Source: Polytrichum commune (taxonomy: Eukaryota; Streptophyta; Polytrichopsida; Polytrichales; Polytrichaceae). Taken from it: a DNA stretch of 64,000 nucleotides. The DNA is taken from assembly GCA_950295325.1 (NCBI GenBank), contig OX485804.1, forward strand, positions 44,518,001 through 44,582,000, given 5' to 3'. Position 1 is the stretch's first letter. Each line of letters starts with the position of its first letter. This document shows positions 1-64,000 of this stretch, one piece after another. Below the pieces are notes generated by a model, which made no database searches, was not told where the DNA came from, and saw nothing but the letters and a program-made list of their open reading frames with translations. A program made the translations under genes and the position numbers.

Positions 1-607
1 TTAGAATAATAAACATAGTACCATCTCCAACAAAAGTAAAGTGCAATTTGAAAATGTTATGCAAAAGATACAAACAAATACATACAAGAGAATTACATGA
101 GCTTCATCTCTCAAGTTACATATTCCACATGGACTGTAGACACCTCATGGGGAGGAATTACATAGTAAAACATATTAACACTTTAATAAGTAATATGAAC
201 ACCTTGTACCTATCATTTGGAAGTTTGTGAACTACCCAAAATTATTTTTAAAAAAAATCAAAGGAAAAGTGTTGGAATTTCTAAAATTGTTATTTTGAAG
301 TCCCAAACCAACTTTTGGCACTTCAATCAATCATTTGGCACAACTATCTACTTACGGTATTTGTTAAACTAAACTTTCTTGAAGAAATTTTGTTGATTTC
401 TTCCCAACCAATAGTAGAGTTGCCTATTCTCGATCAAGACCCCGTTAGCAATCTATACGGTACCAAAATTCTGATTAGGCTACAACTGAATTTTGATCAA
501 GCTCGAACAAAATGGTGCCATGATACATGTTATGGTTTCCAGTGCTAAAGTGAGGAGGAATGAGCAGTTATGATTGACTTTGGACATTGATAATATTTTC
601 GGGTCAA
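1..607. other. Intergenic, no feature recognised
   Basis: AT-rich sequence. The two short open frames here (about 60 and 77 codons) have no recognisable motif and no splice-compatible neighbours. I see no RNA gene or complete transposon before the MITE that begins at 616. Confidence 0.5.
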
Positions 608-615
608 CTTTTGGC

Positions 616-884
616 CTCGAGGGGTTCACTCCCTCTTATATTTTGCATACACGTGCGTTCGGGACCTATTTATTGGGGGGCTATTTACCTTGCAGAAAAG
701 ATTATAAGGTATGGTATTTTTCAAAATAAAGGTGTGATGGTATTTTACATGTGATCCTTTTTCACTATTTTAAAACCCCCTATATTATATGTAATTTTTT
801 TACAAAATTTATCTACAATGAATATATAAGACCCTATTTTTTATCGCACGTTGTTCTACGATGTTTTGCCAATGAACCCCCGAG
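616..884. mobile_element. hAT-like MITE, family A, copy 1
   Basis: A 269-bp non-autonomous element. It starts CTCGAGGGGTTCACT and ends AATGAACCCCCGAG, which are imperfect terminal inverted repeats. It is flanked by the exact 8-bp direct repeat CTTTTGGC (608-615 and 885-892). An 8-bp target duplication is the hallmark of hAT-superfamily insertion. The interior is nearly collinear with the copy at 9748-10033, including shared stretches such as CTCCCTCTTATATTTTGCA and TTTTATCGCACGTTGTTC. It has no coding capacity, so transposase must come from elsewhere. Confidence 0.9.
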
Positions 885-892
885 CTTTTGGC

Positions 893-3800
893 TTCAAAAA
901 TTGACAGTCTTTTCAATTTAAGGAATAAAACTACCAAAAAAATTGCAATCCTCTTAATTTCTATCTTCTTGCACCGGAAAAATTTGCACCGCCTCATACT
1001 TCAAATTTATCGCAAAATTTCTTAAATGATCGGTTTTTACATACCACCTAAGCCTCTTTTTAAAAATTACTTGATTATTGGGCAAAATGTGCCCAACCTG
1101 CTATCAGCCTATGGTATCCAATGTGACAATACACTTCAAACATCACATTCAACTTTGTTGTTTGGATATAGTGGGTATCCCAAATTAAGGTTATTATGAT
1201 TGTCATATTGTGCTCGTATTACTTGTTCAAATGAAGCGATTGGACCCCCAAAAAAATACGTAGCTTGTGGAGTATTTTAATTGAGTTCCCCCTCGTCATG
1301 TCCTACTTATAAATAATAAATAAGCAATGCTCAACAATCCGATGTGAATTAGAGCTCGTTGGCCCTACCTTGTTCAAGAATCCTCTTGGTGCAGGGTGTG
1401 GTTTACTGCCTACCTTGCAATGGGTGGGCTTTTGGCTTTCTTGCCTATCTAACTAGTTTTTTCGATCAAGTAGAGAGAAGATTTCACAGCGGGAATCAAA
1501 CTGCCAACCATTCCATTCATATCCCACTCATTTATTTGCTGCAATGAAATTTCCACTATCGTGATATCCATCTCATGATCCAATCATGTTCCTAAGCTAT
1601 TTTGATATATTGAACGAGTGTTTTTTTTTTAAAAAGAAGAAGATTGAAATACAATATGAAACACATAATGTTTCAATTTTCATATTGTGATGCAATATTA
1701 GTGGGTGATAGTTCACCCACTTGCCTTTCAAAGGACTTTCTATTGAGGCATCACCCATCAAAATTCCGCCCACTTATTTTAACATAGTAACCCCTTACAT
1801 TTTGAATGTACGTTTAATAAATGAAGCTCATGTCTTGCTCAAAGTATACCTCAAACAAATGAAACGAACAAGTAGAAACTCTTGCTTTCCTTCTCAAGAA
1901 GTTTCTAAGGAGCTATCACCCATCAATTTCTCACTCAAATCTAATTTTTTTCACTAGAAATTTGTCACAATCGAGCATCCGATTGAGAAATCCAAGACTA
2001 CGATGGCACGAAGCCGGGACCATAATTCAAGTCCACTCTCAAGTTCGAGTTCCCGAGCGGGACGGATTCTTTTCTTAGATTGCACGGGTAGATCACTCCA
2101 TTGTCAAGTTGAACACCACGTGCGACCAAAAAAAATCTTCTTTTGGTAAGTTGCACCACCAAAATGGGTCAAAATTTTATCAATCTTTTTTTATGAGTAG
2201 ATATACACAGTACCTATGACATAGTTAAAAGTGGTAACTAAATTTGATGATTTGTTTTTTTCATAAAACATACTGTTTCTATCTAGAATGACACATAATT
2301 GAACTAAAACAATTACTAAAAAAAATAAAGATGACTAAAAATTTCAAAAAAATATGCAAAAGATACTATCAATGGTTATGTATATGCAGAAAAAATATCA
2401 TAAATTTTAAAATTATATATGGCATGTAATATAGGGGTAGCAAACTTTGTCTGCACGTGGTGTCAACTTGACAATGAAGTGACCTCCCCGTGTTAGATTG
2501 AGATCCTCGAATTTTCCCATTTAAAACGGTGCCACATGGGTGTCACTTCATTTCCCCATACTTTGGACTTGGTCCTTCATGCAAACACCCTTTACGGTCT
2601 AACCTCGTTTATAGGACACCCTCAATATTACGACACATTTTTTCGAGACCAAACTTTTTAGCCCAAAACTTCCTCTTTAATGCGACTACGGCACTCGATA
2701 ATGCGACATTGAGGATTTCTGTTTTGTCATATGATAGAGGTAGTTAATGCCAAAATTCCTTTCACCTATGTTATGTACATCTAAAATACATCCATTTTCA
2801 CTTGGGAACTATTTGGGAACTTCACCTATGATTGGGAACGTAATGAGAATTAGGGTTACTAGTGTAGACTTTGAGCTTAATGTTGTTCCACCTACAGTAA
2901 TGCTTAGTGATGCTAAACGGCATGCATGTTGTCTAGTTTCTTAGTAGAGAACTCTTTTATGTTTTGGTGTTAATGAAATTATTAGTTTTCAAAAGTTGGT
3001 AGGGAATTTAGATAAGGTGACAGTTGCTAACTTGGGTAGGCAACGGTGGAGATCTTTGGACTCCTATTTCCAAGAGTTCTTGAGACTATTTGTGTTTGTT
3101 TGGAGTTATAAGTTACTAGTTCATACCATCTATGATTGCTTAAACTCATTGTATACATTTTTGAGCTCGTATTACTTATGTTTTCATATTCCCTCAATAA
3201 TACGGCAACTTTACGTCATTTGTCATATTAATGAAAAGAGGACACCTCGATAGTACAACTTTTTTTGTGTTTCCCGAACATGTCATACTAGAGAGGGAGA
3301 ACAATACTCCAACATTTTGAGCTCTTGGCCCAATAGGATCGCTTTATTTTTTAGCCTTTTTGGGGGGATGTATACCCGCTCCCCCATATACATCCCTTTC
3401 CAATGGCTCCCACGATTCTTTTAACTATGCCATTGTCATCCATTCCGCACCATTCTTTGTCCCACTATGGGCTTGAGGCGGTCCCTCTTCTTTATTAGAT
3501 GCCTACATTTGAGTTCTACATGGCAAGGCTTATAGTTGTGGATGGGCTTTTAAAAACAAGGGCCACATATTCCCGCACGTGTAACGATGAGATTGGACAT
3601 ACAACCGTCATTCTAGGTTCATAGTTATAGCTAACACAATTGGTAGGGTCTATGTTATAGTTATAGCTAACAAAATAGGAATTTCTCCATTTCGGATCTC
3701 CTATAACATTTGTACCTCAACTTCGATTCTCAAACTTGAAGTGATAATCTTCTTGCCTCACAATTACAATTCAAAACAAGACGTTTTTCCAATTTGATCC

Positions 3801-3944
3801 TACAGTATTTGTGGAGTTGGAAGTGCCCACAACAAGGTCACATAACCTTATTCAAGGTCCATTCAAGGACTATGATGTTCATAGTTTGAAGCTCCACATA
3901 ACCTGATTCAAGGACAAAGATGCTCATAGTGTGAAGCTCAAAGG
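893..3944. other. Intergenic, degraded repeats
   Basis: No gene is supported. Short frames near 2529-2944 and 2996-3253 lack motifs and do not extend by splicing. A short palindrome (GGGATGTATA ... TATACATCCC) lies near 3366-3398. A sequence around 3600-3680 repeats the phrase TAGTTATAGCTAACA twice. Fragments of the dispersed repeat family with the core CACCTATATTTGAGTGGT begin near 3490. Confidence 0.4.
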
Positions 3945-4175
3945 AAGGGAAACCCTACCACTATGACTTACCCAATCTGAGCATGACTATTCAAGTGAAT
4001 TGGGTGTTTTCAACCAATCATATGGGAACCCGTACGGTTGCCATTGGGCAAAACAATGATGTGCATGTTGATTTCTATGTGCCCGTTCAAGGTGTTCACC
4101 TTTGAAACAAGGCAATAGCCTTCTAGGAAGCTCTGGTGATGCCTGTGGGATTGCATATAGAGTTCCCCGTTAAAG
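3945..4175 (+). mobile_element. 5'-truncated copy of the 5S-headed SINE (tail only)
   Basis: From ACCCTACCA onward this region is collinear with the tail of the SINE at 46307-46650. Shared segments include GTGAATTGG.TGTTTT, ATGGGAACC / GTGGGAACC, CCGTTCAAGGTGTTC and GGGATTGCATATA. It begins just where the 5S-like head of the other copy ends, so the head is missing. Loss of the 5' end is common for elements copied by target-primed reverse transcription. Divergence is high, so this is an old insertion. Confidence 0.6.
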
Positions 4176-6029
4176 ATATTCATCAATTACTATTTGGATT
4201 CAAGCATTGATGTACAATATTGTCATGTGTGTTCAATTATGATCAACACAAGTCAAGTAAGATGTTGTATAAACAACTTTACTTGGTAGAAATTGAAATC
4301 CTAGTTAAAAATTGATGAAATGGCACAACCTCGTATAGTAAGTGACACTAGATACTATAAGGAATGTAGACCAACTCAAAGATGGCAATGCCATAAGGCA
4401 AAGAGCCCTTGTCCGGTCATTGTTCTTATTAAGACACCTATGTTTGAGTGGTACGTGGATTGGTGTGGCTCTAGGAACAAATTCCAGTAAAGTCCATAGT
4501 CTCTTTAGGGTGCTTTTGATCCAAGATTGAAGCACTTCCCTCGGGATTGTTTGATGTTAAATGGTACATTCACATAAAAGTTTTGTCGAAATCATTGGAT
4601 GCACATTTTGACCTCGCAATCATAAAAAACACCTTTGATGGTGTTTCATTTAGAACATGACTGAATCTATCTAATCATGTTTGCTCCCTATGCTTTCGCA
4701 CCTCAACGTTAGTAGAGACCCAAATGCATGCATGTTTAAAAGAGCTTGGGTTGTGTGCTCGAACTATGATAATCAATCTACAAATCAACAAAAATAACTA
4801 AGAGAACCTAGAATACCATTCGATGAGCACGAGATTCTTCAATTTGATAACCAAGTGACCATGACCTTGATTGGATTTGCTAATCATCTATCTCATACTA
4901 ACTTAATCACATGTTTCATATCTAGGAGAGATGTGATCGAAAAAAGTGACCATTTTAAGACCCGTATACCTAATTCATGCCGGTGGTAACATTGACCGGA
5001 CTCGTATCTTCTTTATTCTTTTGATTTCTAAAAGGAAGCGGTAAAATCACAAAGAAGTAGACGAAGAGCTTGTATTTTGGATGAATAACTGCAAGGGGGG
5101 GGGGGGTGTTTGGTAGTTGAATGATTTTCATCCCGCCCTAGGTCTCCCGATTATTAGGGCGTACTAACCTACAAGGAAGCAAAGTTAACAACGCTAAATA
5201 TTGTATTTAGTGTCACTTGCTAATTCGAATTTCGTAATGCTATGTCTACTTATATTGTACATCTCATACTTTAACAACAAAACGTCAAATTGGTTGTTTG
5301 GACATTGTAGAACATATACAACTTTACTTGGTAAAACTCAACATTGACTCGACTAAACCATAGCACTACCGGTATCAACCCACTCGGTTAAAGCTTGGTG
5401 TCCTTTAAGGTGGGGTTTGTGTTGTTCTCTTTCCGCACCCGCTTTTTGTAGAATATGAATGATGCAATTAGTGACATGTTATTAGAACATCCAAACCACG
5501 TCCATGGCTCGTACTTGTTGGAGTCCATATGAATCGTTTATTCATTATCAAACCAAAGATTCTTGTGCTCATTGAATGGTCATACATGTATCCCAATTAT
5601 GTTGAATATTGAGCATAGAATGGTTAGGATATTTTGAGCATAGCACGTAGTTCAACTTCTAATACACATGTCTCTTTTTGGTGTCAATTCGTAAATCCAC
5701 ACCTCACCACATAACATTCAAATGTACGTGATTAAAATATTGCCATGTTGGACTTAGTCACACCTACCTTAGGTGAACGCATTCATCGGGAATGTGAAAA
5801 TGCATTGAGTCGTTCCATAGCTTAATTTTTTTAACATTTGTAGCTTAATAAACGTTAAACATCGCATGAGAAATTCCAAATCTAGTGGACCCACTTCAAA
5901 CATATCATCCCTTAATTTGGAAGGAGATTTATATCACTAGAGTTTCTCATCCATGATAGATGAGCATATCAAAACACCAAACTATTCAAGCCCCAACAAC
6001 TCCCATTAGCATACAAATGTAATGCTTAC
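4176..6029. other. Intergenic, diverged dispersed repeats
   Basis: No gene is seen. 4420-4900 is a copy of the dispersed repeat whose landmarks are AGACACCTATGTTTGAGTGG and GATGAGCACGAGATTCTTCA. 5560-5720 looks like part of the same family in the opposite orientation. A G-homopolymer run lies at about 5095-5106. Confidence 0.4.
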
Positions 6030-6032
6030 TTA

Positions 6033-6418
6033 GGGTTGGTTTGGGCTACGGTGAAGAAGTGCATCGGTCAAGAATGTTAGGGGAATGGAGCAATGTGATT
6101 GGCTGCGAAATGGGTTCTTCACCGCCCAGGGTTTACACTACAGCCAAGACTTCTCCAGTGGAGAATTTCAAGCGTGGATGAAAAAATGACGTAGTCGCCA
6201 ACAACACCTTTTGCTAAGGGGTTTCTTTGGAGGCCAAGTTTCTTGGGCAACCTTAAAACCTCATACAATGAACTTGGCCTCCAAAAAACTCCAACTTGAG
6301 GCATTTTTTGATTGATTTTCAGTCTTGTCTGTCATACTAATTGTTGCCTCAAATAACCTTGTCTTAACCTAAGATTCTTGACTAATTTCAAGAATTTCAT
6401 AGTGGTCTAAACCGGCCC
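6033..6418. mobile_element. PIF/Harbinger-type (Tourist-like) MITE
   Basis: A 386-bp element flanked by the 3-bp direct repeat TTA (6030-6032 and 6419-6421). The left end GGGTTGGTTTGGGCTAC and the inverse of the right end, GGGCCGGTTTAGACCAC, form imperfect terminal inverted repeats. A GGGC-rich TIR with a TWA target duplication is the usual form of Tourist MITEs. The short open frame inside (6119-6304, minus) has no transposase motif. Confidence 0.72.
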
Positions 6419-6421
6419 TTA

Positions 6422-7380
6422 GTCTACACAATTCTTAAATCAAGTTCAAGACCTCTCTATTAAAGTAAAAAGGAAACCTCAATATCTATACCTCAAATTT
6501 CTTAATTACAATAACACAATGTTCATGTAACAAATTTTTGCCGCAAACCATCAAAGTCCATTGGCGGTCGACCAATAAAAACGTCACCTGGCCCCCCCCC
6601 CCCCCAAAAATGTTGATTGTTGAACCTACAATTATTAAGTTTTGTTCTTTTCTTTTCTTTTCTTTTTTCCCTCCCCTTCTAACCACATTGTTTAATCCCT
6701 TTTCAACACAAATGTTTTTTGGGTGTTGTTTCTTTCCTTAAATCCACACCTAATCACCAACCAACCACTCAAATATAGGTGTTTGCTTAAGACAAAATAC
6801 TCAACTGGGCATTGCAAACTTCACTTACGTTTTTGGTGGTTGAGGGGCTGGGGGTTTTCTCATCCACTCAATAATTGCAATGAGTCACATAGATTGTTTG
6901 TATCAACATTCACGATTGGAGTTCATATGCAAAAGTTGGAAATGGTAAGAAATGACTAGTTGGGCTTTTCCAGTTGTGTTAACAATTACACTTACAATGG
7001 TTAATATGTTATGAGCATGCAATCCAATCTTATCACAACAAATCATTATTTGGTGGGGTGCTATATTGTCCTCCCTCCTGAATATGACATGCTTGGTAGT
7101 GCAAGAATGTGTTGTACTATTGCACCTCTATAGCAACTTGGGCATTTTTCTGCTTAATAATCAATGAAAGTGGGAAAGTAATTTAGGCAACCCATAAAAT
7201 AATAATATTCTAAAGTTGGGCAGATTCAAGAAGTAATTTAAAGTAAGTTAGACATTCATCCAAGTCATTTCTATAATTCATGGATGGTTTTCCTAATTTC
7301 ATCTTTAGCAACTGCGATTAACCTAAACACTTCCCTTAACCAACAATTCCTTACCCTAAAGTTCGTCCTTCTTTTGAAAC
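6422..7380. other. Intergenic, repeat fragments
   Basis: It holds a fragment of the dispersed repeat family with the core CACTCAAATATAGGTGT (6751-6800, minus sense). A C-homopolymer lies at about 6592-6605, next to a TTTTC-repeat stretch at 6648-6668. No coding region is supported. Confidence 0.4.
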
Positions 7381-7640
7381 ACTCAACGAAATGAATTTCC
7401 CAAAAATTTAGGCACCTTTGTAATTAATTATTTTTTATGCCCGAGCTACTAGAGATCTACGGCACTTTGTTGGATTCCAGTAAACGTCACTTGCATTATT
7501 GTGATTTTAAGCACTCTTTGATTTTATTTTTATTTTTGAAAGCTTGATACTCAACGAAATTAATTTCCTATAAATTTAGGCACCATTAAAATTAATAACT
7601 CTTTGCCCAAGTTGCTAGAAAGCTACAATATCCAAATGTT
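7381..7640. repeat. Diverged tandem duplication, period about 170 bp
   Basis: CTCAACGAAATGAATTTCC at about 7381 recurs as CTCAACGAAATTAATTTCC at about 7551. Both are followed by AAATTTAGGCACC, an AATTAAT tract, and then a GCCC..G(C/T)T(A/G)CTAGA phrase. The copies are clearly related but diverged. No function is apparent. Confidence 0.6.
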
Positions 7641-9041
7641 GTATTATCAATAATATGATATTTTGGACTCATGTAGTCGAGGTGTTTTATAATGGAGTGT
7701 CGTATAGTGGAGTGTCATATTATGGAGGTGAGATTGTAATTACAACCCAAATATAGGTGTCCACCAATAGTAGTAGTAGTAGTAATAATATTAATAATAT
7801 TAATAATAATAAGTAAGGCCCACAAAACTTAGCATTTTCACACCTAAATCCCAACTTGTAAGCTTGGGAAGTGGCAATGGAACATGAACCTTTTTCAAGT
7901 GAGAAATTTGGGTTTTATGTGGTCAACTAATATACGGTAATGGATATAGATTCTAAGCAACTAGATAATGGTGCTTTTCCAAAGAAAGCGGTCACAATTT
8001 TTTTTTTAACTATGAATTTACAATTGCACGTGGGAAACTTTAGAGTACACAACCTAAATGATCCCCATAATAAGGGGATCTCGGAATTAAAGGAGATTTA
8101 TACTTGCAGCTTGATACCTACCTACTCCCATAGAACACAACCAAGGAGTTCAGTAAATGTAATGCAACGACTCACATTGGACCATGATGTTGATACAACG
8201 AGTCAGTCATCAACACCCTCAATTGTAAGTTTGTTTTCTTCCTTGCCCTGGGTCATTCAAGCCCCCTCCTAAACCCCATTCAAGCTTGAAAACACCTATA
8301 AATATATGTGCAATTAGGTTGCCCCACGTTAATATATTGACATTAGACATTTATTACCACAATTTAAAAAAAAAAACCCCTCATGAATTACGTTTCAAAT
8401 GTGGTTTTTATAGGAGTCCATAAACAAAGTTGTAAGTTTTTGTGATCTGATTTTGACCCAAGGTAATTTGCACAGTTAAATGGGCAACCGAATTGAATGT
8501 ATAAATTTATAGTGGTGGAGCTAATTGTGGATGGATGAGATTGGATAACCGGTTGTCCTAAGTACGTCGGCATGGCTTCAAGCACAAAAAGGTTCTTTAA
8601 TTTGCTATTCTTCCCGTAGGATGACTCCGTTCATCCTTCACACAACTCCTTCTTATTATCCAATTTGGATGAATGTACATCATCCTTTGCGGTCCTTGGC
8701 ACTTTTCAAACGCACTAAGTCGGCGAGTTGGCGGAGATGGGTCCATGAAATATATGGACACTTTGAAAACGTGAGACCGGTGCTTAATAAAAATATAAAC
8801 CAATGTTATTAAAATAACATGAGGGGGGGGGGGGGTTGACCATGCAATTGAGTTTCATGTAATTTTGATATCAACGTTCCTTACATACACTAGAAATTTG
8901 TCACGGCTCTTGAATTAAGTGAGGCTATATAATGTGGATGCATGAATTATGGATGTATAAAATTGCATACCGTTCAAGATAATTACGGTTGCGTACTATT
9001 TGGAATTTCATAATGCTATGACAATCTACTACAAAACCCGA
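7641..9041. other. Intergenic; TAG/TAA microsatellite, no gene
   Basis: A (TAG)n/(TAA)n microsatellite lies at about 7769-7812. Short open frames at 7940-8272 and 8388-8812 have no motif. G-homopolymer runs occur near 8823-8834. The stretch ends at the MITE that starts at 9042. Confidence 0.4.
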
Positions 9042-9541
9042 GGGCCACTTCACACACGAGCCAAGAGCCATGACCATGAAATTGTGATAGCCCAAAAGAA
9101 AAGTGTCCAAAGGCCGTCCCGATGCACCTCCAAAATCATGTAGTGTGGTCACAGACCTTCAAGTGTAGTGTGAAGTCATATGTGACCGGGCTCTCAACCA
9201 AATGCTATTTCAATGAATTTTTATTCATGTGGGTCCTCACGCGTGATAAAATAGAAGAAATTAACGGTTGTGAGCGTTCGGAGTGCCATGGTCTCCTAGT
9301 TTTGTGTTAGGCCTACCTCCAAGAGGTGGTTCTTGAAAATAGTCCAAGTGACCATGAAACATGATCCATTGGATGCCATGTAGGAATCCATGTAGACTTT
9401 ACATCCCTCTTGCATTCCCATACTTTGTTGGTCCCTCAAGTGTAGTGTGAAGCGAACTTGGACCGGCTCTGCCTTTTCCACCAATGAGAGTGCTTGAAGT
9501 GTAATGGTCACGGGCTCTCAGTCTCCTGTGTGAAGTGGCCC
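9042..9541 (-). mobile_element. TAA-family MITE, copy 1 (reverse orientation)
   Basis: A 500-bp element with terminal inverted repeats GGGCCACTTCACACACGAG and the inverse of CTGTGTGAAGTGGCCC. The interior matches the copies at 11728 and 58330 in reverse orientation, for example the phrases CAAGAGCCATGACCAT and CCATTGGATGCCATGTAG. Here the inverted repeat extends outward by two or three bases (CGAGGGCC ... GGCCCTCG) and I see no clean TAA duplication, unlike the other copies. Non-coding. Confidence 0.82.
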
Positions 9542-9747
9542 TCGTATTATTTAATCTTAACCAAAAAAAAAAAAGTCAAATTAGTTGTTTGGATGTTGTA
9601 GAACATTAACATATTTGCTTCTGTAAAAAGTTGTATTAACCGTGAAGAAGTGATAGCAATTCCTACACTCCAATTAGTATATGACACCAAATTCCATGAA
9701 CGGTGAAGAAGTACTAGTTAGCATTATAGGAACGGGTAGAAGGGAAA

Positions 9748-10033
9748 CTCGGGGGTTCACTCCCTCTTATATTTTGCACACATGTGCGTTCGGGACCTAT
9801 TTATTGGGGGGGTTATTTACCTTGCAGAAAATATTATAAGGTGATGGTAAATTACATGTAAAAAGCATGAAAATATTATATGTGATGGTATTTTACATGT
9901 AAACATGTTTCACTATTTTAGAATCCCCTATTTTACATGTACATTTTTTTATAAAATTTATCTACAATGAATATATTGGACCCTATTTTTTATCGCACGT
10001 TGTTCTACGATTTTCGCCAGTGAACCCCCCGAG
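9748..10033. mobile_element. hAT-like MITE, family A, copy 2
   Basis: A 286-bp element with terminal inverted repeats CTCGGGGGTTCACT and AGTGAACCCCCCGAG. It is flanked by a perfect 8-bp direct repeat AAGGGAAA (9740-9747 and 10034-10041). The interior matches copy 1 at 616-884, with a small insertion around 9850-9890 that duplicates an ATTACATGT phrase. Two copies with independent exact 8-bp target duplications fix the element borders firmly. Confidence 0.93.
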
Positions 10034-10041
10034 AAGGGAAA

Positions 10042-10633
10042 TTATTCTCGGAACGAGTCTCTTGTTTTGCATACGTTTAGATCTTAGTTTTGTTGGGGTT
10101 GGTCTTGGCTTCTTCAAATGCATTCGCAATGGCACACAAATGGCAACCTCATGAACCCCGAGGCGTATTAGGTAGCAAACAACAAAAAGTGACCAAATAA
10201 GGCCCACTTGTGTACCGTTTTTCATGACATCTATGACCGGCCGTCCATCTATCTATGACATCCTTGACGTAGTTCCGTTCATGACTAAAAGTTACCGGTG
10301 GATGCCAAAAAAAAAAGATCATTCATCCAATGCACGACACAAATCATCCCTCCCACATTCCTATGATGAAGGCTTGGGAACCACAAAAAACCAACACAAA
10401 CAACATGATGAACGTACTTCCATTTTTGGTACTCCTCAACGGGTGTCGTGGATGGATGAAAAAGACAATCCTTCTTATCCACAACTACTAATTGGATGAG
10501 ACAACTTCGGATCCAATTTCATAGACACCATTGTGAAGTTGGAAGTGCCCATAATTGGATCACATAAGGTAAACATGTCTAGTTCAGATGTGTATCTTAA
10601 TTATGCACCTATGTTTAAGTGGTGTGTGATTAG
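10042..10633. other. Intergenic, no supported gene
   Basis: It contains a 91-codon frame (10224-10499) and an antisense shadow. Neither carries a recognisable domain or extends by splicing. A segment near 10533-10570 (GAAGTTGGAAGTGCCCA) recurs at about 3815, so at least part is repeat-derived. Confidence 0.4.
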
Positions 10634-10641
10634 GTATGGAT

Positions 10642-11201
10642 CACGGGTAGGTCACTCTAAGGCATTTTTGTGCACCACGTGCGGCTGGGGTTTTTTTGTT
10701 TTGGGGCTATTTACCTTGAAGGGCTGAATTAAAGCCTCCCTATAATTACTTAAATTTCAAAAATGGCCCATTTGTTTGCACCCTTCCATTACTTATATTG
10801 TCCAAGTCACTGCAATTTTTTGTACTCTATATTCCTTTTAAGTAATAAAAGCTAATCTACTTCCTAACGCATTGACGAGTGTTAAGGGAAACCATGGAAA
10901 CAAAGAAGGGTGCAAACAATAATATCATTGCAAACAAAGTTATGAAGAAAACACATAGGATACCATAGCAAACATACTAAACATACCTTCTAGGATCCTT
11001 ATCTTCAGCCCCTATATTAATTTTACAAAAAAATAATGGCCCACATATTATGTCCATCTAACTTACTTATAATGGGATTGTCTACATTTAATGGCCCCTT
11101 CATTATTTGGAATTCTTTATAATTTTTATTTCAAATGATTTTAATCCTCTCTATATTATGCCGCACGTCATTTTTAAAATGCACTAAGTGACCTACCCGT
11201 G
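10642..11201. mobile_element. hAT-like MITE, family B, copy 1
   Basis: A 560-bp non-autonomous element with 15-bp perfect terminal inverted repeats CACGGGTAGGTCACT / AGTGACCTACCCGTG. It is flanked by the exact 8-bp direct repeat GTATGGAT (10634-10641 and 11202-11209). The second copy at 61854-62350 shares the interior, for example CTAAGGCATTTTTGTGCACC and TTATGCCGCACGTC. The internal sequence has no transposase. The target duplication length points to the hAT superfamily. Confidence 0.93.
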
Positions 11202-11209
11202 GTATGGAT

Positions 11210-11724
11210 CTAAGAACGAACACCAAAAATATGAGTGTTCAAAAAGAGGTTGGACTACATGCTCAGAATATGGTAGCCATTATACGCTTAATATTCAATA
11301 TAATTGGGGCCCCAACTTGGTGGTTTTTATAACTCTTAAAACTTTTCCTTTAAAAGAAATGTAACGACAACATGGGGGATCATAAAATTCCATAGATTGT
11401 TGCTCAAATATAACATTCACAAACCTCATAAAATGCTAGCTTATGAATCCAAGTTCGGAATCATAGCAAACAACAAAAAATAACCATTCAAAACACGCTG
11501 ATCTGAAGGTTTGCATGTGTCATTTGGCTACTTTTCTCAATTAGACACTAGGATTTGATTTGTATCCCATTGGTGTGTGGTTCAGTGAGGATAGCATATA
11601 AGAGGCATTTGAGGTTTTTTGGGGTGCACGTATCCCTTTGAATAAAGGTTTGTTTCTCACAAATTTGAGGTGTCTTTTTTATGGAGGCAACGTTTCGGTT
11701 GTTGTAATGAAACGGCTGCTAATC
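11210..11724. other. Intergenic, fragment of dispersed repeat
   Basis: Sequence resembling the dispersed family (AAAAAGAGGTTGGACTACATGCTCAGAATATGG at about 11238-11270, fragment paraphrased here as GAGGTTGGACTACATGC) is seen near its start. No gene is recognised. Confidence 0.4.
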
Positions 11725-11727
11725 TAA

Positions 11728-12215
11728 GGGCCACTTCACACACGAGACTGAGAGCCCGTGACTATTACACTCAAGCACTCTTGTTGGTGGAAAAGGTGGT
11801 GCCGGTCCAAGTTCGCTTCGCACTACTCTTGAGGGACCAACGGAGTATGTGAATGCAAGATGGATGTAAAGTCTACATGGCATCGAATGGATCATGCTTC
11901 ATGGTCACTTGGATTGTTTTTGAAAGTCCACCTCTTGGAAGGTAGACCTAACACAAAATTGGGAGACCATGGCATTCTGAATGGTCACAACCGTTGATTT
12001 ATTTTATATTATCATGCGTGAGGATCTACATGAATAGAACTTCATTGGAATAGCATTTGGTTGAGGGCCCGGTCACATATGACTTCACACTACACTCGAG
12101 GGTCCGTGACCGCACTACATGATTTTGGAGGTGCGTTGGGACAACCTTTCAACACTTTCTTTTGGGCTCTCACAATTTCATGGTCACGACTCTTGGCGCC
12201 TGTGTGAAGTGGCCC
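11728..12215 (+). mobile_element. TAA-family MITE, copy 2
   Basis: A 488-bp element starting GGGCCACTTCACACACGAG and ending CTGTGTGAAGTGGCCC. It is flanked by the 3-bp direct repeat TAA (11725-11727 and 12216-12218). The TAA duplication and GGGCC termini place it with PIF/Harbinger-type MITEs. It has the same orientation as the 58330 copy and the opposite of the 9042 and 35053 copies. Confidence 0.87.
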
Positions 12216-12234
12216 TAATGGACACTTGAATAGG

Positions 12235-12534
12235 TATCCTCACACATGTCGAAAACAGATTTGACTACGTCTTCAAAATCTTATCAACTACTCCACACTC
12301 AACATTAAACACAATTGGAGGACTTTTTTGTGTTCACTTAAGGAATTAACAAACATGCACTTCCGATAACCATAAATAAATTGTGCAAAGTCTAATTTTC
12401 AAGGCAAATTTTGTCAATGCTTCATCATAGATTTGCTAATGCAACACATATCTAGAAATAGAAAATGTAAACGTGATCAATAGAGGATGGAGAACATGGA
12501 CGAAATGAATCAACTAACACCCACAATCCTTAGT
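12235..12534 (+). mobile_element. TA-family element, 5'-eroded copy
   Basis: This is collinear with the better-preserved copies at 32871-33252 and 62455-62828 (landmarks GACTACGTCTTCAAA, AACAAACATGCACTTCC, TAGATTTGCTAATGC). It keeps the 3' terminus AACACCCACAATCCTTA. The 5' terminus has diverged beyond recognition. Confidence 0.6.
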
Positions 12535-13125
12535 TGTCTCTTTGCTATGAAGAAAAAAAAATGAAAAAAACAACAACAATTGTGCAACAACATCATCAAT
12601 AACTTTGACTCTTGACGACATCATCACAAATGAACGTAGACAACCCCTTAATTCAGTTACTCTTCCCTTATTACGACACCTATATTCGAATCAGATGCCA
12701 TGGTTTGGTGTGGCTCTAAGAACCTATAGCAAATAGACACCATGTGTTTAAAAAGAGATTGGACTGTGTGCTCAAAACATGATAACCATTCTAGACTCAA
12801 CAATAAACATAATCAAGCGGACACATATGACAGTTTTGATGAGCACGGAAATCTTTGCTTTGGTTATGAATAAGGTAATCACATGAGCCCCAAAAAATGA
12901 CAACTTGGAAAGTGGCTATGGGCCTCGTCGATTTGGAGTTGCTAGTCATCTCATACTAATAATAGCATGGTTCAAATCGTAGGAGAAGTGGGCTTGTTGG
13001 TAAAAGTAGTCTTTTAAGACTCGTCTACTTTTAGTTCCTTTTTCACATCCCTCACAAATGAAAAGGTAAAGAAAGAAAAAGTCTCGACACTCCACAAAGG
13101 ATGAGGAGAGCCGGTACGGCCTAAA
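12535..13125. other. Intergenic, dispersed repeat copy
   Basis: 12640-12960 is a copy of the dispersed family with ACACCTATATTCGAATC, TGGTTTGGTGTGGCTCTAAG and ATGAGCACGGAAATC. No gene is seen. Confidence 0.45.
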
Positions 13126-13505
13126 AGGTAGATGGGTCTTAAGTGGCTTGTTTTCTTAATTAGACCCCTAGATTTGATTGGTATGTAGTTTGGTGAGGAT
13201 CAAAGAGCAAACATCATAAAGTCACATGTTCCAAAGAGATTGGATGACGTCTTCAAATATCAATAACTACTCTACACTCACAAAAAGATGAACACAAATG
13301 GAAAGACCTATATATATCCAAGTTAAGAAACGAATAAACATGCACTTCCAATAACTATAGGTATTACATCAGGAAAGGTCTGATTTTCAGTCTAATTTTT
13401 TTTCTTATGCAGATTGTTATCGCAACACGAGATTTTGTTGTGCAAATTCAATCGGTAGAAGTTGGAGAACATGAAACGCGAACCTAATCACACCCGCATT
13501 ACATT
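13126..13505 (+). mobile_element. TA-family element copy
   Basis: It starts at about AAGGTAGATGGGTCTTAAGT and ends near AATCACACCCGCATTA. It contains the family landmarks GATCAAAGAGCAAACATCAT, GTCTTCAAATATCAATAAC and GTAGAAGTTGGAGAACATG. The termini are eroded, so the borders are approximate. It lies just upstream of the promoter of the IDM1-like gene. Confidence 0.6.
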
Positions 13506-13643
13506 AGATTTGGATTTGCTAACCATCTCATAACGGGCGCGTGTTTCCATAGCATACGAGAAGTGGGCTCGTTGCTAAAAGTAACCATTCTTGACTTGTC
13601 TACCTTAGTTCCTTTTTCCCCGATCCTCATGACACGGTCACAA

Positions 13644-13896
13644 ATGAATGCAGATCACATCATTCATCCAGTGAACGAACATCATCCATCCATCCATCCA
13701 TCCATTCGAAGGGAAAGAAAGAAAAATCCTCGGAGAAGAGCCTAATATACTTAAAAGAAAGAAAGAAAAATGAATGCAGATCACATCATTCATCCAGTGA
13801 ACGAACATCATCCATCCACCCATCCATCCATTCGAAGGGAAAGAAAGAAAAATCCTCGGAGAAGAGCCTAATATACTTAAAAGAAAGAAAGAAAGA
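13644..13896. repeat. 126-bp tandem duplication in the IDM1-like promoter
   Basis: The block starting ATGAATGCAGATCACATCAT at 13644 is repeated almost unchanged at 13770, a period of 126 bp. Each copy carries a (CATC)n tract, the phrase CCTCGGAGAAGAGCCTAATA and a GAAA-repeat tail. The near identity means a recent duplication. It lies about 0.5-0.7 kb upstream of the start codon, so it could affect promoter activity. Confidence 0.9.
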
Positions 13897-13960
13897 AAGA
13901 AAAAGAGCAACTTGAAGACACACACACTCCAAAACCAAACACCTACAGACACAAAAACAA

Positions 13961-13963
<3 letters not shown>

Positions 13964-14011
<48 letters not shown>
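13964..14011. repeat. (GA)24 microsatellite upstream of the IDM1-like gene
   Basis: About 24 uninterrupted GA units. They are followed by a GAC/GAA-rich stretch and sit roughly 350 bp upstream of the start codon. GA/CT tracts are common in plant core promoters and 5' leaders (Y patches, GAGA-type sites). A regulatory role is inferred from position only. Confidence 0.85.
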
Positions 14012-14014
<3 letters not shown>

Positions 14015-14333
14015 CGACGACGAAGAAGAAGAAGAGGGAGAGGAAGAGGGAGGAGGCTTGACAGGGCTCCTCGTCGTCGCGGGCGATTCATGGAGCTCGT
14101 GGCCACACTCCTGGGCTGGAGGTTTAGCGCCGCAGGGGTGGACGCATTGGCCTTGTGAAAAACATTGCGTCGGAAATCTGCCCATCATTTATCATTATCG
14201 TTAGCAATAGCGCATTCTCTTAGGCGCTGCTTCTTCTTCTTTATTTGCGCCCCTGTGGTCGAAGCCTGTAGGTAGGTAGGTCAATTGGGGTTTCATTTGG
14301 TGTTGGTTTTGCGGAGGGAGCGAGGGAGCTGAG

Positions 14334-14375
14334 ATGAAACGAGTAAGAGAGGCACAGGATGTGGAATTCGTGTGA
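14334..14375 (+). promoter_or_regulatory. Short uORF overlapping the IDM1-like start codon
   Basis: The ATG at 14334 opens a 13-codon frame ([13 protein letters not shown]) that stops at 14373-14375. That is 14 bases beyond the main ATG at 14359 and in another frame. If the transcript starts upstream of 14334, a scanning ribosome would meet this ATG first. An overlapping uORF usually lowers translation of the main frame. The transcription start is not known from sequence. Confidence 0.55.
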
Positions 14376-17300
14376 AGGCAAGGGGATGACGGAGAGCGGA
14401 GCGGGCGGGGGTCGACAAGGAGGGACAACGAAGCTCGGGTTAGGTTCGCTCGTTGAGGTGAGTTGGTTTTGTCTTAGGGGGCGTGCATTGTGTGAATTGG
14501 CTCTGTATTTGAGAGAGAGGGAGAGAGACAGAGAGAAGGGAGGGGGAGGGGGAGGGGGAGAGAGAGATGTGTTTGTGTATTTGTTTGGATGTGTGTGTGT
14601 GTGTGTGTGTGTGTGGGTGTTGGTATGGGAACGGCTAGGGTTTGGTAAGGGAAAGGGAGGAGTTAGAGAGTGAGGGTAACATAGAGGTGTGTGTAACATG
14701 CGTGGTGAAGGGAGTTGTGTGCAGGTGCGGCTGAACGAACAAGGGTTGCGTGGGTCGTGGCATCCAGCGGTGGTGGTGAAGGTGAAATCGGGGAGGAGAG
14801 TGGTGGAGTATGAGGAACTCCTGAGTGAGGAGAGAGAAGGGAAGAAACTGCGGGAGACGATTGCGGTAGGGAAGAGTTTGGATGGGGGAGGAGGAGTGAG
14901 AGTGTCGCCTCGGAAGTTAAGCGGGAGGAGTTCGGTGGTTAAGGATCGTATTGTATTGAGGCCGCGGCCTCCCAAGCTCGCTTATCCGCCTCGTTGTAGC
15001 TGGACGAAAGGGCTGTGGGTGGATGTGTTTTGGAACGATTCTTGGTGGGAGGGAATTTTGCAGGAGAGCATCACGTCGGGGAAACAGGTGGTGAATGTCT
15101 TCTTCCCTGACGAAGGGGGTGTGGAGGCTTATGCAATCAAGAATTTGAGGGTTAGGCAGGAGTGGGATGAAGAGACTGGGTTGTGGAGTTTGAAGGGTCA
15201 TACGGGGGGGCATAATTCTATCATCCCTAGTTTCAAAGAGTATAGTGCAAAGAAGATAGAGCTAGGGCATGAGAATAGTGGAGAGCCGAAATGTGAAAGC
15301 GAGAATCTTCAATTGGTGAAGAAGGTGGTAGTGAGAGGAGGAGGAACGCCTTGCGACGATGACCTTTCGTCTTGTGTTTGGAAACGATCGCAGCAGAGGA
15401 AGCAATGTCCGAGGAGTAGAGGAGCAGTAAAAGCCTTAACCACTCAATCTCCTGGGTTAGATCTGTTGAAGGCCAATTGCGGCAGCAGGAAATCGAAAAT
15501 TAGTGTGGTGAGGCAAAGTGAGAGTCCGAAGAAGCGAGTGTTGTCATTTCACAAAAAAACAATAATGCAGAAGAAGGAAGGGCGAGAAATCATCCCGGCA
15601 CCTTGTTTCGATGATGAGACATCATCATACAGAAAGGGAGTAGTAGTCTCACAGCGGCGAGGAGCGAGCTCTCCTCGCGACTACTGCAAGGTTGCGAGAA
15701 AGCAGGGGGGTCAGGAGAGCAATGGAAATTATCTGGGTTATGCCCATGATTTTGGAGGAGGGAGACAGCGGCAGCTTGTAAAGCAGCATCAGAAGGCCAT
15801 GGATGCGAAAGATGACGATGGTATGAGTGGGATGATGACCCCATCAGGTAGTCCGGATCAAGAAGGAGCAGCAGCTGCTGCTGATGGATGTGTCGATATG
15901 CTAATTGACGAGAAGGATACACCTCCTTATATCCATACACCTAGGAAGGCCAATTATTTAGAGTTCACACAATGGGAAAGTCCTGGTAAGAAACCAAGCT
16001 TTGGAATGGCATTTAATATCCAGCAACGGCAGACTTCAGGAGACACTGATGCTGGCCAGCATGCTATTATTGACTCTAAACATCATGTCGTTAAGATCGA
16101 AAAGAGCGAAAAGAAATGCAAGAAGCGACCGGCTGGCAATCACCTTGGGGGAGACGCAGACAGGAAAAGGAAGAAGAGCAGGGGTGCATATCCAGATGAT
16201 GCTCAGTTAGTGTCATCAGGGATAATGGTGCCGTATTCCCAAGAAGGATATAGGAGTAAAAGAGCTGTGACCCATTACAAACCCTCTGCTGCTGCTCAAG
16301 ATAAGTCTGGGAAGAAGAAGGGAACTCGAGGAGGCTGTCGCATGGAAGTGCTCTTGTCCGCTCCTGGTGACAATGATGTCGTAAAGGAGGGCAATAGTGG
16401 AGTGAGTTCAAATACAAGAAAAAATATTCTTTCGTGGCTGATAGAAGCAGGGGTGTTGGTTAAAGATCAGAAGGTGTCCTACATGCACAAGGGGAGGAAG
16501 GAGTTGGGGCATGGGTGGGTGACTTCAGAGGGAGTAATCTGTGGTTGCTGTCATGATGTCTTCACACTCTCTTACTTTGAGGTGCATTGTGGTAGTAAAT
16601 TGCATCGACCTTGCCAGAACATTTTTGTGGATGATGGCAAGTCACTCACTGACCTACAGATGGAGGTTTTTGAAAAGGGAAATGCATTAGGAGGGGCAGA
16701 TCCATTACATCCTCCAACAGGATTGGGGAAGAGACAAAGATCTGAGAACGAGGAAGGAAAGGTAGAAGATGGAAGTGATGATACATGTGGAGTTTGTGGT
16801 GATGGAGGGACGCTCATCTGCTGTGATCACTGTCCATCAACCTTTCATCTGGCATGCATGGAGCTGCAGGTGAAGATTGCCGCATGACATTGTGTTTGCT
16901 GCTGAAGTCACTGACTTATTTATCACTCTTTACTGTTGACAAGCTCTTAAGCGATATAATAGCCTGCCTTGTGTAAATTCATATCAAGAGGTTTAGTGAG
17001 ATGGTTTTTACACCCCCAGTAATGGGATGAAATGCCACCTTAGTCAATGAAAATCTATTTTGTCTTGCAACAGAGAATGCTGTAGGCTTGGGTTTGCTTC
17101 ATGGCAATGCTGATAGTTGTTGAATTTATCTTGCTCTGCAACTTACATCAATTTCATTTCTTCAGGAAGTGCCAAAGGAGGATTGGTTTTGTCCCAATTG
17201 TCGATGTGCCATATGTGGTGGAAGCGAATTCAATGGAGATCAGAGTACTTTCAATGAGCTGACAGTGCTGTTCTGTGACCAATGTGAACGTGAATGTAAG

Positions 17301-20300
17301 TGCACAGGAACTCTGGAATTTATTCACCTGTCTGTAGATCTGCCAATCAGATGGACTTGTGTTTAGTGGCATTGAGTAACTGGTTCTCTTAAAACAAGGA
17401 AACAAAGACTCTTTTCAGCTGTGTAGATGCTACCTATGCCATAGCTCGGGAATTTGTTTTCTGTTGATAGCAGAGATGCCTCATTGTTTTTAATCTTGTA
17501 CATGAATTCAGCACGGGAACAAAGAGATGACTTTATTCCCACCCATAGATAGGGCTCTCTAGAGTGTAGGACTAGTGCCTGCAAATAATGTGTCCATTCG
17601 ATAAGCCTGATGTAGATTTGGCCTAAACAAAGCTGATGGGACCTAAAATTATGTCAAGTTACTGATGCTGCTAAGGTGTTGCAGTTGATACACTTCTCAT
17701 GGAAGATGTTTTTGCTGTGCAGTTCATGTGAAGTGCCTCTATGACAGGGGCTTCCCCAAGATGGACAAGTGTCCTGAAGAAAGTTGGTTTTGTGGCAAAT
17801 CGTGTACAAAGGTATGTTATGCAAGGTCTCATGCACACAATCTTATAGGAAGTCAATTCTGGGTATTAATGATGATTACTGGCAACTTGAATTCTCACGA
17901 GTCTGTTGCACCAAGGTATAATTGCATGAATGTTGTCTTTGAGAATCTGAGGCTGTAGCAGACTGCAGGAAGGAGTGGACTGAATTGGTTGGATGAAACC
18001 GTGTTGCCGTTTATGGTGTATAACATAAGACAATTACATCATGGGGCTGTGGATCAGCTATCAGCATTTCACCAACCTTCATATCAATCTGGTGTCTTTT
18101 AAGCTAATGGGTAAAAACAACTTCTGGATTGCAGATCCACCAGGGTTTGAGAGGGCTTGTTGGCATCACAAATGCTTTGGATGATGGATTCTCATGGACG
18201 TTGCTGAGATCTCAAGCTGAAGACACAGATCTTAAGTCGGATTTCGATAAAGAGCTGATGGCTGAACATAACATTAAACTTTCTATAGCATTGAGTGTAA
18301 TGCAAGAATGCTTCAGGCCTATGATCGACCCACGAACCAACCTTGATCTAGTTGCTCATGCTCTGTACAATCGAGGGTAAGCTGCCCTCAAAACTTTTGT
18401 TGTTCACTTTGTTGTGGTCAGTATACTAAGTGTGCTTCACATGTCTCCTTGCCTGTCAATATTATGATCATGTATTCCCTTTCCATAGTTTGTAAGACAT
18501 GTTGATTGAGGTTTCTCTGCCTGTGACTTAACCTCAGGATTCCTGTTTACCGCAGATAATGAAGTTTGTTTTTACAAGGGATAAGGGTAGTAAAATGGAT
18601 ACAATGTGAAGGAATGGGGCGCTTTTGCTAATGAAGAGGCTTTTCTTGAGACTGAACAAAGTGTTGAATGGCGGAATACCCTAAAAACTGCAACTTGGGG
18701 GGTTTCTTAGAATTTGCTCCATGCGAATGTCTGATCAATTCTTTTGAATCTTTCTATATTCCATTTATTTTTAGCATTGTTGTATTGCTGGGATCCTGAC
18801 CGTCTTGCAGTTTCTAAGAAAACTTACCATTGTTTTGGTTTGTCATGCAGGTCAGATGTAAGTCGACTAAATTATCGAGGCTTTTACACCATGATTCTTG
18901 AGAAAGGAGACGAGCTTGTGTCTGTTGCAACAATCAGGTATTTAACTGCCTAATGTAATCCCACTGAGTCTAAGGACTTCCACTTGTCATTTCTTTCTCC
19001 ATTTCACATGTTTGTCATGGGTGAACTTTGGAAGGTGACTTGTGTGTATATGGAGGTGATCTGTTGCTTGTTTTGAGCTGAAACTGTTTGTGGGGGTTCC
19101 AGGGTTCATGGAGCAGTTGTGGCAGAAATGCCTTTGGTCGGAACTCGGTACCAGTATCGTAGACAGGGGATGTGTCGCCGTCTCATGTTTGCAATTGAAC
19201 AAGTGAGTTTTTCATCATTCTTTTGGGAGTTGGTATCTCTCTTATTACTACTGAATAGATATGACTATTACTGGCCTCCTCTTAAAATGTCTCTCTGGTG
19301 CTTTTAAACCTAATATCTACTGCTCTCGTGTTTTTATCGATTCATATTATTGAATTTTGCAGTCTTCTTTCCATCATGGAGCTTTTCAATACTTACGAGG
19401 ATGGACCTTTTTGACATTAGGTGTATTTGGGTCCAGATGTTGCGAATGGTAGGGGTAGAGGCCTTGGTGCTTCCAGCAGTTCCGGAATTGATGGATACTT
19501 GGATTGGCGCTTTTGATTTCCAAGCCCTGGACGTATTGCAGAAAAGGGCTCTCACACAACTGAACCTTATGGCTTTCCCAGGAACTTCTCTGTTGTGTAA
19601 ACCACTTTCTAGATGGCAACACCAATCACATTGTAAAGGTACTGTATTCTGATCACAGTAATATGACCCTTCAGCATACATCACCTCCAATTACATGCCA
19701 CAAACTCTATTGACCAAACTTCCAAGTTGAAAAATACCTGCATCACATAATATTGACACCTATATATGCCATTAATTGTCAAATTAGAGATTATATTGTT
19801 TCTGGAGGCCTCGAGAACAATTAAAACTGAGCCCTGTATATTTTGATATTGTTTCCTTTCCTCAAACATGTAGCACTCTGTTGTCTGGCATTCTCCAATA
19901 CTAAAATGGTAGTCTATTCTCAGTTGTTTAATAAGATAATTTTTTGACAAGCATAATGTGTGGGGGGTTTGAAACTAAGAAGCAGGATCTAATTGCATAA
20001 ATTTGCTGAATGAGCTCACATGCATTGAGGGTACATGTCATTGACAGAATTTATGCTGCCTTTGCAGGACTCTCTCAATCTGTACGTGACAAAGTACATT
20101 TGCATCTATCTCAGAATCGCCACGCTGAGAATGGTATGGTCAATGTCCCGATTGGAGGTTCACGGGGGTTGATTAGTCAAGACGTTAGCAATTCACAAAG
20201 AGGTGATTCTCTACAGAGCTCTGTGTTAAAGATAAAGGATGTCAAGAGGCGCAACATTCTTGGGTCTGAATCTCCTGCAAGCTCTCCACCCCCTCGAGAA

Positions 20301-22321
20301 GTCGTATCCAGAAGGGAGCTGACACAAAGTCAGTATCAAGGCGACAGGTACACAGTCTCCACCCTTGTAGCGTTAACAATGGTGTGAAGGTAGAGAAAGG
20401 TAGTAACAAAGATGATCTAGTTTAACCTCTTTAAGCATATGGCCTTTCAGTTCAATCATTGAACACCAATCCTCATTGTTGTGCACCTGTGCCAAGTGTT
20501 CCTTGGTATCCAAAAAAGGATATAAACTGAAATTTCTATGTGTTAGCTTAAAAGTAAAATGGGGTGGGAAAGTGAACCTGTTCTAGCTGGATGTAAATAT
20601 ATGAAGCACTAGAGATAGACTTTACTAGCACATGATGGAAGTCACGGCATTTACTATGTTAATTTTTGTAGATTCATATTATTTGAAGGCTTCTGTACCT
20701 TCCTGCTGAAGTTTTGCACAACACATGTGACAGTTCGACCATTACTTGCTCTTGGTTGCAGGTATCGTGAGAATGGAAGCACACCAAAGCAACATGCGGA
20801 GAACATGTACAGTACAAAAGTAGTTGTTGGAACCACACGTTCGAAGCGTTTGGTAAGAAATTTGTGTTTTGGGTTTTTTATTTTGGCTAATGGAGGAACT
20901 TGATAAGTGTGATGCTAGCGCAATGTCCACTATCTGGGAGCAGAAACGGTTGTTGAAAGTAGATGACAGTCTCACCCTAATATGACAATACACCTCATGA
21001 GTTGGGAAATTTGAATGCTTGCAAATTATGATGTCCAAGAGAATGAGGTTGTTTAACACATAGGTTGAGAACCCTCTATCCATACTCCATGAATTTTCCT
21101 ACTGTGATCAAGTTGTTATAATGTCCGATTGTTTGCATATGACGTTTGGCAGGTTTTTACTAGTGTTGCACTGGTATCACCTTCATTTGATAACACTTAG
21201 ATATATATATATGTGTTAAACAACTCTAGTATCAATATGCTATTAGGATGGCATTGATCCAAATATTGACTTGGGTGCACAAAAATTCTCTTATTTGTGA
21301 TACCCACTAAGTATCAGTATCTGACTATTGTAATACCAGTTATGTAGGTTCCTTGATACCATTTTTAATATTGTGTCATGCATTCACCCAACTTATATAC
21401 CTGGTCCAGCATTGGGTTTTTACTTAACAAGTAAAAAATGGGGTGTGACAGGTTAAAACCACTCGATGGGTCGCTGATGCTATGAAGAAGCTGATCGGCC
21501 GTTCCTACTCGACTGAAGGAGATCCTTCAAGTCCTAGTGGCTTGTCTGACGACAGGCAGCTGATGGCCGAGGGCGCTTCGAAAGAAACTGTTGCAAACAT
21601 TGTGCATGGATCTGGTACTTCATCTGGTTATGGCAGGGTGTCTGAGGATAGACAGCTGATTGTCAGGGAGACTCCACCGGCTCAAAATTGTGAAGATCCT
21701 AACATAGCAACTGGTAGAACTACTACTTTTCCACAAAGTGCTGTGAGTTGTAGTATGGAAGCTCCAAATCCAGCGGAGCCTCAGAAGTTGATAATCCGCA
21801 TCAAGCTGGGTCAAAAAAAGGAGAAGAAGGAGAAGCGGAAGAAGGTGAAACGACACAAAGGCAACAAGAAAGAAGACTCTACTGCAGTATTAGGGACAAC
21901 CGAGGAGGCAGCTCTCTTGCAATTGCCATTCTTGTCAGTGCACCCTCATAATTGCTCAGACACAACAAGCCCAGGACCGTCGAGTGATGAATCACCGCCA
22001 ATGATGGGCAACAACGCTTTGACCGTTTTCGAAGCTCCATTGCCACTTGCCTCATTGCAGCCAGTAAGTTTCAGTCCTGCTCCGCTTGACATCATTGCTA
22101 CAGATAACTGTGATTTTGTCACGATTGTCCCTGATGAAGACTTTGAAGATTTGGCAAATGCTGCTGCAATGGTCGATGGCAGCAACACAAAGAGATTCAA
22201 GGCACCTGGAGCGGACCTCGTCGAAATTGTGCCTGCACTTGATACACAAGGTTACTTGCTGCCTTTGCTTAATCACAGAAGACATCTCCTCAGAAGCGTA
22301 AACCAAATTTCCCCAAACTAA
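14359..22321 (+). CDS. IDM1-like: IDM1-like histone acetyltransferase-type PHD-finger protein (1444 aa, 11 exons)
   Basis: Exons: 14359-14457, 14725-16869, 17166-17295, 17723-17811, 18135-18376, 18851-18937, 19103-19202, 19437-19638, 20068-20347, 20762-20852, 21452-22321. All introns are GT-AG and every phase closes. The first in-frame ATG after a TAA at 14344 was taken as start. Domains in order: an Agenet/Tudor unit split by intron 1 (from GSLVEVRLNEQG, residues 29-75); a second unit ([15 protein letters not shown], about 125-175); a basic low-complexity region; the Tify-domain-binding domain ([11 protein letters not shown], from about 600); PHD1 ([16 protein letters not shown], from about 721) and PHD2 (CAICGG to WFCGKSC, to about 820); a GNAT acyl-CoA-binding fold ([10 protein letters not shown], about 880-1030); a Ser/Pro-rich tail with a Lys/Arg cluster near 1280 (possible NLS). 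Known for the family: Arabidopsis IDM1/ROS4 acetylates histone H3 and supports active DNA demethylation. The nuclear role here is inferred; substrate specificity is not visible. Confidence 0.92.
14590..14615. repeat. (TG)n microsatellite in intron 1 of the IDM1-like gene
   Basis: Thirteen TG units inside the 267-bp first intron (14458-14724), preceded by a GAGAGG/GGGAGG purine-rich stretch. The repeat lies between two coding exons that together make one Agenet unit. Confidence 0.85.
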
Positions 22322-24935
22322 ATACCCCTTTTAACATAACCTGTCTGTTTGCTACAATGTGACGATGATGGTTGTTGCAAGTGACTGGAAGGAGGAGAAA
22401 ATGAAGTTAGCAAAGAGCACTTAGAATCTTCATGTGCGTTCCACACAGTTCACATTTCTTCCCATTTGGGGATTGTGAAATTTTGATGACTGTAAGATAG
22501 GCGTTCATGGGAGCGCTCACCTTGTATAGAGGCCACTTCACTTCTAACTCAGGTTCTCCACATTGTTGCTGGCACCCAAATCAAAAGTAGATGGATATAA
22601 GCATACAGAAGTCTAATCAAATAGCGTAACACTTGGCAAGTATTTGTATCTGCCTTGGTGCAATTGCACTGAATAAATTCATTTTTGGCATACAATTTGG
22701 TGTTTGTGTTCTGGACATCTGTCATTTACATTACTCGTTCTACATGTTGTGGTTGAATGCAAGTATGAAAGCAGGCCTTTGAATGACACTTTTAGCTTTG
22801 TACACACTTCTTGTAGGACATAAACATGTAATCAATGCAAGCTATTTAGAAGATCCAATTCATGCCCTTAGCCATCTCCCTTATGTTCTTGGAGCTCAAA
22901 TGAATATCTTACTCATTATATCAGGTGAAGATTCTCTTTTTCACTAAATGATCATATAGGGTCCCACGACTACATTGACCATTGAGTTTAGAATGATCAA
23001 CAAAATTTGTACATGCAGTCCAATCTCTGTAAAACACAAGTCTTTTCATAGTTCATTCTTAGGTCCATACACCACTCAAATATAGGTGTTTGTTTAAGAT
23101 GACTCTAAATTAGGGCAGCCACAATCACCTACTGCATTGGATTTGGAATTGTGTCATACAATTAGCAATTACAAATCTTGAAGATTGTCAATCCAAGTTG
23201 AGATGCAAAAGTTATTTGAGCCAGGAGTAACATTTCTTTTAAAAATCTATATAAGTGATCAAATCTAACTTACTCTTCAAACTCTCTTAACTATCAACGT
23301 ATAATGGTGTCTATAGTTTGGGGTACAAGTCTCACCATATAAGGTAGATGTACCTAGTTCCAATATGGCAAAAATATGGACACCTATATTTAAGTGGTAT
23401 ATTTAAAAAGTATAAGACTATGTGCTCAAAATATGTTCACTATTCTAAGTTCAATAATCAATATGATTGGGGAACCTATACAATTGCTTAATGAGCTCGA
23501 GAAACTTCATTTTGATAATAAATAAAATACTCATATGAGCTCCAATAATTATAAGGCACATGGCTACGGGCACAATGATTCGGATTCCATATCCTATGCA
23601 ATGTTGGTGCAGAGGGAAAAGTATCTGAATAGCACACGTCTACCTTACCACTCAAATATAGTTGTTTAAGAAGACTGACAACAAACGGCTAACATACCTC
23701 ATCTACTGTAAGGTTTTATTTTGGTCGAGTCATCTTGGAAGACTATCAAAGCATCTCAGTGCGATGTCGTGAAGAAAATGCTCCTGAACTGGAGGTACAA
23801 AGAATTATGAACCACTACAATATCAATATTAATCAATGTGTGTCCAGAGGGTACTTATTGGGTGGAATCATACTTGTGATTTTCATTGCAAATACTAATT
23901 TTTTTTATAAAATTTTTTTTATTCACTTGGGCCCACAAATATGGTTAGCATCTGCTTTCAACAATCGTGCTTTCCAAGGGGCCAGAAAGTATGTAAAGGT
24001 AGTTGGGTCTTAATGGTCACTTTTTCTGACTTCGTCTATGATATGAAACTCGAGATTAGTGCAAGATGATTAGCAATTCCAACCTGTGGTTTGTAGCCAC
24101 TTTTCTCATGATTTTTTGGGGATTATATGGAGATCTTTGTTCATTCTCAAAGTGAAGATTCTTGTGCTTATTAATTAGTCATATAGGTCTTCCCCCAATT
24201 ATGTTGACTCTTGCGTTTAGCATGGTTGACACATTTTGAACATGTAGTCCAATTTCTTTTAAACACATGTTGTTTTTGTGTCCGTTCTTGGATCCACAAG
24301 CCATGTACCACTCAAATATAGGGATCTGGTAAAGGGAAAGTAACCAAGCTAGGTGCATCCACCTTAGAAATTGTTTGGACCATCTTTGCATCGGTTAAAT
24401 CAACTTTTTGTTTTCTTTAGATATTGTTTGCAACGCTTTTAGTAATTGGATGTCAAAGTTGATTGTTAAACAAAACAATTTATTGAATATAACTTCCAAC
24501 CACTACCAACATATGAGCACTAGGCAATTGTCTTGCGCCAATGAAAAAAAATTGGACATCTACCACTGGAACAAATTTGTGGATTTTCTAATGATGCATG
24601 ACACTTGTCCATGACTCATATTGCTTACAATGAAGCTATACCACCTGAAGCCACAACATCACCTGCCTTGGAACAACTTGGTCTTAATTTTCTTCTAACA
24701 ACTTGGTGCCCTTCAACCTCAACTTCATCTAAATTAGTGCATTGATTATCCAATTAGTGTGTGTTACTATTGGGAGTTACATTGTGCAATAACATCTTAC
24801 TCAAGAGTTTCAACAAGAGTAACTCTAGAACATAAATGACTATGCTTGGTAAAATATTGCATTGCATAACTCCAAATAGTAAACGCACTAATTGGGATAA
24901 TCAGTGTGCTCATAACTGTAGGTTAAATTTAGAAT
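22322..24935. other. Intergenic between convergent genes; repeat copies
   Basis: The IDM1-like 3' end lies at the left. Copies of the dispersed CACTCAAATATAGGTGT family occur at about 22900-23110 (minus), 23350-23690 (plus) and 24150-24330 (minus). A segment at about 23926-23990 (CACTTGGGCCCA..., CTTTCCAAGGGGCCAG) recurs in diverged form at about 25318-25376, which shows an old local duplication. The 92-codon frame at 23735-24013 has no domain. Confidence 0.45.
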
Positions 24936-24986
24936 TTGTTGTGATTCCCCTTCCTTGTGACGACCTAGCATCCATTTCTGCTGCAA
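24936..24986 (-). pseudogene. Duplicated 5'-exon fragment of the RNase III-like gene
   Basis: The minus strand repeats the acceptor and start of exon 2 of the adjacent gene: a T-rich tract, GCAGCAG, then ATG (24975-24973) and MDARSSQGRG followed by ITTNS. The functional exon reads MDARPSQGRG then FTTDS. After about 15 codons the similarity stops, and the frame ends soon after. It lies about 0.55 kb beyond the 3' end of the functional gene on the same strand, so it is the remnant of a partial tandem duplication. Confidence 0.75.
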
Positions 24987-25524
24987 AAAGCAAAGGAAGG
25001 AAAGTGCAAATTGCTACAAAACAAATTGTGACACACAGAAGTTATACAAGGTGTAAGTAAGGATTCTTTTACACTTTATAAGGTATCACATCAGCTTTCC
25101 AAGTTGGTTTCACTGTTGAACCTAGAATGGTGTTTGGTTTTAACTACAAGTATTGCTATATACCACTTCAATATAGCTGTTACATTTGAAAAGCGTGACC
25201 ACATAAGGCTAAAATACCCCACCTAAGGCTTACAATTTCATGTAAGAAACTGCTCCTGACGCCTCCATCCAAGGAAATAAGAACGGCAATGATATTAACA
25301 GGCCTTATTTACTCTTCACTTGGGCCCAAATTGGCTTGCGTCTGCTTTGGACATTCGCACTTTCCAAGGGCCAGTATGTCTGCAGCACTACTAATAACTG
25401 CATGCTGATAATTAAGTTAAAAAAATTGATTGAATAACCTCCAATGTAAACCACCTGAAGCTATACTGAAATCAATTACCTTGGAACTACGAATCTCACC
25501 TAGACAGCTATATTTGTTTTTATG
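24987..25524. other. Intergenic between the exon fragment and the RNase III-like stop codon
   Basis: It contains the segment at about 25318-25376 that is similar to 23926-23990. The 3' UTR and polyadenylation region of the minus-strand RNase III-like gene should fall here. No further gene is seen. Confidence 0.4.
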
Positions 25525-28500
25525 TTACAATGACCCAAAAACCTCTCTCCATTTGATAAGAGCTTTCTCTGCAGCATCCCTCTTGGCTAATTTTTGGGAT
25601 TTCCCAACTCCAGTTGCCATGCGAATACCTCTAATGTACACCCGTATTCTGCAAGCCTCATTTGCAGTATTCTTATTGTCGATTCCTACCAACCTGCAAA
25701 AACAAATCTTGACTTGGTTACAGCCAATGTTGGACGAGTATTTTGGTGAATGCATGATATGAATAAACAACATCAGTAATGATAGCAAAAGACCTACCCG
25801 TGGGTGTAAAAATTGTATTACCAGTTAAATTTTGATATTTGGTGGGTATTTCAAGGTGAGAGAATCTTTGTATACCCAAGTATTATATTTGGGTCAATAC
25901 CATTCTAAACAATATTGACACAAAAGGTGATATAGAAGGTTCTTGCATGGTATATAGACCCAAAGTATCCAAAACAAAAGTATTCTCAAATACCCATACC
26001 CTATTGGTATCAAAAATGTGAAATCCTCATTAAAGATACCCAAATGGTATTAAAAAAAAAGACAATACCAGTTCAACATTGGTTACAACTTCATCCCAGG
26101 GTGATTTCATCTTGATGGAGGCATTGTGTTCAGGAGGTTTCTCAACAATGCCAACAGGATCATTTTCTACCAAGGTAGGACTACCCTATGTGCAGGCCAG
26201 ATTGGGTACAAATTCTTTTTTTTTTTGCAAAATGTGCCACATGTCATCACATGAATCGTTGGAGCTACTAGACCTTGAAACTAAAATCTCTCACTGGAGG
26301 AAAATGCTGACACTGTCCCACTTCACCTTACAAAAGAGGTTGACGGCCTACTAACGGACCAAGAAAGTTCAAATGTGTAAAGTTCCCACATGGAGTCCTA
26401 CATGGACTGCAGTGGAGAAGGTTTCATGGTATACCAGATTTTGCATCAAGCCCACCTCAAAGAGATGGGTCTAGCACAAAACCAGGAGACCATGACAATT
26501 CGAAATCTCATCACAACCCTTGATTTATTATAAATTATTAAGTGGAGGGGCCTGGATAAATACTAAAATGGCAATGAAATAGCATATGGTTGAGAGCCTG
26601 GTTGCCTATGTCTTTACACTACCCTTGAAGGCCATGGCCACAAAAATCCAGTTCTAATTTTCCATGGTACGGCCTGTGAATGAGTTTTAAGGGCTGTCAC
26701 ATTAGGTAAAGTTGCCCTTAGACAGAGATGTGCCCAATCAGAAATGAGCACACAAAATATAGAAGAAAATAATTGATACCACATACTTGTACTCTGGTTG
26801 CACTTGCAGTAGCACTACACATTGTTCTTGAAGTGATGCCACCGGATTCCTTGTTGGATCGGCCAATAACAACAAAGGTAACAGTCGAGTCTCAACACAG
26901 TGCAATGCACTCACAAGACCCTGCCACAGCGTATTCAAAAGAATCAATCAGGTCACAAATTTCCAAACGGTGGTATATCATGTAAGTATTGCAGTTACCA
27001 ATTAGTTCAACCAGGGTTTTGGTCGGTAGTTGGTTGTTTTGCATACAAATCTTTCCATGTTTGGTAAGTTTTTGGGTGCATGCTTAGAGTCAGTGTGGAA
27101 TTTTAAACAAAATACATTCTATATCAGTTCATTGAGGGCAAAACTCATTTTGGCATGTCAAGGCATGCCTAAATGAGTTTGCCCCTCGATGAACCAATAT
27201 AGGATGTTCCTTGTTGCACACCAACCCCAAGCATGCACCAAACCATGGAAAGATTTGTATGCAAAACATCCAACTCCCAAACAAAACTCCGGTTAAATTA
27301 AAGGATAACTCTAATTTGTAAACTTTATACCCAGTGGTGTATTTAGCAATTAAATTGTATTGTTTTTTTAGTAGCAATTTTCTTTGTAGTAACAACCTGA
27401 TGACCAACCACAATGTTCTTGGGAACAAGCTATGTGAAGATTACATTTTCTACAAATAGACCGCCGATATAAGCTTCAAGGGTGTCTGCAAATGCTTTGG
27501 TCTGTACAAAACACATAAGTACTGTTAGTAGGAGCTAGTTACCTCATGTACACAGAAATCAAAATCGAAAACACATGAAAAGTAACCTAGCCAGATTAAG
27601 CAAGAAATTCTTTATTATCTTGCAGTAGAGTAGATCCTTTAGTGAACTAAGTTGGAGCACCTGAAGCTCCAAAAAAATAGTTGCCGCTGGTTTTTTGGAC
27701 TGAGAAAGAGGAGGGTCACAAAGCACAAGCTCTCGCAAACCCAGCAAACTTGACCATACGTGAGCAAGATTTCTGTTGCAAACCTGCAGCAATCCCATAG
27801 CCACCCAAATCACTATAGTTATCGACAACATTTCTAAAATCAATGTAACAGACTATTCTATTCCCTCTTTTATGTATCCAGATCTACACTTTAAATGTCA
27901 TCTTGCAGATAAACCAACAAAAAGTTTATTTTATATATGCTGCCCCTTCTTGACAATAATTGAATGAAGTTGAACAAAATGAAGAAAATAAAATAAAATG
28001 AGGAGAGTGTACCAATTGTGATCTCCGTTCTGTGATTATGCCCTACATCATCCAACTTTATAGTCAAATAATGTCCTTCCAGATGATGGGCCTCAAACAA
28101 AAACTACTCAAAAGCTACAAATTCATGATAGAGCCAAAGAAATGTGCAAATACCATATCACCAAAGATTAGTGTTGCACACACGTTTAGAACAGATGTAG
28201 ATGAAGAGCAAGCAACATACAGTAGATAAGAAAGGATGTTGACGAATGAGGTGGAGGGAGGCAGCAAGACTTAAAATTGTATCGCCCACTAAAGCCAGCT
28301 GTGATCGAGCCTGCAAGGCAGATTAAATCCAAAGTCTCCTGTAAGAGAAGGTTTTATGTCCATTCAGCTGTCCCATGTTTCCAAGAAAAGATTTCTCCAA
28401 TTACCAAGTCACTTTAACAGAATCTCATTTGTTAAGTTCATCTTGAGTCATTTCTTAAAAAACTGAACCTTATTTAAGTGGTTTTATTTTTCTAATGAGA

Positions 28501-31500
28501 TTCCCCATGGAAGTCATAAGTTGATATTAGGGTGAAAATACAGTCATGTACGTGAAGGAAAATATAATTCTAAGAAAAATCTAGTATTTTAAGCCACCAT
28601 TTCTATGCATGATTATATTTCTTTCATTCTTTTCAACTATGTTGTACATAGGTTAGTGTTGAGTCCTGGGACAAAAAATCCTTAAAACAGAACCTTCCTA
28701 TCAATAGTTCATGAATATTTTCAATCAAAAACTTATACATGGGTTTTTGGCATGTCAAGATGTTAGAATTAGCTTTCAACTGTATGAATGTAATCTTCAA
28801 ATCATTCGTAACAACTCTTCTTTAAATGCATACAACACTTGAGCATTGAAAGTCTGAAGTCATCTCAATTTTCACAAAACACCCTTTGACCTTTGAGGGT
28901 GATGATTACTAGAGTCACTATTTTATTTCTATGCATACTGGCTAGAATACAGGACTTCAATTATATCCAGACATGCACAGAAACTGACAGATACAGGGGA
29001 GAAAAAAAGCTAGAAGGTATCAAGTTTTGTTACCTCTCCATGGGCATCAGCAAAAGTCATGAGAATGTCGACATCTGTGACCTCTGCCCTTTGCCTTCTC
29101 TCACTGAGTTCCAAAGATGTGGAGGGTTTTATGAGCTTTTTTTCCTTCAAATGTGGAGGCATCTTTGACATATAGTAGCTCTTATGTACCTGCTCTATAC
29201 TAGAGACAATTCACCACAAAGATGATCAACTTCTGATTATCAACTACATTAGAACATCTTTACTCACACAAGGAAAATCCACAAAATGGCACAAAAGATG
29301 AAAAAGGAGATTAAGATAGGGACCAGGATTCTTAAGAGTAGTTCACGATTATTGATGCGGCAGCCAAGTTTGTCATAAAGAATCTGACGACATAAGAAAA
29401 ACAAAACTCAAAATTAGGATTCCATTGATATAATCAACTTGATAATCAACAGGAAGTGACATCTCAAAATGCAAGTGACCAGCATTTTACTGCTGAGTCA
29501 GTGTTGATACATATGCTTCAGGGATAAATATTTTTCAATGCTAACTCATCAACATTTAGCTAATGATTCATTCACCATCGATTCAAATCATAATTCCACC
29601 TTTTAGGTCTTGCAACTATTAAAGATAAAATAAAAGATCAAACTTGCAATCCTGTGTTTGGTAGGCATTAAGAGTTGTCCTCTAACTCAGGATGACTTCG
29701 GAAGGGGAGTTGGTTGTTTGCATACAACACCTTCCATGATTTGTAAGTTTTTGGCGCATGCTTGGAGGTAGTGTGGAGGTATAAACAAAGAACATTCTAT
29801 ATCAGATCATTAAGAGTCAAACTCATTTTGGCATGCCAAGAGGTGCTAAAATGAGCTTGGCCCTAGTAGAACGAAAAGTAGGCTGCTTTTCATTCAAATT
29901 GAAACACTACCTGCAAGCATGCATCATAAGTGAAAAGAAATTGTATGCAAAACAACCATGGAGAATTATAGGGGACCAACTTTCCCTATGAAAGTTGATG
30001 TAATAATTCTACCTCTAATAACTCAACTCTAACGATTCAAGTTTGTAGTTTGATGTAATTGAATGAAAGGGAAATTCCTGTTGATGATATATGACTTTCA
30101 AGAATTGTGATGAAGAGCAACGTGAAAAGTTATACCTCAAGCTGTATGTCAAAGTTCTTGGGGAGTGGTAACAATTCATGAATCGAGTCCGGGATTTGCC
30201 ACCAACTCTCAGATTGCCGTTGCCCTTGTGCCAAAACACTCGCCAACAAGTGCTCTAAATTATTAGCCTCTGCCATATTATTATCCTCTTCCGCAGCCTC
30301 TAATTTTCTTTTACCAGGTGGTTGGTTGTTCAAAACAACTTGGTCCTCTTCAGCTTCGTCTAAATCACTGCATGGAACTATATCATTGAATTTACTAGAC
30401 TCATTATCTGATTCTGAATCTGTTGTGAATCCTCTTCCTTGTGATGGTCTAGCATCCATTTCTGCTGCAAAAAATAAAGCAAGGGAAGTAAGGTGTGTGT
30501 GCCTTATGCTGTCACTCTTTGTGATTGGACACATATCTCTTTAAGGGGTATATAGCAAAGCTTGTAGTCTAAAATGGACAAATAAAGACATGTATTACAA
30601 TGAGATTGGATAATGTGCTCAAATTGTTAGCCATTCTAGGTTCAATATTGAACATCACAATTGGGAGGGTCCATCTGATCGTCTCAAGAGAAAGAAAATC
30701 TACTTTGACCTCTTATAACTTTTTCATATAAACTCTAGTTACAGTTGAATTTACAAGTTGTTGCTTCTTGTCCTCCTATAATAAATCTGGAAGTAAGTAC
30801 TTTGAAGATTTGTTGTTATCACAAAACTCATTCTCCTTCATATGATTAGCTGAAATTACAGATACTACAGATTGTGGCAGATTGTGTTATGATCTTGAAG
30901 GAATCCAACTACCAAAACGCCTGTTGAAATGTGAGCACTTCATGAGGAGTAGGGTGTGACCCATTCATGAAATTTTATAATCAAGCTTTAGGAAGTAATA
31001 GAGAATTTTAATAGGTACGTCTGGGAAAACAGATTGCTACAAAATTCAAGATCTGTGCATTTGAATTTAAGAGTCCCAAATTTAGCAATTAAAAGGAGAA
31101 AAAACTAAGCACAGCTTCGGCTAACTTTGCTAATGGCCACAAAACTTACTGAATTGGCATTTCCACCATCACTAAAACTAAGAATTAGAGCAACAGCTTT
31201 GGCTAATCCAGATCCTACAATGCAAGGCATTCCAATTCTGAACATTCATTCCAACCAGTGAGTAAACTCGGTTGACCCAACAAAGATTCATCCGTGGCCA
31301 CAAATCTTACTGAATTTGGCCATTTCCGCCATCAATGAAATTAGGAACTAGAGCAAAGCGTTGGCTAACCCAGAGCCTACAGCACAAGGAACTTCAATTC
31401 CAACATTCAAGTCAAATTCGCACCGGAAGTGAACTTGGTTAACCAACAAAAATTCGTCAATGGCCTCAAAACTTATGGAATTGCCCATTACCACCAGCAA

Positions 31501-32284
31501 TGACAGAATTAGAGCACAGCATCGGCTAACGTAGATCCTCAACACAAGGTACTTCAGTTTTGATTATTCCAATCCCACTTCGCACCTCAAGTGTTACGGA
31601 ACAAAAATTCGTCGCTGGTCACAAAACTTATTTGTATTGCTCATTTCCAACATCAATAGCACTAAGAACTAGAGCACACAGCTTCAGCTGACCCAGATCC
31701 TACAACCCACGTGACTTCAATTTCCATCATTCTAATTCCAATTAAACTTCCAATTCCAATTCACACGTCAAGTAACTTCCTTACCTACCAAAAATTCGTC
31801 GATAGCCACAAACCTGACTATATTGCCCATTTCCACCATCAATGAAATCGCGATCTAGAGCACATCCAAACCAAACACGAAGCCCCATCTACACCAACCC
31901 TACGTACCCTGAACCTTAAACCCTAAAACCCTAAACCCTAAACCAGCGGAAATTTAGCAATGACTTACCATCAAAAGCGATGACGCTTCGAGAGACAAGA
32001 TGACGCCCATGGCGACATCCCCGCCCACCATAGCCACACTTACTTCCCAAACTGCAAGAATTTACCCCCAGCCTGCACAACCCAATCCCAAACCCACCCC
32101 CAACCTGCTGCCGCTGCTGAATTACCAAACCCTGCCTACCTCTCTCCATTATCCTTCCGCTCAATCCTGCTCCTGCTTCCACTGGAGCCCGTCGCGATGT
32201 GCAGAGACCGGAATTGAAGGTGGAGCTGCAGCTGGGAATCATGCTGAAGGTGGTTCGGAAGCTCGACAAGAAGGAGATTCGCAT
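25525..32284 (-). CDS. RNase III-like protein with C-terminal dsRNA-binding domain (472 aa, 9 exons)
   Basis: Exons on the minus strand: 32284-31969, 30464-30136, 29189-29034, 28310-28221, 28091-28047, 27783-27661, 27501-27445, 26920-26787, 25693-25525. All are GT-AG with closed phases. The N-terminus (MRISFLSSFRTTFSMIP...) is rich in Ser/Arg/Phe and resembles an organelle presequence. An acidic linker follows (about 108-195). The RNase III domain spans about 255-390: signature QLALVGDTILSL, then VCNRNLAHV and KAFADTLEAYIGG. The dsRBD runs from about 405 to the end, with the helix GVGKSQKLAKRDAAEKAL. Asp277, Asp359 and Glu362 of the metal site are present, but the usual Glu of the signature (ERLEFLGD) is Ala273. 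RNase III enzymes cut dsRNA in rRNA, mRNA and small-RNA pathways; this copy may bind or guide rather than cut. If the first exon is non-coding, translation starts at Met108 (30459), giving 365 aa. Exons 2-9 are firm, exon 1 less so. Confidence 0.85.
25815..26075. repeat. AT-rich repeat-like insertion in the last intron of the RNase III-like gene
   Basis: This stretch has recurring GTATT..ACCAGT, GGTAT and TACCCA phrases on both strands. It is loosely similar to a stretch in the last intron of the IDM1-like gene (about 21160-21350, with CTGGTATCAC and ATACCAGTTATG). I could not fix termini or a target duplication, so this is a weak call. Confidence 0.3.
26395..26715 (+). mobile_element. Diverged TAA-family MITE remnant in an intron
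   Basis: Family landmarks are collinear with the copy at 58330: CATGGAGTCCTACATGGA, CACAAAACCAGGAGACCATG, TTGATTTATTATAAATTAT, GGTTGAGAGCCTGGTTGCC and CTTGAAGGCCATGGCCAC. The termini are eroded. It sits in the last intron of the RNase III-like gene (25694-26786). Confidence 0.6.
27001..27300. mobile_element. 300-bp foldback (long inverted repeat) in an RNase III-like intron
   Basis: The left arm (27001-27155) and right arm (about 27162-27300) are near-perfect inverse copies. Paired landmarks are TTTTGCATACAAATCTTTCC with its inverse, GTGCATGCTT with AAGCATGCAC, and TTCATTGAGGGCAAA with the inverse of TTTGCCCCTCGATGAA. The centre is TGGCATGTCAAGGCATGCC. The transcript could fold into a hairpin over 100 bp long. 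A related foldback lies at 29705-29963, so this is a small foldback/MITE family. Confidence 0.85.
29705..29963. mobile_element. Second, diverged foldback in another intron of the same gene
   Basis: The left arm starts AGTTGGTTGTTTGCATACAA and is collinear with the 27001 element through ACATTCTATATCAG.TCATT and ACTCATTTTGGCATG. The right arm, ending TTGTATGCAAAACAACCATG, is its inverse with more substitutions and an inserted block around 29870-29910. It lies in the intron between exon 29034-29189 and exon 30136-30464. Confidence 0.75.
30459..30475 (-). promoter_or_regulatory. Tandem NAGNAG splice acceptor before Met108 of the RNase III-like gene
   Basis: On the minus strand the intron ends TTTTTTGCAGCAGAAATGG. 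Either AG can serve as acceptor, which would add or drop one codon (Ala) without changing frame. The first AG gives an exon starting at 30464, the second at 30461. The same tandem acceptor is kept in the duplicated fragment near 24975. Confidence 0.6.
31917..31944 (-). promoter_or_regulatory. Telo-box cluster (AAACCCTAA)n in intron 1
   Basis: Four overlapping plant telomere-type units (CCCTAAA, one with an extra A) lie 24-51 bases inside intron 1 of the RNase III-like gene, close to the predicted 5' end. Short telo boxes near the start of plant genes bind factors such as TRB and Purα proteins and are common in genes of the translation machinery and growing cells. The run is too short to be a telomere. 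Confidence 0.7.
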
Positions 32285-32870
32285 TCCTCTCAACCCGGAG
32301 CTCTCCTCATCCAGGAGTGAGCGGGTGAATGAATCGACGAGCAGCTGAATTTGGCAAGAATGAAATGTAATTCTATGTTCACGTCTCAAGCTATTGAGCG
32401 TCAGAGCTTGGCGGAGGAGTGCCCCCATCACCCCCTCATCCTCTTGCGATACAATTGTGCATGCATCCACCATGTAAAGTAGATGGGTCTTAAATGGTTC
32501 ATTTTTTTTCCCGACTAGCCCACTTCTCGTTGGATATGAAACATGAGATTTATTGGTTCGAGACAGTGCCCGGGAAATTTTTGGGGCATAGTCGGTCAAG
32601 ATCCTAGGGATTCTGAACCCAACCGGTTACATGTTGACATCTTCTGGTTTTGCTTTCATTCATTTGAGGTATATTCCATAGATTCCTCTAAAATGATCGG
32701 TAATCTTCCTAAAGTCTCAAACTTTAACCGGTTATTTCTCAAACTCAACCGGTTCATCTGTAACTAACCGCCAGTTCTCCCCAAGCCCTGGTACAAGATG
32801 GTTTGCAAATCCAAATTGAGGCCATAGCCACTTTCCTCGTAGTATTTGGAGCTCACTCGCATGAATATCT
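32285..32870. promoter_or_regulatory. Upstream region of the RNase III-like gene
   Basis: This should contain the minus-strand promoter. The open frame continues upstream of Met1 to 32599 without a motif, so a longer N-terminus is possible but not supported. A partial TA-family repeat end (AAGTAGATGGGTCTTAAATG) lies at about 32478. Three AACCGGTT-type sites occur between 32618 and 32770. Confidence 0.4.
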
Positions 32871-33252
32871 TAAGGTGTATGTGGGTGTTATTCGGTTTGC
32901 TTTTCATGTTCTCCAACTTCGACTAATTAGGTTTACACAACTAAACTTGTGTCGTATTAGCAAATCTATGATGAAGCACCAATAGAATCCGGGTTAAAAA
33001 TCAAACCTCCCCTATATTAGTTATGGTTGTTGAGGGTGCACATTTCTTAACCCTTTAACTGAGTACATAGGTCCTCCCAATTATGTTCACTTATTGAGTG
33101 TAGATTAGTTAATAATATTCAAAGACGTAGTCCAATCTCTTTTAAATATACATCTTTAATGATCTTTGCTCTTTGATCCTCACCGAACCACATACCAATC
33201 AATTATAAGCGTCCGATTACAAAGAGGAATCAAATAACACCCGCATTCCTTA
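32871..33252 (-). mobile_element. TA-family element, well-bounded copy
   Basis: The element starts TAAGGTGTATGTGGGTGTTA and ends AACACCCGCATTCCTTA. With the outermost TA as target duplication, the inverted repeats are AGGTGTATGTGGGTGTTATT against AGGAATGCGGGTGTTATT. A TA duplication would fit Tc1/mariner (Stowaway-like) MITEs, though the assignment is tentative. The interior is the inverse of the 62455 copy. Confidence 0.7.
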
Positions 33253-33323
33253 CCCATTATCAAAGTGAAGTTCCTTGTGCTCATCGTACTTATTGTCCTT
33301 ATTGAGAATTACATTAATATAGT

Positions 33324-33704
33324 TGAGTGGCTACAGAAACAACCGAAAAAAGAAAGCACCAAATAAAGACACGTCATGGGAAAAGGGGCTTTATTTATAC
33401 ACAAAATATACAAAGCTAACATTGCATCCGGCAACAGGCTAGCTGCCATGCTCCGAGCCCAAGCATGGATGTCCAAGCCATCGTGTAACAAAGAGAGTGT
33501 TATTTTGGCCACCTAGGTATTTATAATGCCACCTCCCATACCAAAAGCCACTCAACCATCGCCACTTGGACGCCATGAAGGGATCTTGTGTTTGGGTTGC
33601 CTCCTTTATTAAACACAAACGGAAGTGTTCCCCTACTACACCGGCCACATCACCTATCCACGTGGCACTTGCCACCTTGGATCCCCCTTGGACCAATCCT
33701 AACA
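33324..33704 (-). mobile_element. Candidate solo LTR
   Basis: On the minus strand a 381-bp segment begins TGTTAGGATTGG and ends GTAGCCACTCA (TG...CA). It contains a TATA-like box (ATTATAAATACC at about 33519-33530) and, about 140 bp further on, an AATAAAG signal (about 33388-33394), the usual U3-R order of a plant LTR. No matching 5-bp target duplication was found and no internal retrotransposon region flanks it. A relative elsewhere in the genome would be needed to confirm it. Confidence 0.45.
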
Positions 33705-34418
33705 AAAAAAAATGTTGACTATTGAGCCTAGGATGGTTGTCATTTTCTAAGCATTTAGTCCATGCTCTTTTAAAATGCATGTCTTTTGGGAATTTGTTCT
33801 TGGAGACACACCTAATCATGTATCATAAAATTATAGGTGTATGATTAAGACAAGTAACCGAATTAAGCATGTTTGCCTTAAGGTAGAGGGGTGCTTAAAC
33901 CCAACCCTTTTGTTGATTTAAAACATTTACAACATTTTAATGTATAAGTGAGGGCAAAAACAACTTAGCAAATGGAAGCACGTCGTCAAGAATAAATAAA
34001 AATTCACCACGACATGAATAAAGTGGGAAATCCTTTCACGAGTTTTAATCTATCCACAAGCGCTCACAACACTTACTGAATGTAATGCACGTAACCCATG
34101 TCCTACATGTCCAAAATCAGATAATGTTTGGTAGTCACCTGGATTTTGTGGTGAGAGAACCCAACTATGTTGTCATAGGATAATGTGAAGATGAACATAT
34201 TAGAAAATATATATATAAATAAATGATACATATCATTGATAACTTTCCTTTTTTTTTGATAGCCATCCCCTATCTTTCTCATGGACACAATTTTAAACCG
34301 CCAACCATGTCCACAAGAAACCCTAAATCATTTTTTATTTTTTCATGTACTGTACATTAAAACATGTGTGAAACTTTACCTTCATCTTTCACTCACATGA
34401 ATGACTCAATCATCACTT
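33705..34418. other. Intergenic, repeat fragments
   Basis: 33715-33890 resembles the dispersed CACTCAAATATAGGTGT family (minus sense). The rest is AT-rich without a gene. Confidence 0.4.
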
Positions 34419-34575
34419 GGTGAATCCACCCCTTATAGAAGATCCATTGTTAGGGCGACCCTGTCCCCAATTCCAGCCATCCATACCCATGTGCCAAGCC
34501 CACCCGTCACCTCCACTGAGAACCTGGGGCTTATCTAGAAAGAAAGCAGTCACCCTTATATATCACCACTTACAC
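34419..34575. repeat. Upstream copy of the duplicated IF-3 promoter segment
   Basis: It begins GGTGAATCCACCCCTTATAG and ends near TATCACCACTTACACC. The order of phrases (GTGCCAAGCCCACC, CCGTCACCTC, GAACCTGGG, GAAAGAAAG) is the same as in 35544-35727, just upstream of the IF-3 start codon. The two copies differ mainly by insertions in the middle. Confidence 0.8.
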
Positions 34576-35049
34576 CATGTATGGTAATTTAATTGTCACA
34601 TGCATGATAATAATAGTGTCGCTTACCTTGTGTTTGAGGCATATGCTACTAAGTTACACTAATGGACAACAACTTCATCATTAGTGTCACCTCATGACAC
34701 TTTGCGGTCGAGTGAAACTAACTTAATATCTTGGCATGAGTTTGTCCAATAGTTTTATGAGGTGAATGTCTTGTGGTACACGATGATCTATAAGTTGACT
34801 AAAACTGTACACAAATGACGCTTGGGATTTGTATGCTCAATAATTATATTGTTTGCTTCAATACTAGAACACAAAACTATCATCTCAAGTATCCCAATGT
34901 GCTATGCTAAATGTTAGAATGTGAATATTTTTTCAATTAAAAGAGTTACTTGTGTTCATGAATAGTATTGTATTGACAATTAACATATGTCGCGCTTTGA
35001 AACTTCTAAGCATCTAATTAAGGCCCTTCACAAATAGTGTATGAGACAC
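34576..35049. other. AT-rich spacer, nothing recognised
   Basis: No gene, RNA or bounded element is seen between the two promoter-segment copies before the MITE at 35053. Confidence 0.4.
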
Positions 35050-35052
35050 TAA

Positions 35053-35533
35053 GGGCCACTTCACACACGAGCCAAGAGCCATGACCATTTTATTGTGAGA
35101 GCCCAAAAGAAGTGTCCAAAGGCCATCCCAAGAAACATCCAAATTGCACGTAGTGTGGTCACGGGTCCTCAAGTGTAATGTGAAGTCATATGTGACTGCG
35201 CCCTCAACCAAATGCTATTTCAATGAATTTCTATTCACACGGGATCTTCACACATGATAAAATACAATAAATCAACGGTCGTGAGATTTCGGAGTGCCAT
35301 GGTCTCCCGGTTTTGTGTTAAGCCTGTGTCCAAGAGGTGGTTTTTGAGAATAGTCCAAGTGACCATGGAACATGATCCATTTGATTCCATGTAGAAATCC
35401 ATGCAGACTTTACATCCATCTTGCATTTACTTACTCCATTGGTCCCTCAAGCGGACTTGGGCCGGGTCCGCCTTTTCTACCAATGAGAGTGTTTGTAAGT
35501 GCAACGGTCACGGGCCCTCAGTCTCGTGTGTGT
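35053..35533 (-). mobile_element. TAA-family MITE, truncated copy
   Basis: It starts after TAA (35050-35052) with GGGCCACTTCACACACGAG and is collinear with the 9042 copy. The right end stops at GTCTCGTGTGTGTAAACGG: the last bases of the inverted repeat (GAAGTGGCCC) are missing. The break lies about 10 bp before the duplicated IF-3 promoter segment. Confidence 0.8.
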
Positions 35534-35543
35534 AAACGGTGTA

Positions 35544-35727
35544 GGTGAATCCACCCCTTATAGAAGATTCAATGTCAGGGGCGGCCCCACCCACATCGCA
35601 GCCGTCCTCATCCCCGACGGCTGCGATGGCCGCACCCAGGTGCCAAGCCCACCCCGTCACCTCAGCTGAGGACCTGGGACCTGGGACCCGGAAAGAAAGA
35701 TGACCCTAGTATCACCACCTTATCCCT
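35544..35727 (+). promoter_or_regulatory. Promoter-proximal copy of the duplicated segment upstream of IF-3
   Basis: This is the second copy of the block at 34419-34575. It ends about 175 bases before the IF-3 start codon, so it probably covers the promoter and transcription start. It is more GC-rich than the upstream copy and carries a perfect 13-bp hairpin that the upstream copy lacks. Confidence 0.7.
35594..35628 (+). promoter_or_regulatory. Perfect GC-rich hairpin upstream of IF-3
   Basis: CATCGCAGCCGTC (35594-35606) and its exact inverse GACGGCTGCGATG (35616-35628) are separated by a 9-base loop. The hairpin lies about 275 bases before the ATG. It could be a 5'-UTR stem or a palindromic factor site; sequence alone does not decide. 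Confidence 0.7.
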
Positions 35728-35901
35728 CCCCCCCTCGCATCATCGCAGTTCCCAACTGCCAAACAAATTGCGCAAAATTTTGCTTCGCTTTGGTTTCGAT
35801 TCGGATTTTGTTGTCTGTCTGTCTGTTCCTGCCGTCTCGCAAGCTGGAAGCGACGACCAATTTGTCGCGGTCGTAGGATTAGGAGCAGCCCCTTGGAGGA
35901 G

Positions 35902-38900
35902 ATGGCAGTTCTTGGGGCACGCCCTTTCCTGTCTAGTTCACTTAAAGCTCAGAGCAGCACCTCCTACGGAACAGCTTCAATTCCGAGCAGCTCCTCTTCG
36001 TCTTGTTCGGGGAATTTCGGCGGCTGTTTGAGCAGCAACGCGGCGGAGGCGAATGACAGGTTCTGGAGTTCAGGAAGGGCTTGTAGTAGTAGCGCTCCGG
36101 GTAAACTCGGAGGGAGTAGTTTTAGGTTGCTTGTAGTTGGTAGGGCAGGTGGGTCTCGGCCTCCCGCGGGAGCTAGAAGGCCACGCATCACGGGGCCACG
36201 TCGGACACCACAAGATGAGCAGCAACAATCCGACGGGCCGCTCCTCAATGGCGACATCAGGTAACATAAGTCGTTTGTCGTCGTCGTCGTCGTCGTTGGC
36301 TATTGATTTTTGCAAGCTAGGGTTCCAAGAGTATGTAAGGTATAGTGGGAGATGTGGAGTCTGACGAGGTAGGGTGGAATGGCATGGCATGGATTGGAAC
36401 GGCAGAGTCCCTGTGGTCAGGTTATTGGACGAGGAACAAAACATGGTATGTGTACCTACCTACGCACCTTCCTATATTTGCAATTGTAGAAATTTTCTCC
36501 TTCTCTGGGGTCGAGTCTGTCCCATAGGTATCAAAATTTGGAAATTGATGTGCAATTTGAAAAAAGCAGCAACGGGTGCAAGGGGTTTGTTCCTTTATGA
36601 TTGGAGTATCTGGCAAGTGTGTACACCAAGGGTTTTATACTAGATAATGGTCATTGGGTGAACCTGGCTGAGAGCCAGTTCTAGGCCGATGTCCATTTTT
36701 TGATTTAAATTCCCATCAGGGAGAGAATATGCACACCTTAACCATTTGACGCGGAGGGTGGCATTTTGTGATTGGGGAAGGGGTTGACTTCCTCAAGCAT
36801 AACCCTCTCTCTCCCCCGCCCTCAATCTAGGCCATCCGGCGATCTCCATGATTGGAGGGTCCAAAGGGGAGGGGGGTGTGTGCCAAAATGTCCAGCAACC
36901 CCGCTCGGGCCGGGAGGCCCTCGAGTATACCTAGTCCATTCAGAAATTTCTAGACAATCTGTTGCACCATATCATTTTTGCGAGTGAGGTGGATGTGCTT
37001 GAATGTGTGGTTCGCCATAAGAAATCTCCTCCTCCTCCTCATGGAAATTACGTAAGTCTGAGGTGCACGGGTATGACTCAGTGGCTGGCTCGTGTAGGGG
37101 GTTCTCGCTTTCACAATTGCAGAATTCAGCTAGTTACTTTTGGGGTTTTACAGGGACTTGCGGATAAGTTACACTGAAAGCGGAGTTCAGTGTCTTTGAC
37201 TTTTTTGTCAATGTGTTCCATTGGATTTAGATGTATTCGGGAAATATTTATGTGTGTGGTTTCTGGTTAAATTCAAAGAGAGTCGCAGCTGCATTCGCAC
37301 ATCAAGCAAGTATGTCTTCCTGTGGATGGATTTAAAAATCTGTAGATAATGCTTAGTATAATCCTGAATGGCTGATGTCTGCAGGTAGGAGTTGTGCCAA
37401 CACAAGAAGCACTGCAACGGTCTAGAGACGCCGACCTTGACCTTGTAAGAGATTTTCCTGTTTTGGGCAATATTTCTTGTTGATGATCTAATCCTGTAAT
37501 GTGAAGAAAGTTCAGAGTTAGATTTGAAGCTCAATCTCAGAGGTCACCAAAATCAAACAACAGGTGTTAGGACCTTGGAGAGCACAAGAGGATGGAATTG
37601 CTTAAGACAGTTGTCTTGTCGGGACTCTTTTGGGTGTTGATTTTGTCAGTTAGCATTGGAGGTTATGGCAACAAGGAATAAACTTTAGTAACATTAGATT
37701 GGAACGTCTACAGCAAGGGCTGAATATTATTAACAACGTCAGATGCCAATCCACGTATATACAAACATTTTGAAGTGTTGTGGAGTTTGTCTAGCATTTC
37801 CATACGTGATGCATGACAGTAGTGCTGGGCATGCAGCCTGATGTTAATGCTTTTGGCATATAGATTTGGACACTAAACGTATTGACCTGTAACAAGCTGA
37901 TAATAACTCAGCAAAGAGCTTGTTACAGGTTGTGTTAGTTATTGAAACCTAAAATTCTCATGCAGAAGATGATAGAGATATGACAATTTATGCTGTTGTG
38001 TTGCAGGTGATGATATCTCCAGATGCAGACCCACCTGTGTGCAGAATAATGGATTACAGGTGAGCTTTACATTTATATATCTGGAAGTCCTCCTTTCTAT
38101 TTCAATTTCTTAAAGGACTTTGTTAGGTTGATCCTAATAGGTGCACTGATAATTCCACATTCTGTTGTGCCCAGCAAGTACAGATATGAACTGCAGAAAA
38201 AAAAGAGGGAGGCTCAGAAAAAGGCTGCAGGTAATTATTTTTACTTTCTCTTGATGTCTTTGGTCTTGGCTAGGTCTCAAATGGTAAAACCAAATTCCAT
38301 TACTGTAAACACGTGTGATACCATCATAAGCATCTTAGGAAATAGTAGACTATTAGATCCATATAGGTGTACAGTTGTGACGGAATAGATGCTTCAGTTC
38401 AGGAGTTTTGCAGTTTCATCACTCATTGATTCGAGTTCTTTGGTTTTGAAAACAATCCACATCTTCATGCATACCGTACCTAGCATTATAATCTCTGGTA
38501 AACAGAATTTTGGCTCCTGATGTTGACTTTTATGGATGACCTCTATGTGTTTGGAATATGTCCTCAATGTTTCCAAGTTCAAATATTGAAGAATTTATAC
38601 TGTGGGTTGAAATTGCTGACATGCTCTCTTTTCTATTTCTTGGTTTTGTGCGCTCCTCAGCAAGTCGGCAAGAGCTCAAAGAGTTGAAAATGAGGTATCA
38701 CTTTAATTCACACAATCTTGACAATCACTTCTCGCTGTTTTTGCAATGGTATATATCTTCCATGCATAGATGCTAAGAATAAATAGGCTTCTTGAGAGTT
38801 GATGCACTTGGCTTGGGGATTAGTAGTGGAGAGTCTCAGGAAGGCGTGAAATGAGAATAGCAGTCCGAGGCGCCTCTGATTTTTCAGTCTTCATGTCTTC

Positions 38901-40014
38901 AATCTTTGTCAGAGGTTTTGTGGCAATCAGACTGAAAATGGAAAGTTGTCAATGTATGGGCCAGATACAATATAGATACACATGATTATGATGTGAGGCT
39001 TCGAGCAGCAAAACGGTTTCTGCAAGATGGTGATAAGGTGGGTTGGTGATGAGTAGATTTGAGCATAAATACAGCTTTGCTACTCTTTTAGGGATTTTTT
39101 GTTTAAATCTAAGTGAAACCCTTGCTTTCTAATGTTGAAAAGCTCACTGATGCATCCTGGTTCATAGTGAAGTATCATATGTACCTTGAGTCGCATTACT
39201 ACCGATACATGTTCTTGGTGGAGATTATGGAGGATTTCCCTTATTGGTGTACTGAAACTGTGGTGAATGTTTAATTACTCTGCAAGAAGCATTTTTGGAC
39301 AATGTCATCAATATTATGGGTTTAGCAAGTATGTGTAGAAGAAGACCTTGGGGTTATTTTGGTAATTAAACATGGAGTCTCTCTCTCTTATTGTCTGCAG
39401 GTGAAAGTGGTGTGTCAGTTCAAGGGACGAGAAATGGATTTCAAAGATCTAGCTTTCAAACTGTTCCAAAGATTCTCAGATGATATCGGAGAGGTCCACC
39501 ACTCCACCTTCTTGAGATCAAGACAATACCACCCCTAAGATATGTTTAATTATCGAGAACCCTTATATTTCTACCTGGTTAGAGATAATTTCAAGGGTAT
39601 CAGGAAATTGTCCTTTGTTTAATTGCACATAATAGGCTATACTGGTAAATATGAGTTTATACGCTGATCATATGGCTGTGGAACATGTCTGCTGAGAACA
39701 GCTATCCAGAGAGAGGGAGAATATTTCTCTATGATGTATTTGACCTCAAAGTGACACTCTTTTTGTTGGGATTGATCTTGTTGTGTCTGCAGCTAGGAGT
39801 TACCGAAAGTAAAATGGCTATTGAAGGGCGACAAATGCTCATGACTATTGGACCGAACAAAACGGCTGTCGCAAAGTTGCAGGCCCAGGCTCAGTCTGCT
39901 GCTGATAAATCAAAGAGTAAAGGGCAAGAGGGTCCAAAGAGTGAAGCTCCAGATAGCGAAGAAGCAGCTGCGGATGTTGACGCACCGAAAAGCGAGGAGC
40001 CAGCCTCTGTCTGA
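35902..40014 (+). CDS. IF3: Plastid translation initiation factor IF-3 (329 aa, 9 exons)
   Basis: Exons: 35902-36260, 36406-36445, 37385-37444, 38007-38059, 38175-38230, 38661-38694, 38965-39037, 39401-39493, 39793-40014. All introns are GT-AG and in phase. IF-3 binds the 30S subunit, keeps it apart from 50S and checks start-codon choice. The N-terminus [19 protein letters not shown], rich in Ser/Ala and poor in acids, is a typical chloroplast transit peptide. The IF-3 N-domain starts at about residue 119 ([43 protein letters not shown]). A Lys-rich linker follows (to about 195), then the C-domain ([34 protein letters not shown], about 201-285). It ends with a 45-residue Lys/Glu/Ser/Ala tail, as plastid IF-3 proteins often do. 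The ATG at 35902 is the first in frame. Nuclear-encoded and plastid-targeted by inference. Confidence 0.95.
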
Positions 40015-40399
40015 TAGCCAGCCACACACATAGATAGATTGGATGTTATTTTATTCTACCCCATTTTTGCAATGATAATCTCTGCACTGATCTGTAGATC
40101 GTATCCAAGAAATCTCAAATGTATTTTTGATCCTTTGGCAGGCATCAGCGCACAGTCCTCCACTGGAACACACAGTTGTTTTCATATATTGGTGAGAAGT
40201 CTTTTATTTGTAAAATGTGTGTCTCAAATGACTCCTTGGCTATGGTTTCAAGAGTCCATGTTCACATGGTTGTATAGAACGGCTTCTGTAAGGTAGATGC
40301 ACCTATTTCAGTTTGCAACCTATTCCAGACACATAGCATATATTACATGGTTTCCAAAAAATTAAAAACCAAGTTGACCTAAGGATGACCTTTGTGAAC
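40015..40399. other. IF-3 3' flank
   Basis: This region should hold the IF-3 3' UTR. No further coding exon is seen; the 85-codon frame at 40039-40296 lacks a motif. Confidence 0.4.
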
Positions 40400-40788
40400 A
40401 TATGATGGATGGGTCTGAAGTGGCTCGCTTTTTTAATTGTACCTTATATTTGTTTGGTATGTAGTTTGGTGAGGAACAAAGAGCTAACATTATAAAGACA
40501 CATGTTTAAAAGAGGTTGGACGACGTCTTCAAATATTAATAAGTACTCTACACTCAATAGTGAACACAATTGGGAGGATTTGTGTATCCGGTTAAGAGAT
40601 CAACAAACATGCACTTCCAATAACCATAACTAAATCAGAGGAGGTTCAATTTTCAATCCAGTTTTACATTTGTTTCAGTGTAGATTTGCTAATGCGACAT
40701 GAGTTTTGTTGTGTAAATCTAATCAGTAGAAGTTGGAAAACGCGAAAAAAAGAACCAAGTAACACCCACATATCTTATGGCAAGTCCA
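40400..40788 (+). mobile_element. TA-family element copy
   Basis: Landmarks in order: GATGGATGGGTCTGAAGTGG, GTTTGGTGAGGAACAAAGAG, GACGTCTTCAAATATTAAT, CAACAAACATGCACTTCCAA, GTAGAAGTTGGAAAACG and the 3' end AACACCCACATATCTTATG. The interior is well preserved and the termini slightly eroded. Confidence 0.65.
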
Positions 40789-43700
40789 TTGTGTAGAACA
40801 TTGGGACGGAGAGGGAATTGTTGTATATGTGCGCACCTATCATTTATCCAACATCAAACCCTTGAAATAGTACATAGTCTGGAGGTTACTTTTATTAGGT
40901 GAATTGACATTGGGATTAACTTTAAAGACTCCACGTTAGTGCACTTGATGTCATATGAGATGAATCAGTAATAAGACTATAGGAGGTAAAGTTTTTATGT
41001 TGGATGGATGAGAGGGCGCTTGTATACGATAATTTCCTCTCTCTCATTAGGATAGAGACATGTGAGTTGAAATTTACACATGTAGGGCCACAAATTTACC
41101 GTTCACATTTTATTGAAAGGCATATGGCACGTCACTTGTGGTCCCACATTTTCACAGTGATGGGGTTTAAGGCAAGTCCCAAGGTTATGCAAGATGCATT
41201 TCATCCCATGTGTATGTGAGATGGGGTAGCGCAAATAGATGTACTAAAGTTCCTACTTACATGATCACAATGGGTTTGGAATAACTACAAACCTTAGACA
41301 ACTGCCAAAATAAGTATAGTTAAGTTTTTTTTTCAATAAATTTTAGGGAACAACTATACTTAACAAGAAAATATTCAAACCAATTTGATGAACAACTACA
41401 GTTAACTCGAAAAAAAATTAGACAACTATAACTATGTTCACTCTTGATTTGCTTGAGTTGAGGATCTTTAATATGCTCGGCCCACTGAGGATCATCAAGA
41501 AATGCCTTATACGATCACTCACAATGTTGGGCTCCGGAACAACTTTCTTGTACACCACCAACACAAATAACACACTAGTGACACTACAACACTACAACAA
41601 AATTCCGTGAACATGCTGCGCTCACTTCACTTAACTAGATATATATAACCATAATTAGCTAGATTTTTTGAAAGACCGAATTTAGAACAACTATAATTAA
41701 CTACATTTTTTGACACGTCAAATCGTGAACAACGAAAGGCAACTAGTTAACTAATCGTTGAATTAGTTGGTTAGTTGTCCAAGGTTTGAATAACTATAGC
41801 AACATAAGAACCAACATAAGAAATTGAGTTGTGATTCAAATGAGTTTTGTAGCTTTCGTATCCAATTTGGAAGGCTAACCCAAGGATATTATCGGCACAT
41901 AAATTGGATCATTGAAACACTCCAATTAGCAACCTATTGACCTAGATACACGCCCATCTATTTTGCCATGTGTCAACTACACAAGTCAATCTCAACAATT
42001 ACTAGGAGGCGCCCATGGGAGAATGACATGGGCCATACTATAAGCTTGCTCATGTTAATCACACATCGTATTGGTTTTAAAATCATGCCAATTCCTATTC
42101 ATGTGCATGGGTTCCATGTGTCCATACCACGGTTAAATTAGGGTTATTTTTTCCCATCTCGAACAACATGAAATGGTCACGTCACTCCATGTTAGCATCC
42201 CAACTACCTCCTAGTTGACTTCCTCAATCAACTTTCAACGTGAAGTCAATCCTCGGCCTACCAAAGAGTCAATTGGCGTGCTCTAAGAATCTTTTTAGGA
42301 AATAAAAATAATAAGAATTACATTGTTTGTTCTAGTTGACATATCGCGTTAAATTGACGTTCCACTCAATTGTTATAGTAGGATTTACTTGTTGACCGTT
42401 TCTTAAGAAGATAACCTCTCCGTGTGTGTTCTAAATCAACATGAAATGATCCCCATCTTTAACATTTATTGTAATAGCGTATAGACAAAAGAACGGTGTT
42501 GTAGTGGAGAACCCCCCCCCCTTTTGCCCCAATGATGGAAATAGGATGCGTAGACTTCATTGGGCTAGTTTACTTTATTAATATTATAATTATTACTCAA
42601 TATAAAAATGTAGATTTAATTTATTGTATGGCTTTGACATTCTATATCATGTATGTTAAGACATGGGTAGGAAGTCATTAGATGATGTTGTCGCTTGTAA
42701 GGTAGGCCCATTGCAAATTGATGATGTTGTACCATGAAGAACATGTCTTATTAATTAGACCATCTATTTCCACTACATTGAACACCATTTGGAGTTACAA
42801 GTTGCTATAGTTTTCTACATCCATTTTAATTTTGATTTTTTTTTATCAAAGATTTGTTATATTATTTATGCAAGAGTGTTTATGTTGGTCATGCCACACT
42901 ACCCAACATCAACGAACGCATGTCAGTGACAATGAGATTTGGACCTTTTACTTCACTTGTTGTTGGCCTTACAAGGAATGGCGTTTGGAAGCATGTAAGG
43001 GGATTCAATGGTGTTGATGCCACCAAAAGATCTAGCAAAAGACAAAACTATATGTGTGTCTTGTTTTCAAGCTATATTTTCCCCGATTTTGGGAACACAT
43101 CAGCCTCATTGTTTGATTGGAGGTTAAAAAGAAGGAGAAGAAAGCATTAGTGTTCATGACGCACACCGGTTCCCACAAAGTAAATTTGGTAAGAAACAAT
43201 CTCATATGCTCAAGAACGGCCTTAGTAGGCCTTGACTTTATCACTATAGCTAGCCTATTTGCAATGTATTTGTAGAATTTGCATTCTCGATGAGAAATTA
43301 TAGCACTAGATTACTTCATCTGACAATCAACTTCAATTGACTCCAATTTGTAAGCTAGGACTTCATTTGGTTAATTGGCGATGAAGTAATATATCAATCA
43401 TTTGTTGTGTCTTGTAAGTTAGGGTAATTAGATCATGCTTCTGATGTTTTACCCCATGCATTGACAATTCTAAAATCATTCAATGATTTCCTTGCACATT
43501 TTGAAAATAATATACAAAACTCTTGAAATAAGAATACCATTCATTTCCTACCACTTGCATCTCACAATGTGAGGAGGTTGTGATTCAAGTGCTTTCAAGA
43601 TGCTCCAAATGCTTAGGTTGTGTAGCAAAAAGCCCAAAACCATCTCAAATTTGGTGTTTGAATACTTCTCAATAGTGCATGGAAATGAAGATGATCAAAT

Positions 43701-43924
43701 AGAAGCAATGTTGGTTGATATATTCGTCATTGTACTCTTCTCTCTGTTGTGATACTTGGTCATTCTTCGAACACAATTCGCTATCACTGTTACTTTGTTC
43801 TTTTAAGCTCTTTCGTGGAACACTTTGTGCAGGTTTTGAAATGTTTCAACTTGCTCCAAATGGGGTGTGTCATATAGCACACATAGAACCGTTTTGAACT
43901 CGTCATCCAAAATACTCTTGAACA
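40789..43924. other. Intergenic between IF-3 and DNAAF1
   Basis: The stretch 41300-41760 has several diverged repeats of AACAACTATANTTAACTA in both senses, but no clear unit length. A C-homopolymer lies near 42514-42522. Frames at 42832-43150 have no motif. The DNAAF1 promoter and 5' UTR should lie at the right end. No other gene is supported. Confidence 0.4.
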
Positions 43925-46900
43925 ATGGCAAGGATGGGTCGGCCCAATGAAGTTGGCAACCTAGATGGCATGTTTGAAATGACAAAAGACTCCTTAAAGA
44001 AGCTATGCAAGGACTTGAAATTGTAGCATTTTTCCTCCTCCTCCTCAAATATTTGTTGCATAGTTGCATACAATTGACACAAAATCTGATCATTTGCACT
44101 CTCATTTGTGTACCTATTTCAATGTTGTTCCTAAATAATAACACGTTCGTGTCACAACAAGCCCCTTTGCAATTCATATTGCTTTTAAATATGCATGGTA
44201 GATTATTATACGCCATCATTTCTATTACAATTGTTGACATATGTTATTGACAATTTATTTTTAATTTTTTGGTTATAGGCTTGGTTTGGATGAACATGTT
44301 TTGTGTGTTGCAAACTTTTATGATGTAGGTATTCTAGTTGCCCAGAGCTCAACGAAGTAATTCACCTTCACCAAAAGGTACCTACTTACTATTGCTTAAC
44401 ATTTTTCTTATAATTTACACATTCCATTCTTGGCATAAAACTACAATGATTAGATGAAGACATCAATCAATAATACACATATCACACTTCAAGGTGGTGC
44501 AACAATGAACCTAATTATTAACTAAAACGTCAAATATTGCATTGCATGTCCCAATAGAGCTCTTATTAACCATTGACTTACAAATATATGTTGTTATTGT
44601 GTTATGCACAACAATCTTATTCCACAACATTATTTAGAAAGAAGAGCATGGTCTCTTTCCCTGGGAATAGTCTTAAATGGTTGTGTATGATTTTGGGAAG
44701 AAATAAAAATAAAAATGCAAGATGTAAAATCTTAGTGCATGTTCAACTTGAATATGAAGTGAAAGAAAGTGATAAAAATATTCATAATTAAGTTACGAAA
44801 GAGAACATGTGTCTTAGGATGAGGATTGTCATGCCAATTGATTCAAAGACTTGTTTGGTTCTATTCCGGGAACCAATTTAGGGTATAGTGACTATCCAAG
44901 CCCTTGAAGCATACACCGGCTTACGCACCATTTACCTTGAATGCAACGGTATGTCTTCTCAATATTTGTTTTGTAAGTTTTTATATTCAGAAAAGCATCG
45001 ATTAGCATGTCACTAATTACTCTTAATCTATTTATCCTCCCTCCAAGCTTAATTTGCTTTTGTGTTTGTTCCATGTTAGAGTTAGCTCTTAATCGATGAT
45101 GTTTTGAAAAGTGACAACATAAAACTTCTTTGGGGCATACACAGCGATATCAAAATTGGAGGGATTGGCACCTCTTATCAACCTTCGGTGCCTCTACTTA
45201 AACCAAGTACATAACAATCTTCATCAAATTTGCTTTGTAACGTATGTCTTATCCTTCAAGGTCATACATGACCATTAAGAACAATTCATTACTACGAGAA
45301 TAAAAACTTGTCCATTACAACTCATGCTGAGAAAATGCATAAATAAATCACTATGGTTGCCAACCGAAGGTTCTTGGCTGTAGTTTTTGGACAATGAGTG
45401 ACCACAACCCTCGAATTGACAATGAAAATGATGTATGCATGCATTTTCTTGTCATGAGTCGCAATGGCCAAGTCATAATGAATGCTTGCAATGAACAAGT
45501 TTTCTTCTAGTCTACTTGGATTTTCAGAAGTGACCTACTCAGACAATTTGAGACTGCCATAGAGGGCTCTCTATTCCAACACATAATAATCGTTTTCCAC
45601 TCAAAAACTGCCACATAGCATGCTCAAATTCGTTAAAACTCACTTATATCCCACATGGAAACTACATTCTCACACATATAAAGATGGAATAGAGAACCCT
45701 CTATGGCACATTATTTAGTTCAACGCAGTGGTCTACACCACCTTCCAAACATCGAAAATTTAAAACCAGATTTGGACCCAATATTTTTCAAATCAACACT
45801 AATATTGGCTTTGCAAGAATTATTTAGATGAAACTTGTCACCACCTTATCCTATCATATTGACGATTATTGAGTCATGTCATGATATATGAGGTTGAGGC
45901 ATCCATAGTCGACCATGTTCATTAAACTGCTCACTAGGGTCATGTAATACCGACATAGATGAGATCTATGTTTTTTAGGTCAACAAAGTTAAAGCTTATG
46001 TGGCATTGGCTTGTAATTGATTACTCTCATAACAATTTTGATAATTATTGTAGTCAAGGAGTAGCATTGAGATCAACAATTATGGGTTTACCTACGGATC
46101 GACCATGTGTAATCCTAGAATATGTGCTTCAAAATTTGTAACAATTTTCATATTCACGAATTGTTGTTTTTAAATGATTGCATTCTCCTTATAAATTTGT
46201 GTTTCATCACAAGATAAATTACACCCCACTAGTACTCCTAAACATATGCAAACTCTCTTATTCTATTAGTTGTAGATGCCTCGACCTTATGTATATAGTT
46301 CATGTGGGGTGGCTCAGATCCGAGGTCTTAACCTAGATCCCATGGGAACTCCAAGGTTAAGTTGCCTAAGGTTGGAATAGTACTTGGATGGGTGACCTTC
46401 CTAGCACTTGAATACATGTGCACCCTACCAACACCTATGATCCACCTAGTCACAGTGGAGGTATCCAGGTGAATTGGATGTTTTTAATTGACCATGTGGG
46501 AACCTAGGGGCTTGCCCTTGGGGGGAGATAGGTGTTGGCTAGCTTTGTCCACAACCGTTCAAGGTGTTCCCTTTCGAAAACATGCAAAAGTTGTCAAGGG
46601 CCCTTTGATTCTTGTTATGCCCATTTTGGGATTGCATATACACTTAACCCTTAACTTCCTAAGGAGGCATGTTTTGGGCTTTTGAATTACTCTTCAAGGC
46701 AATTTCATCCAAAAAGAAGGTGTTAGGAAGTCACAATGGGTATCATTGTGTTCTTCGTGAAATTGTCTTGTCAATGGCGATGGTCCCATTCCAATATGAA
46801 AAGATGGTTGTTCACAAGACATTTTTAAAGTCAAGAATGAACTAACTTTCCCCTTTTGTTGATACATTACTGTATACAATAACCCCATATTGTTTTGATT

Positions 46901-49408
46901 GAAAAGAGTCAAAATTTTATGGACTCTTTCTCTTACCTCGTAGTGTATGTTTCTACCTAATATAATCATGGGAGTTTTGACTCTAATTTTATTGCATATA
47001 TTTCTCACAATTTTTCAAAGTTTAATGATTCTAAACCATATTATTAACAAATCACAAAACTACTAAATATTGTGACCGTATTGATGTGATCTCAAAATCA
47101 CTAGCAACAACTTTTCTTTTTAAGTACAATAAAACTTGCGCTCTAGAAAGCTTACTTTTAGATGATCTAACGAAACCGTAATATACTTCAAGAAGTTAAG
47201 GGTTAACACTAACTCAAAAACGAAGCAACACTACAATTCACACCGGTGGCAACATCGGAGTCATCTCTCTTCTTTCTAGTTCATGTATGTGTGTTTTTAT
47301 AGAGGTCATTGAATTTCATCTACATTGAAATATTGGAATATGGTTTGCACATGAGTCTCAACCAAAGTAAGAATGTTGGAATAAAAGAGCTCGAGTCTAC
47401 GATATGTCTATTGAAGTTGTTTTCCTTTTTAGAATCTTGTGGAGCATATAAGCGGGTTGGAACCCCTACAACATCTCGAAATACTTGATCTCGCAGACAA
47501 TCAAGTACAAATGCAACAACCCAATCTCATTTATGAACTTTTTTTTGTAGATGGAATGACTTTTTTATCTACCACTTGTTGATGGCAAGGTTCATAACAT
47601 TAGTCAACACATACTTTCAACTGGGAGTTTAAACACGGGAGTTTAATCACAACATCTTGGATATCCTTACACTTCACGTTATAATGTCAGCCTGGTGATA
47701 TGGAAAGACCCTTGCTCTGTTGAGTAATGTTATGTTGGTGCTCACTCTGTTGGAAGTTCTCTACACAAATAGGCTCCTCGACAACCCAATAACTATGGTT
47801 CTAATACACTTTCAATTGGGTGGGCCATGCAATCCTAGGAGTATAATCACAACATCTTGCATGTTCTTACACTCCACGCTACATTGTTAGCATGATCATA
47901 TAGGAACTTTTTTTGTGGATGGAATGATTTTTTGTCGACCACTTGTTGATGGCAAGGTTCATAACATTAGTCAACACATACTTTCAACTGGGAGTTTAAA
48001 CATAGGAGTTTATTCACAACATCTTGGATATCCTTACACTTCACGTTATAATGTCAACCTGGTGATATGGAAAGACCCTTGCTCTGTTGAGTGATGTTAT
48101 GTTGGTGCTCACTTTGTTGGAAGTTCCATGCACAAATAGGCTCCTCATCAACCCACTAATTATGGATGTAATACACTTTCAATTGGGTGGGCCATGCAAT
48201 CCTAGGAGTACAATCACAACATCTTGCATATCCTTACACTCCACGCTACAATGTCAGCCTAGTGATATAGGAACACCCTTGTTTTGTTCAGTAATGTCAT
48301 GTTTTGGTGCTCACTCTGTTGGAAGTTCCCTACACAAATAGGCTCCTCAACATCCCATGAACTATGGCTCTGATACAATTTCAATTGGGTGGACATGCAA
48401 TCCTAGGAGTATAATCACAACATCTTGCATATTCTTACACTCCACGCTGCAGTGTCAACTTGTTGATATAGGAAGACCCTTGCTCTGTTGAGCAATGTTA
48501 TGTCGGTGCTCACTTTGTTGGAAGTCCCATGCACAAATAGGCTCTCCCAATAACCCACTGATTATGGCTCTAATATACTTTCAATTGGGTGGGCCATGCA
48601 ATCCTGGGAGTATAATCGTAACATCTTGCGTACCCTTACACTCCACACTACAATGTTAGCATGATGATATAGGAAGACCCTCGCTCTGTTGAGCAATGTT
48701 ATGTTGATGTTCACTTTGTTGGAAGTTCCATGCACAAATAAGCTCCTCAATAGCCCACTAACTATGGCTCTAATTTTTACGTACATATGTATGTTTGTTG
48801 TTGTGCTATTGTACCACATAGATACGGAAAGTGAGAGGATTGGATTGTTTGCCTCAACTACGACAATTGAATTTATCGGGAAATTGTATAAAATCGGCGG
48901 ATGATGTGGTCCACTTGATGGTATGGCCCTTTTTCATAGTAGAGGATCCTATGATGTAAATTCAATCACTTCCAATAAATGGCAATGTTCAAGACACACC
49001 ACCAAACCAAAATATCCATGTCAAAATAGAGATCAACCATGTAAGAGATGGTCTCTTCACCCATGGATTACAAAGATAGAGCACGATCACCCAAGATTGG
49101 TCACCATTTTCAACCCATGCTCCGTGTTTCTAAGTAGTTATCTAAGTAAATCAAACATCTACATAATAACGATGGTTGTACGAATGTAGGATTGCAAGAG
49201 CATCCGATCACTTGACATGTCCAAGAATAGGATTGACAACGAAGAGGCTTTACATGTGTGTGTTCTCTCTTTCTCTACTATATATATAGAGAGATTATTG
49301 TATGTCCATATTGTAGGAGGTCAACATTGATTGTTGGGCTTGCCTAAGCAAACAACTATACCAAGTAGGATATTTAGTGTCACTTATTATTTGGAGTTAC
49401 ACAATCAT

Positions 49409-49442
<34 letters not shown>

Positions 49443-52400
49443 GGACCTCCTTACTTTCTCCTTGCCATTTTAAAAAGTGCACAAGGTTGCTAAATTGAAG
49501 AATATTATGATGGAGGAAATACATTCAACACTCATCATGAGTTATGTTATTGCATCGTAATACCATACTTATACTAAGAACATTATTGTGTTTTTTTGGT
49601 TGGTTGCAACTAGATACTCCGATCGATTCCACTAAACCTATTACGAATGACGGGAAACCAAGTTCTTTGCGTCACTTCACAATATCGAAAGCAAACAATA
49701 GCATCAATGCCCACGGTAGCACTCCAAGGCTAAATTGCATGTATATCACATGTCACAAACTTTTTCTATACGTGTTTTCAATTTCGTCTCTTTCACATAA
49801 AAGACCGAAAAACTAAGATTTAAGTGTATTTGGATTTATGCATGAATTTTGGACAGTTCAAGCCGTCAATATGACGTACATTACATCGTAAAACTACACA
49901 CATGTGTTGATCAACATACATGGAATACAAACATTTGAAGTTGTGGTTGTTGCTTTTGTTATTGTCATTTGATGTTTTCTGTCTCCATAAGTGCACATCC
50001 CTTATTACTTATTTTTGGACAAGTGATTTTTCTAGTTATACTTAAATGTTAGTTAAAGATTATTGTAATCCAATTCACAAAAGTTTTTTTTTCGGCTAGC
50101 ACATTCACACAACTCGTATATGAAATCCCCTTCTTGCATTTCTCTAGCTCAATTATTTGGATGAAAGTCCGGTTTTCGAGAAGGAAAGACGACTTGCTAC
50201 TGCTTGGGTGGAAGGTGGGCATGAGGTGAGATTTTAGTATCTTCTATTGTAACTTTGTAGTGAACACCACTTGTTGTTTTCGCCTTAAAGTGCGTATAAA
50301 GGGAAGACCCATTTGGAAAGCAAGTGTTGTGAAGGCCACCATTGTAATATTACATATAAATATAAGATGATGAGCCTTTAGGGGAGGAAAAACCCACTAC
50401 AAAGACAAAGAGTTTGGGGGGCAAAAAGTAACAAACTATATTTTGACTCTCAAATGTTGATTAATGAATGGAGAATATGTCCAGTTCCAAGTGTTTTTGC
50501 AATGTTAATCAGTAACTCAAACACACAATAATTTCACAATCAAAGATCTCTATGCAGGCATTTCAAACTTTTATTATCCAAATGGACATCGACATGTTCT
50601 TAAGTAAGACTTGCTATGCATTTGTAGGCTGAGAAAGATATGAGAACTATTATAAGCAATGAAGAGAAGGCGGTAAGAGAGAGGCATCGTCAAGGCAAGT
50701 TTTTAGTGATTCTTTATAATCACCCCCACAACCTTAAGTTTTTGACAATTGTGGGTTATTAGACAAGGTTGGAAACTTCTCATGAAATTGAAATATGTCA
50801 TGTTCGTACGGTTGGTATAAAATCAATGCATGCGGGTTTAATCTTATGTAAGAGACATCCAAATGTGTCAATGACATTGTTGTTTACCTACTATAGATTT
50901 GTGTGAGAATCTATTATAATAAAGAATGACAACGTAGTCTGAGTATGGGTGGTTAGATATCAAATTCTTCTTGTTGGTGTAGTATGAAACTTGATTTTTT
51001 ATATTTGAAACATATATTGCAAGTGTACTTACACGCAAAAGCAAGACTATGTACCATGATCATACATTTGGGGGCTTCAATGTATGACAATGGTACATAG
51101 TGTTCCGTTCGGTTATATGTTGCTTTTGGGAATTCTTACTTGCAAGGGAAATCATGAGATGAATCCTAACAACACACCTCTTTATTTGAAGCTTCGATTT
51201 CATCATATTATCTACTTGGTCCTCATCTCAATTTAACACCGACAACGAATCTCTTACATACTATGGACACAAAATGATCATTTTCCCCTCAACATTTGCC
51301 ACATGTCATGCTCACGTTCGCCATAACCCACTTCTATCTTACGTGGAAACTTTATTATAGCACATGTGAAGATAAAATAGGGAATGGTCTACAGTAGCTT
51401 GATACATGATACTTTAATGACCTCACATACTTTCTATATGCAAAATGTATTTTGAAAGTAACGATTTGGTGTTCTATGTATTGATTTGAGATCTAGCAAC
51501 TCTTAGGGAAAGTTAAATATTGAGAAAGGTAGTGTATGATTTATGTAATGCTCTAGTTGTATATGGTCACCATTATGATAGGAATTGAATGCAATTCTTA
51601 AGAAATATTACTAGAATTTCACAAAATAAAAGCCAGAAGATATATGGTAGTTGTATTGATACAATGCTAGAAATTTGCACATAGTCAATTACTCCCATGT
51701 GTTGATAAATTACTACTCAGTGGAATGTGGAGACATAAAAGGAATTTTATGTTTTGGGAATCCTATTGCAGCCTTTGAAGACATGAAAGCGAAAGCTAAG
51801 AAAGAGCATGCGGAGAAATTAATGAGACAAGAGGAACTTGGACATTTGAGACGTGAAGAAGAAAAATTGGAGGAAATGAGAATTGAGAAACAAAGGGAAG
51901 AAGATTTAAAGATACAAGAAGCAAAACAAAAACAACATGAAGATGGAATGAGATTTGAGAAACATGAAGAACATGATGCTCAGAAAACAAAAGAGGAGGA
52001 AGGAGATGCAATAATTGAATCACATTCTCGAAATGACGTGAGCCTTCGTGATTCAACATGCACATCCACGCCAGAAGGTAAGAAGCGAGGAGGCAATGAC
52101 CTTGGATATGAATATCCGCAAAAAGCATGCAAACAAAGCCTTGATGAAATGGATTCAGACGAATGTGTTTGTGAAGTTGTACAAACCTTTATGGAACTTG
52201 ATTGTATTGATCAAGGGCCCGACAACTCACAATCAACTTCATCCATTAATCACAATGATCTAAGGAATGTTGCTAGAAGCATATTATTTGAGGCGATCAA
52301 AGACTTCAAAAGTACAAAATTTGATAATTTCAAGCTCTCTGAGGACACACCAAGGGTTTCAAACGGCCACGAATGTCAAATTCTATCAAAAGATGCTCAT

Positions 52401-52904
52401 GTAGAGGAAATCAAAGTGGTTAATAATGCAATGACTCAACAATGTATGCAAAGATATGAATCAAGAATTATCCAAGAATCAAAAGAATCATTGCAACCCA
52501 TCTTCTTGCAAGATGTTGATGTATTTGATGTCAATCAACACGCTACATCAAATAATCAAGAATTACTAAACGTATTGATCTTGAAGAAAAGCTTGCAAAA
52601 GAGGACACTTCAGAGGGCAATGGAAAATGTTGACAAACGTGATAGGGAGAATCTTGACATTGAAAAGGATAATAACATGGGATTACAAGTGTTAGCTCGA
52701 CCTACTATATGGGGGACAAAGAAGTACCAAGATTTGTGGGCAAAGGCTGCAACAATTGATGATGATATGCACTCGGAAGATTCTACCTCAAGTTGTTGTG
52801 ATGAAGAACTTGTGTATGATGAGGGTCATTTGCACGATCGTCATACCTCTAAAGAGTTTGAAGGTGAAATTGTTTATAGTAATAGTACTATGAATGTTGT
52901 GTGA
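43925..52904 (+). CDS. DNAAF1: Dynein axonemal assembly factor 1 (DNAAF1/LRRC50/ODA7), 630 aa, 11 exons
   Basis: Exons: 43925-44022, 44329-44377, 44882-44948, 45145-45206, 47433-47504, 48822-48920, 49190-49255, 49614-49715, 50148-50225, 50628-50694, 51772-52904. All are in phase; intron 10 is GC-AG (CAAG|GCAAGT), the rest GT-AG. The protein helps fold and pre-assemble outer and inner dynein arms in the cytoplasm before transport to the axoneme. N-terminal signature: SLKKLCKDLKLYSSCPELNE, then GIVTIQALEAYTGLRTIYLE. The leucine-rich repeats (about 50-205) run through LINLRCLYLNQNLVEHISGL, LEILDLADNQI, LRQLNLSGNCI, IRSLDMSKNRI and LNLLRMTGN. The cap is QYRKQTIASMPTLNYLDESP then VFEKERRLATAWVEGG, the DNAAF1 hallmark. 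A charged coiled coil (232-330) and a low-complexity region follow; the motif TIWGTKKYQDLWAKA lies near 565-580. The start is the first ATG after an in-frame TGA at 43919. It implies motile sperm in this plant. Confidence 0.94.
46307..46650 (+). mobile_element. SINE with a complete 5S-rRNA-like head, in DNAAF1 intron 4
   Basis: 46307-46425 (119 bases) matches plant 5S rRNA in length and order: GGGTGGCTCAGATCC, then GATCCCATGGGAACTCC, AAGGTTAAGTTGCC (A box), GGAATAGTACTTGGATGGG with TGACC (C box), and an end GTGCACCC. Mutations make it unlikely to be a working 5S gene. About 220 bases of unrelated tail follow, and this tail recurs without the head at 3945-4175. A 5S-derived head carrying an internal Pol III promoter plus a family-specific tail defines SINE3-type retroposons. 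The 3' border is approximate. Confidence 0.82.
47537..48790. repeat. Tandem array, unit about 200 bp, inside DNAAF1 intron 5
   Basis: Five monomers can be counted by the anchor GGCTCCTC (or a close variant) at about 47771, 48139, 48342, 48540 and 48741, i.e. spacings of 368, 203, 198 and 201. Each monomer also has GACCCTTGCTCTGTTGAG, TTGGAAGTTC and TTTCAATTGGGTGG. The first two monomers are each preceded by an extra block of about 150-170 bp (47537-47690 and 47907-48030; ACCACTTGTTGATGGCAAGG), giving a higher-order pattern. The monomers differ by about 5-15 percent by eye. No conserved reading frame runs through it. Confidence 0.88.
49411..49440. repeat. (AT)n microsatellite in DNAAF1 intron 7
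   Basis: About 15 AT units between exons 7 and 8 of DNAAF1. Confidence 0.9.
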
Positions 52905-54989
52905 TATTCACATTTAATCGTTATAAAAACTTGAACATGATAATTTCTAGTGGGTTTAGAGCATCCAATTGCCTTGCCTTCGTAAGTATTTGTTCATGTT
53001 TTCATATCAAAAGAAAGCTTTCATTGTTTGTGCATATGATAAACTCTAAACAACTCAAACCCATGAAAGTTCATAATATAATGGTTTATTATTTTAAGTT
53101 CTTGTCAATACACTTGGGATGGGTGTTTTGTATAGTGGTAAAAACTGTAGGTGTCAAGTGCCTGTAAAAGGATATGAGAATGGGCTCATATGGTGTTGAT
53201 TGATTTGGACCTAATTTGACTATGACCTTGATTGTTACCTTGGAGCCATGCTCTCATCATTGTTTCTCAAACACTCGAAATATTGTTGTAGTCATCATGA
53301 AGTTGTGACACTATTTTTGTCAATTTCTTAATGGACTAAATCTTCAAAAATCGGATAACCATATCACTTGAAGCCATTCAATAGAGAGCAAAGAAGATGT
53401 ACTAGTTTCAACTCTCTAAATGAGCTCGCCATCTCTAAATGATGCAAGGAAACACGTATAAGGAAGTAAGAGAGTTACCCTGTAGGTTTTGTGGATCTTT
53501 TTCTTTTCCATCATAAATCTACTAGGTAAGTCAAACCCAAAATTATCTCCAAATGATATGAAAACCAAGTCATCTAAGACTTGGGAGTGACATTTTAATA
53601 TGAATGAACATGCCACATTTCTTCAAGTTTTGAGTGGCCGTGGGTAGTTGGGGTGGACCTCATATACAAAGTAAGCATTTGTTTTGATTACAAAGCCAAA
53701 ATGAAACGTTTAGATCATCAAGACTAATATTGCATGACTATTACTCTAATGGACAATGACTGAGATACTCTTTCCACCTCATCCACCTTGTATAGTCCAC
53801 CTTCAATAAATATTACACTTATAAACGTTAACTCATTATATTTGTTAACAAAATCGTACTCCCCTCATATTGCTAACTAGAATGTTAACTATGTTAAATG
53901 TTAACAATAATTTACTCCCCTCTATGTTAATTTGCCACTTATAAATGTTAACCTACAAAATACATCCAATATTGTGTGATGACATCCATTACATTGACTC
54001 ACAACCTTTCAAAGTGGCAAAAGCCACCAAATTTGACTTTTGTGATCAAATTTTTCATATGGACTATATTGATTCTTATTTTGTTTCATAAAAATAAAAG
54101 ATTGATTTGATACACAAATTTTATATATGATAATTTGCAAAACTCTCCCTTTATAATTGTAATAAATTTATATTTGTTAAGCATTCAAAAAGCTCTCTTT
54201 ATAATTGTTACAGTGTTAACTCACTATAAATGTTAGGAAAATTTTACTCCAGAGCCTAACATTTATAGAGGGTGGATTGTAATACAATTTTATAGTGAAA
54301 GATGAAGGGTTCAATCATGAACCCTCTAAAAATACACTCCATGCTTGGAAAAGGTGATATCAAGGTGACATTAAAGTTATGGTTCCGCTCCTTAATGAAA
54401 ACTTGCTTACACCTTTCAGTGTTGTGTTTTTTTATTTTTTATTTTTTATGTGTTGTGTGTTGTGTGTGTTTGCACTTCTAGGATGAGTTTTTTGCAATTT
54501 TCCTTTTTGTTTTTTAAGAAGGAAAAACAACAAAACATAACAAACACATCATAGTAAGCACTTCACTGGAGCTAACTATATATCATTTCACCCCATTTGA
54601 CAAATTCACCAAATTATGGCATCGTTGACAACATTGCCTCAATATCAACAAATATGCTTCACATTTTTCTTTCTTTTTTTAGCATTGCAACCTTCATTAT
54701 ATACCAACCAAGCAATGTGTCTTACTATGTGAAAAAAGAACTCCCCCATCGTTGGTTACTATTAGGGACACCTTTGACATGAGGCAGTAGCACTTGTCCC
54801 ATAGCCTTGCTTAGTTAACCCGCTTCGGGTCCACATATGAGCTCACAACTATAATCAAGGTGAAGCATCCTCATTCACGCCAACCCTAGAGACTACATGT
54901 CTCTAGGTCCTACATAATGTCCAAGCTAAGTGATTAGTCTTGTTTTGTCCAACTACTACCAAGGTCTTGAAATGTACTCTTTTTGGTTG
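52905..54989. other. DNAAF1 3' flank and AT-rich intergenic DNA
   Basis: The DNAAF1 3' UTR should lie at the left. Between about 53820 and 54220 the palindrome GTTAAC occurs six times within repeated (T/A)AT(A/G)TTAAC phrases, so it may be a decayed AT-rich element. No gene is seen. Confidence 0.4.
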
Positions 54990-56505
54990 GATGAGGGGCT
55001 ATCCCAACCCCAACCCCAACCCCAACTACACACTTTGCTCAGGCCACAAAATTGACACGTGGCCACACCTACTCTCCACCTACACCCACCCACACATATT
55101 TAAAAAGCCTTCACATAGCCAAATGCAATAAAGCAACACACCAAATAGCCCACACACTCCAATCCAACAAAGACACTAGGTGCTATACCGGCAAACCAAC
55201 ACAACCGGCCCCAAGACGTACATCACAATCCCATAATCATTAATTCAATGCACATGCCTCCCCCACACATGCACATGCATGGCCTAGCTAAGACCTGACA
55301 TATTATGTATATTAGGTGCCCCTACAGATAGCCATACACCCATCCCCGCAAATCTATCCATGCAATTCATAGGATTCACCCACTGCCATGATAGATTCGC
55401 AAATATTGCCATAGGAGAAAAAACAAACAAATATGACCCCTCACTCAAACGTTAATAGTGCGGGATGGAATGTTAACCCCTAATATTGTCACATCAAAGG
55501 TATGAGGAGCCGTACACAAACAATCACCTGAAGCCTTAGAAAAACTTTTTTTAAAAATAAATAAAAATAAGTAAATAAACCCTTGAAAAAGACAAAAAAA
55601 CTCATGAAACACGTACATCTGATAGCCACAGAATACCTCACATACCTTGTCCTAAATAAAAGATAGCTTGACAACAACCAACCCAAGTTGACATGCCCCC
55701 ACAAACCCAAACACCACCCCTCTCCCCCCTTGAAAGCGTTATTTAAACCAACTACACATCATCTTAGTGGGTTTCAAACCCTAAACCAATTTGTAAATAA
55801 ATGTGCATGGTTGACAAGTGCGAATACGGGAAAGGGAAAAAATTTAGTAGTCGCACATGTATAAGAGACTACATCAACAACATCAACGCCATATGTGGGC
55901 ACTCTCTTTATAGATTGAAGCATTAGCACCGATGCCTAAGGCATGGATACCTACATCGAGTACTAATCTCATGCAAATACATGTATTTGAGTGAAATATG
56001 GCAAGGCATGTAGCTTGAAACAAACACAAGAAAGACACGTGTTACAACAAGATAGAAAGAGTACTCTTCACTTTGACATTTGAAACAACAATCTTCACGA
56101 CACACACTTGGCTAATTGAACAAGATATTCATAACTGGACAACTAGTCTAAATTTGCACTAGTTGCAGCATCCATGGTTATATTCTCGGGGCCCGCATGA
56201 ACGAACACTCAGTCTTTAATAATGTTATGTTCGTGATCCCATCCAACGGTTAAAAGTGTATGTAGAGATGGAAGTGTCCGTTATAGGCCGTTATTTGGGC
56301 ACACCGAGTCTACTAGTCTTTGATGTCTTTCCGAATTGGATTAGGGTTTAGATGAATAAAGTGTGAATGTAGGGGCCCCACACCGTCATAGGATGAGGAA
56401 TGTTGGGTTGATCTTCTCTTCCAATTGGATAAGGGCCCATGGAAAGGCACAAGTTCCAAGGGTATTGTCCATAGTACAAAAATTGATAAGCTATCACAAA
56501 GGCTA
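54990..56505. other. Strand-asymmetric C/A-rich intergenic block
   Basis: From about 54990 to 55740 the plus strand is rich in C and A, with frequent CACAC, CCCAC and ACCAA runs and a (CCCCAA)n tract at about 55007-55025. No coding frame with a motif occurs on either strand. From 55740 to 56505 the composition returns to normal and nothing is recognised. Confidence 0.4.
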
Positions 56506-56881
56506 AGGTATGTGGGTGCTATTCGGTGCATTTTTCATGTTCTCCAACTTCTACTAACTGGATTCACACCAAAAACCAAATTGTTTTGCATTAGCAAATC
56601 TATGATGAAACATCTCCCAAAACCGGATTGGAATTGGACCTCCCTTGATTTAGTCATGGTCATCAGAAGTGCATGTTTCTTGATTTCTTAACTACATACA
56701 CATGTCCTCTCGATTGCGTTCATTGTTAAGCGTAAAATAGTTATCAATATTTGAAGACATGGTCCAATCTCTTTTTAGCACGTGTCTTTGTGATGTCTGC
56801 TCTTTGATTCTCACCGGATCACGTACCAATCAAATATAGGAGTCCAACAAAGAAAACGAGTAACTTAAGACCCAACTACCT
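56506..56881 (-). mobile_element. TA-family element copy
   Basis: It is bounded by TA (56504-56505 and 56882-56883). It starts AGGTATGTGGGTGCTATTCGG and ends ACTTAAGACCCAACTACCT. The interior is the inverse of the 62455 copy (CTCCAACTTCTACTAA, TTAGCAAATCTATGATG, GAAGTGCATGTTTCTTGATT, AATATTTGAAGACATGGTCC). Confidence 0.7.
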
Positions 56882-57430
56882 TATATTCAAACCCTAAAGT
56901 ATGTGAGGAGTCGAGGGTGTGTGAATCATGGTGTCGCTTCATTGTTGAAATGGTCTAACTTAATTGGGGTCGCTTTGAACTACACTAAATATTGTATTTA
57001 GTGTAGTGTCTCCGGTTCTACTTGTCTTGGTCAATACCAATCACAAACCGCCTATTTAATGTCACAAACACTACATGTATGTAAGCTTACAATTCTTTGT
57101 CATACCTTGTAATTTCTTTTTTAAATATTGGGCATTACAAATCTACAATGTTGCAATTATTGTCACCTACTAAGTAGATTGTCATCCAAAATTCAATCAT
57201 CCATGACAATATTTCCTTACTCAAATGTTAGGTAGCAAAATGTGCCAAACTTTAATTCAAAAAAAGGAAGTTAGGCTGACAACACCTATAAACTTATACA
57301 TAAAAAGTGTCATTAGAGAAATCACCACAATGACATAAAATACCATATGATAGTAAATACAATATTTATTGTAGAGCTTGAGGTCTCGATCCGAGATGTA
57401 CAAAATTACAAATTATGTGATTGGTCGAGA
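56882..57430. other. Intergenic, nothing recognised
   Basis: AT-rich sequence. The 17-base stretch ACACTAAATATTGTATTTAGTGT near 56982-57004 is a short palindrome (stem ACACTAAATA / TATTTAGTGT). No gene is seen. Confidence 0.35.
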
Positions 57431-57856
57431 AGCCAATGATGGTCCAAGTTCACTTTACACTGGACTTTGAAGGGTTCGAAGACCATAGAAGTTTGAATGG
57501 ATGAAAAAATGTACATGACGTCCTACATGGTAGCAAGTGGATAATATTTCATGGTCTACCAATTAATGCATTGGGTCCATAAAAAAAAAGGTGGGTCAAA
57601 ACACAAAACTAGGGATTGTGATAGTCAATCAATTTGACATTGACTCCTAGAAATAGTGTATTGCCATGGTGAGGATCCGAACTCGAACATATGTTGCAGT
57701 CCCTCGACACAGTCCAATCTTAACTCCACACTAAGCCTAAGGGCCCATCAATTGCAAAGTCGGATTTCTATCCCCCGTGGTACGGACTTTATATGATTTT
57801 CAAGGGACCTTAACTTTTCATGGTCATGGCTCTTGGTATGTACGTAAAGCAGCCCT
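57431..57856 (+). mobile_element. Diverged TAA-family MITE
   Basis: Collinear landmarks of the family remain: GGTCCAAGTTCACTTTACAC, CATGTAC..GTCCTACATGG, CACAAAACTAGGGA, and the right end CATGGTCATGGCTCTTGG followed by GTAAAGCAGCCCTAAG. It is much older than the 58330 copy. Confidence 0.6.
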
Positions 57857-58329
57857 AAGTCAATATGTGATCCCGAAACGAACATCTTGAGAATTAGAGA
57901 GTCCATGAAGATTAATACTTTCTTTTAAAGGTGGACACCTTGAACATGTATGGACAAGTTGGTTTGCACCTAATGTTCCCCAAGGACACCCCCCTAGGTT
58001 CTGACATGCTTGGTTGAAAATGCTCAATACACCCATGTACCTTAACTACAATTTGAATGCATTGAAAATCAAATGCTATGATGTAGGTCACTCAATTGAG
58101 TACTATTCCATCCTTAGGTGGCTTAAACATCCTTTGGAGTCCACATGGAATCCAAGCTAAAGCCTTGATCTTAAACCACCCTTGGGTATTGCACATTCTA
58201 AGATGTGTTATAAAAGCGTGATCCCAAGGATCTTTTGATCAATAAATAGAAAAGAAGTTGAGGCGTTGTTTCCATCCAGTTAGAACATGAAAAAGTACTT
58301 TTTGATTCTGCCATATTGAATTTGAGTAA

Positions 58330-58825
58330 AGGCCACTTCACACACGAGACTGAGAGCCCGTGACCAGTACACTTCAAGCACTCTCATTGGTGGAAAAGAC
58401 GGAGCCGGTCCAAGTTCACTTCCCACTACGCTTGAGGGACCAACGGAGTATGTGAATGCAAGATGGATGTAAAGTCTACATGGGTTCTTACATGGGATCG
58501 AATGGATCATGTTTCATGGTCACTTGGATTATTTTAAAAAACCACTTCTTGGAGGTAGGCCCAACACAAAACCAGAAGACCACGGCATTCCAAACACTCA
58601 CAACAATCAATTTATTATATTTTATCATGTGTGAGGAACCGCGTGAATAGAGATTCATTGAAATAACATTTGGTTAAGGGCCCGGTCAGATATGACTTCA
58701 CACACACTTGAGAATTTGTGACCACACTACATGATTTTGGGTGTCTTGGGACGGCCTTTGGAAACTTTCTTTCGGGCTCTCACAATTTCATGGTCATGGC
58801 TCTTGGCTTGTGTGTGAAGTGGCCC
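58330..58825 (+). mobile_element. TAA-family MITE, copy with target duplication
   Basis: A 496-bp element flanked by TAA (58327-58329 and 58826-58828). The left end AGGCCACTTCACACACGAG has one change from GGGCC, and the right end is CTTGTGTGTGAAGTGGCCC. The interior is close to the 11728 copy (for example GAGAGCCCGTGACCA and TGAATGCAAGATGGATGTAA). Non-coding. Confidence 0.88.
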
Positions 58826-59138
58826 TAAGACATGTTTGAGAGTTGGGAGGCTTGTTTTGGGGCATTAAGGGTAAATTTGAAACATAGAATTCGGAAGTCT
58901 TTGTGGGAGAATATAGAGTTTATTGTCATCTATGGTTCACATATTTGGTTCTTGCATGGTTTTGTCCATGTTCCTATTTGTTGGACTAATCATCTCAATG
59001 TCCACAATTGCATGTGGAAATGCAAGTATCAATGTTGGGAGTCTTAGATTTATCTACGAATCATTTATTAGATAATATCTATCATTGTTGCATCGTGCTC
59101 ATTTATTCTTGAGTTTCCATGCAAATCTTGTCACCTAA

Positions 59139-59739
59139 GGGCCAGTTCGCATGGCGGCTTAAGTCCTAAGTCCCAAGTCTCTTGAGGTCAATCCTTGCAA
59201 TCTCAATTGTTGAGAGCATAAAAGTGGACTTACCACTTCACATGGAGTCCCAAGTATGACATGGATGCCTACATGGCAACACTTTTTGGAGGTGAGGTTT
59301 GGGACTTGTGTTGAGAGTTGGGTCAAGGAAAAACTTAGACCTAACTCTCAAGCAGCAGTATAATGATCTCGTCTTTTTCATCAAAGTGCCCTTAAGCTCT
59401 CCGCATATGGTTTGAAATGTGAAGTGTGAAACCTCTCCTCGTCCCCCTCGTGAAACGCCATCGTAATCGGGAAGGTGAAGAGAGTGAGTGTTTGTCTGTC
59501 TTTTGTCTTCTCTGTCTGTCTGCACACGCAGTGGATGAGTGGTGGTAGGAACGGTGGAGATCTTACATCGGTCAAATCTGACGGTCGAGAATGCACATGC
59601 AACGTGGCCTCACCAGGAGCCAGAAGTTGCTTTCATCGCCCATAGACTTCTTCTCGACAAAGCCTCACAAATATTTCTGCATAAAACAATGAAGACATAA
59701 CTTAAATGAGTGGGACTTGGGACCCGTATGAACTAGCCC
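59139..59739. mobile_element. Candidate MITE of about 600 bp, separate family
   Basis: The left end is GGGCCAGTTCGCATGGC and the inverse of the right end is GGGCTAGTTCATACGGG, giving imperfect inverted repeats. Subterminal AAGTCCCAAGTC and GGGACTTGGGA also pair. TAA precedes it and TAC follows it, so the 3-bp duplication is imperfect. Short frames inside (59238-59602, minus) have no motif. Confidence 0.55.
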
Positions 59740-61845
59740 TACGAGGTAGTTGAGAGCTGGTTCTCATATTCAATATGATATTGAATTTTGTCGTGTTTCA
59801 TTATTACACGTGTTTGGAGCCCACTAAACAAGCTTATCTAACTTAGCAATGTTAAGTTGCCTAGCGTGGTCCAAAATATTCATTGTGAACCCATTAAGGT
59901 GATGATGAAATCCTTATATGACACTCAAAGAAGGTGGCATGGAACACTTGCTACGTGATATGCTCCTACATGCTAGGTTAGGAAGGCCAATCTAATTAAC
60001 ACAACGCATCACTTTTAAGGCTACAATTGAACACATTATATCAATTTCCATGTCCAAATTTGCAACCAACAACTAATTTTGCCTCTTATACCTTTCTATG
60101 AAACAAGGATGTTGAACAATCCCTATGTACCCACCTATGAACTTAAACCGCATATGGATAATTGCTCATAGTGAGTATAGAAAATGCCTCCCAATTAGGT
60201 TAGGTTGTCACTGCAATGTGTGAATGCTTGAGGAAGGCATGACAACAAGAAAGTGGGTCAATATTCACAACACTGAGATGCTTGAGAAATGGAAGGAGGT
60301 TGTGTGCATGCTGATATGAGAGAAACCTTCCCCCAGGGAGCTTTTTTTTAACCCTAGAGCAATGACAAACATGCATTATTTGGGTTCCTTTGCAATTGAT
60401 TTCTCAATTTGTGCCAAAAAAGAAAAAAAGAAAGAAAGACAAGCATGCATTTGAGCCATGTGGCCGGGACACACATCACTTTTGCCACGACTTGGATCCC
60501 TTGGTTTTCATTCGCTTTCTAGTTCTTAGTGGCATGTGGGAGGGGTGCAAGGAGCATGGCCCTAAAGTGGGTACAATTAACTCACAAACAATTTTGACAT
60601 TTGGATCTAATTGGAAGTTTTATAATATGGTTGGTGATTGTGAATCACCCATGTGTTCATTTCAAGTGTAAGAACAAGAGTTGAGATTCAATCATTTATA
60701 ACGGGTCAAAGTGAAGAATGGGTCTCTCTTTAAGCGGTCACATAGGCCCTCTCGAACATGTTATCAATTAAACCTAGAACAATGTCTATACTTTATCCAC
60801 ATGGTCCATCTCATTGTTACACGTGCCTTATTGGTGTATGTTCTTCACCACAAGCCTTGCTATGCCACTAAACTACATGGCCACATAAGGCCCATGCACC
60901 TTAGCCTGGCCAAAAAACTAAATTTTAAGAAGTGATCCAACAACATTTAAAGTAATGTGTGTCTACTCTATTGTGAGTGCTTCCTCTTCCATGAACAATT
61001 TTGGCCGTTGGATCGGGTTGAGGATTGTCTCATCAATTTAGCAACTGCGAATAACAAAGATTATGGTCCTAATTTCGAGGATCACATGTGAGGTGCAATA
61101 GCTATAGGAGGTTAAAGTGAAGATTGGTTGTTCTCTTTGCATGACCATAGACGTCCATCCAACTACGTTAATTGCTCAGTCTTTAACCCCTAAATGCCCA
61201 AGAAGCCAAAACATGGTTGTGAGCATTTGTCACCATCTAGAGAAAATTTTATATCAATGAGTCTAAGATATGGACCTTGAAGCGGTTTGAACCCTTAACT
61301 TTGTTTCTTTGTTACAAACTTCATCTATTTTGGGAAAGTAATGATGTTAGCGACATGAACATTTTGGGTTTTTTCCACCAAACCATGCAACTCATATTTT
61401 TAGCCAACCATATTACCGATCAAGTGCTTTTCGTACATCTTGGAATTATTATTATTTGTTGAAAGAAAATGCTTGTAAAACAATATGGTGGAGACCAAAA
61501 ATAAAGATCCATATTCCAACCACACATATGTGATTCAAAATCAAATCTCTAAAGCTTTCTCTTGTATGCCAACACAAAATAAAGTTTATGATTCATACTT
61601 CATGATACATCTTTGATTCAAACATCTTAGATTTAGGAATCAATGGTTCATAAATTTAGAGCACACACTCTACTCACATTCTAGCACTTTTTTTTTGGGT
61701 GTCCGTTCTAACACAAGCATGATGTAAGTTGTAAATGCCCTCCGTGTATGGAACGGGGTTGTTTAATTACAACTTTGAATGCCCGAAGACAACACTTTGT
61801 GATTGAGAAGGAAATTTCCCTCAGGATTTCTTTGAATGAGGACTA
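59740..61845. other. Intergenic, no gene recognised
   Basis: Several frames of 60-93 codons occur (for example 60390-60671) but none has a domain or splices to a neighbour. No bounded element was identified here. Confidence 0.35.
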
Positions 61846-61853
61846 TTGAAGAG

Positions 61854-62350
61854 CACAGGTAGATCACTCTAAGGCATTTTTGTGCACCACGTGCGGCTGG
61901 GGGTTTTTTGTTTTGGGGCTATTTACCTTCAAGGGTTGAATTAAAGCCTCCCTATAATTACTTAAATTTAAAAAATGGCCCATTTGTTTGCACCCTTCCA
62001 TTACCTATTTTGTCCAAGTCACTGCAATTTTTTGTACTCTATATTCCTTTTAAGTAATTTTGGACAAACGGAAATCCCAATTATCATCCATCCCCGTGAG
62101 TCCTAGACCCATTTACATACCATACTAAACATATCTTCTAGGATCCTTATCTTCAGCCCCTATATTAATTTTACAAAAAAACAATGGCCCACGTTTTATG
62201 CCCATCTAACTTACTTATAATGGGATTGTCTACATTTAATGGCCCCTTCATTATTTGGAATTCCTTCATAATTTTTATTTCAAATGATTTTAATCCTCTC
62301 TATATTATGCCGCACGTCGTTTTTAAAATGCACTAAGTGATCTACCCGTG
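61854..62350. mobile_element. hAT-like MITE, family B, copy 2
   Basis: A 497-bp element starting CACAGGTAGATCACTCTAAG and ending AGTGATCTACCCGTG. It is flanked by the exact 8-bp direct repeat TTGAAGAG (61846-61853 and 62351-62358). It matches copy 1 (10642-11201) along its length except for a shorter middle section around 62060-62120, where unrelated sequence replaces about 130 bases. Confidence 0.92.
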
Positions 62351-62454
62351 TTGAAGAGCCCTTATTTGCATGGAGCGCCATGGGGCTTGGGCCTTATCTA
62401 CCATCACTCAAATGTAGGTGTCAAAATAAGAAGAGTGACCACACAAGGCCCATA

Positions 62455-62828
62455 AGGTAAATGGGATCTAAAGTGCCTTGTTTTCTTAATTGGACCCCTA
62501 TATGTGATTGGTACGTGGTTCGGTGAGGATCAAAGAGCAAACATCATAAAGGTACATGTTGAAAAGAGATTGGACTACGTCTTCAAATATTAATAACCAC
62601 TCTACAAGTCAACAAAGAACCACGATCAGGAGGACCTATGTATACAATTAAGAAATCAACAAACATGCACTTCTCATGGAATGTCCGATTTCGAATCCAT
62701 CTTCTGCATATGTTTAAGTGTAGATTTGCTAATGCAACACAAGTTTTGTTGCATCAATCTAATCGGTAGAAGTTGAAGAACATAAAAATAAAAAACAAAA
62801 ACCCGAACCACATAACACCCACACGCCT
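62455..62828 (+). mobile_element. TA-family element, well-bounded copy
   Basis: It is bounded by TA (62453-62454 and 62829-62830). It starts AGGTAAATGGGATCTAAAG and ends AACACCCACACGCCT. It contains GATTGGTACGTGGTTCGGTG, GACTACGTCTTCAAATATTA and TAGATTTGCTAATGCAACAC. Confidence 0.7.
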
Positions 62829-62830
62829 TA

Positions 62831-63389
62831 TATCTTAGGGCACGAATCCATGTGCTAGCAAAGTCAACAAAAACCACTATACGACAATTTTTTTTACCCC
62901 TCCCACATGGAAGTATTTGCTAAATTTGCAAGAAATTAAAAATCGGCATGCAACATGATTGTAAGAAAAGAATGAAGTACAAGAGGGGTCCGTAACATTA
63001 TTCAACCATTCCATTATATTAATATTTGTACATTGCTTCATTCAAATTTTTTTCAGCGTGAGTTTGCTAGTGAAGTGCAGAGTCCGGGAAGTTCTGGGAG
63101 GCAACCGGTAGATTTCCTGCAAATTTTCATTCATCCCGGTTTTTTTTAAATTTGCCCGGAAGTGGCAGTGAGGTGGTAAGAGTAGTCGGAAAATTTCCTA
63201 GAATTTCAATTTCTTCCGGTGGCATTGCCTCCATTGGCAAATTTCCTACACTAAGAAAATATAGCCGGTTTTTTTATTTTCATGTATTCTTTGATTTTTT
63301 TGTACTTCTAAAGTATTGTTTTGTTCCATATCTCTGTCAGGATTTGAACCTGGCTTTGCCCCTACCAAATTAGGGCCAGAGATTCAGCC
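62831..63389. other. Flank of the hAT transposase, short internal repeats
   Basis: The phrases AATTTCCTRCA and TCCCGGT or TTCCGGT recur several times between 63085 and 63260. A T-loop-like GGTTCAAATCC (minus strand, near 63348) is present but no tRNA fold closes around it. No gene is seen. Confidence 0.35.
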
Positions 63390-63435
63390 TCCCAAAAATG
63401 CACAAACCTAGAATAAGATTCATGCATTTTTGGGA
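63390..63435. repeat. 13-bp perfect hairpin 3' of the hAT transposase
   Basis: TCCCAAAAATGCA (63390-63402) and its exact inverse TGCATTTTTGGGA (63423-63435) are separated by 20 bases. It lies about 150 bases beyond the transposase stop codon, where the terminal or subterminal repeat of the element would be expected. Confidence 0.65.
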
Positions 63436-63584
63436 AGTTGGTTAGTACGACATGCCCACACATATGCAAAAATCAAAGCATGTGTTAAAAAACATAGAGG
63501 AAAGAACATACAATCCACCACTAATAACAATCAAAACATGTGGGAAGAGAATGGAAAGCATAAGATGCAACCAAATGCAAGGTA

Positions 63585-64000
63585 TCAAGACAAATCATCA
63601 TATACTGAAGTGGAAGTGCTAGCTGTAGGACCCGTGGCTGCACCAGACAGATAAGTAGTTGGGTTAGCATAAAGAAACTTGTATTTTGTTTCATTCTTCC
63701 ACATGGGTATGGCATCCATTAAAATAGCATCATACTCCTCTTCAGGCCCTTCTAAAGCAACTCTGAGTAAAGCTTCCAAGTTTTTGCTTCCCAATCTATT
63801 CCTTACCCGTGTTTTAATCAAATTTTGAATGCTAAAGGCTCTCTCACATGTAGCAGTGGAAACGCATTGCACTCTAGCAATTTCAGCAAGAATAAGTAGA
63901 TTTGGGTACCTTATTTGTAAAGCATGATTCCAAGTAATCATACCCCACAAATCTCGAAAGGTCTTGTCCCCCCATTCGGTTGTGCATTGCAATTTGAAGG
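63585..64000 (-). CDS. hAT-family transposase, C-terminal part (runs off the window)
   Basis: An open minus-strand frame reaches the window edge, so the 5' part is missing; the stop is at 63585-63587. About 138 codons are visible. They carry the hAT dimerisation domain: YPNLLILAEIARVQCVSTAT, CERAFSIQNLIKTRVRNRL, then LLRVALEG and an acidic stretch. The order STATCERxFSxxxxIKTRxRNRL is typical of the ZNF862/KIAA1586-like hAT group found in many seed-free plants. The visible part is intact, so the element may be young or the gene domesticated. It is the only visible possible source of transposase for the hAT-like MITEs in this window, though a match of termini cannot be tested here. Confidence 0.88.
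   Translation of the reverse strand, partial: FKLQCTTEWGDKTFRDLWGMITWNHALQIRYPNLLILAEIARVQCVSTATCERAFSIQNLIKTRVRNRLGSKNLEALLRVALEGPEEEYDAILMDAIPMWKNETKYKFLYANPTTYLSGAATGPTASTSTSVYDDLS

Follow-up and report, generated by a model that had tools for sequence, protein, structure and literature searches.

An RNase III-like protein of class II layout with an altered catalytic site, encoded by a single-copy gene of Polytrichum commune

A 64,000-nt stretch of contig OX485804.1 of Polytrichum commune (the window, whose numbering is used throughout) carries at 25525-32284, on the minus strand, a real and intact gene for an RNase III-like protein in which a metal-holding glutamate is replaced by alanine. 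We give about an even chance to the reading that this is a diverged, catalytically crippled RNase III of eukaryotic type and class II layout, encoded by a single-copy plant gene and acting mainly as a dsRNA-binding dimer.

Results

Gene model

The gene model consists of nine GT-AG exons with matching phases and gives a protein of 467 aa (Table 1). Could such a frame be open by chance? Pieces of the same lengths from the minus strand of the window were joined at random; none of 20,000 joins stayed open, and this explanation was rejected. The first-pass annotation had reported a protein of 472 aa, which is here corrected. Judging by that length, its model did not contain the 30-nt micro-exon at 28042-28013, and it may have been the 457-aa model without this exon plus a 45-nt piece at 28091-28047 (15 aa). 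The RNase III profile PF00636 scores 55.8 bits on the model with the micro-exon, 39.9 bits if the 45-nt piece is put in its place and 32.1 bits if both are left out, thus the micro-exon fits better.

Is exon 1 translated? The GC contents at its three codon positions are 0.50/0.59/0.57, without a coding-like pattern. In exons 2, 3, 4, 6, 7 and 8, GC1 is clearly higher than GC2; in exon 9 it is so only narrowly (0.45/0.43), and in the 30-nt exon 5 it is not (0.40/0.50). The organelle presequence that had been assigned to the protein is therefore doubtful and poorly supported, and exon 1 of that model is possibly 5' UTR. The real start codon may be Met107 in exon 2, and translation from there would give 361 aa.

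Part of exon 2 recurs downstream of the gene, at 24927-25005, as a broken copy (85% over 79 nt). Used as a query against plasmid sequences, this stretch gave no match.

Table 1. Exons of the gene in window coordinates, with the features that each encodes
Exon	Position	Strand	Features
1	31969..32284	-	105 codons plus 1 base; donor GTAAGT; open; no Pfam match
2	30136..30464	-	Acidic linker, Met107, basic patch PPGKRKLE, LLPLPKNFDIQLE; GT-AG, phase 1 to 0
3	29034..29189	-	VHKSYY, then ...DILMTFADAHGE, lead-in to the signature helix; GT-AG, phase 0
4	28221..28310	-	Signature ARSQLALVGD with Ala273 (codon GCT) and Asp277; Thr297 at end; GT-AG, 90 nt, phase 0
5	28013..28042	-	30-nt micro-exon GIITERRSQL; GT-AG, phase 0; adds 24 bits to PF00636
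6	27661..27783	-	VCNRNLAHVW...; eukaryotic catalytic Asn (N310); GT-AG, phase 0
7	27445..27501	-	TKAFADTLEAYIGG; Lys350, Asp354, Glu357; GT-AG, phase 0
8	26787..26920	-	End of RNase III domain and start of dsRBD (PF00035 from residue 393); GT-AG, phase 0 to 2
9	25525..25693	-	dsRBD with GVGKSQKLAKRDAAEKAL; stop codon; PF00035 residues 393-457

Domains and catalytic site

The RNase III domain and the dsRBD lie where the first-pass annotation had placed them. PF00636 matches residues 271-368 with an E-value of 6.4e-14 (53 bits against a cut-off of 27), PF00035 matches the dsRBD with an E-value of 7.8e-9, and both are above the curated cut-offs. PF14622 stayed below its cut-off (28.8 bits against 35), and so did the NCBIfam bacterial RNaseIII equivalog model (76.7 against 166.25). 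The layout of the 467-aa model is an N-terminal extension, one RNase III domain and one dsRBD; the Pfam search found in it no helicase, PAZ or second RNase III domain of the kind seen in a Dicer-like layout.

How much of the catalytic site is left? Translation and alignment confirm the signature RSQLALVGD with Ala273 and Asp277. Ala273 aligns with Glu41 of E. coli RNase III, and three of the four catalytic acids (E41, D45, D114 and E117 in E. coli) are kept as Asp277, Asp354 and Glu357. The second acid pair, formerly given as Asp359/Glu362, is present, and only its numbering has shifted with the micro-exon. It had also been proposed that one catalytic acid is replaced, which is right for the Glu41 position, but a second conserved acid is lost as well, E65 of E. 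coli being T297 here. E38 of E. coli aligns with S270, unless E267 of the AHGE motif is its counterpart with a three-residue insertion after it. In bacterial relatives the two lost acids, E41 and E65, are each kept in 80 of 80 sequences; of the acids that the Polytrichum protein keeps, D45 and E117 are found in 80 of 80 and D114 in 72 of 80. A single-base sequencing error was rejected as the source of Ala273, because its codon is two base changes away from a Glu codon.

N310 and K350 are the eukaryote-specific catalytic Asn/Lys pair, which occurs together in none of the 80 bacterial relatives. Among the other eukaryotic rows compared, the Asn is present in 8 of 8 and the Lys in 6 of 7 (the first Drosha domain has His). 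Since this pair is kept, the protein is read as a eukaryotic-type RNase III. Note that five of the six catalytic side chains of the eukaryotic centre (D277, D354, E357, N310 and K350) remain. A site long dead would be expected to have kept fewer, and this is a point against our main reading. In the alignment, AHGE of exon 3 pairs with AHNE of Rnt1, and we think, judging by eye, that LLPLPKNFDIQLE in exon 2 is similar to the segment leading into the RNase III domain in class II enzymes.

Affinity and other RNase III loci

To which RNase III group is the protein closest? The best solved-structure match is the second RNase III domain plus dsRBD of human Drosha (9.1e-13, residues 271-460). The pairwise scores are 184 and 173 for two chosen bacterial relatives, 163 for Drosha and 97 for the Rnt1 domain without its dsRBD; judged by these scores, and by the 76.7 bits on the bacterial RNaseIII model, eukaryotic class II does not stand out in overall similarity, which is a further point against the main reading. 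In the tree, the branch of the Polytrichum protein is very long, at 4.18 changes per column, and has no firm placement, and its grouping with the second Drosha domain is weak (88/20). A clade with Rnt1 and the fungal 7dey was not recovered. RTL1 and RTL2, represented by provisional sequences, group with the Dicer-like second RNase III domains at 100/99, with the Polytrichum protein outside. Four constrained groupings were compared and none was rejected, with p of 0.274 (RTL1/RTL2), 0.165, 0.325 (Rnt1 and 7dey) and 0.087. Four relatives also came from viral contigs and were left out of the further comparison.

The gene has one copy in the Polytrichum commune genome; at the sensitivity used there is no second match of its kind and no intact single-domain RNase III relative. 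Two NFD2-like loci are distinct from the window gene. The one at C1:3.74 Mb matches 9h4a at 1.2e-16, and the other groups with it in the tree. All 20 matches of the provisional RTL2 sequence in the genome (E up to 10) were to Dicer-like loci, to Dicer-like pieces interrupted by stops or, weakly, to the two NFD2-like loci; its weak match at C3:31.075 Mb was set aside as another stop-broken Dicer-like piece. The matches of an intact-signature pattern outside the Dicer-like loci (C5:39.21 Mb and C1:63.76 Mb) are in stop-broken frames and look like chance, the reversed control pattern giving two matches. The sole weak match of the mL44 model, at C2:56.018 Mb (E 0.44), has nothing RNase III-like by eye. 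The window domain also matched weakly at C5:1.525 Mb (E 1.2) and C5:46.62 Mb (E 9.7), with a stop in each.

Discussion

What might the protein do with such a site? Glu41 coordinates MgA in E. coli RNase III (PMC9291653). In Arabidopsis RTL1 the residue matched to Ala273 by spacing is E92, and the E92W mutant shows no cleavage (PMC4687873). With the metal-holding Glu changed to Ala, the protein therefore probably binds dsRNA and cleaves it weakly, if at all. The first-pass annotation had suggested binding without cutting; the lost Glu, the lack of a minus-strand exon restoring it and the dead RTL1 mutant speak for this, but it is not assured, as the E. coli mutant E41A retains weak activity when magnesium is in excess, and its binding of dsRNA in vitro was scored low (Table 1 of PMC8708148).

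The protein would dimerise through its RNase III domain, as other RNase IIIs do, and the two dsRBDs of the dimer would clamp dsRNA. The groove keeps D277, D354 and E357 together with N310 and K350, with Ala273 at the place of the first metal-ligand Glu and Thr297 at that of the RNA-side Glu. Without the Glu that ligates MgA in E. coli, the chemistry would be very slow or absent, and the product would thus be mainly a dsRNA-binding dimer. Such a dimer may hold, hide or present structured RNA, possibly in the nucleus, or may pair with a catalytic RNase III. There is precedent for this: in KREPB9/10 and relatives, RNase III domains that are not catalytic are described as having a structural role of dimer type (PMC5770545), and RNC1 is termed inactive (PMC8708148). 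A wider scenario, which we offer tentatively and regard as doubtful, is that some land plants have a nuclear Rnt1/Drosha-type RNase III, apart from RTL1-5 and the Dicer-like proteins, that is now a dsRNA-binding pseudo-nuclease, the MgA-ligand Glu lost and the rest of the eukaryotic centre kept. If the genome has kept no other RNase III of this kind, the former cutting job would have passed to another enzyme or regulation would be by binding alone.

Then does the protein still cut? It could be a working RNase III, weak or dependent on Mn2+ or high Mg2+, with slow or very selective cleavage perhaps aided by E267 or a partner subunit. The five remaining side chains could hold enough metal, the residual activity of E. 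coli E41A leaves room for weak cutting, and the Entamoeba enzyme, whose site is intact, cuts with Mn2+ (PMC5357909). We consider this unlikely, however: RTL1 E92W is inactive, though its substitution is Trp, not Ala; E65 is lost too, and E. coli E65A shows no activity in vivo and weak activity in vitro when Mg is in excess (PMC8708148); and both acids are invariant in the bacterial relatives. Might the gene be in early decay, as a recent pseudogene or in a lineage losing the function, with the Glu loss as the first step? The very long branch and the broken partial copy of exon 2 would fit, but nine intact exons, splice sites in place, 467 codons without a stop, the failure of all random joins to stay open, and the retention of the dsRBD and the remaining catalytic residues make this quite improbable.

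Two other explanations question the model itself. It is hardly probable that the Glu-bearing exon was mis-modelled and that the true mRNA reads E-x-L-G-D. The end of exon 3, AHGE, resembles the AHNE before RLEFLGD in Rnt1, exon 4 puts three residues before the signature, and there is a second in-frame AG 12 nt downstream; yet either acceptor leaves the Ala codon inside exon 4. An alternative exon supplying the Glu was rejected, since the minus-strand frames of 24500-33500 hold no [ED]-x-[AILMVFYC]-[GA]-[DE] stretch (motifs unsplit by introns were scanned) and a genome-wide scan for the intact-signature pattern gave nothing within the window. The presequence reading would imply a mitochondrial mL44-like ribosomal protein or an organellar RNA factor, and mL44 is also a degenerate RNase III domain joined to a dsRBD. 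The mL44 domain PF22935 does match weakly, with E-values of 0.015 for the whole protein and 0.0042 for the domain alone. The bit scores, 15.8 to 17.6, stay below the cut-off of 27, however, and on the same model the first RNase III domain of Drosha scores 22.1 bits; exon 1 has no coding-like pattern, and among 43 PDB matches (E up to 10) there is none whose name points to a mitoribosome chain. We regard this explanation as very unlikely.

In the titles and abstract starts of the open-licence papers searched, a plant protein of this sort was not described. Should the Ala be shared by orthologues, the known inactive RNase III proteins (RNC1, trypanosome KREPB) would be joined by a plant pseudoenzyme of class II type, and one would have to ask which enzyme of such plants processes pre-rRNA and other structured precursors. 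The 3' ETS of Arabidopsis is processed by RTL2 (PMC4687873).

Comparison with known systems

It had been stated at first that the layout matches no nameable protein. This was wrong, because the layout is that of class II enzymes and of RTL1: Rnt1 and Pac1 have an N-terminal extension, an RNase III domain and a dsRBD, and Arabidopsis RTL1 has a single RNase III domain and a single dsRBD (PMC4687873); in a review, AtRTL1/2 are placed among the class II-like proteins (PMC8708148). With yeast Rnt1/Pac1 the Polytrichum protein has further in common the AHxE before the signature and the eukaryotic Asn/Lys pair. It differs from them in having Ala for the metal-ligand Glu, Thr for the RNA-side Glu and insertions before the signature, and its similarity to Rnt1 is modest. 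RTL1 is likewise a plant protein with one RNase III domain and one dsRBD, but it has at the position matched to Ala273 by spacing the residue E92, which is needed for cleavage (PMC4687873). Human Drosha has two RNase III domains, the second with the Glu, whereas the Polytrichum protein has one domain without it.

Plants also have degenerate relatives. NFD2/RTL4 is RNase III-like with a degenerate signature, but it is described as having no dsRBD (PMC4687873), unlike the protein studied here. RNC1 is a catalytically inactive plant RNase III-domain protein (PMC8708148); it has two RNase III domains and is in the chloroplast, while the Polytrichum protein has a single domain. Membership in the NFD2, RNC1, Dicer-like and mL44 groups was rejected by layout or score. 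A parallel outside plants is given by trypanosome KREPB4-10, whose non-catalytic RNase III domains are proposed to pair with catalytic ones (PMC5770545). They belong to a distant lineage and have other accessory domains, so that the analogy is one of mechanism only.

Gene model and neighbouring features

In our model of the window the gene has nine exons, every intron is GT-AG and the phases are consistent. An initial version of 457 aa had a gap midway through the RNase III domain. Intron 4 was scanned for frame-keeping mini-exons of 15-120 nt, which gave seven candidates, and two of these were scored against PF00636. The 30-nt mini-exon GIITERRSQL fills the RNase III pattern G-x-(L/I)-T-x-x-R-S-x-L-V and raises the score from 32.1 to 55.8 bits; the 45-nt alternative, which would give the 472 aa of the first-pass annotation, reaches 39.9 bits. 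The corrected protein thus has 467 aa, and the earlier observation stands for the most part on a revised gene model. When window pieces of the same lengths on the minus strand were joined at random, 0 of 20,000 joins stayed open.

Exon 1 had been read as a presequence. This is doubtful, since its GC over codon positions 1/2/3 is 0.50/0.59/0.57 and no Pfam family matched it. GC1 is clearly above GC2 in six of the eight remaining exons (2, 3, 4, 6, 7 and 8) and narrowly so in exon 9, while in micro-exon 5 it is not above GC2. Translation from Met107 in exon 2 would yield a 361-aa product whose N-terminus is acidic and which carries a basic patch, PPGKRKLE; this is compatible with a nuclear protein.

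A broken exon-2-like copy, open for about 30 codons, lies directly downstream of the gene. The intron repeats and their inverted arms are perhaps a small transposable element. The 735-aa frame is predicted to be a chromatin-reader type gene.

Coordinates of the gene, its domains, neighbouring features and related loci
Feature	Position	Strand	Remarks
Nine-exon gene	25525-32284	-	
Mini-exon	28042-28013	-	30 nt
RNase III domain, PF00636	residues 271-368		Pfam match
dsRBD, PF00035	residues 393-457		Pfam match
Broken second copy, part of exon-2 region	24927-25005		85% over 79 nt to 30411-30489
Further exon-2-region match	24697-24729		76% over 33 nt to 30334-30366
Related repeats within two introns	27038-27272, 29717-29958		71-87% alike in pieces
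Inverted arms with the intron repeats	26972-27062/27241-27331		
Degenerate repeats, intron 1	31158-31862		35-77 nt
Telomere-like CCCTAAA units	near 31920-31944		close to intron 1 repeats
735-aa open frame	14680-16884	+	Agenet 5.5e-11; Tify-binding TDBD 3.4e-19; PHD finger just under cut-off
hAT transposase C-terminal dimerisation region	63588-63998	-	1.7e-9, at window edge
NFD2/RTL4-like, L001	C5:3504871		signature degenerate
NFD2/RTL4-like, L002	C1:3743261		signature degenerate
Dicer-like stretch, L004	C3:31085362-31086126		stop-interrupted
Dicer-like stretch, L102	C3:31075429-31075587		stop-interrupted
Dicer-like gene, L009	C7:36974515-36975513		934-aa open frame

Catalytic site

The protein was aligned with E. 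coli RNase III, Drosha and the best 80 of at least 293 bacterial relatives, drawn from at least 591 pattern matches; one of the retrieval patterns included letters of the signature, fixing G-D and admitting E or A in place of the Glu. E. coli E41 and E65 correspond to Ala273 and Thr297, and D45, D114 and E117 to Asp277, Asp354 and Glu357. Among these best 80 relatives E41, D45, E65 and E117 are each kept in 80/80, E38 in 78 and D114 in 72. E38 pairs with Ser270 in the alignment. The end of exon 3, AHGE, resembles AHNE of Rnt1, so Glu267 may be the E38 counterpart, assuming a three-residue insertion.

Is the loss of Glu at Ala273 real? In this assembly it is, at a position invariant in those 80 relatives. 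A single-base sequencing error is ruled out, as no Glu codon becomes GCT by one base change. The first-pass annotation had allowed for another exon restoring the Glu; a search of the minus strand over 24500-33500 turned up no such exon with an acidic signature.

What effect would be expected? In the E. coli complex as described in PMC9291653, MgA is ligated by E41 and E117, and E38 and E65 belong to the surface that contacts the RNA. PMC8708148 reports that E41A is weakly active when magnesium is in excess and that its dsRNA binding is low; E65A is inactive in vivo, its in-vitro activity under excess magnesium is weak, and its binding is low too. In contrast, the combined E38A/E65A/Q165A stabilised the RNA complex (PMC9291653). 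In Arabidopsis RTL1, cleavage was abolished by E92W and D96A and not by E86A (PMC4687873). By the spacing E92-x-x-x-D96, RTL1 has E92 where the present protein has Ala273. Judged from sequence, the protein most likely cuts little or not at all, as had been proposed. Two points speak against a simple picture of binding without cutting: the low binding of E41A, and the fact that five residues of the site (D277, D354, E357, N310 and K350) are still in place.

RNase III loci in the genome

The P. commune genome searched has 408 Mb in 64 contigs, with contigs C1-C7 at 42-78 Mb each. With the protein as query, all 8 matches at E <= 1 fall in its own gene region. Searches for RNase III loci gave 10 matches with PF14622, 16 with PF00636, 13 with E. 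coli RNase III (dsRBD-only loci included) and 20 with an RTL2 sequence. The other RNase III loci are Dicer-like (so named from a pair of RNase III domains alone), NFD2-like, or a degenerate single stretch at C6:26.39 Mb. The two NFD2-like loci share a degenerate signature with Arabidopsis NFD2, and the one on C1 matches PDB 9h4a at 1.2e-16. L004 and L102 resemble L009 and look like pseudogene copies of it.

Both Pfam scans missed the short RNase III exons of the present gene, so a similarly built gene could escape them. A DNA pattern for the intact signature occurs at 8 places genome-wide: 6 in Dicer-like loci, 1 of them stop-interrupted, and 2 in frames broken by stops. Hence no intact single-domain RNase III was found genome-wide with this pattern, which an intron-split or unusual signature would escape.

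Affinity and comparison with known RNase III proteins

Is the protein of eukaryotic type? Asn and Lys are named as additional catalytic residues of eukaryotic RNase IIIs (PMC5357909), and it carries both, as N310 and K350. The other eukaryotic rows compared have Asn in 8/8 and Lys in 6/7, the first Drosha domain having His; the best 80 of at least 293 bacterial sequences have Asn in 0, Lys in 2 and both in 0. We therefore read it as a probable eukaryotic-type RNase III whose centre is partly dismantled. Overall similarity is no guide here and counts against this reading: two of six bacterial relatives tried, picked for likeness, score 184 and 173, above Drosha (163) and E. coli (112). They likewise exceed the Rnt1 (97) and Dicer-like (83) domains, both without dsRBD, and RTL1 (97) and RTL2 (93). 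Among 43 PDB sequences at E <= 10, Drosha constructs come top (9.1e-13, residues 271-460), followed by Dicer-like 1 and E. coli RNase III.

In a tree of 38 rows, including 21 of the 80 bacterial relatives and RTL1 and RTL2, the end branch leading to the protein is the longest (4.18), and the protein stands weakly beside the second Drosha domain (88/20). RTL1 and RTL2 group with Dicer-like second domains (100/99). Constraining the protein with RTL and Dicer-like second domains (p 0.274), NFD2 (p 0.165), Rnt1/Pac1-type class II (p 0.325) or bacteria (p 0.087) was not rejected in any case, so its sequence places it as far as a class II-layout RNase III that carries the eukaryotic Asn and Lys. That layout, earlier thought to match nothing nameable, is a known one, and inactive RNase III proteins are already known from plants and trypanosomes. 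The novelty, if true, would lie in a class II-type pseudoenzyme, seen here in one sequence, being the sole protein of a plant genome to combine a single RNase III domain with a dsRBD.
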